Positions 1 through 36,891 of a stretch of DNA of 36,891 nucleotides are shown here, one piece after another. The stretch spans positions 1-36,891 of the forward strand of contig MEXR01000035.1 of NCBI GenBank assembly GCA_001773775.1. The letters are read 5' to 3'. The translations under genes were made by a program, and so were the position numbers. The notes under the pieces were generated by a model. It did no database searches. It was not told where the DNA came from and saw only the letters and a program-made list of their open reading frames with translations. How positions within the stretch are numbered: the stretch's first letter is position 1; each line of letters starts with the position of its first letter. This stretch comes from Candidatus Amesbacteria bacterium RIFOXYB1_FULL_44_23 (GTDB lineage Bacteria > Patescibacteriota > Microgenomatia > CAZETR01 > Amesbacteraceae).

Positions 1-2
1 CA

Positions 3-278
3 ATCGAAAATCTTAAGAACACGGGATTATATAAACAACTTTACGACATAGTTTTAACTGGAGTAGTTACGGATATCACTCCTGAATATTATTCCACCCT
101 CTTTCAGTTGGGATTAAAAGTTCGAAAGCATCCTCTGGCCACCTACACTCTTTCTTCGCCGGATCAGCTTGAAAACCCACCTTCATCGTCTAAATATGAC
201 TACCAGTGGGTGCTAATCCCCAAAAAGAACGATTCTTCTGCATTGTTTGAATACGTCACCGGGCTTCTCAATCGGTAG
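3..278 (+). CDS. 3' fragment of a CDS of unknown function, truncated by the window start
   Basis: Open frame from nt 3 to TAG at 276-278: IENLKNTGLYKQLYDIVLTGVVTDITPEYYSTLFQLG...FEYVTGLLNR*. No family recognised. Confidence 0.55.
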   Translation: MENLKNTGLYKQLYDIVLTGVVTDITPEYYSTLFQLGLKVRKHPLATYTLSSPDQLENPPSSSKYDYQWVLIPKKNDSSALFEYVTGLLNR

Positions 279-2382
279 CAACTTCGTAAAGTTTTGTAGA
301 TCCGTATTCAAACCTCAACCTGCCCAAACTCGACAGTGTTGTTTCGTTTAGATTCAGATATTTTCCTCTTTCAGACCAACCCACCACCACATACTTTACT
401 TTGTACTTTTTCAATAATTCTTGCTTCTTAACCGGATCAACCCCGGTATATATCTCCGTAACATCGGCCGATCTTTTTCCAACCGGCTCGTACCCTCCTC
501 GCCACAACCATTCATGAACTGCCCAACCCACCACGGTAGGTAATCCGGTAAATGTCGAAATCCTATTGTAGTCAGTATAGCTATCACCAGGAGCTTCAAG
601 AATCACTGGATGATTTTTTTTGTCAACATTGGCATTCAGCCAATTAATTACCTGAAAATCTTCAGGGTATTTTTCCTCAAGCCACGATAGTCCGTACAGA
701 CCTTTGTATTCCTTCAGGGATCCAAAATATGATCTCACTGAAAAATATGGATATATGGAAACCAAAATCAGCAGCGGAAATGCAAAAATCAAAAACACCT
801 TAGTTAAGAGCTTATGATTTTTTTGTACAACCAAACTTACCAACGTATAGCCAGAAACAAACGACATTAGTATAAAGGCCTGATATCCAAGCTTAAACAT
901 TGTATTGCTCCTGAAATGTAATGGATAAATGTCTTTAAAGTAAAAAAATTCTGGAAACACAATCAATAGCGCTGAAAATACAGAAATTATTAATAGCAAC
1001 TTTCTCGTTTTATCGCCCTTTTTAACAAAGGAGGCCAGTCCAATTGCCGCGTAAGCAAAGAAACCCCAGAGAACAACAAGCATCCACAATTCTGATTTCT
1101 GACATTTTTCTACTCCTTCAAACAACAGCGGGCCAATTTTCCTGTTTTCTAGTAAAGCTGGAGGACAATTAATTGCCACCCCAGACACAAACGGCTTGAA
1201 AGTTACCATAAATGGAATAACTGTAATTAAAAATGTGATCAAAATTGGAAGGATCTGTTTACCCACTAGAACTATCACCTTTTTAATATTTTCAAACCCG
1301 GACCAATTATTTATAAATTTAAAAAACATCCACAACCCAATATAAATTGGTCCATCGAGAGCATTTGTCATAAACGCCAATCCAGATAAAAATCCATAAA
1401 TAATCTGTATTATCTCTACTCTTTTTTTATCGGTCTCTTCCCACAATAAAATATTCAAGGCTAATAAAATTAGAGCAATTGGTATAGCCAGCACGTGTCC
1501 ATGAATATCCGAAACCACGAACGAATAAGACGGGAATTCATGAATCGAATATGGAATAAACCTGGTGGCGTTCGGGTACCAATAAGTATTCCACCCATCC
1601 AAAAACTCCTCCTTGTTAAATAAGTTAGACCAAATTTGCCAAAAGGGTGGAGGTGAGTCTACTGTGTACCCCCTAGTAAATGCATAAACACTATGCAGAT
1701 TTCCAGACAGCGTCACCAGCCAGGCAATAAATATTGCCCCAATTAAGGCGGTTTTTGGCGAAAGTTTTGAAAGAATTTTGCGTCCCATCACAAAGCTTGT
1801 AGTAAATGTTACTGAAAACAGCGTCGCCAACATCAAATTAAATCCAAAAGAAAGACTCACTCCAGTTAACTTCACCAGCACAGCCATTGTTAGGTGCCCA
1901 AAATAGTAATAATTTATAGGTTGGCCAGAAAACCACATATCCTTGGGAGGAAAATATCCGCCGTTTAATATTGATTGAGTAAACCCAAAATCCATGAACT
2001 TTTCCAAACCGTTGATCGTCGGTTCGTGTGCTTTTATCCAAGACCAAAACAACAAACAAAACAAAAACAATAACTCTTCAACTAAAATTTCCTTCCAGGA
2101 TTCCCTATAGGCATCTGAATTTTTATGTTTAAACATTACCCATCCGCTCAAACTTGCCAAAATTATCATCGAAATAATAATTAAGCCAAGCCCAAACGGA
2201 GCGATACTCGTAATTGCCATCAACCAAACCAGATACGAGACAATCAAAAGACCTATGGGCTTTGCCAGTAACCACTTACCCTTCCATGTAGGAAATAAGA
2301 AATTTACGATCGGTTTGGCAAGCAGACCCAATATCCAGATCCCGGCCCACCATTTTATTGCTAAAATACCATCAGTAAGCAC
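268..2382 (-). CDS. Polytopic membrane protein, DUF2298 / Chlor_Arch_YYY-like
   Basis: 704 aa, many TM segments, YYYFGH motif typical of DUF2298; GTG start. Confidence 0.8.
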   Translation of the reverse strand: MLTDGILAIKWWAGIWILGLLAKPIVNFLFPTWKGKWLLAKPIGLLIVSYLVWLMAITSIAPFGLGLIIISMIILASLSGWVMFKHKNSDAYRESWKEILVEELLFLFCLLFWSWIKAHEPTINGLEKFMDFGFTQSILNGGYFPPKDMWFSGQPINYYYFGHLTMAVLVKLTGVSLSFGFNLMLATLFSVTFTTSFVMGRKILSKLSPKTALIGAIFIAWLVTLSGNLHSVYAFTRGYTVDSPPPFWQIWSNLFNKEEFLDGWNTYWYPNATRFIPYSIHEFPSYSFVVSDIHGHVLAIPIALILLALNILLWEETDKKRVEIIQIIYGFLSGLAFMTNALDGPIYIGLWMFFKFINNWSGFENIKKVIVLVGKQILPILITFLITVIPFMVTFKPFVSGVAINCPPALLENRKIGPLLFEGVEKCQKSELWMLVVLWGFFAYAAIGLASFVKKGDKTRKLLLIISVFSALLIVFPEFFYFKDIYPLHFRSNTMFKLGYQAFILMSFVSGYTLVSLVVQKNHKLLTKVFLIFAFPLLILVSIYPYFSVRSYFGSLKEYKGLYGLSWLEEKYPEDFQVINWLNANVDKKNHPVILEAPGDSYTDYNRISTFTGLPTVVGWAVHEWLWRGGYEPVGKRSADVTEIYTGVDPVKKQELLKKYKVKYVVVGWSERGKYLNLNETTLSSLGRLRFEYGSTKLYEVATD

Positions 2383-2388
2383 ACTGCC

Positions 2389-2396
2389 ATTATAGT
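2389..2396. promoter_or_regulatory. Overlapping divergent -10 elements (minus TATAAT 2394-2389; plus TATAGT 2391-2396)
   Basis: Each hexamer is followed by exactly 6 nt and then a start codon (GTG at 2382 on minus, ATG at 2403 on plus). Confidence 0.5.
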
Positions 2397-2402
2397 CAAA
2401 CT

Positions 2403-4004
2403 ATGATTAAGTTAAAGACCTACGCTTGGATTACGGCTCTTGTTCTGGTTATTGCGACTATCTCTTTTTGGCTTATGTTTCATACTTTCTCCTATGATAA
2501 TGTCAACAAACAGCTTTTGATATCCTCAAAAATTTACAGTGATTTTGCAAGCCACATCCCTCACATTCGCTCATTCTCTTATGGAAATAACTGGCCACCA
2601 CAACTTCCGATTTTTCCCGGAGAAAAGACGCGTTATCACTATCTATTTTTTGCCGTTGTCGGATACTTAGAAAGAATCGGATTGCCGATTAACCTTGCAC
2701 TCAATATCCCCAGCGCTCTTGGATTTTTGGCCTTGTCACTCTTAATATTCATTACCGGCTCCAAACTATTTTCTTCATTAAAGGTAGGGCTGCTATCAAC
2801 GATTTTTTTTCTTTTTAACGGATCATTTTCATTTGTATCATTTTTCAATAAACATCCGCTTTCTTCCAATAGTGTTAAAGAAATCATCTCCAACGTGGCC
2901 TTTCCCTCTTTTGGACCTTGGGATGGGGGACCAATCGCCGCATTTTGGAACTTAAACATCTATACAAACCAAAGACACCTTGGCCTATCCTTCGCCATTG
3001 CCATGTTGGCGATATACATTTTAACCACAAAAAAAAGCCAACTAATACATCTGACCGGTTTTTTAATTGGATCACTTCTTCTCATAAATCAAGCCGCATT
3101 TATTATTGCCTCAGCCTATTGTCTTTGGATATTTACAACAGACAGCTCAAAAAGACGAAACATCCTTTTTGCTTTGTTCGGCATTGTTCCTTGGGTGTTA
3201 ATAATGGCTGACACCATAAACGCTTCCCCGACAATCAAACTTAATCCATTCTTTCTCATGCCAAAGCCGATTAACATATTTAATTTTATTAAATATTGGG
3301 TTTTAAATTTTGGAATTCATTTCTTTTTAATTCCTATCGGAATGATTTTTTCTCCCCGATCAGCCAAAAAAATTATAGTGCCCACCCTGCTTCTTTTTAT
3401 AGCACCCAACGTTTGGCAATTTTCTCCGGATATGATTAATAATCACAAGCTACTAAATTTCTACACGATTATCGGATCGATGTTTTCTGCGGGGTTTCTG
3501 GTTCATGTTTGGAAATTCAACCCACTGGCTAAGTTGGTGGCGGTTATCATAAGTACTTTTCTGATTCTGGGGGGAGTAATAGATCTTTTCCCAATTAAAA
3601 ATGACTACTATATTAAATTAAACGATATAGGCAACAACCAGCAGGCCGATTTTTATCTCATTCACACTTCGCCCTCCGACATCGTCCTGAATAGTCACTG
3701 GCTCTATCATCCGGCATCTCTTGCTGGAAGATCCATATATAACGGTTATTCGTATTTCACCTGGTCATATGGGTATGATCAGACAACTAGAGAAATATTT
3801 ACCAAAATGATTTATCAGTCAGAATCAAAATCTCAAGCCTGTTCTTTACTAAAGATAACTGACATCAACCATGTTCAGCTGGGAAAGTATCATGAAACCT
3901 TCATTCATCCGAATTGGAAAATGTGGCTGTCGGAATTTAAACCTGAATTTTCTGACCCCGGTTTAGGGGAATATGTATACTCAGTAAAGGAAAACTGTCC
4001 ATGA
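2403..4004 (+). CDS. Polytopic membrane protein, GT-C/DUF2298-like
   Basis: 533 aa, multiple TM segments; the TRYHYLFF segment resembles the YYY region of the divergent neighbour. Confidence 0.65.
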   Translation: MIKLKTYAWITALVLVIATISFWLMFHTFSYDNVNKQLLISSKIYSDFASHIPHIRSFSYGNNWPPQLPIFPGEKTRYHYLFFAVVGYLERIGLPINLALNIPSALGFLALSLLIFITGSKLFSSLKVGLLSTIFFLFNGSFSFVSFFNKHPLSSNSVKEIISNVAFPSFGPWDGGPIAAFWNLNIYTNQRHLGLSFAIAMLAIYILTTKKSQLIHLTGFLIGSLLLINQAAFIIASAYCLWIFTTDSSKRRNILFALFGIVPWVLIMADTINASPTIKLNPFFLMPKPINIFNFIKYWVLNFGIHFFLIPIGMIFSPRSAKKIIVPTLLLFIAPNVWQFSPDMINNHKLLNFYTIIGSMFSAGFLVHVWKFNPLAKLVAVIISTFLILGGVIDLFPIKNDYYIKLNDIGNNQQADFYLIHTSPSDIVLNSHWLYHPASLAGRSIYNGYSYFTWSYGYDQTTREIFTKMIYQSESKSQACSLLKITDINHVQLGKYHETFIHPNWKMWLSEFKPEFSDPGLGEYVYSVKENCP

Positions 4005-5692
4005 TTTCAAATAATAAGTCCATTACATTGTTATTATTAATCTTGACCGTGGGTTTCTTCTTGCGAATTGTCGGCCTGAATTGGGACCAAGACCAGCATC
4101 TTCACCCCGACGAAAGATTCATGACCATGGTGACTGACAAAATCGTTTGGCCGGGATCATTAATGGAGTATTTCAACACCCGCACCTCAACCGCCAATCC
4201 GCACAATATTGGTTTTCCATTTTTTGTTTACGGCACCTTCCCGCTTTTTTTAATTAAAGCCATTTCCCAGGTCTTTAACCAAGATAATTACATTTACATA
4301 ACCTTAATTGGCCGATTTATATCAGCTGTGATGGACTCGTTCAATATTTTATTAATTTATTTGATTATTTCCCGTCTCACCAAACGCATTGTTCCTTCAA
4401 TCTTAGGAGCATTTATATACGCCACCAGTGTTTTGCCTATTCAGCTGTCACATTATTTTGCCACCGACACCCACCTTGTTTTTTTTCAAGTATTAACCTT
4501 CTATTTTCTACTTAAGCGAAAGCCTGTACTGGCAGGATTAGCCTTCGGGCTTGCTTTGTCATCAAAAATAACTGCTGTGTTTTTACTTCCGTTAATTTTA
4601 ATAACCCTCATTTATCAGCACCTGAAACACAAAAACCTCAAATCCTTTGTCATTTCCGGAATACTTATTTTGTTATTTTCAGGTTTTACCTTTAGAGTTT
4701 TTCAACCATATCTTTTTGACGGCGTCTTTTCTCTTAATCAACTTGTGATTAACAACTGGAAACAACTTAAAGCATTTGATGACCCAACGGGCTGGTTTCC
4801 CCCAGCCGTTCAATGGATAAAATCAATTCCTGTTATATTTCCGCTAGAAAATATTTTTTACTGGGGTTTGGGTCCGATTCTCAGCTTACTTGCGTTGTAT
4901 TCAATCGTTAAATCTATTTTAAACTTTAAAAAAGAGCCAATTTTGATGTTTATCAGCCTCTGGATAATAGGTATATTTTTATATCAATCATTCTCATTTG
5001 CCAAACCAATGAGATATTTTTATCCTCTGTATCCATTGGTTTCGGTAATTAGTGGTGTTGCCCTCTATGACTTAATCTTAAAAAGTAAGCACAAATTAAC
5101 AATTGGCATTTTTTGTGTATTGAACCTGATTTGGCCTTTTTCATTCATATCTATATATTTACAACCACACACTCGTGTCCAGGCCACATATTGGATTTAT
5201 AATAATATTCCCGAAAACAGTATTATTTCCTGTGAATATTGGGATGACTGTTTACCTTTGGGCGGTGGTTTAGGGTATCGGTTTATAGAACTTGATCTTT
5301 ACAAACAAGCAGACACCGAGGCTAAAATGACCGATATCTACAAGCGCTTATCACGGATTGACTACTTAGTACTTTCCAGTAACCGTCTATATGGTTCAAT
5401 TATGACAGTTCCCGAAATGTACCCCAACACAACCAAGTTTTACAACGATTTATTTGCGGGTAACCTTGGCTTCGTTAAGGTTTCTGAATTTACCTCCCGC
5501 CCAACTTTTCCCGTCCCGGGCTTAAGGCTCTGTCTTGCCCCGATGTTTATTAATTACGGAAAAGTTGCTCACAAAGATCAGCAGTGCACTTCAACTGGCA
5601 TCAGTTTTGTTGATGATTATGCTGACGAATCACTTACAGTCTACGATCATCCCAAGGTCATTATTTTCAAAAAAATTACTTCAGTCCTCTGA
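4001..5692 (+). CDS. GT-C fold glycosyltransferase-like membrane protein (GT39/PMT_2-like)
   Basis: 563 aa; N-terminal LRIVGLNWDQDQHLHPDERF typical of GT-C enzymes; start overlaps the upstream stop (ATGA). Confidence 0.7.
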   Translation: MISNNKSITLLLLILTVGFFLRIVGLNWDQDQHLHPDERFMTMVTDKIVWPGSLMEYFNTRTSTANPHNIGFPFFVYGTFPLFLIKAISQVFNQDNYIYITLIGRFISAVMDSFNILLIYLIISRLTKRIVPSILGAFIYATSVLPIQLSHYFATDTHLVFFQVLTFYFLLKRKPVLAGLAFGLALSSKITAVFLLPLILITLIYQHLKHKNLKSFVISGILILLFSGFTFRVFQPYLFDGVFSLNQLVINNWKQLKAFDDPTGWFPPAVQWIKSIPVIFPLENIFYWGLGPILSLLALYSIVKSILNFKKEPILMFISLWIIGIFLYQSFSFAKPMRYFYPLYPLVSVISGVALYDLILKSKHKLTIGIFCVLNLIWPFSFISIYLQPHTRVQATYWIYNNIPENSIISCEYWDDCLPLGGGLGYRFIELDLYKQADTEAKMTDIYKRLSRIDYLVLSSNRLYGSIMTVPEMYPNTTKFYNDLFAGNLGFVKVSEFTSRPTFPVPGLRLCLAPMFINYGKVAHKDQQCTSTGISFVDDYADESLTVYDHPKVIIFKKITSVL

Positions 5693-6815
5693 GCAACTCT
5701 TCGTAAAAACAAATCGTTTTTTCAATTGCAAATTCTTTTCGCGCTCTAGTACTCATTTCTTTGTATTCTTTTTTTTGGCTCCAGACCGCTTCAATCGCTT
5801 CAGCTAATTTTTCTACCTCTCCCGGAGGCACCAGTTTCCCCATCCCGGTTCTCTGAACTGGGACATTTGCTCCTGGTAAATTACTGGTTACCACTGGCTT
5901 TCCCATCATCATGGCCTCAGCTTGTACAATGCCGAAAGATTCCAGTATCGACGGAACTATTAACAAATCAATATTATTATAAAAAGATCCCATTAGATCA
6001 TTTCTTATTTCTCCTAAAAATATCAAACCGTTACAGTTATTAAGCATTTTCAAAATTCGTTCTCTATACTTCTTTTCGCCAACTGGGCTCATCGATCCCG
6101 CCACAAGAACCACCACCTTACCAACTCCCCACCTTTTTTCTAAATATGGGATGACTTTTATAATATTTTCAAATCCCTTATCCTCAGCCAGTCTTGCCGC
6201 CACTCCTATCACGGCTTTTGTCCCTGGCGGTATTTTATACCGAATAGTTTTAGACAGCGCCTTGTTTTCTCTGGGTAACTTAATCGGAGGGTAAACACTA
6301 TAAATCTTATGCCTTATTTTTTTATAGACTCTTAATGTCTTTGCATATACGTCTGTATAAGTAATCACCTTGTGTGACAACATCATTATTTCCGAATTCA
6401 ACCCTTCCAATACCAGCTCTATCAATTTATCCATCAATCCGCCCCTAAGTTCTACTCTGGCATGGTAAACAGAAATAAGTCGCTTTCTCAGTAGTCTTGC
6501 CATTAAAGCCGGCACCAACCCTTCCGCTTGTGGCAAATTAACCACCACCACATCACAGTTCCGTACGTTTTCCCAACTTTTTTTAAACCAGTCAAGAGAA
6601 ACATATCCTTTACTCAGTGCAAAATCTGGCTTTGCCCTAACTACCGACACCCCATCCACAATTTCCATCTCACTTAGTTCTGGATCGTGTCTCATACACA
6701 ACACAGAAACTTCCACCCCCTTTTTTGTAGCCAGCTCACCCGCCAGAGTCTTGACGTAATTTGTCAATCCGGAAACATACGGCGAGTAGTATGTCAGACT
6801 AAATAATATTTTCAT
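5676..6815 (-). CDS. Glycosyltransferase family 4 (GT-B)
   Basis: MKILFSLTYYSPYVSGLTNYVKTLAGELA...VIGVAARLAEDKGFENIIKVI...VPSILESFGIVQAEAMMMGKPVV. Start taken at 6815 rather than the extended ORF start. Confidence 0.88.
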   Translation of the reverse strand: MKILFSLTYYSPYVSGLTNYVKTLAGELATKKGVEVSVLCMRHDPELSEMEIVDGVSVVRAKPDFALSKGYVSLDWFKKSWENVRNCDVVVVNLPQAEGLVPALMARLLRKRLISVYHARVELRGGLMDKLIELVLEGLNSEIMMLSHKVITYTDVYAKTLRVYKKIRHKIYSVYPPIKLPRENKALSKTIRYKIPPGTKAVIGVAARLAEDKGFENIIKVIPYLEKRWGVGKVVVLVAGSMSPVGEKKYRERILKMLNNCNGLIFLGEIRNDLMGSFYNNIDLLIVPSILESFGIVQAEAMMMGKPVVTSNLPGANVPVQRTGMGKLVPPGEVEKLAEAIEAVWSQKKEYKEMSTRARKEFAIEKTICFYEELLRGLK

Positions 6816-7377
6816 CCCGTTTAATCTGTTCCAGGGCAAGTTTTAAATACGGAAATTTAAAAGAATATTTCCTGCCTCTGTCTAAAATGTTGTAAATCCA
6901 AAAAAGTTTGGTTCTGGTCTTACCGTTCAAGCTATTAACAATATCCCAGTTGTCTTCAATGTAGTAATCAAATTTGAATTTTTGACACATTTTAAGCTTG
7001 AAGTTGTGAGGTTGATCATTTTTTTCATTTATACAGACGTTTTTAAATGTTTTTGATAATCCCCACCGCTTAAGCCATTGGTAAGTATCATCCTTCACAA
7101 AACCAAACCTGCCCGTTACCAAATAAAACTCATATTTACTCGACTTGCTCATTAATTTTAGTAATTTAACTCCGTTTGCAGGCAACACACTTGGCCAGAC
7201 CACCACAATACGAAACAACATTTTTTGCCATTTATTTTGTGGCACAAAAAAACCCAGCTTCTTTATTTTTAAAATCTTATGTTTAATAAACGCAATTAGT
7301 ACTCGCGCAACCCGCATGGGATGATACGTAACAACTCCGTCAAAATCCAGGCCTACTCTAATCACTTTCCTCATCAC
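6799..7377 (-). CDS. HAD-superfamily-like hydrolase
   Basis: VGLDFDGVVTYHP (motif I), YLVTGR (motif II-like), FDYYIEDN (acidic motif). Confidence 0.65.
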   Translation of the reverse strand: MMRKVIRVGLDFDGVVTYHPMRVARVLIAFIKHKILKIKKLGFFVPQNKWQKMLFRIVVVWPSVLPANGVKLLKLMSKSSKYEFYLVTGRFGFVKDDTYQWLKRWGLSKTFKNVCINEKNDQPHNFKLKMCQKFKFDYYIEDNWDIVNSLNGKTRTKLFWIYNILDRGRKYSFKFPYLKLALEQIKRDENII

Positions 7378-7390
7378 ATCCAGATTTTAC

Positions 7391-8854
7391 TTAACTTTGC
7401 GACTTTTTTAAACCCCAAACCCCCAGCAATGTAATTCCTAACCCCACCAACAGTAGTAACCGAGTTGAACTTTCACCTCCTGATTCGGGAAGCGAGACTA
7501 CTGGTGTAGGAACAGCAGTCGGTTTAGGAGCGGCTGTCGGTGTTATTGTGGTCACTATCGTCGGAGTTGGAATGTTGGTGGGTAAAGCTTGGCTTGCGGT
7601 AGGAGTCGGAATGGTGGTCGGTTTGACTGTGGGTACGATAGTAACTACGGCAGTCGGCACGGCAGTCGGCCGCAGGGTGGGGGAAGGAGATGGTCTTACC
7701 GATGGAGTGGGACTCATTGCGATAGTCGCCGAAGGAGTTGCCGTATATACTGGAAATCCGCTTTCTCCGGCCGCATACACCACAAACGACCGTGTAATTT
7801 TTTTAGTTACCCCCTCTACCACTGCCGTAAGAGTTAAAGTGTGTTCCCCTGGTTCTAGGTTTTCTGGAATTGCATAGGTGAATGTTCCGTCGCTATCAGC
7901 CACAGCCTTGCCCACGATTACGTTTTCCGAATGTACTTCAACCGTCACTTCCGTTCCGGCCGGAGCCTCTCCGATAATCTGAGGTTTTTGAGTATTGACC
8001 CCTTCTCCTTGAAGAGGAGTTAACAGTTTCAGATCTATCACTGGCAACTTCTGCACTTCAAGTGTTGCCGATTCGCTAGCAACCTCCTCCGCTCCCGTCT
8101 CTGTCTGGGCCGTTGTCTTTTCATAATTCTTCCCCAACATGATTTCATACACCGGGCTGTCCGTCCCCGTCGTTATGGTTGCCTGCGAACTCCCCAAAGC
8201 TCCTCCCTGGACTTGTAAGACAACTTCAGTATTGGTTTTGTCATACCGCAGATATTGCCCCAAATCAGCGGTTCGAATAGTAGACAGAGGAATTACCCAA
8301 GAGCCGGTATTTTTTACCATCGCGGCAGCCATTACCCCGCCCGGGATTTGCAGATACACGATTGCTCCTTCTGCCGGTTCTGATGATTGAGTTACGACTT
8401 GTCCATATGCCACGTCAGCTTCAGGCGGTTGTTCGGCTATTGTTGAACCAGTAACCACTTCATATGGGGCCCCGTTCTGGTCATACAGTTGTTTTCCTGC
8501 TCCCACCTTAAACTTATAAGTTGTAGCCGGCTTAAGTCCTCTAACGGTTACCAGGTGTGTCAGGCTTGACTGGACCGACCCTCTCTCTTGATCTCTGTCG
8601 TCAGTTACCACCATATCCAGGCTTTGGCCTTCCCCGTATTGTACAAATCCCACGGTGGCTTTATCGGTCACCCAAGAAACTACAAAAGAGCTGTCTGATA
8701 TATTGGAGACCGCCACTTTGTTGGGAGTATTTTCAGCCGAAGCCAGCGCATTTTTTTGCGATTGATTTTGTACCAGCCACAGACCCGATACTAACCCACC
8801 CAATGCCAAAAACAATCCTAGAATAGTGGGGATTCTAATTTCCCGAATGTTCAT
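7391..8854 (-). CDS. Secreted or surface protein: N-terminal TM/signal, fibronectin type III, Ig-like repeat, Pro/Thr stalk, C-terminal LPESG-TM-KK
   Basis: FN3-like VSNISDSSFVVSWVTDKATVGFVQYG...HLVTVRGLKPATTYKFKV; Ig-like PQIIGEAPAGTEVTVEV; PT-rich tract; LPESGGESSTRLLLLVGLGITLLGVWGLKKSQS. Confidence 0.75.
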   Translation of the reverse strand: MNIREIRIPTILGLFLALGGLVSGLWLVQNQSQKNALASAENTPNKVAVSNISDSSFVVSWVTDKATVGFVQYGEGQSLDMVVTDDRDQERGSVQSSLTHLVTVRGLKPATTYKFKVGAGKQLYDQNGAPYEVVTGSTIAEQPPEADVAYGQVVTQSSEPAEGAIVYLQIPGGVMAAAMVKNTGSWVIPLSTIRTADLGQYLRYDKTNTEVVLQVQGGALGSSQATITTGTDSPVYEIMLGKNYEKTTAQTETGAEEVASESATLEVQKLPVIDLKLLTPLQGEGVNTQKPQIIGEAPAGTEVTVEVHSENVIVGKAVADSDGTFTYAIPENLEPGEHTLTLTAVVEGVTKKITRSFVVYAAGESGFPVYTATPSATIAMSPTPSVRPSPSPTLRPTAVPTAVVTIVPTVKPTTIPTPTASQALPTNIPTPTIVTTITPTAAPKPTAVPTPVVSLPESGGESSTRLLLLVGLGITLLGVWGLKKSQS

Positions 8855-9050
8855 TTTTAATCCTTTCTAATTGTTCAAAAACCTTAATATTCATTGTTGA
8901 GTCAATCGGCTTTAGGTGTTTTTCTACCTCCGTAGTGACGCTCACGTTTACGTAAGCTCTATACACCTCCAAACCAACCCATGTGGCGATGGTTATTAAC
9001 GTCGAAATTAATAGTACCACAATATCCTTATCTATTCCCCTTTTTTTCAT
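8835..9050 (-). CDS. Small single-TM protein of unknown function
   Basis: 71 aa, one TM helix, tightly packed and overlapping both neighbours in an apparent operon. Confidence 0.55.
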   Translation of the reverse strand: MKKRGIDKDIVVLLISTLITIATWVGLEVYRAYVNVSVTTEVEKHLKPIDSTMNIKVFEQLERIKNEHSGN

Positions 9051-9700
9051 ACTTGAGAATTAATTTTGGGTAAATAACCCACCTCAGCCGTAATTGTTAG
9101 TTCCAACCCGCCCTCCTTATTTAGCGAAATAATAACCTCTTTAAAGATAACCAGCCGGCTCATTTTTTCAATAGCCGAAACAGTATTCCGAATCTGCTCA
9201 TAGGTCCCGGAACCCTTTAACTCAAACTTCACTCCAATAACTCCCTCCGGCATCAACGGTTTTTCCGTAGATTGTTTAGCAGGATCAGTCTGAACCACCA
9301 AGGCCTTAGGGATTTTATCTACCGTTAGGGACTTAATGATAATTCCTCCCTCAGAGGCCACACTTCCAACCTCAGAAACCAAGCTTTCCCAATTCGCATC
9401 GTCAGGCAATGCTTCATCCAGCAGCGGCAGCTTTTCTTTCACGGAGTCTAATGTCTTCAGGGCAGTTGTTACGCTTAACGTCTTATCATCCAATTTTTGC
9501 GATATTTCTTTTTGTTGTTGAATTTGACCTAGTAAGGTTGAAATGGTTACCAGGGTTGGCCTTAACGCCAGAACCATCAAAATTATAAGAAGTATCAGCG
9601 ACAAAACCACCCACATGCTGGCCGCCCACAAAGGCTGACTATGAACTGACTGTAGGTATCTTCGATACCTGCTCAAACTGCTTTTGTAATCGAGTGCCAT
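9047..9700 (-). CDS. PilO-like type IV pilus inner-membrane protein
   Basis: One N-terminal TM, coiled coil, C-terminal ferredoxin-like region; adjacent to a PilN-like gene. Confidence 0.6.
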   Translation of the reverse strand: MALDYKSSLSRYRRYLQSVHSQPLWAASMWVVLSLILLIILMVLALRPTLVTISTLLGQIQQQKEISQKLDDKTLSVTTALKTLDSVKEKLPLLDEALPDDANWESLVSEVGSVASEGGIIIKSLTVDKIPKALVVQTDPAKQSTEKPLMPEGVIGVKFELKGSGTYEQIRNTVSAIEKMSRLVIFKEVIISLNKEGGLELTITAEVGYLPKINSQV

Positions 9701-10240
9701 TTAGTTTGCTTTTTCGGCAGTTAATCTAAATCTGATGCCGTTAATGCTATCGTTTGTCAACGCTGACACGTCTACACTTGCCCATTTCAGATCAGCAGAC
9801 ATGGAGGCCAATAATTGACCCATGACTCTTTCATCTAAAGTGACCGCCGAAATCGCCAATCCCTTAGGGGAGACAGATCTAACCTTCATTGTTATCTCCA
9901 CCGGCACCGTTTGTTCCAAATAATCCAAAGCGTCGACCACTTCTCCTCGGGTGTTTAAGATTTGTTCAACCAGTCTCACTTTCTTCTGTACTGCCAAAAA
10001 TTCCTGCTGCTGGCCTTCCTGTAATTGCAAAAAACTTACCTGTCCGTTGATTTGCTCATTCAAATTTCTTAAATCTTCATCAAGTTTGAATCTGGATAGA
10101 AAGGCCAAAATTACCACCAACTCAGTCAAAATGATAATGTATCGACCCGTAGTTACGGCCCATTTCAAGAATCGACCCCAAAAACTGGATTCAAAATCCG
10201 AAGGAGGCAACAGATTCACTTTGGGACTGGGGGCAGACAT
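9701..10240 (-). CDS. PilN-like type IV pilus assembly protein
   Basis: N-terminal VNLLPPSDFE followed by one TM, typical of PilN; precedes a PilO-like gene. Confidence 0.65.
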   Translation of the reverse strand: MSAPSPKVNLLPPSDFESSFWGRFLKWAVTTGRYIIILTELVVILAFLSRFKLDEDLRNLNEQINGQVSFLQLQEGQQQEFLAVQKKVRLVEQILNTRGEVVDALDYLEQTVPVEITMKVRSVSPKGLAISAVTLDERVMGQLLASMSADLKWASVDVSALTNDSINGIRFRLTAEKAN

Positions 10241-10246
10241 ACACCC

Positions 10247-10252
10247 AGTATA
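10247..10252 (-). promoter_or_regulatory. -10 element TATACT (extended, TGA-TATACT) for the pilN operon
   Basis: GTTGATATACTGGGTGTATG: hexamer 6 nt from the pilN ATG, directly after the rpsT stop codon. Confidence 0.45.
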
Positions 10253-10258
10253 TCAACT

Positions 10259-10498
10259 TCACTTTTTCCAAACCAGAGCAGATAGTCTCGACTTAATTCT
10301 CGAAGCCTTGTTTTTGTGTACAATTTTTCCCTTTACAGCCTTGTCTAGGGTCGAAAAAACCTCCACCAATTTCTTTTCAGTGGGTTTCTTTCTCATAGCA
10401 GAAATAGCCTGCTTAAAGGCACTCTTAACCCTCAGATTAATAGCCTTTTTTCTTTTATCAGCTCTTAATTTACGAATGGCGTTTGGAATTACTGGCAT
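10259..10498 (-). CDS. rpsT: 30S ribosomal protein S20 (bS20)
   Basis: 79 aa, MPVIPNAIRKLRADKRKKAINLRVKSAFKQAISAM... Confidence 0.85.
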   Translation of the reverse strand: MPVIPNAIRKLRADKRKKAINLRVKSAFKQAISAMRKKPTEKKLVEVFSTLDKAVKGKIVHKNKASRIKSRLSALVWKK

Positions 10499-10529
10499 AA
10501 TACCCCTGTTTTCTGGCTTCTAACCGCCA

Positions 10530-10536
10530 TATAATA
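10530..10536. promoter_or_regulatory. Overlapping divergent -10 elements for murJ (+ TATAAT 10530-10535) and rpsT (- TATTAT 10536-10531)
   Basis: Plus TATAAT is 7 nt from the murJ ATG; minus TATTAT lies upstream of rpsT, which has AGGGG before its ATG. Confidence 0.45.
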
Positions 10537-10542
10537 ACACAC

Positions 10543-12213
10543 ATGCGGGAACTTATCAAAAACGGATCTTCACTTCTCTTTCGGCGTCAAACCAATATTT
10601 TGTCTGCAGCTTTCGTAATTATGGCTACCTATGCAGCCGCTCACTTGATTGGTTTGTTAAAAACCCGCCTGTTAATCAGCGTATTTTTTGGCGACAAAGC
10701 GAACCTTTTAGATGTCTATTATGCCGCTTTCGTCATTCCCGACACTCTCTTCCAGCTTTTGGTGATCGGATCTTTGTCGGCAGCTTTTATTCCGGTATTT
10801 TCCAGGCTCCTGACAAAAAAGGAAGACGAGGCTTGGTACGTAGCCGGAGTGTCGCTAAACTTGGTCTTAGTCTCTTTCACCATCCTCTCCATACTCATCT
10901 TTATTTTTGCTCCCTGGCTATCTCGACTAATTGCTCCCGGATTTGATTCCCATCAGATATCTACCATGACTTCTTTGTTAAGGGTCATGTTGACCGCTCA
11001 GATTTTCTTTTGCATTTCAGGTTTTCTCACCGGCATAATTCAATCACATCAAAGATTTTTGATTCCCGCCCTAGCGCCCATTGTCTACAATTTGGGAATA
11101 ATCCTCGGAACCATTTTCCTAACACCCTTTTTCGGCATTTTTGGTCCTGCCATTGGCGTAGTCATTGGAGCTGCCCTGCATATGTCTATCCAGCTGCCAC
11201 TCGCCTTCAGGTTGGGTTTTAGATTTATACCCGCATTTTCATTTACTCACGCCGGAATAAGGGAGATCGTTCACCTAATGCCTCCCAGGGCTTTGGCCTT
11301 AGGTATTGACCAGATAGAACAGTTCATTGCCGTCATCCTTTCCTCATTGTTGCCATCGGGCTCCCTTACCATGTTTAACGTTGCCCGTCTGTTATATGCG
11401 CTCCCTATGTCCTTGTTTGGTGTCACCATAGGTCAAGCTGCCCTCCCCGCGCTTTCTCGGTTATCTGGCGAAGCTGACCGAAAAACTTTTCGTCGTACAC
11501 TTCTGGATTCGCTTCTCCAAATAACTTTTTTCACCCTACCAACCAGCGTATTGTTTATCGTCCTTCGTGTCCCTATTGTTCGTATAGTATTTGGAGCCAA
11601 ATCGTTTCCTTGGTCTGCCACCATTCTCACTGGTAAGATTTTAGCCATTCTTTGTATATCCGCCACTTTTGCATCCCTGATGCAATTATTAATCAGGGCC
11701 TTTTATGCGCTTCACGATACTAAAACACCGCTGTTAATAGGAATTTTTTCAGCGATATTCGACGTCATATTAGGGATATTCCTGGTTAAGTTCCTAAATC
11801 TTGGTTCTGTGGGGCTCGCTTTGGCCATTTCCCTTACTGCCATAATTGAAACCATACTGTTGTTTAGTATCATTTTCCCCAAAATCAGATCTGACAACTG
11901 GACCACCGCCAGATTCATAATTTCTTTTCTTAAAATTACCATCACGGGCTTGATAACCGGACTTAGTTTGTGGGTACCCATGCGCTTATTGGATAAATTT
12001 GTTTTTGATACCACCCGGACTCTTCCTTTAGTCGCCCTGACGGCAATAACCTCTCTTATTGGTTTTTCGGTCTACCTCCTTCTGTCCTATTTTTTCAGGG
12101 TAGAGCAATTAAAAACCTTTATTCTGTTAGTAAAAAGAATGTCCGATATCAAACAAACATTATTGCCTCAAAGTAAAGAAGCCTTAATGGTTTCAGCTTC
12201 GGATCAGAATTAA
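10543..12213 (+). CDS. murJ: Lipid II flippase MurJ/MviN
   Basis: 556 aa polytopic; VIPDTLFQLLVIGSLSAAFIPVFS typical of MviN. Confidence 0.9.
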   Translation: MRELIKNGSSLLFRRQTNILSAAFVIMATYAAAHLIGLLKTRLLISVFFGDKANLLDVYYAAFVIPDTLFQLLVIGSLSAAFIPVFSRLLTKKEDEAWYVAGVSLNLVLVSFTILSILIFIFAPWLSRLIAPGFDSHQISTMTSLLRVMLTAQIFFCISGFLTGIIQSHQRFLIPALAPIVYNLGIILGTIFLTPFFGIFGPAIGVVIGAALHMSIQLPLAFRLGFRFIPAFSFTHAGIREIVHLMPPRALALGIDQIEQFIAVILSSLLPSGSLTMFNVARLLYALPMSLFGVTIGQAALPALSRLSGEADRKTFRRTLLDSLLQITFFTLPTSVLFIVLRVPIVRIVFGAKSFPWSATILTGKILAILCISATFASLMQLLIRAFYALHDTKTPLLIGIFSAIFDVILGIFLVKFLNLGSVGLALAISLTAIIETILLFSIIFPKIRSDNWTTARFIISFLKITITGLITGLSLWVPMRLLDKFVFDTTRTLPLVALTAITSLIGFSVYLLLSYFFRVEQLKTFILLVKRMSDIKQTLLPQSKEALMVSASDQN

Positions 12214-12226
12214 CCTCCCGAACTGT

Positions 12227-12232
12227 TAAAAT
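12227..12232 (+). promoter_or_regulatory. Extended -10 element (TGT-TAAAAT) for lepA
   Basis: CTGTTAAAATAGCCCCATG: hexamer followed by 6 nt and the lepA ATG. Confidence 0.4.
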
Positions 12233-12238
12233 AGCCCC

Positions 12239-14014
12239 ATGCAAAACATTCGCAACTTTGCCATTATTGCCCATATCGACCACGGTAAATCCACCTTGGC
12301 TGATCGCATGCTGGAGATTACTGGCACTATTTCCAAGCGGGACATGCAAAACCAAATATTGGACAGCAACCCCATCGAAAGGGAGCGGGGGATAACCATT
12401 AAATTAGCCCCTGTTCGCATGAATTACTCACTAAACGGGAATGACTACATTTTAAATTTGATAGATACTCCGGGTCACGTCGATTTTTCGTATGAAGTCA
12501 GCCGCTCACTGGCTGCCTGCGAAGGAGCCATCCTTTTAGTTGATGCCACCCAAGGGGTCCAGGCCCAGACTCTCGCTCATTACCACGAAGCCACCAAATT
12601 AAATCTCCCCATCATTCCAGTAATCAATAAAATCGACGTTAACACAGCCGACATTCCCGGTGCAGTCAGCCAAATGCAGGACATCTTCGGATTTAAACCT
12701 GAGGAGCTAGTTTACGTATCAGGAAAAACCGGCCTCGGAGTTCCAGAACTGCTGGAGACGGTAATCAAAAAAATTCCTTCCCCAACCGGAGCTGCACAAG
12801 GAGAGCTTCGGGCTTTAGTTTTTAACTCCAACTTTGATACTCACCTTGGAGTAGTTGCTTGGGTTAGAGTAGTTGACGGAAGCATTAGTCCTCATCAGCA
12901 AATTATTTTAAAGGCCGCCAACATTAGTACTAATGCCATTGAAGTCGGGGTTTTTACTCCAACAAAAAAACCTACCGATATAATAAACGCCGGAGAAGTG
13001 GGTTATGTAGTAACCGGCCTGCGTGATATTTCAGATCTGAAGGTGGGAGACACCGTTTCAACTTCCACCTCAACGATTTCCTTACCGGGATATAAACCGA
13101 TTCAGCCAGTGGTTTTCGTCAGTTTTTACCCGAACGACGGCGAAGACATTAATGTTTTAAGAGATGCCTTGTCAAAATTACGTTTGCAGGACAGTTCACT
13201 TCAATACACTCCGGAATTTTCACCTGCCCTCGGAAATGGCTTCCGGGTAGGCTTACTGGGTTTGTTGCATGCCGACATAGTTCAGGAACGATTGGAACGG
13301 GAATTTAACTTAAGTTTAATTGCAGCGGCTCCGTCCGTGGGTTATCAGATTGTTACCAAATCAGATCAACTCATTTCCATTTCTCGCCCCATGGATTTAC
13401 CTGATCCGTCTATTGTCGCCGAAATAAAAGAGCCAGTTATAAATCTCTCTGTTTTTGTTCCGGAACGGTTCATTGGCGCAGTTATGCAACTTTGTCAGGA
13501 CCATCGCGGGAGTCTGATAAATATAGAATATTTAGGCAAACTGGCTCACCTCTCATACTCGTTACCCATGTCCGAACTGATTCATGGATTTTATGATCAG
13601 TTAAAAAGTATTTCTCAGGGTTTTGCGACCTTGGATTATGAACTTAGTGGTTTTGTGGCCGCTGACTTGGTTAAGTTGGACATTTTGATCTCTGGGGACA
13701 AAATAGATTCGCTTTCCCAGATTGTGCCCAAATCAAAATCTCCACAAATAGCCAGGGATTTAGTAGAACGCCTTAAAAATATAATTCCCAAGCAGCAATT
13801 TGAAATTGTCATCCAGGCGGGAATCGGAAGCCATATATTAGCCAGAGCAGATATCAAAGCATTCAGGAAAGATGTCATAGCCAAACTATCAGGAGGAGAC
13901 CAAACCAGAAAAGACAAATTACTCAAAAAGCAAAAGAAAGGTAAAGCCCGCATGAAACGTATGGGAAAAATTGACCTACCCCAAGAAGCTTTTCTTTCAA
14001 TTCTTCGCCTCTAA
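12239..14014 (+). CDS. lepA: Elongation factor 4 (LepA)
   Basis: NFAIIAHIDHGKSTLADRMLEITGTI...DTPGHVDFSYEVSRSLAACEGAILLVDATQGVQAQT; 591 aa. Confidence 0.97.
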   Translation: MQNIRNFAIIAHIDHGKSTLADRMLEITGTISKRDMQNQILDSNPIERERGITIKLAPVRMNYSLNGNDYILNLIDTPGHVDFSYEVSRSLAACEGAILLVDATQGVQAQTLAHYHEATKLNLPIIPVINKIDVNTADIPGAVSQMQDIFGFKPEELVYVSGKTGLGVPELLETVIKKIPSPTGAAQGELRALVFNSNFDTHLGVVAWVRVVDGSISPHQQIILKAANISTNAIEVGVFTPTKKPTDIINAGEVGYVVTGLRDISDLKVGDTVSTSTSTISLPGYKPIQPVVFVSFYPNDGEDINVLRDALSKLRLQDSSLQYTPEFSPALGNGFRVGLLGLLHADIVQERLEREFNLSLIAAAPSVGYQIVTKSDQLISISRPMDLPDPSIVAEIKEPVINLSVFVPERFIGAVMQLCQDHRGSLINIEYLGKLAHLSYSLPMSELIHGFYDQLKSISQGFATLDYELSGFVAADLVKLDILISGDKIDSLSQIVPKSKSPQIARDLVERLKNIIPKQQFEIVIQAGIGSHILARADIKAFRKDVIAKLSGGDQTRKDKLLKKQKKGKARMKRMGKIDLPQEAFLSILRL

Positions 14015-15340
14015 TTCTACTATTGCCACCGAATTGGGAGACATCGGCACGCTAGTTTGTAAGATCGCTTCGGTTGTTGCCACTTCCACGGTTCTTTTTA
14101 TACCACCAACCATTTCGACAGTCAGGTTAAACAATTTGTCATTCAGTCCTAAAAAGCTTACCGGTACCACTTCACTGTGTGTTTGTTTGGGATCATAGTT
14201 CACCAATAATACCTGATACTTAGATCCATTCTTTGCCCCGATCGCTTTTACCCACGATCCTTCGCCGGTAACAGATAACCTGTTTTCTCCCAATCGTGAC
14301 AAAAACTGCAACGACTCATATCTCGGCTTCCCAATCACTCCCCAATTCCCGCTCACTGAAAAACCAAATCCATATTTTATTTTTCCCATTAATTCTCGTG
14401 CCGTAGCAACTGTATAAGCAGCCCCTAATATGTTGTCATTATTTCCGCCCATTTCGCTTGATGGTCCCATCTCCGAAACAATTTTTTCCACATGGGATAA
14501 ATACGGATAGCTATTTACCCATAAATCTATGCTTTTTACATCCTCAGCGTACTTAAGCAAATCCAGATCATATCTATGATAGGAAAAGAAATCCATTCGC
14601 AGTTTATTCTGCATCACATACCGAAACATTCCGTCTAACCAATTCTTATATAGTCCGGTAGTTGCTGGTCCTCCCAGTTTATATGCCTTAACTCCGTTAG
14701 CTCTGGCCGCCCCCAAAGCCGCATAGTAATATAAAACTCGATAATCTTTCTTTCCTCCGATTTTCCAGTTTCCGAATAAATCCGGCTCATTCCAAACTTC
14801 ATAATACACATCGCTTAATCCCAACTCTCCGCTGTAGTGTTCGATGGTTTTTTGTACCACCAGACTCCACTCTTGCCAGTCTTTTGGCTCAGACAGGATA
14901 TCTCCAGATGAGATCGCGACAGGCATGTATGACAGGGAAAAGAAAGGCCTTGCTCCCACTGCAACGATTTCTTCCACTAACTTATCCAACTCGGTCCAGT
15001 TAAACACTAATCCGCTGTCATTTCTCGACACCACATTGAACAAATCATAAATGTGGTCGATTCTCAAATATTTAGGACCGAGCACCTGTACTTTCGATTC
15101 GTGTCCTTGTAAAAAAGCTTTCAAATTATCTCCGCCCTGAGCCAGAGCTGTCCAGGGTTTTGGCATCGGCCCTAAAACCCTATCAGACTCAACCGCTATG
15201 GCGGACAGTCGCCCCTCGGCTCCCACAACATAGCGAACTAGCGAATTGGTTAATCGTAAAATTCCCGGAAGTAATAGCGCCATCAACACCACCCCCAAAA
15301 AGGACGTCCATTGTTCGCGATTCTTTGCTTTCTCCACCAT
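13997..15340 (-). CDS. Membrane-anchored glycoside hydrolase, GH39-like
   Basis: N-terminal TM; VYYEVWNEPDLFGNWK (acid/base Glu context) and VEKIVSEMGPSS (candidate nucleophile). Confidence 0.7.
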   Translation of the reverse strand: MVEKAKNREQWTSFLGVVLMALLLPGILRLTNSLVRYVVGAEGRLSAIAVESDRVLGPMPKPWTALAQGGDNLKAFLQGHESKVQVLGPKYLRIDHIYDLFNVVSRNDSGLVFNWTELDKLVEEIVAVGARPFFSLSYMPVAISSGDILSEPKDWQEWSLVVQKTIEHYSGELGLSDVYYEVWNEPDLFGNWKIGGKKDYRVLYYYAALGAARANGVKAYKLGGPATTGLYKNWLDGMFRYVMQNKLRMDFFSYHRYDLDLLKYAEDVKSIDLWVNSYPYLSHVEKIVSEMGPSSEMGGNNDNILGAAYTVATARELMGKIKYGFGFSVSGNWGVIGKPRYESLQFLSRLGENRLSVTGEGSWVKAIGAKNGSKYQVLLVNYDPKQTHSEVVPVSFLGLNDKLFNLTVEMVGGIKRTVEVATTEAILQTSVPMSPNSVAIVELEAKN

Positions 15341-15345
15341 CTGAT

Positions 15346-15351
15346 TTTATA
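15346..15351 (-). promoter_or_regulatory. -10-like TATAAA 5 nt upstream of the GH39-like ATG
   Basis: GAGCTATAAAATCAGATGGTG on the minus strand. Confidence 0.3.
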
Positions 15352-15427
15352 GCTCTTACTTGCTAAATAAAAGGCCCGCCACACTTTCGTTTTAATCTGA
15401 AAAGCTATAGAATAAGGCTTATAAATT

Positions 15428-16117
15428 GTGAAAAACAAAAAAGTTGTATTGATTACCGGAGGAAGTGATGGTTTGGGGAAGATAATCGCCCAGAGGCTAG
15501 CCGGAAACCATCGTGTAGTCATTCTGTCTCCGACGCAAAATAAACTTCAGGAAGTTGCCAAAAAACTAGGATGCGAATACGTTGTTGCTGATGTATCTGA
15601 TTTTTCTGCTCTGGAAAAAGCAGTAGAAAAAGTTATCAACAATCACAGCAGAATTGACTGTTTAGTTAATTGCGCTGGGCTGTGGATTCAAGGAGAGCTG
15701 GAGTACAACGATCATCAAAAAATTGATGCAGTTCTTAGGGTAAACACAATTGGAACCATATTCGCCACAAAAGCTGTTACGACTCAAATGAAAAAGCAGC
15801 GTGCTGGGTTAATCGTCAATATAAACTCCCTAAGCGGCGTTTTAACAAAAGAAGAACGAGCCGTTTATGTTGCCTCGAAGTTCGCTGTAACCGGTTTTAC
15901 AAGATCGATTCAGTCTGAACTTTCCAAATACGGAATCTGTGTTACCGGAATTTTGCCTGGGGGCTTAAAAACAACTATGTTCGATAAAGCCGGAAATCCT
16001 AAAGATCAAACTGACTTTTTAGATCCTGACGAGGTGGCCAAAGTTGTCGAGTTCCTTTTAACAATTAATGCCCCAACCGTCTTACCAGAGATTTGGATCA
16101 AAAATCTTAATAACTAG
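15428..16117 (+). CDS. Short-chain dehydrogenase/reductase
   Basis: VLITGGSDGLGKIIAQRLA, LVNCAGLW, YVASKFAVTGFTRSIQSEL; GTG start. Confidence 0.9.
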   Translation: MKNKKVVLITGGSDGLGKIIAQRLAGNHRVVILSPTQNKLQEVAKKLGCEYVVADVSDFSALEKAVEKVINNHSRIDCLVNCAGLWIQGELEYNDHQKIDAVLRVNTIGTIFATKAVTTQMKKQRAGLIVNINSLSGVLTKEERAVYVASKFAVTGFTRSIQSELSKYGICVTGILPGGLKTTMFDKAGNPKDQTDFLDPDEVAKVVEFLLTINAPTVLPEIWIKNLNN

Positions 16118-16140
16118 CTCGGCTTGATTTCTCAATCCCC

Positions 16141-16169
16141 TTGACAACAATTAGCACTCATGTTAATTT
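16141..16169 (+). promoter_or_regulatory. Promoter of hrcA-grpE-dnaK (TTGACA - 17 nt - TAATTT, extended TGT)
   Basis: Perfect -35 hexamer TTGACA 16141-16146; -10-like TAATTT 16164-16169. Confidence 0.55.
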
Positions 16170-16177
16170 ATTGCTAA
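16151..16177 (+). promoter_or_regulatory. CIRCE element (HrcA operator)
   Basis: TTAGCACTC-ATGTTAATT-TATTGCTAA: left arm perfect, N9 spacer, right arm 7/9 to GAGTGCTAA. Confidence 0.85.
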
Positions 16178-16179
16178 TT

Positions 16180-16911
16180 ATGAATTTGACCAATCGCCAG
16201 ACCCAAATTTTAAAAGCAGCCATCGAAGAGTATATTTCCACGGCTGAACCGGTCTCCAGTGAACAAATTGAAAAAAAATATAATCTTGGTGTTTCCCCCG
16301 CAACCATCCGAAACGAAATGGCTTACTTAACCACAGAGGGATTGCTGCGTCAGCCCCACACTTCAGCAGGACGCATCCCCACCTCAATGGCCCTTCGTTA
16401 CTACGTAGACAATCTCATGCAGGAAAAACAAATGAGCGTTGCCGAAGAAGTCTCGGCCAAGGAAAAAGTATGGGATTCCCGCTTTGACTTTGATCGCTTG
16501 ATGCGACACACTTCACTGGCACTGTCTCAACACACCAAAAATTTAAGCCTTGCCGCCACCGACGAAGGTGACATTTATTTTGCTGGGGTTTCTCACATCC
16601 TCGACATGCCGGAATTTTTTGACATAGATGTCACTCGGACAGTTCTTTCTCTTTTAGATCAACAGAATAGATTAAGTGAACTTTTTTTTCAAAAAAACTA
16701 TAGTCAGGATCCGGTTCATATAATTTTCGGAGCTGATTTGGGCTGGCCGTATTTTGAACCTGTTGGAATGGCCTTCGTTCATTTTAATGCTGGCCACGAC
16801 CGCAGAGGCTCGTTAGCGGTTGTTGGACCCTGTAGATTGGATTTTCCCAGAGTGATTCCTACACTTAAATACTTTTCCGGATTGATTAATGAATTTAATT
16901 CCAACTGGTAA
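16180..16911 (+). CDS. hrcA: Heat-inducible transcription repressor HrcA
   Basis: MNLTNRQTQILKAAIEEYISTAEPVSSEQIEKKYNLGVSPATIRNEMAYLTTEGLLRQPHTSAGRIPT; CIRCE upstream. Confidence 0.92.
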   Translation: MNLTNRQTQILKAAIEEYISTAEPVSSEQIEKKYNLGVSPATIRNEMAYLTTEGLLRQPHTSAGRIPTSMALRYYVDNLMQEKQMSVAEEVSAKEKVWDSRFDFDRLMRHTSLALSQHTKNLSLAATDEGDIYFAGVSHILDMPEFFDIDVTRTVLSLLDQQNRLSELFFQKNYSQDPVHIIFGADLGWPYFEPVGMAFVHFNAGHDRRGSLAVVGPCRLDFPRVIPTLKYFSGLINEFNSNW

Positions 16912-16913
16912 AT

Positions 16914-17390
16914 ATGGGCAAATCAAAGACGCAACCACAACCAAAAACTGAAGAACTTCAAAAACAGATAACTGTTTTAGATGAAAACTGGAAAAGGGCT
17001 CTGGCTGATTATCAAAATCTTGTCAGAAGAGTAGAAAACGACAAAAAAGAATTTAGTAAAATGGCCAATGCTAATCTGATTGCGCGACTAATTCCCTCCC
17101 TGGATATCATTCAACTTGCGGCCGGACACAATCCGGACATGGGCCTCCAGATGGCCGCTAAGCAATTTTCGCAAGCCCTCTCAGAAGAAGGATTATCCAC
17201 CATTGAGCCGCAAGTAGGCAGCCAATTTGACCATACTGTTCACGAATGTGCAGAAACAATGGAATTGACAGATGACCACAAAGAGAATACGATTTTCGAA
17301 GTCGTCCTGAAGGGATACAGATTGGGCGATTATATTTTGCGCCCGGCTCGCGTAAAAGTTTACAAAAAGTTATCTCAGCAGGTTAATTAA
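16914..17390 (+). CDS. grpE: Nucleotide exchange factor GrpE
   Basis: LADYQNLVRRVENDK...FDHTVHECAE...ILRPARVKVYKK; between hrcA and dnaK. Confidence 0.93.
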   Translation: MGKSKTQPQPKTEELQKQITVLDENWKRALADYQNLVRRVENDKKEFSKMANANLIARLIPSLDIIQLAAGHNPDMGLQMAAKQFSQALSEEGLSTIEPQVGSQFDHTVHECAETMELTDDHKENTIFEVVLKGYRLGDYILRPARVKVYKKLSQQVN

Positions 17391-17402
17391 TAAATAAATA
17401 AT

Positions 17403-19283
17403 ATGAGTAAAATAATTGGTATCGATTTAGGCACCACCAACAGCTGTGTAGCTGTAATGGAAGGTGGCGTTGCCAAAGTAATTCCGGCCGCTGACACTGG
17501 TCGTAATGTTACCCCGTCAGTAGTTGAACCTGTAAAAAACTTGGTGGGAGATGTGGCCAAAAGACAGATAATTCTTAATCCCAAAAACACTGTCTATAGC
17601 ATTAAACGCCTTATGGGCCGAAAAGTTTCTGACGCCGAAGTCAAACGGACTCATGAGATGGTTCCCTACAAAATTGTGTCCGGAAAAGACGGTATGGCCT
17701 GTGTGGAAGTAGCCGGAAAACAATACACGCCTCAGGAAATTTCCGCTAAGGTTCTCCAAACCATGAAAGCGCACGCAGAAGCTTACCTTGGCACTTCAGT
17801 TGACAGCGCTGTAATCACCGTTCCGGCCTATTTTGACGATTCACAGCGTCAGGCCACTAAGCAAGCAGGCGACATTGCCGGTCTGAAAGTTGAGAGAATA
17901 ATCAATGAACCAACTGCGGCCGCTTTGGCCTATGGATTGGATAAGAAGAACGCACACACTGTGGCTGTATATGATCTGGGTGGCGGCACGTTTGATATTT
18001 CAATTCTCGAATTAGGCGATGGAGTTTTTGAAGTCAAAGCCACCAATGGAGATACACACCTCGGTGGTGATGACTTTGACGAAAAGATCATGCAATGGAT
18101 TGTTGATGAATTCAAAAAAGACAATGGGATCGATTTGAAAAAAGACGTTCAGGCTTTGCAAAGAGTCAGGGACGCGGCAGAAAAAGCCAAGATTGAACTT
18201 TCATCCAGCATGGAAGTTGAAATCAACCAACCATACATCACACAAAAAGATGGTCAACCGCTTCATCTTAATTTAAAACTCACTCGGGCCAAGCTGGAAT
18301 CAATTGTTGATGAACTGATCCAAAAAACCACAGTTCCCGTAAAAGCCTGCCTTAAAGATGCCAAGAAAAACTTCTCCGAAATTGATGAAGTAGTTTTGGT
18401 TGGGGGAATGACCCGCATGCCAAAAGTTGTCGAAACAGTTAAATCTCTTTTTGGCAAAGAACCAAACCGAAGTGTTAACCCTGATGAAGTTGTGGCAATC
18501 GGTGCAGCCATCCAGGGTGGAGTCCTGACCGGAGATGTAAAAGATGTGGTTCTTCTGGATGTTACTCCGCTTACCTTAGGCCTGGAAACTCTGGGAGGCG
18601 TGTCCACTCCACTAATCGAAAGAAACACCACCATCCCTACAAGCAAATCTCAGGTCTTTTCAACTGCGGCAGACAGTCAAACCTCTGTGGAAATACATGT
18701 CTTACAAGGTGAAAGACCTATGGCCTCAGATAATAAAACTTTGGGCAGATTTATTTTGGACGGAATCCCACCGGCTCCTAGAGGTGTTCCTCAGGTTGAG
18801 GTTACGTTTGATATCGACGCTTCCGGCATTCTTAAAGTCTCAGCCAAAGACCGTGCTACCAGTAAGCAGCAACACATCACCATTACCAACAGTACCAATT
18901 TAGACGAAAAGGAAGTTGAGCGCATGCGTTCAGAAGCCGAAAAGCATCAAGCCGAAGATGCTGAGAAGAAAGCTAAAATCGAAGCCCGAAATCAGGCCGA
19001 CTCCTTAATTATAACTGCCGAAAAAACAGTTAAAGACGCAGGTGACAAAGCCCCGGCAGATTTGAAAAAAGAAGTTGAAGACAAGTCCAAAGCCTTAAAA
19101 GACATCCTCGACTCTGGATCAAAAGAAGAACTGGAATCTAAATCCAAGGACCTTTTAGATTCTCTACAAAAGTTAGGAGCCAGCTTGTATCAACAGTCAA
19201 CCCCTCCCCCAGGTGAAGAACCTCAACCAAAAACGGACACCAAATCCGACGCCAAGCCGGAAGAGGGTGAAGTAGTAAACTAG
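17403..19283 (+). CDS. dnaK: Chaperone DnaK (Hsp70)
   Basis: [34 protein letters not shown]; 626 aa. Confidence 0.98.
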
Positions 19284-19391
19284 TAACCCCAGTGTATAGA
19301 TGGGTCGGCGACTTCCAACAACACTTAACGGTATAGGCTGTTACAATAACACTTCACGATTTTTATATCAGACCGTAATCAAGTTGACAAT

Positions 19392-19420
19392 AAAAAAACC
19401 CGGATTTCTCCGGGTTTTTT
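19392..19420. terminator. Bidirectional intrinsic terminator between convergent dnaK and the RRM gene
   Basis: AAAAAAACCCGGA-TTTC-TCCGGGTTTTTT. Confidence 0.85.
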
Positions 19421-19427
19421 AGAAAAC

Positions 19428-19688
19428 TTACTTTTCAGCTTTCGGTTTTGCCACATTTACGGTCATATTACGACCCTCAAGTGGTTGGTTATTGAACATT
19501 TCAATTGCCTTTTTGGCTTCTTCATCAGTTGCCATTTCCACAAATCCAAAACCTTTGCTTCTACCTGTGAACCTATCGGTTAACACGACAGCATCAGTTA
19601 CGGTACCGGCTTGACTAAAGTGTTGCTTCAGTAAATCAGTAGTGACTGACCAAGAAAGATTTCCTACAAACAATTTTTTATTATTAAT
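19428..19688 (-). CDS. RRM-domain RNA-binding protein (single RRM)
   Basis: LFVGNLSWSVTTDLLKQHFSQAGTVTDAVVLTDRFTGRSKGFGFVEM (RNP2/RNP1). Start assigned to ATT at 19688; the ORF track uses TTG at 19673. Confidence 0.85.
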   Translation of the reverse strand: MNNKKLFVGNLSWSVTTDLLKQHFSQAGTVTDAVVLTDRFTGRSKGFGFVEMATDEEAKKAIEMFNNQPLEGRNMTVNVAKPKAEK

Positions 19689-19729
19689 ACTCAGTCACCC
19701 CCATCAGACAAAACAAATACAATAACTGT

Positions 19730-19735
19730 ATTTTA
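19730..19735 (-). promoter_or_regulatory. Extended -10 element (TGG-TAAAAT) upstream of the RRM gene
   Basis: TTGTGGTAAAATACAG on the minus strand. Confidence 0.35.
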
Positions 19736-19752
19736 CCACAACTAAGGTCATT

Positions 19753-20601
19753 TTATAGTTTCCATCTGGCAAATATTCCGGCTGGTAAAATTCTCCCTCC
19801 CACACTTTCTTTTAATCCCAATTCTCCACTCTCCACGTTTTCTTTCATCACGTCAGTCAGCAAATTTTCCACAGCCAGATGTGACAAATCAGCCGTGTAT
19901 GCATTTATCAGGAAAAACAGGGGAGTCTCGGAAAGTATTTCTCGGCAAGCATGAGCCAGTTTGGGTAGATTGTTTTCCAGTTTCCAAACCTCGCCCGATA
20001 CCCCTCTTCCAAACCTGGGAGGATCCATGATAATGCCGTCATATTTTGCCCCTCTTCGAATTTCCCGTTGCACAAATTTAATTGCGTCGTCCTGAATCCA
20101 TCTGATGCTATCTTTAGCAATTCTTGACAATTTAGCGTTTTCCGAAGCCCACATCATTGCCGGCCTGGAGGAGTCTACGTGTGTGACCTGAGCTCCGGCC
20201 ATAGCTGCTGCCATGGTTGCCCCGCCCGTGTATGCAAACAAATTGAGAACTTTTTTGTCGTGACCTTTACCTTGCGACTTTAGTATTTGTGTAATCCAAT
20301 CCCAATTTACCGCTTGTTCCGGGAACACACCCACATGTTTAAACTCAGTTGGTTTCAGATTGAACACCATCTTGTCGTACGAAATTTTCCACTCAGTCGG
20401 TGGTGAGCTACTAAATCTCCACTCTTCACCGGTAAAAATTCCCTCAGCCTTTTTCCACAAGTCCTCCGATTTCTTATTCCAGATAATTCTTGGTTCGGGA
20501 CGGGTTACTATAAAACCGCCAAATCTTTCCAGTTTCTCACCGTTACCACTGTCCAGCAACTCATAATCTCTCCATTGGTCTGCGATTAATAAACTTGTCA
20601 T
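19753..20601 (-). CDS. Class I SAM-dependent methyltransferase, RlmI/COG1092-like
   Basis: VLNLFAYTGGATMAAAMAGAQVTHVDSS...GIIMDPPRFGRG. Start MTSLLIADQW at 20601. Confidence 0.8.
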   Translation of the reverse strand: MTSLLIADQWRDYELLDSGNGEKLERFGGFIVTRPEPRIIWNKKSEDLWKKAEGIFTGEEWRFSSSPPTEWKISYDKMVFNLKPTEFKHVGVFPEQAVNWDWITQILKSQGKGHDKKVLNLFAYTGGATMAAAMAGAQVTHVDSSRPAMMWASENAKLSRIAKDSIRWIQDDAIKFVQREIRRGAKYDGIIMDPPRFGRGVSGEVWKLENNLPKLAHACREILSETPLFFLINAYTADLSHLAVENLLTDVMKENVESGELGLKESVGGRILPAGIFARWKL

Positions 20602-20614
20602 TATAAAACTAGAC

Positions 20615-20956
20615 CTAAACTCTCCTTCGCTTTTTCGGCCTGGCTCCATTATGTGCCATTGGGGTGACGTCGGCAATTAGGGACATTTTCATTCCTGCAG
20701 CTCGAAGTGCTCGTAGAGCAGCGTCACGACCCGCACCTGGCCCTTTTAAAAACACTTCTACCTCTTTTACACCTAACGTCATTGCTTTCCTGGCTGTTGC
20801 CTCAACGGCAGTTGTGGCTGCAAACGGAGTAGCTTTTCTGGCCCCTTTAAACCCCGACGCACCAGAAGAACCCCAGGCCACCACGTTTCCGGAAGAATCA
20901 GAAATGGATACCAACGTATTGTTGAAAGTTGCCGTGATATTTACTCTGCCGGTCAT
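20615..20956 (-). CDS. rpsK: 30S ribosomal protein S11 (uS11)
   Basis: [45 protein letters not shown]. Confidence 0.97.
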
Positions 20957-21363
20957 TATTCCTTCTCCTTCTTGGCTGCATCGACCTTAGCTAACACCTC
21001 TTTTTTCAAAGCTCCGATTGTCATTCTCTTACCCCTCTTGGTTCTGGCGTTGGTTCTTGTTCTCTGCCCTCGGACCGGTAATCCTCTTGAATGTCTCATT
21101 CCGCGATACGTACCGGTTTCTTTTAGCCGGGTAATGTTTAAAGCTACTGCCTTTCTCAAGTCTCCTTCAACCTTTAGGGATTCAACTACTTTTTGTAGCC
21201 TGGCCACTTCTTCGGTGGTCAGATCATGAACTCTTTTTGCCGGTTCAATAACCGCCCTTTTTAAAACATCGTAAACATTGGTTCTTCCTATCCCATATAT
21301 ATAGGTCAGTGAGATGTCCACTCGTTTTTTTTCTGGAATATCGATTCCTGCAATTCTAGGCAT
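20956..21363 (-). CDS. rpsM: 30S ribosomal protein S13 (uS13)
   Basis: [35 protein letters not shown]...[25 protein letters not shown]. Confidence 0.97.
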
Positions 21364-21368
21364 ATTAC

Positions 21369-21482
21369 TTATCCTTGGCGCTGTTTATGTTTTGGATTGG
21401 TGCAAATAACAAACAAAACACCCTTCCGCTTGATAACCTTGCAGTTTTTACATCTAGATTTAATTGACGCTTGAACTTTCAT
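21369..21482 (-). CDS. rpmJ: 50S ribosomal protein L36 (bL36), zinc-binding type; absent from the ORF track
   Basis: Minus-strand translation [37 protein letters not shown], between infA and rpsM. Confidence 0.95.
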
Positions 21483-21485
21483 TTA

Positions 21486-21725
21486 TTACTTTATTTTATA
21501 AATAATCCGCCCTCTTGATTTATCCAGAGGACTTATTTCAAAACGCACTCTGTCGCCGGGCATTAGTCTTACGTAGTGAAGACGCATGCGGCCGGCAATA
21601 GTGCACAGCAGTGACTGACCTACCAAAAGGCTATCTCCAGCCGAGTCGATTTTTACCCTAAACATGGTGTTAGGTAAATTCTCTAAAACGACTCCTTCAG
21701 CGACGAAATTCTTCTGGTCGGTCAT
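21486..21725 (-). CDS. infA: Translation initiation factor IF-1
   Basis: 79 aa; VVLENLPNTMFRVKI...GRMRLHYVRLMPGDRVRFEISPLDKSRGRIIYK. Confidence 0.96.
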   Translation of the reverse strand: MTDQKNFVAEGVVLENLPNTMFRVKIDSAGDSLLVGQSLLCTIAGRMRLHYVRLMPGDRVRFEISPLDKSRGRIIYKIK

Positions 21726-22486
21726 TATTTAGGCTCAGTTAGAACAACAGTGCCCTGATTGGTCACGGCCACACTATGCTCAAACAGCCCTGATATTTTA
21801 CCATCAGCCGTGACTATTGTCCAACCATCGTCATTTTTGTACTCAACATCAAACACCCCCTCGTTGTACATCACTTCGATAGCCAGGGTCATTCCGGCTA
21901 CAATGGTAGGGGAATGCTGTCCGTCGCCCATATCAAAGCATGGAATGGCAGGCTGTTCGTGCAGTTGTCGGCCCACTCCGTGACCAGTAAGAGCTCTTAC
22001 CACGCTGTACCCTCCACTCTCTACTCCACCTTGCATCGCCCTTGAAATATCGACTATCTTTTTGCCTGGTTTTGCTTGCGCAATCGCCATTTTTAAAGCC
22101 TGCCGTCCCACATCCAAGAACTTTTGCACTTTTGGGTTCTTTCCGGCCACAACAGTTGTGGCCGTGTCGGTATGAAAGCCCTTATAAAACAGCCCTACAT
22201 CTATTCCTACCTTATCACCTTCTTTAATTACTCTTTCGTCTGGAATGCCATGAACGACCACCTCGTTTATATTAATGCACGTGGCATGGTGGTAGCCGGG
22301 TACCATTTTAAAAGACGCCTTTCCTCCTGTTTTTTGAATTTTTTCATCAGCGAGTTTTTCCAGATCTATAGCTTTCACACCGGGTATTATGGCCGCTGCC
22401 ACTTCTTGCCTGATTTCCCCCAAAAGCCTACCCCCTTCAGCCATAATTTTAATCTGCTCATCAGTTTTAAGCTCAAATTTATCCAT
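21725..22486 (-). CDS. map: Methionine aminopeptidase type I
   Basis: VGIDVGLFYKGFHTDTATT, GHGVGRQLHEQP, LAIEVMYNEG. Confidence 0.96.
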   Translation of the reverse strand: MDKFELKTDEQIKIMAEGGRLLGEIRQEVAAAIIPGVKAIDLEKLADEKIQKTGGKASFKMVPGYHHATCININEVVVHGIPDERVIKEGDKVGIDVGLFYKGFHTDTATTVVAGKNPKVQKFLDVGRQALKMAIAQAKPGKKIVDISRAMQGGVESGGYSVVRALTGHGVGRQLHEQPAIPCFDMGDGQHSPTIVAGMTLAIEVMYNEGVFDVEYKNDDGWTIVTADGKISGLFEHSVAVTNQGTVVLTEPK

Positions 22487-23117
22487 TCAGACCTAGCCTT
22501 TCTACAATTTCTTTATGAATTTCTTCAATGGACCTTTCCCCATTTATTTCTAGTAAAATTCCATCCTCTTCCGCTTTCTGTTTTACCTCTTTGGTAAAAC
22601 CCCACGTCAGCCTTTTTTTAATAGCATCAGGTGAATCATCTGCTCTTTGCACCAGCTCGCCACCGCACGCACATACATTTCCCCTCGGAGAAGGATTGGT
22701 TATCAAGTTGTAAACATTACCGCACTTAAGACATGTTCTCCGTGACGAAAGACGTCTTACAACCTCTTCTTCAGAAATCCAAATATAGACTAATCTATCA
22801 ATTTTTTGTCCCAGAAGCCCCAATAAATATTTCAACAAATCGTATTGTTTCACATTTCTTGGGGTTCCATCAAACAAATATCCATTTGGGCTGGGGATAC
22901 TCAACTTTTCAGTCAACACTTTTTCTAAAATCTCATCTGATACTAATTTTCCTTCTGACAGAGTTTTGCTGATTTCCTCTGCCAGGGGACTATCTGAGGC
23001 CGATATGGCCCTCAATATTCTTCCTGTTTCAATATGTGAAAATCCATACTTTTCAACTAACATTTCAGCTTGAGTTCCTTTTCCTGACCCTTGAGGCCCC
23101 AAAATCACCAAATTCAT
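22479..23117 (-). CDS. adk: Adenylate kinase (Cys-containing lid)
   Basis: MNLVILGPQGSGKGTQAEMLVEKYGFSHIETG; CLKCG...CACGG lid. Confidence 0.94.
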   Translation of the reverse strand: MNLVILGPQGSGKGTQAEMLVEKYGFSHIETGRILRAISASDSPLAEEISKTLSEGKLVSDEILEKVLTEKLSIPSPNGYLFDGTPRNVKQYDLLKYLLGLLGQKIDRLVYIWISEEEVVRRLSSRRTCLKCGNVYNLITNPSPRGNVCACGGELVQRADDSPDAIKKRLTWGFTKEVKQKAEEDGILLEINGERSIEEIHKEIVERLGLNG

Positions 23118-23118
23118 A

Positions 23119-24402
23119 CTATAAAAATCCTTCGTAACTCCTAACCAACAGTTGAGATTGTAATGATTTAGTTGTTTCTAAAACCACGGACACCACGATT
23201 AAAAGTCCGGTGCCGCCGATAGAGAGAGTGGGAATATTTAAAATTTCTTGCGCAATAGCCGGTAAGATAGCTATGGCTCCCAAAAACAAAGCTCCGGCAA
23301 AGGTTATTCTATTCAAAACTCCCGATAAATAGTTTGCCGTGGCTTCACCAGGTCTCACCCCGGGTATGAAGCCGCCATACTTTTTCAAATCATCCGCAAT
23401 TTTCTCCGGATTAAATACGATAGCAGTATAAAAATATGTAAATGCGACGATCATCACAAAATAAATTAGGTTATATTGCCATCCGCCAGGCTCCATAAAT
23501 TTCACGACCGCCCTGGCAACATTTGCTAAAGCGGGATTTGGTACCTGTTCAATAAATCTTCCCACCATTGATGGCAAAAGTACCAGCGACACTGCAAAAA
23601 TAATTGGAATTACTCCAGCCTGATTTACTCTCAACGGAAGATGGGTCGATTGGCCGCCGTATATTTTCCCCGCCTTTACTCTTTTTGCATATTGAACCAC
23701 AATGTTTCTTGAAGCTTCATTCATAAACACTACTCCCGCTACCACCAGCAAACCAGTTGCCCCAAATACTAACAGATTTCCTAAATTCAGTGTCTCTAAA
23801 GTTACCGCAGTTTGTCCTAAAGTAACGGGAAGTCGGCCGACAATGCCGGCAAAAATTAACAGACTGATTCCGTTTCCAACACCGTATTCAGTAATTAATT
23901 CTCCTAACCATACCGTCAAAATCGTACCGGCTGTCATGGTAATAATTAAGGCCAAAAGCGAAGCCGGGTCTAAACTGGAAAATACACCCTGACTTTTTAA
24001 TAAAAAATACATTCCAAAGGCCTGCAAAATAGCGATTGGTACTGTGATTAGTCTGGTGTACTGATTTACAATTTCTCTCCCGTACTCTCCTTCTTTCTGT
24101 AACTCTTCCAGTTTGGGAAAAATAACTGTCAACAGCTGCATAATAATTGAAGCATTAATATAAGGCCCTAATCCCAAGGCCACCAAACTGAAATTTGCCA
24201 AAGTTCCTCCGGAGAATATATCCAAAAGGCCCAATAGCTGGCTTGAGGAGAACAAGTTTTTCAAAGCAATTCTATCAACTCCTCCCACCGGTACATGAGC
24301 TAAAAACCTATAAGCCAAAAGCATAAGTCCAGTAAAAATCAGCTTCCTTCTCAAATCTCGGGCGCTCCAGATTTGTCTTAGTGTTCTGGACAGTTTATTC
24401 AT
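23119..24402 (-). CDS. secY: Protein translocase subunit SecY
   Basis: [45 protein letters not shown]. Confidence 0.97.
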
Positions 24403-24412
24403 GATTTATTTC

Positions 24413-24850
24413 TTACGCAATTTTACCGCCTGCTTTCAGAATCTTCTGCTTTGCGGCTTCAGATACTGCCACTTTCACTTCCAAAGCCTGTTTGATCTCT
24501 CCTTCACCTAATATTTTTACAAAACCCACCTTGCTATCAACTACCCCCTTTTTAATCAAAGCCTCCAGAGTTACTGCGGTACTGGCAGGCCAGTCCGAAA
24601 GCTTAGTCAGATTGAGTATTACTGGTTTTTTACCCCAGGGTTTCATTCTCCCTTTTCCGCGAAGTAACGGCAACCTTTTGATAAACGATTTTTTTACCTT
24701 TGTCCCCTCAAATATTTCCGGAATACTTCCTCTGGCTTTCTGCCCCTTTGTTCCTCGACCGGAAGTATGCCCGCCTTTTCCAGACCCATAACCACGACCC
24801 ACTCTTTTTGCAGATCTTTTTACGCTTTTAGGAAGATTTGACAAATTCAT
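24413..24850 (-). CDS. rplO: 50S ribosomal protein L15 (uL15)
   Basis: GRGYGSGKGGHTSGRGTKGQKARG. Confidence 0.96.
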   Translation of the reverse strand: MNLSNLPKSVKRSAKRVGRGYGSGKGGHTSGRGTKGQKARGSIPEIFEGTKVKKSFIKRLPLLRGKGRMKPWGKKPVILNLTKLSDWPASTAVTLEALIKKGVVDSKVGFVKILGEGEIKQALEVKVAVSEAAKQKILKAGGKIA

Positions 24851-24851
24851 G

Positions 24852-25331
24852 CTACGATTTTTTGGTTGTTGGTAACATCTTTAGTCGACTCAAGGCCTCC
24901 AGGGTTGCATATACATTACTGATTTTATTTGAAGTCCCTAAGATTTTCCCAATGACGTCTTTTATGCCGGCAGCTTCGACAACCGCCCGCACCGATCCGC
25001 CAGCGATCACTCCGCTACCGGCCGGGGCTGGCTTCAACATGATTCTGGCAGCTCCCAGTTTGATTCTGATTTCATGGGGGATGGTGGTTCCCCTCATGGG
25101 CACTTCAATCATCCTCTTTTGTGCATAGCTAATCCCTTTTTTCATTGCTGATGATACATCAGCTGCTTTTCCTAGTCCCACTCCTACTTTCCCTTTTCTG
25201 TCCCCAACTACAACCAAAGCCGCAAATCCCACGCGATTACCCCCCTTGGTTTTTTTGCTCACCCGGTTTATCTGTACAACTTTTTCTTCGAACTCTTTTT
25301 CCGATGAATCGGAATTTCTAGGTTGAAACAT
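24852..25331 (-). CDS. rpsE: 30S ribosomal protein S5 (uS5)
   Basis: [33 protein letters not shown]. Confidence 0.96.
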
Positions 25332-25334
25332 ATT

Positions 25335-25652
25335 TTAAAAAGACAATCCGCCCTCCCTTGCAGCGGTAGCCAATAATTTTACCTTACCATGATATTTGTA
25401 ACCACCCCGGTCTAAAGCCACCTCAATTATTTTAAGTTTTTTGGCTTTTTCAGCGATTTGTTTTCCCGCAGCCACAGCATCGGTGTTTTTCACTCCGGCC
25501 ACAGTATTTCCGGTTTTCAGATCAATCAGCTGGGCATAAACAAATTTGTTACTTCTGGTTACAACCAGTCTGTGTCCTCTGGAAGTTTTATCCAACTTGC
25601 CGCGTATCGCAGCAACTCTTCTGATTCTGGTTTGACTATATCGTGTCGGCAT
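25335..25652 (-). CDS. rplR: 50S ribosomal protein L18 (uL18)
   Basis: RLVVTRSNKFVYAQLIDLKTGNTV...FDRGGYKYHGKV-like C-terminus; position between rpsE and rplF. Confidence 0.94.
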   Translation of the reverse strand: MPTRYSQTRIRRVAAIRGKLDKTSRGHRLVVTRSNKFVYAQLIDLKTGNTVAGVKNTDAVAAGKQIAEKAKKLKIIEVALDRGGYKYHGKVKLLATAAREGGLSF

Positions 25653-25656
25653 ATTA

Positions 25657-26193
25657 TTAAGCTCCTACTTTAGCAGCCTTTCCGGCTTTTCGTTTAATAA
25701 CTTCATTTTCATACTTAAAGCCCTTGGCTTTATAGGGATCAGCCGGCTTAAGGCCGCGGATTCTTGCCGCCACTTCGCCCACCAGCACCTTATCGGCTCC
25801 CTTAACAGTAATTTTATTTTCCTTAACTTCAAAAGAAATTCCGGTGAGCGGTTTAATTACCACCGGATGGGAAAAACCTAAAGCAAGTTGCAACTCAGAT
25901 CCGTTGGTAGTGGCTCTGTATCCAGTTCCAGATAATTCTAAAACCTTCGACCAACCATCAGTTACGCCAACCACCATATTGGAGATTAATGTTCTGGTTA
26001 GACCGTGAATGTTTCCGAAGTTAACGTCATCAACTTTTATTTTCATCTCTCCGCCATTAATCTCAACCTTAGCTTCGTTGTGTAAGCTAATTTTCAAGGC
26101 CCCCTTGGGTCCTTTGACCACCACTTCATTTCCCTGAACTTCTACTGTTACAGTCTCAGGAATTTTTATGGGTAATTTACCAATTCTAGACAT
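25657..26193 (-). CDS. rplF: 50S ribosomal protein L6 (uL6)
   Basis: MSRIGKLPIKIPETVTVEVQGNEVVVKGPKG. Confidence 0.96.
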   Translation of the reverse strand: MSRIGKLPIKIPETVTVEVQGNEVVVKGPKGALKISLHNEAKVEINGGEMKIKVDDVNFGNIHGLTRTLISNMVVGVTDGWSKVLELSGTGYRATTNGSELQLALGFSHPVVIKPLTGISFEVKENKITVKGADKVLVGEVAARIRGLKPADPYKAKGFKYENEVIKRKAGKAAKVGA

Positions 26194-26200
26194 ATGTTTA

Positions 26201-26581
26201 CTACCACACTCTGGCGAGGATCTCTCCGCCCATATTTAACTTTCTAGCCTGCTTATCACTCATTATTCCTTTTGGGGTTGTCACAATGTTTATTCCCAGT
26301 CCACCCAAAACCCGGGGAAATTCATGTGCTCCGCAGTATATTCTGGCCCCCGATTTGCTTACTCGGGAAATGCCTGTAATAGCAGGGGACTTACCCTGAT
26401 ATTTAAGCTCGACCACGATTTTGTTGTCCGCAACTTTAATTCCTTTTACATATCCGGTTTCAACTAAAACTTTAGCTACCCCCACAATCACCTTTGTTGA
26501 CGGCCCTTCCACCTCGTTCACTTTGGCGGTGTAACCATTTCTTACCCTAGTTAAAAAATCTGATAATAAATCTGTTACCAT
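26201..26581 (-). CDS. rpsH: 30S ribosomal protein S8 (uS8)
   Basis: [17 protein letters not shown]...[27 protein letters not shown]. Confidence 0.96.
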
Positions 26582-26760
26582 GATGCCTTTCTTACTCCGG
26601 GGAGTTCTCCTTTGTTGGCCAACTCTCTAAAACAGAGTCTGCACAAGCCAAAAAGGCGTAAGTAACCTCTTGGTCGTCCACACAGGTTACACCGATTACG
26701 GTACTGAGTCGAAAACTTTAAACCGTTAATTTGTTTTACAATTTTAGATGTTTTTGCCAT
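26575..26760 (-). CDS. rpsN: 30S ribosomal protein S14 type Z (uS14)
   Basis: 61 aa [10 protein letters not shown]...[38 protein letters not shown]. Start at 26760, not the ORF-track start. Confidence 0.96.
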
Positions 26761-26764
26761 ATGA

Positions 26765-27313
26765 TTAAGACGCATTTGCCTTTTCAAAAGGCATACCCAG
26801 TAAAGCCAGCAACTTTTGAGAGATTTTAGCATCGCCACCCGAAATCACAAAAGAAATTTCCAAGCCTCTCACCCTGTCCACTTTAGAATAATCAATCTCA
26901 GGAAAAACTGTTTGTTCGGTAAGTCCCATCGTATAGTTCCCTTTTTTGTCAAAAGAGGTGAGTGAAACTCCCTGGAAATCTCTGACTCTGGGAAGGGTAA
27001 TACTAAACAGTTTGGTCATAAAGTCATACATTCTCTTTCCCCGTAGAGTTACAGTTACCCCAACCGGATCACCTTCTCTGACTTTAAATCCGGCAATTGA
27101 TAATTTGGCCGTGGTCACTTTTGGTTTTTGTCCCGAAATAACTGCCATTTGTTCACAAACTTTTTCTAAAACACCTTTGTCATGTGCGGCCTCTTTCAGT
27201 CCCACGTTAATTACCACCTTCATAACTTTAGGTACGGACATAACATTTACCAAGGAAAACTCCTTCATTAAAAGTGGCACAATGTTTTTTTGGTAATTTT
27301 CGTGTAAATTCAT
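26765..27313 (-). CDS. rplE: 50S ribosomal protein L5 (uL5)
   Basis: [30 protein letters not shown]...[11 protein letters not shown]. Start MNLHENYQ at 27313. Confidence 0.95.
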
Positions 27314-27317
27314 AAAT

Positions 27318-27623
27318 TTAAATATCAGCATCACATTTGCGGCAAACTCTGATTTTTTTATCATCGACAAACCTGTATCCAACTCGGGTTAGTTGTTTGC
27401 ATTTCGTGCAAACTAAGGCCACCTTAGATACCGCAATCGGCTTATCTAAAGTCAGAATTTCTCCCGGCTTACCCTCGCCTTGTGGTTTGCGGTGTTTCTT
27501 GTATTGATTCAGTCCAGGGATTAGGAGTGTCAACTCCTTAACAAACACCCGCTCAACCTTGCCTTGTCGGCCTCGGTCTTTACCGGTTAAAATTTGTACG
27601 TTATCTCCCTTTTTAATCTTCAT
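27318..27623 (-). CDS. rplX: 50S ribosomal protein L24 (uL24) with CxxC...CxxC
   Basis: MKIKKGDNVQILTGKDRGRQGKVERVF...CTKC...CRKC. Confidence 0.95.
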   Translation of the reverse strand: MKIKKGDNVQILTGKDRGRQGKVERVFVKELTLLIPGLNQYKKHRKPQGEGKPGEILTLDKPIAVSKVALVCTKCKQLTRVGYRFVDDKKIRVCRKCDADI

Positions 27624-27625
27624 AG

Positions 27626-27997
27626 TTAGAGCACTTCTGTAGCAAGTGATGCTATTTTGCTAAATTCTTTGTCTTTTACTTCACGGGCAATTGGTCCAAA
27701 AACCCGGGTTCCCCGCGGTTCATTGGACTTTGGATCAATAATCACGGCCGCATTATCATCAAATCTGATATAACTTCCATCTGCTCGACGTTTCTCTTTT
27801 CTGGTTCTCACAATAACGGCTTTAACTACCTCTGAATCTTTAACCACCCCGTTGGGATCAGCTTTGTCTACCACCGCCGTTACAATATCACCTACATAAG
27901 CGTAGGCTCGTTTCCATCCTCCGGTTACGTGAATGACTCTTAACCGTTTGGCGCCGCAATTATCGGCTGGTACTAAGATACTTCTAAGTTGCACCAT
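27626..27997 (-). CDS. rplN: 50S ribosomal protein L14 (uL14)
   Basis: [27 protein letters not shown]...[10 protein letters not shown]. Confidence 0.97.
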
Positions 27998-28226
27998 ATG
28001 CTTTGACTACTCCTTTAACTTTCCAGGCTTTGGTTTTGCTAATTGGTCGACAAGCCACCAGTTCTACCACATCTCCCACCTTAACTCCCAGCTCATCGTG
28101 GGCGTGATATTTTGTGTTTTTTCTGGTTCGTTTGTGATAGGTTGGATGGGCTACCAGCCGCGTCTCCTCAACCACAACGGTTTTTAGCATTTTATTTGAT
28201 ATGACTGTTCCGGTAACTGTTTTCAT
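27984..28226 (-). CDS. rpsQ: 30S ribosomal protein S17 (uS17)
   Basis: [41 protein letters not shown]. Confidence 0.95.
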
Positions 28227-28236
28227 AAATATAGGT

Positions 28237-28476
28237 CTAAGATTTTACACTATTTAGCTTCATTTTGATATGTAAAATAGTTTTTACTCTGGCTAGTTCC
28301 TTTCGCAAATTGAACACTTCTCGGATATTTTTTAACCTTCCCACTTTTTGTTCTAATTTTTTCTTAGAAATTTCAGCGTATAGTTGCTTTGATTTTGAAA
28401 TCAATTCAGTAACTGTCATGTCTGCCAGTGATATTTTAACTTCAGTTTTTTTTGATTTTTTTTCTGTTTGTTTCAT
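28237..28476 (-). CDS. rpmC: 50S ribosomal protein L29 (uL29)
   Basis: Short helical protein with LRKELARVKTILH motif, between rplP and rpsQ. Confidence 0.88.
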   Translation of the reverse strand: MKQTEKKSKKTEVKISLADMTVTELISKSKQLYAEISKKKLEQKVGRLKNIREVFNLRKELARVKTILHIKMKLNSVKS

Positions 28477-28478
28477 AT

Positions 28479-28883
28479 TTATTTCTCTACCAACTTAACC
28501 CCGAATGGTATTTTTGCGGAAGCATTTCTGAAGGCTTCTCTGGCTACATCAATAGTCACTCCGGCAATTTCAAACAATATTCGTCCAGGTTTAATTACAG
28601 CCACATATTGATGGATATCTCCCTTTCCGGAGCCCATTCTTACCCCCAACGCCTTTTTTGTGGTGGGTTTATCCGGAAAAACTCTAATCCAAATCTTTCC
28701 GCCCCTTTTAGTGTATTTGACTATCGCTTTTCTAGAAGCTTCAATTTGTCGTGATGTCAGCCACCCTCTTCCTACGGCCTTCAGCCCATATTCTCCAAAG
28801 GCCACTTCTGCTCCCCGGGTGGCATTCCCCGACATCTTTCCTCGAAACTGTTTACGATATTTTTGTCTTTTTGGTTGCAACAT
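28479..28883 (-). CDS. rplP: 50S ribosomal protein L16 (uL16)
   Basis: [24 protein letters not shown]...[25 protein letters not shown]. Confidence 0.97.
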
Positions 28884-28884
28884 A

Positions 28885-29547
28885 TTAGTTCCCCTTTTCT
28901 CCCCTACAAATCCACACTTTAACTCCGATATATCCGGATCTGGTCAACGATGGAACACTGGCATAATCCACGTCAGCTCTTAAAGTCTGCAATGGTACAG
29001 AACCCATTTGATACAATTCTTTTCTGGAAATTTCTGCCCCCCCGACTCTTCCGGCCAGTAGTATTTTTATTCCCAAGGCTCTGGCTTGAATTGTTCTTTC
29101 CATCGCCTTCTTGACTACCCGTCTGGCTGGCAATCTCTTTGCTAATTGATCTGCAATTTTTCCAGCTACCAAATACGCATTTAAGTCCGGTTCCTTTATT
29201 TCTTCGACCTGTAGGTCAATTTTAGGAGTATTCTTTTGATTCAAGGGGAAACCAAGAATTTCATAAATGAATTTTTTCAATTCCTCCAGTCCTGAGCCGC
29301 CCCTTCCGATCACCACTCCGGGTCTGGTCACAAAAATAATAACCCGCAGACTTTTTAAAGATCTTTCAATTTCCACTCTGGCTACCGATGCAATCGCTAA
29401 TTTTTGCATTAATGCATCTCTTAATCGGACATCCGACATTAAATAATCCCTGTATCTTTTAGGGTTTGTAGTAAACCATCTCGACTTCCACAAAGCCGCT
29501 GGCTCAAGCGGTAATCGATATGCAACTGGATTAACTTTCTGTCCCAT
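28885..29547 (-). CDS. rpsC: 30S ribosomal protein S3 (uS3)
   Basis: [13 protein letters not shown]...[24 protein letters not shown] (KH domain). Confidence 0.97.
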
Positions 29548-29548
29548 T

Positions 29549-29929
29549 TTATTTCTCCTTACTGACTAGTTTTAAAGTAATATGCGCCATTCTTCTTCTT
29601 TTGATACCTCTGTCAAACCTGGCCCCGTGTGATTTATCCATTCTCTTGGGTCCTCGGGGTCCTTCTTCAACCATTAAAGAAACCACTTTCAAACCGGCCG
29701 GGGATAACTGGAAATTGTTTTTCGCATTCGCCACTGCCTGTTTAAATACCAAAAGGAGGGGAGTAGCAGCCCTTTTTGATGTAACCGACAAATAATCAAT
29801 TACTTTAACAGGATCCATACCCCTAACTGCATTTGCCACCAAGCGCAATTTTCTTGGGCTGCACCTGACAAAGCTAGCCTTGGCGACCACAGTTTTTAAT
29901 TCTTCAATGTTCGATTTTGTGTTTTTCAT
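29549..29929 (-). CDS. rplV: 50S ribosomal protein L22 (uL22)
   Basis: RCSPRKLRLVANAVRGMDPVKVIDYL...GPRGPKRMDKSHGARFDRGIKRRRMAHITL. Confidence 0.96.
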   Translation of the reverse strand: MKNTKSNIEELKTVVAKASFVRCSPRKLRLVANAVRGMDPVKVIDYLSVTSKRAATPLLLVFKQAVANAKNNFQLSPAGLKVVSLMVEEGPRGPKRMDKSHGARFDRGIKRRRMAHITLKLVSKEK

Positions 29930-29933
29930 ATTT

Positions 29934-30218
29934 TTAAGTCTTGTCCATGGTGCGCTTAACTATTGCTCCATGACTTCTGAAAGTTCTGGTGGGAGCAAAT
30001 TCTCCCAATCTATGGCCCACCATTGATTCACTTACAAATACATCTACAAACTTATTGCCCACGTGCACAGCGAAAGTTGTTCCGACAAAGTCGGGGGATA
30101 TTTGACATTGTCTGGACCAGGTTTTAATAGCTTCCTTCTTACCCAATGACTTCATTTTAGCCACCTTAGATAGGAGCCTTTCATCGACATAGGGACCCTT
30201 TCGACTTGATCTGGCCAT
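29934..30218 (-). CDS. rpsS: 30S ribosomal protein S19 (uS19)
   Basis: [17 protein letters not shown]...[23 protein letters not shown]...[19 protein letters not shown]. Confidence 0.97.
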
Positions 30219-31045
30219 TAACTTTTCCTCCTTTGAGCAATTAACATATTTGAATATTTAGTTTTATTTCGGGTTCTTTTACCTCTAGCGGGCTTACCCC
30301 AAGGCGTCTTAGGATGCATACCTTCACCACTACGTCCTTCTCCACCTCCGTGGGGATGGCTGCGGGGATTTTGTGCAGTCCCTCTCACCGTTGGTCTGAT
30401 ACCCATATGTCTTTTGCGACCGGCCTTGCCAAAAACAATGTTCTTCCAGTCGACATTTCCCAGTTGTCCCACTGTCGCTCGACACGCAGGATCAAACCTT
30501 CGGATTTCACCTGAGGGCAATTTTACCAAAGCAAAGACATCTTCGAAACCCATAACAATGGCCATAGCACCGGCACTTCTTACCATTTGCGCTCCCTTTC
30601 CAGGGAAAATCTCCAAATTGTGAACCGGAGTTCCCACTGGGATTGCAGACAGCGGCAAGCAATTACCGGGTGTTACTGGGGCTGCTTCTCCACTCATGAT
30701 CGTTTGGCCAACCGTCATACCTTCGGTCGCTAAGATGTATCTTTTTTCTCCGTCCGCATACTGCAAAAGTGCAATATTTGACGTTCTGTTTGGGTCATAC
30801 TCAATTGCGTCAACTTTGGCAATCACCCCGTCTTTATTTCTGTTCCAATCAATACTTCTTAAAAATCTCTTTTCTCTGGCTCCCTGATGTCTGGTGGTAA
30901 CTTTTCCTTCAGCGTTTCTCCCTGAATTCTTTGGCAAAATATAAGACAGAGATTTTTCCGGGCGCTTTTTTGACAACCAGGCACTGTCCACTCTGGAAGC
31001 AAACCGAAGCCCGGCTGTAATTGGTCTGTATTTTTTAATAGCCAT
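30218..31045 (-). CDS. rplB: 50S ribosomal protein L2 (uL2)
   Basis: [20 protein letters not shown]...[30 protein letters not shown]. Confidence 0.97.
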
Positions 31046-31047
31046 AT

Positions 31048-31338
31048 TTATTTTTCTGACTTCCCAACCTCAAATAAATCAATTGTTTTATCTCCGGCAA
31101 CTGTGACAATGGCTTTCTTCCAGTCAGATTTTTGTGAAATAAGCCACTTTTTACCAGTCCGGTATGTTTTTCCGGGTACGACGATAGTCTGAACTGATAC
31201 AACTTTTACATCAAAAGCCTTCTCCACCGCTTTTTTAACTTGAGTTTTGTTGGCGCTTACTTCTACCTGGAAAGTGTACTTTTTCTTTCCGGCCTCGGAC
31301 ACCGACTTTTCACTGATAATTGGTCTGATTAATATCAT
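31048..31338 (-). CDS. rplW: 50S ribosomal protein L23 (uL23)
   Basis: MILIRPIISEKSVSEAGKKKYTFQVEVSANKTQVKKAVEKAFDVKVV. Confidence 0.95.
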   Translation of the reverse strand: MILIRPIISEKSVSEAGKKKYTFQVEVSANKTQVKKAVEKAFDVKVVSVQTIVVPGKTYRTGKKWLISQKSDWKKAIVTVAGDKTIDLFEVGKSEK

Positions 31339-31342
31339 ATTT

Positions 31343-31972
31343 TTAAGCCTTAAAAATTTCAGTAATTTTTTTGAGTCCGTTTTCAGTCAACAAAATCTGA
31401 TTACTATTGAGAATATCGTAGGTGTTCAATTGCTCAGGACACATCACGATTACCAGGGAAATGTTTCGAAAAGTTCTAAATACTTCCGATTCCTCGCTCA
31501 CCGCAACAACCAGCAACTTACCTTTAGGCTCAATTATTTTCTCTAACAAGGCAGCCGCTGACTTGGTCTTGTTTAATCCGATTTTGCCGGCCAGAATAAG
31601 AAGTTTACCTTCTTTAGTTTTTTCCGACAAAGCCCCCAACAATGTTTGTCTTACTTGGGCTTTGGACATCTTCAGCTTGTAGTTCTGTCCCCCTGTTGGT
31701 CCTAAAGCAATTCCTCCACCTACAAAAATAGGCGCAGCATAAGACCCATGCCTGGCTCTGCCGGTTCCTTTTTGTTTGTACATCTTTGCTGTGGTTTTTT
31801 TCACTTCGGCTCTGGTTTTAGTTTTAGCTGATGCCGCCCTCTGATTTGATAGGTACACTCTCACGGCCTGAGTTTGACCCTTTTTGTCGACTTTCGCTCC
31901 AAAAATGGCTTCTGGTAGTTTTGTCTTTTCTCCTTTTTCTCCTTTAGAGTTAATGGTTATTGCTGAAATCAT
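31343..31972 (-). CDS. rplD: 50S ribosomal protein L4 (uL4)
   Basis: TRAEVKKTTAKMYKQKGTGRARHGSYAAPIFVGGGIALGP. Confidence 0.96.
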   Translation of the reverse strand: MISAITINSKGEKGEKTKLPEAIFGAKVDKKGQTQAVRVYLSNQRAASAKTKTRAEVKKTTAKMYKQKGTGRARHGSYAAPIFVGGGIALGPTGGQNYKLKMSKAQVRQTLLGALSEKTKEGKLLILAGKIGLNKTKSAAALLEKIIEPKGKLLVVAVSEESEVFRTFRNISLVIVMCPEQLNTYDILNSNQILLTENGLKKITEIFKA

Positions 31973-31973
31973 T

Positions 31974-32546
31974 TTATTTATTTATGGTAATTAACCCAAA
32001 ACCTCTGACTTGACCAGGGACTCCGCCGCCTAACACTAAAGTTCTTGATTCCGGACTGACCTCCATAACTCTCAAACCCTTAATTGTTACCAATTCGCTA
32101 CCCATGTGCCCCGCCCTTCTTTTTCCCTTATACACTCTTCCGGGAGTCGTTGTAGATCCGCTGCTTCCCGGAGCGCGTTCACGGTCAGACTGACCATGCG
32201 TTCTAGGTCCTCCCTTAAAGTTCCACCTTTTAACTACTCCGGCAAAACCCTTACCTTTTGAAATTCCACTCACTGAAACAACATCACCAGGCTTGAGTAT
32301 GTCCTCAAATTTAATTTCAGTACCCGGCTCCAGCACTTCTTCCGTTCGTATTTCACGTACTACTTCCTTCTTGGACTTTGCATCACCGATCTTAATTCTA
32401 ATTGCAGCATATCCATGTTTTTCCTTAGTTCTCACGTCTTTTACCACCATCAACGGTATTAAAAGCACCGTTGATCCCACCCGGTCTCCCTTGTCGGTAT
32501 ATTTACCGGTCATCGATATTTTTTTAGCAAAAATAGTTGTTAACAT
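31974..32546 (-). CDS. rplC: 50S ribosomal protein L3 (uL3)
   Basis: Likely start MLTTIFAKKISMTGKYTDKG at 32546; GFAGVVKRWNFKGGPRTHGQSDRERAPGSSGSTTTPGRVYKGKRRAGHMGSE. Confidence 0.95.
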   Translation of the reverse strand: MLTTIFAKKISMTGKYTDKGDRVGSTVLLIPLMVVKDVRTKEKHGYAAIRIKIGDAKSKKEVVREIRTEEVLEPGTEIKFEDILKPGDVVSVSGISKGKGFAGVVKRWNFKGGPRTHGQSDRERAPGSSGSTTTPGRVYKGKRRAGHMGSELVTIKGLRVMEVSPESRTLVLGGGVPGQVRGFGLITINK

Positions 32547-32555
32547 ATTAGACAC

Positions 32556-32578
32556 AAAAAAAGTGCCAGACGGCACTT
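32556..32578 (-). terminator. Intrinsic terminator / attenuator-like hairpin between rpsJ and rplC
   Basis: Minus strand AAGTGCC-GTCT-GGCACTTTTTTT: 7-bp perfect stem plus U-tract, ending 9 nt before the rplC ATG. Confidence 0.75.
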
Positions 32579-32647
32579 AAAAAATGCAGCCTACTAAACC
32601 TTTATGAGCACTAATCTAGGCAATTTTGTCTGCTCACAAGCGAAGGA

Positions 32648-32653
32648 ATTGTA
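32648..32653 (-). promoter_or_regulatory. Extended -10 element (TGA-TACAAT) at the rpsJ stop, upstream of rplC
   Basis: TAGATA-N17-TACAAT on minus (32676-32671 and 32653-32648); TGA of the rpsJ stop gives the TGn extension. Confidence 0.4.
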
Positions 32654-32962
32654 TCACATTTTAACTTCAATATCTACCCCGGCGGGGAGATCCAGGTGTG
32701 ATAGCGCATCAATGGTTTTTCCGGTAGGATCGATAATATCTACTAATCTCTTATGTACCAGCATTTCAAAATGATCTCGGGCGTTCTTGTCTACGTGGGG
32801 GGATGTGGTAACGGCAATCAATTTTCTGTCTGTCGGCAAGGGGACTGGACCGACCACTTTGGCACCAGTCGAAAAGGCCGCCTCTAATATTTTGGCAGCC
32901 GCTTCGTCTAGCACGCGGTGGTCAAATGATTTTAGTTTTACTCTCAGTCTTCCCTTGGACAT
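32654..32962 (-). CDS. rpsJ: 30S ribosomal protein S10 (uS10)
   Basis: RVKLKSFDHRVLDEAAAKILEAAFSTGAKVVGPVPLPTDRKLIAVTTSPHVDKNARDHFEM. Confidence 0.97.
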   Translation of the reverse strand: MSKGRLRVKLKSFDHRVLDEAAAKILEAAFSTGAKVVGPVPLPTDRKLIAVTTSPHVDKNARDHFEMLVHKRLVDIIDPTGKTIDALSHLDLPAGVDIEVKM

Positions 32963-32973
32963 ATTAAAGTGCT

Positions 32974-32994
32974 AAAAAACCCATCGATGATGGG
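32974..32994 (-). terminator. Intrinsic terminator-like hairpin between tuf and rpsJ
   Basis: Minus strand CCCATC-ATC-GATGGGTTTTTT, ending 11 nt before the rpsJ ATG. Confidence 0.65.
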
Positions 32995-33024
32995 CAATTA
33001 ATAATAAGTAACAGGCACTAAGCA

Positions 33025-34203
33025 CTAGCTTATTACTTTAGTCACGACTCCTGCTCCTACGGTCTTACCACCCTCACGGATAGCAAATCGTAGACCTTCT
33101 TCCATGGCTACAGCAGCAATCAGCTTAATGGTCATCTTAGCGTCATCGCCAGGCATAACCATCTCTACTCCAGGAAGAAGAGTGACTTCACCAGTAACAT
33201 CAGTTGTTCTTATGTAGAACTGTGGCCTGTAACCGGAGAAGAACGCGGTATGTCGACCACCCTCTTCCTTCTTCAAAATGTAGACCTGTGCTTCAAACTC
33301 GGTATGAGGAGTAACTGATCCGGGCTTCGCAATGACCTGACCTCTTTCCACTTTTTCTTTGTCAATTCCTCTTAGCAGTAGTCCGACGTTGTCTCCTGCT
33401 TGACCTTCGTCCAATTGCTTCCTAAACATTTCAACTCCGGTTACGACCGTAGTTTGAGTTGGTTTAATACCCACGATTTCCACAGTCTCATTTACTTTAA
33501 CAATACCCCGGTCAATTCTCCCAGTAACGACAGTTCCTCTACCTTTAATCGAGAAAACGTCTTCAACCGGCATTAAAAATGGCTTATCCAATTGTCTGAC
33601 TGGATCCGGAACATATTCATCCACTTTCTTCATGAGTTCCAAAATCGCTTCCTCGGCCTTAGCATCACCCTCGGTAGCTTTCAAAGCTGACCCACGAATA
33701 ATCGGCACTTCATCTCCGGGGAATCCATATTTGGTCAGCAACTCGCGCACTTCCATCTCCACCAAGTCTAGAAGTTGAGGATCGTCCACCATGTCACACT
33801 TATTCATAAACACCACAATAGCCGGAACGTTAACTTGTTTGGCTAGCAAAATATGCTCCCTAGTTTGAGGCATGGGTCCATCTGGAGCAGATACTACCAA
33901 AATGGCTCCGTCCATCTGGGCTGCCCCGGTAATCATGTTTTTGATGTAATCAGCATGCCCTGGAGCGTCAATATGAGCATAGTGTCTCTTTTCGGTCTCG
34001 TACTCTTGGTGTGACAAATTAATAGTCACTCCACGAGCTCTCTCTTCTGGAGCGGAATCGATATCTTCGTATTTTTTAGCCACAGCCCAACCCTTTTTCG
34101 CTAGCACCATCGTGATAGCCGAAGTCAGAGTAGTCTTACCGTGGTCTACATGACCAATGGTACCGACATTGACGTGGGGTTTAGATCTAACAAATGTTGC
34201 CAT
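33025..34203 (-). CDS. tuf: Elongation factor Tu
   Basis: [30 protein letters not shown]...[27 protein letters not shown]. Start at 34203. Confidence 0.98.
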
Positions 34204-34213
34204 AGTCCGAAAG

Positions 34214-34219
34214 ATTGTA
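34214..34219 (-). promoter_or_regulatory. -10 element TACAAT for tuf, with TTGCAC 17 nt upstream
   Basis: TTGCAC-AAAAATTTATTTTTTAT-TACAAT-CTTTCGGACT-ATG on the minus strand. Confidence 0.45.
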
Positions 34220-34263
34220 ATAAAAAATAAATTTTTGTGCAAGGGGGAAAACTAGAATCGGCA

Positions 34264-34808
34264 TCAAATCAACTTAAGAAGTTCGGGGAATTTAGTATAT
34301 TTTGGAAACGTTGAAACACTAAAATGCTTTTGCCCCGGCATCATAATTGATTTTGCCTTTAATAAGTTTTGTAGCTTAACAGCGTGTTTTTTGGGCACAA
34401 ACGGATCATCATCAGAATAAATAATCGTAATTCTCCTGGAGCCCAGACGAACCTTCTCCCAATCAAAATTCCAAGTCGCAAACATTTTTTTAACTGGGTC
34501 ATAATTCAGGTCGTCCACAAACCCAGCTACTGAAATTAACCGCTCGACTGGTCCATGTAACACTTGTACCAACCCGAAAGCTGCCACGGCTCCTGACGAA
34601 TGACCAATTATGATCGTCTCTCCATCGAGGTTGAATGGGCAATTTTCAAAAATAAAATCATTGTATGTGTTTATGTCTGGCTCTTGTGCTCCCGGCAAAT
34701 CAGGTGCCCATACCCAAGATCCTTTTCTCTCAAGCTCCGTCTTTAACCAAGGAAACCACTCTCCACGACTATTTCCACCCGTTCCGTGCAAAATCAGAAC
34801 TTTTTCAT
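34264..34808 (-). CDS. Alpha/beta hydrolase, RBBP9/YdeN-like, with an apparent -1 frameshift near the start codon
   Basis: LHGTGGNSRGEWFPWLKTELERKGSWVWAPDLPG...IIIGHSSGAVAAF (GHSSG nucleophile elbow). ATG at 34808-34806 is out of frame by one nucleotide; the ORF track starts at TTG 34791. Confidence 0.75.
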
Positions 34809-34814
34809 GAGAAT

Positions 34815-36891
34815 TTACCTTGCAACAGCTTTACCGGATTTCGCAACTACACCCTCGGTTATGTTTTTTGGTACCTCGTCATAGTGGGATGGTTCCATAT
34901 AGTAAGAAGCTCGGCCCTGTGTCAATGATCTCAACTTGGTTGCATAACCTGACAGTTCTGAAAGTGGCACGTGTGCATTAACAATTGTCAGATTGCCCCG
35001 CTTATCAGTTCCTAATATTTGTGCCCGCTTGGAAGACAGATCTCCTATCACCTCACCCATGTACTCATCTGGAGTCGATACTTCCACTTTCATGATCGGT
35101 TCTAAAAGTGTCATGTCTGCTTGCTTAGTTGCTGCCTGAAGCGCCATGGATCCGGCAATTTTAAATGCCATTTCAGAAGAATCCACGTCATGGTAGGTTC
35201 CGTCATATAGGGTGACTTTCATGTCTACCATCGGAAATCCTGCCATTTGTCCGTTTTCCATCGCCTCTTTAAGACCTTTTTCGATTGCCGGAATAAATTC
35301 TCCTGGGATTGCACCACCTTTAATGGCATTAACCCATTCATATCCGGCTCCGCGAGGCAGAGGTTCAATTTTGATAAAGCAGTGTCCGTATTGACCACGT
35401 CCGCCAGATTGTCGGATATATTTACCTTCTCCCTCTGCTGTCTTTTTAATTGTTTCTTTGTAAGCTACCTGCGGAGCCCCGGTGTTGGCTTCAACATTAA
35501 ACTCCCTTTTCATTCGGTCTACAATAATTTCCAGGTGCAATTCTCCCATCCCGGCCACAATGGTTTGTCCGGTTTCATGATTAGTCTTAATCAGAAAAGT
35601 CGGATCCTCGTCTGATAATTTGGCCAAGGCATACCCCATTTTTTCCTGGTCTGACTTTGTTTTCGGTTCGATCGCCAGTGAAATTACAGGTTCCGGGAAG
35701 GTAATTGATTCTAATAAAATTGGTTGGCTTTTATCGCACAAAGTATTCCCGGTGGTTGTTTCTCGGAGTCCGACCAAAGCCACAATTTCCCCGGCATAAG
35801 CTTTATCGATTTCTTCTCTTTTGTTGGCGTGCATCAAAAGCATTCGTGACACCCTTTCCTCTTTTTGTTTTGACGAATTGTACAAACTTTGCCCAGACTC
35901 CAGCGTGCCTGAGTAAATTCTAAAGTATGTAAGTCTTCCTACGTGTGGGTCGGTCTGAATTTTAAATGCCAGGCCAGCTAGAGGGGCTTCATTAATGGTT
36001 TTCCTGGTTATCTCGCCACCGGTTTGTGGGTCTATACCCTTTACATGGTCTACGTCTACCGGACTGGGTAAATATTCTACGATTGCATCTAAAACAGGCT
36101 GTACCCCTTTGTTTCTCAGCGACGCTCCGGCATATACCGGTACCAATTTATATGCAATCACTGCTCTTCGTAATGCCGCCTTTAGCTCTTTGATGTCGGG
36201 CTCTTCGCCGTTTAGAAATTTCTCAAGCAACTTATCGTCAGTTTCACAGATCTGCTCCATTAATTTAGCTCTCCACTTTTCCACCTTTTCAGTCATTTCA
36301 GAAGGAACAGCCTCTTCTACATACTTGGCTCCCGTCTCATCTCCCTGCCAAACCAAGGCCTTTCGTTCCAAGAGCAAAACCACTCCCTTAAAAGATTGTT
36401 CTGCACCAATCGGATATGCCATGACTGCGGGATTTGCTCCCAATCTGTCGATAATCGCTTTAATAGTGCCTTCAAAATTAGCGCCTAATTTGTCATTTTT
36501 ATTAACAAAGATGATTCTTGGTACCATGTATTTATCTGCCTGTCTCCAAACCGTTTCGGTTTGGGATTGTACAGTTTCTTCTGCGTCCAAAACTGTAACG
36601 GCTCCGTCAAGTACCCTCAATGATCGTTCAACTTCGGCTGTAAAATCCACATGACCGGGTGTATCAATCAAATTTATTCGAAACGATTCATTCCCCACTG
36701 GTGAATTTGGGTCGTTGACTGTCCAAAAAGTAGTTGTAGCCGCGGAAACGATGGTTATTCCTCTTTCCTTTTCTTGCGCCATCCAGTCCATTTGCGTGTC
36801 GCCCTCGTCGATATCTCCGATTTTGTAGCTTTTACCTGTATAAAATAAAATCCGCTCCGATGTTGTAGTCTTACCGGCATCAATATGGGCG
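34815..36891 (-). CDS. fusA: Elongation factor G, 5' end truncated by the window end
   Basis: Frame stays open beyond 36791 to the window end (HIDAGKTTTSERILFYTGKSYKIGDIDEGDTQMDWMAQEKERGITI); 658 aa ORF in the track. Confidence 0.97.
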   Translation of the reverse strand, partial: AHIDAGKTTTSERILFYTGKSYKIGDIDEGDTQMDWMAQEKERGITIVSAATTTFWTVNDPNSPVGNESFRINLIDTPGHVDFTAEVERSLRVLDGAVTVLDAEETVQSQTETVWRQADKYMVPRIIFVNKNDKLGANFEGTIKAIIDRLGANPAVMAYPIGAEQSFKGVVLLLERKALVWQGDETGAKYVEEAVPSEMTEKVEKWRAKLMEQICETDDKLLEKFLNGEEPDIKELKAALRRAVIAYKLVPVYAGASLRNKGVQPVLDAIVEYLPSPVDVDHVKGIDPQTGGEITRKTINEAPLAGLAFKIQTDPHVGRLTYFRIYSGTLESGQSLYNSSKQKEERVSRMLLMHANKREEIDKAYAGEIVALVGLRETTTGNTLCDKSQPILLESITFPEPVISLAIEPKTKSDQEKMGYALAKLSDEDPTFLIKTNHETGQTIVAGMGELHLEIIVDRMKREFNVEANTGAPQVAYKETIKKTAEGEGKYIRQSGGRGQYGHCFIKIEPLPRGAGYEWVNAIKGGAIPGEFIPAIEKGLKEAMENGQMAGFPMVDMKVTLYDGTYHDVDSSEMAFKIAGSMALQAATKQADMTLLEPIMKVEVSTPDEYMGEVIGDLSSKRAQILGTDKRGNLTIVNAHVPLSELSGYATKLRSLTQGRASYYMEPSHYDEVPKNITEGVVAKSGKAVAR

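Follow-up and report, generated by a model that had tools for sequence, protein, structure and literature searches.

The question raised by this locus is whether the 20 bp that separate two head-to-head membrane protein genes constitute a single promoter, built on one shared -10 box and giving rise to leaderless mRNAs in both directions. The locus lies near the beginning of a stretch of 36,891 nucleotides (hereafter, the window), which is a part of contig 35 of a 1.11-Mb genome in 62 contigs. The closest named holders of the same gene pair belong to Candidatus Amesbacteria, and further out the pair is found in Woese-, Gottesman-, Levy-, Shapiro- and Daviesbacteria; these named relatives place the host, an uncultured ultra-small bacterium, in the Microgenomates branch of Patescibacteria.

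Gene content of the divergent locus

The minus-strand gene (268–2382) encodes a 704-aa membrane protein of the DUF2298/TIGR03662 (Chlor_Arch_YYY) type, as evidenced by matches to PF10060 (E=1.4e-94) and TIGR03662 (E=3.6e-138). The plus-strand gene (2403–4004) encodes a 533-aa membrane protein, termed here ORF533, for which no sequence match was found in Pfam, NCBIfam or PDB. An AlphaFold2 model of ORF533 (pLDDT 88.9) retrieved DPY19, the oligosaccharyltransferases OST/AglB/PglB and ArnT as Foldseek matches, and its predicted structure resembles GT-C-type glycosyltransferases. The ORF533 family is widespread in Microgenomates and contains an invariant NIYTNQRHL stretch. The next plus-strand gene (4001–5692) encodes a 563-aa PMT-type glycosyltransferase (PF13231, E=8.4e-10); it overlaps ORF533 by 4 nt as the second gene of a plus-strand operon, and the sequence upstream of its start at 4001 contains no -10 box.

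Structure of the 20-bp spacer

Direct reading of positions 2380–2405 gives CAC-ACTGCC-ATTATAGT-CAAACT-ATG, where ATTATAGT (2389–2396) is a near-palindrome. On the minus strand it reads TATAAT (2389–2394), a candidate -10 hexamer for the DUF2298 gene, and on the plus strand TATAGT (2391–2396), a candidate -10 hexamer for ORF533; the two hexamers have the 4 bp at 2391–2394 in common. Each of them is followed by a gap of 6 nt (2383–2388 on the minus strand and 2397–2402 on the plus strand) and then by a start codon, GTG at 2380–2382 for the DUF2298 gene and ATG at 2403–2405 for ORF533. Both codons are the first possible starts after an in-frame stop, and the N-terminus of the DUF2298 protein aligns with its orthologs, its first residue showing offset 0 to the ortholog start in seven of the eight listed divergent orthologs. 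The predicted transcription start sites coincide with the start codons, i.e., with the G of GTG and the A of ATG, so that the 20 bp between positions 2382 and 2403 correspond to a predicted start-to-start distance of 21 bp. In both boxes the first T is located at -12, placing a TANNNT element about 12 bp before the start, as is characteristic of leaderless genes. Thus, the coordinates, the two hexamers with their 4-bp overlap, the 20-bp gap and the 6-nt spacings given in an earlier note on this DNA are all correct.

The same note saw no convincing -35 element, in agreement with our data: at a spacing of 16–18 bp the best hexamers match the consensus at two of six positions on the plus strand and at three of six on the minus strand, and a promoter scan of the region returned 0 sites. 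A TGn extension is likewise missing on either side, and the site thus has neither of the features (a -35 or TGn) of a canonical sigma-70 promoter. No Shine–Dalgarno (SD) core is present upstream of the GTG at 2382 or the ATG at 2403.

When the 20-bp spacer was shuffled, 0.09% of trials placed boxes with at least five of six matches at a distance of exactly 6 nt on both sides, and 0.26% did so when distances of 6–8 nt were allowed. These frequencies by themselves are modest evidence, since the two boxes, being overlapping, are mutually dependent: the near-symmetry of the hexamer means that once TATAAT is present its overlapping partner comes nearly free. For this reason, the weight of the argument is on the genome-wide and comparative evidence rather than on the focal site.

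Leaderless signature in the host genome

Genome-wide statistics were collected for 823 kb of the host genome, taken as stretches. Among 2,868 candidate starts, TANNNT boxes with at least four of six matches to TATAAT end 6 nt before the start in 158 cases and 7 nt before it in 94 cases, compared to about 45 for each of the other gaps, whereas the control set of internal in-frame start codons gives a flat profile without a TANNNT peak. Strict boxes (at least five of six matches) located 6–7 nt upstream precede 162 of 795 long frames, and the logo of this set demonstrates TATAAT with a weak TG extension (extended -10) and a slight surplus of well-matching -35 hexamers. The pattern TATAATN6-7ATG has 79 occurrences in the genome, and its reversal has 17. 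There is no enrichment of SD cores and no peak of them before starts of the same set, though the anti-SD of the 16S rRNA is intact. The 16S rRNA gene (G000:C40:15984-18261; L146, L268) spans 2,278 bp against a model of 1,533 positions and probably carries an insertion of about 0.7 kb.

Within the window, genes that could be the first of a transcript tend to carry the box, and the genes of the cluster at 21–32 kb are without it. Another divergent pair in the window (9701–10240 on the minus strand and 10543–12213 on the plus strand) has TATACT and TATAAT 6–7 nt before the starts; these boxes are about 300 bp apart and unshared. Beyond this genome, TATAATN6-7ATG outnumbers the reversed control pattern in many, though not all, of the 116 genomes of the phylum that were scanned. 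The strongest signature among the 116 belongs to a 0.7-Mb genome, G475 (175 occurrences versus 15 reversed). Altogether, these sequence statistics indicate that leaderless initiation is a general feature of the host genome, and that the focal site would represent two such starts placed back to back.

Conservation in orthologous gene pairs

A divergent DUF2298/ORF533 pair with a short spacer is present in ten genomes, including the focal one, which mostly represent different genera. The respective proteins share about 36–57% identity, and the spacers range from 20 to 54 bp. Although these genomes are related, their spacers have diverged in both length and sequence, and no sequence is conserved among them beyond the hexamers. 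Boxes with at least five of six matches located 6–8 nt from the start were identified on 18 of 20 sides, including all ten DUF2298 sides and eight of ten ORF533 sides; in 20,000 rounds of shuffling, which preserved base content only, the mean was 0.70 and the maximum 6. For pairs with such boxes on both sides, the shuffled spacers gave a mean of 0.04 out of ten and a maximum of 2. The comparison with relatives that the earlier note proposed as a check came out in favor of its interpretation, both sides being boxed in eight of ten pairs. The symmetrical 6-nt spacing, however, is not fixed, varying between 6 and 8 nt, and the boxes do not overlap in four of ten pairs. Among the six pairs with overlapping boxes, three (the focal pair, G010 and G005) have a 4-bp overlap with the core ATTATA[AG]T, and three have a 2-bp overlap, with ATTATATAAT in G003 and ATGATACAAT in G004 and G044. 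Two further pairs possess separate boxes 13–14 bp apart, and the other two have a conforming box on the minus side only.

The order of the two genes alternates between head-to-head and co-directional among Microgenomates lineages. We compared the divergent pairs (L081–L087, L098 and L111) with 20 co-directional ones (from loci L091–L119), assigning ortholog starts from the reading frame and from homology at the N-terminus, a procedure that leaves some choice for ORF533. A start-adjacent box precedes ORF533 in 8 of 10 divergent versus 1 of 20 co-directional loci (Fisher p=6e-5), and the DUF2298 gene in 10 of 10 versus 3 of 20 (Fisher p=1e-5).

Recurrence across the class

We scanned 280 genomes of the class for the strict palindromic layout CAT-N6/7-ATTATAAT-N6/7-ATG (CATN6-7ATTATAATN6-7ATG), corresponding to the 21-bp register, and identified 46 sites in 43 genomes, whereas the reversed pattern and the same core with 12–13-nt gaps gave ten sites each in the same genomes. 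Of 30 retrieved sites, 22 have frames of at least 60 codons opening from both start codons, compared to none of ten sites with the control spacing. The 23-bp register with ATTATATAAT yielded 35 sites against 0 for its control in these 280 genomes, and 27 of 30 are doubly open. By protein clustering, the 49 doubly open sites fall into 40 gene-pair types, and the shared layout has thus arisen many times. The earlier note considered a single element giving leaderless mRNAs in both directions to be unusual; in this group, the layout in fact recurs at dozens of gene pairs. For the 18-bp register, 194 sites were found versus 55 for the control, but of 30 sites just 9 were open on both sides; this pattern is too loose, and we rejected it as a doubly leaderless configuration.

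The strict ATG–ATG palindrome has no match in the host genome itself, because the focal site uses GTG and a second site has an 8-nt gap. This second shared palindromic -10, again ATTATAAT, is located at L162 (G000:C56, 5460/5484), where the distances to the two starts are 8 and 7 nt. Judged by eye, its flanking divergent genes resemble a GT2-type and a GT-C-like glycosyltransferase. The 21-bp register has 0 matches in nine leaderless-rich genomes elsewhere in the phylum, and the recurrence therefore applies to the class rather than to the whole phylum. G475 also has zero matches for this register, despite having the strongest leaderless signature.

Among the 101 divergent pairs of the host genome, 41 are separated by no more than 60 bp, and 12 are doubly leaderless by the same signature, compared to 10.3 expected if the two sides were independent. 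There is thus no excess coupling of the two sides, and nothing indicates selection for sharing as such. The pattern is most simply explained if leaderless starts, being common, end up on one symmetric -10 when two of them lie back to back, without specific selection for sharing.

Proposed mechanism and alternative explanations

Taken together, the genome-wide leaderless signature, the orthologous pairs and the recurrence support the earlier proposal of a bidirectional, doubly leaderless promoter, and it is quite probable, in our view, that these 20 bp function as a minimal promoter of this kind. A sigma-A-type RNA polymerase would bind ATTATAGT in either orientation and melt the near-palindrome as a -10 element, with RNA synthesis predicted to begin 7 nt past the hexamer, at the first base of GTG on the minus strand or of ATG on the plus strand. 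Both leaderless mRNAs would probably be translated without an SD sequence, via 70S ribosomes or a similar leaderless route. Since the overlapping boxes would admit only one polymerase at a time, the two orientations are expected to compete, making the site a common control point at which the DUF2298 gene and the ORF533–glycosyltransferase operon vie for initiation. The upstream DNA of each promoter would consist of the first codons of the opposite gene.

Several observations speak against this interpretation. The plus hexamer (TATAGT) departs from the consensus, and both a -35 and TGn are missing on the two sides; since the leaderless promoters of this genome, taken together, do exhibit a weak TG extension of the -10 and a number of -35 matches, the focal promoter may be weak; a low basal rate is probable because of the missing -35. 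Moreover, the relatives vary in spacing, with four of ten spacers lacking two overlapping boxes at 6–8 nt.

The main competing possibility, which we regard as unlikely, is that leaderless transcription genuinely starts in one direction only. The second hexamer would then be a by-product of symmetry, and its gene would be served by a promoter that escaped detection within the opposite gene. The near-symmetry of TATAAT, which makes the second box almost free, is compatible with this scenario, as are the weaker plus box and the 18-bp register, where many sites are open on one side only. However, boxes on both sides at 6–8 nt recur in most relatives, and those located 13–14 bp apart in some pairs cannot be mutual by-products; nor was a sigma-70-like promoter or an SD sequence found nearby.

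A chance origin, in which TATA-like words happen to lie at fitting distances in the spacer and both genes have ordinary leaders, is highly improbable. The AT-richness of the spacer and the frequency of short divergent spacers in this genome, noted above, are compatible with it, but it is at odds with the focal shuffle frequency of 0.0009, with the genome-wide peak at the same spacing, and with the conservation of boxes across genera and their loss in co-directional orthologs. We attach a similarly small probability to an operator role, in which the near-palindrome would also or mainly be bound by a regulator controlling both genes. Divergent genes with a common palindrome frequently share a regulator, and an inverted repeat is located in the overlapping promoters of M. 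tuberculosis lysG/lysE (PMC5648196). Against this, the core of the palindrome coincides with the -10 consensus, relatives conserve nothing outside the hexamers, and the occurrence of the same core at about 40 unrelated gene-pair types fits polymerase better than a specific regulator.

If the bidirectional leaderless promoter is real, about 20 bp would suffice to express two operons without leaders or ribosome-binding sites, which would help explain gene packing in reduced genomes. Gene finders relying on SD motifs are then predicted to misjudge starts in this group, and the locus would provide a clean natural system in which to test both the competition between polymerases at bidirectional promoters and leaderless translation in Patescibacteria. 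Whether a single symmetric -10 firing leaderless mRNAs both ways is the standard head-to-head arrangement in Microgenomates, and perhaps in other Patescibacteria, we consider evenly balanced. In that case, no control unit described for two genes would be more compact: the orientation of the polymerase would act as the switch, and the first codons of each gene would serve as upstream promoter DNA of the other.

Comparison with known systems

In the open-licence literature searched, we found no report of leaderless mRNAs produced in both directions from one -10 and no study of leaderless mRNA in CPR/Patescibacteria. Both ingredients are known, and it is their recurrent combination in Patescibacteria that was not found in this literature. 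Warman, Grainger and co-workers (PMC12825309, PMC10268837) established that bacterial promoters can be bidirectional through a symmetric -10 common to both strands; they define such promoters by divergent start sites 7–25 bp apart, the preferred distances being 18, 10 and 23. In E. coli, the two orientations are argued to be mutually exclusive (PMC12825309). The focal site likewise has overlapping -10 elements on opposite strands, and its predicted distance of 21 bp falls within the 7–25-bp range but is not among the preferred distances, whereas the ATTATATAAT register of its relatives corresponds to 23 bp, a common distance in those promoters. In contrast to them, both focal RNAs are predicted to begin at start codons and both are protein-coding; leaderless mRNAs are not mentioned in the text of either paper.

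Bacterial leaderless genes have been characterized by a TANNNT box lying some 12 bp upstream of the start codon (Zheng 2011, PMC3160421; in M. tuberculosis, Cortes 2013, PMC3898074), and the passages describing such genes name Actinobacteria, Deinococcus-Thermus, Aquificae, Chloroflexi and others. The focal site resembles the genes described there in the box and its distance, in having neither an SD nor a conserved -35, and in the use of both ATG and GTG. These passages treat one direction and do not mention candidate phyla. In M. tuberculosis, the divergent genes lysG and lysE have overlapping -10/-35 elements and a second lysE promoter that is leaderless (PMC5648196); they differ from the focal pair in the 108-bp spacer, in the LysR-type regulator, and in that the leaderless promoter is not one of the overlapping ones. 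In the same species, both genes of the divergent pair prpD/Rv1129c are leaderless, with start sites at 1254630 and 1254510 (PMC3898074). Like the focal pair, these are head-to-head genes with transcripts starting at the start codons (predicted in the focal pair), but their start sites are 120 bp apart and represent two separate promoters, whereas the focal genes would rely on one shared -10.
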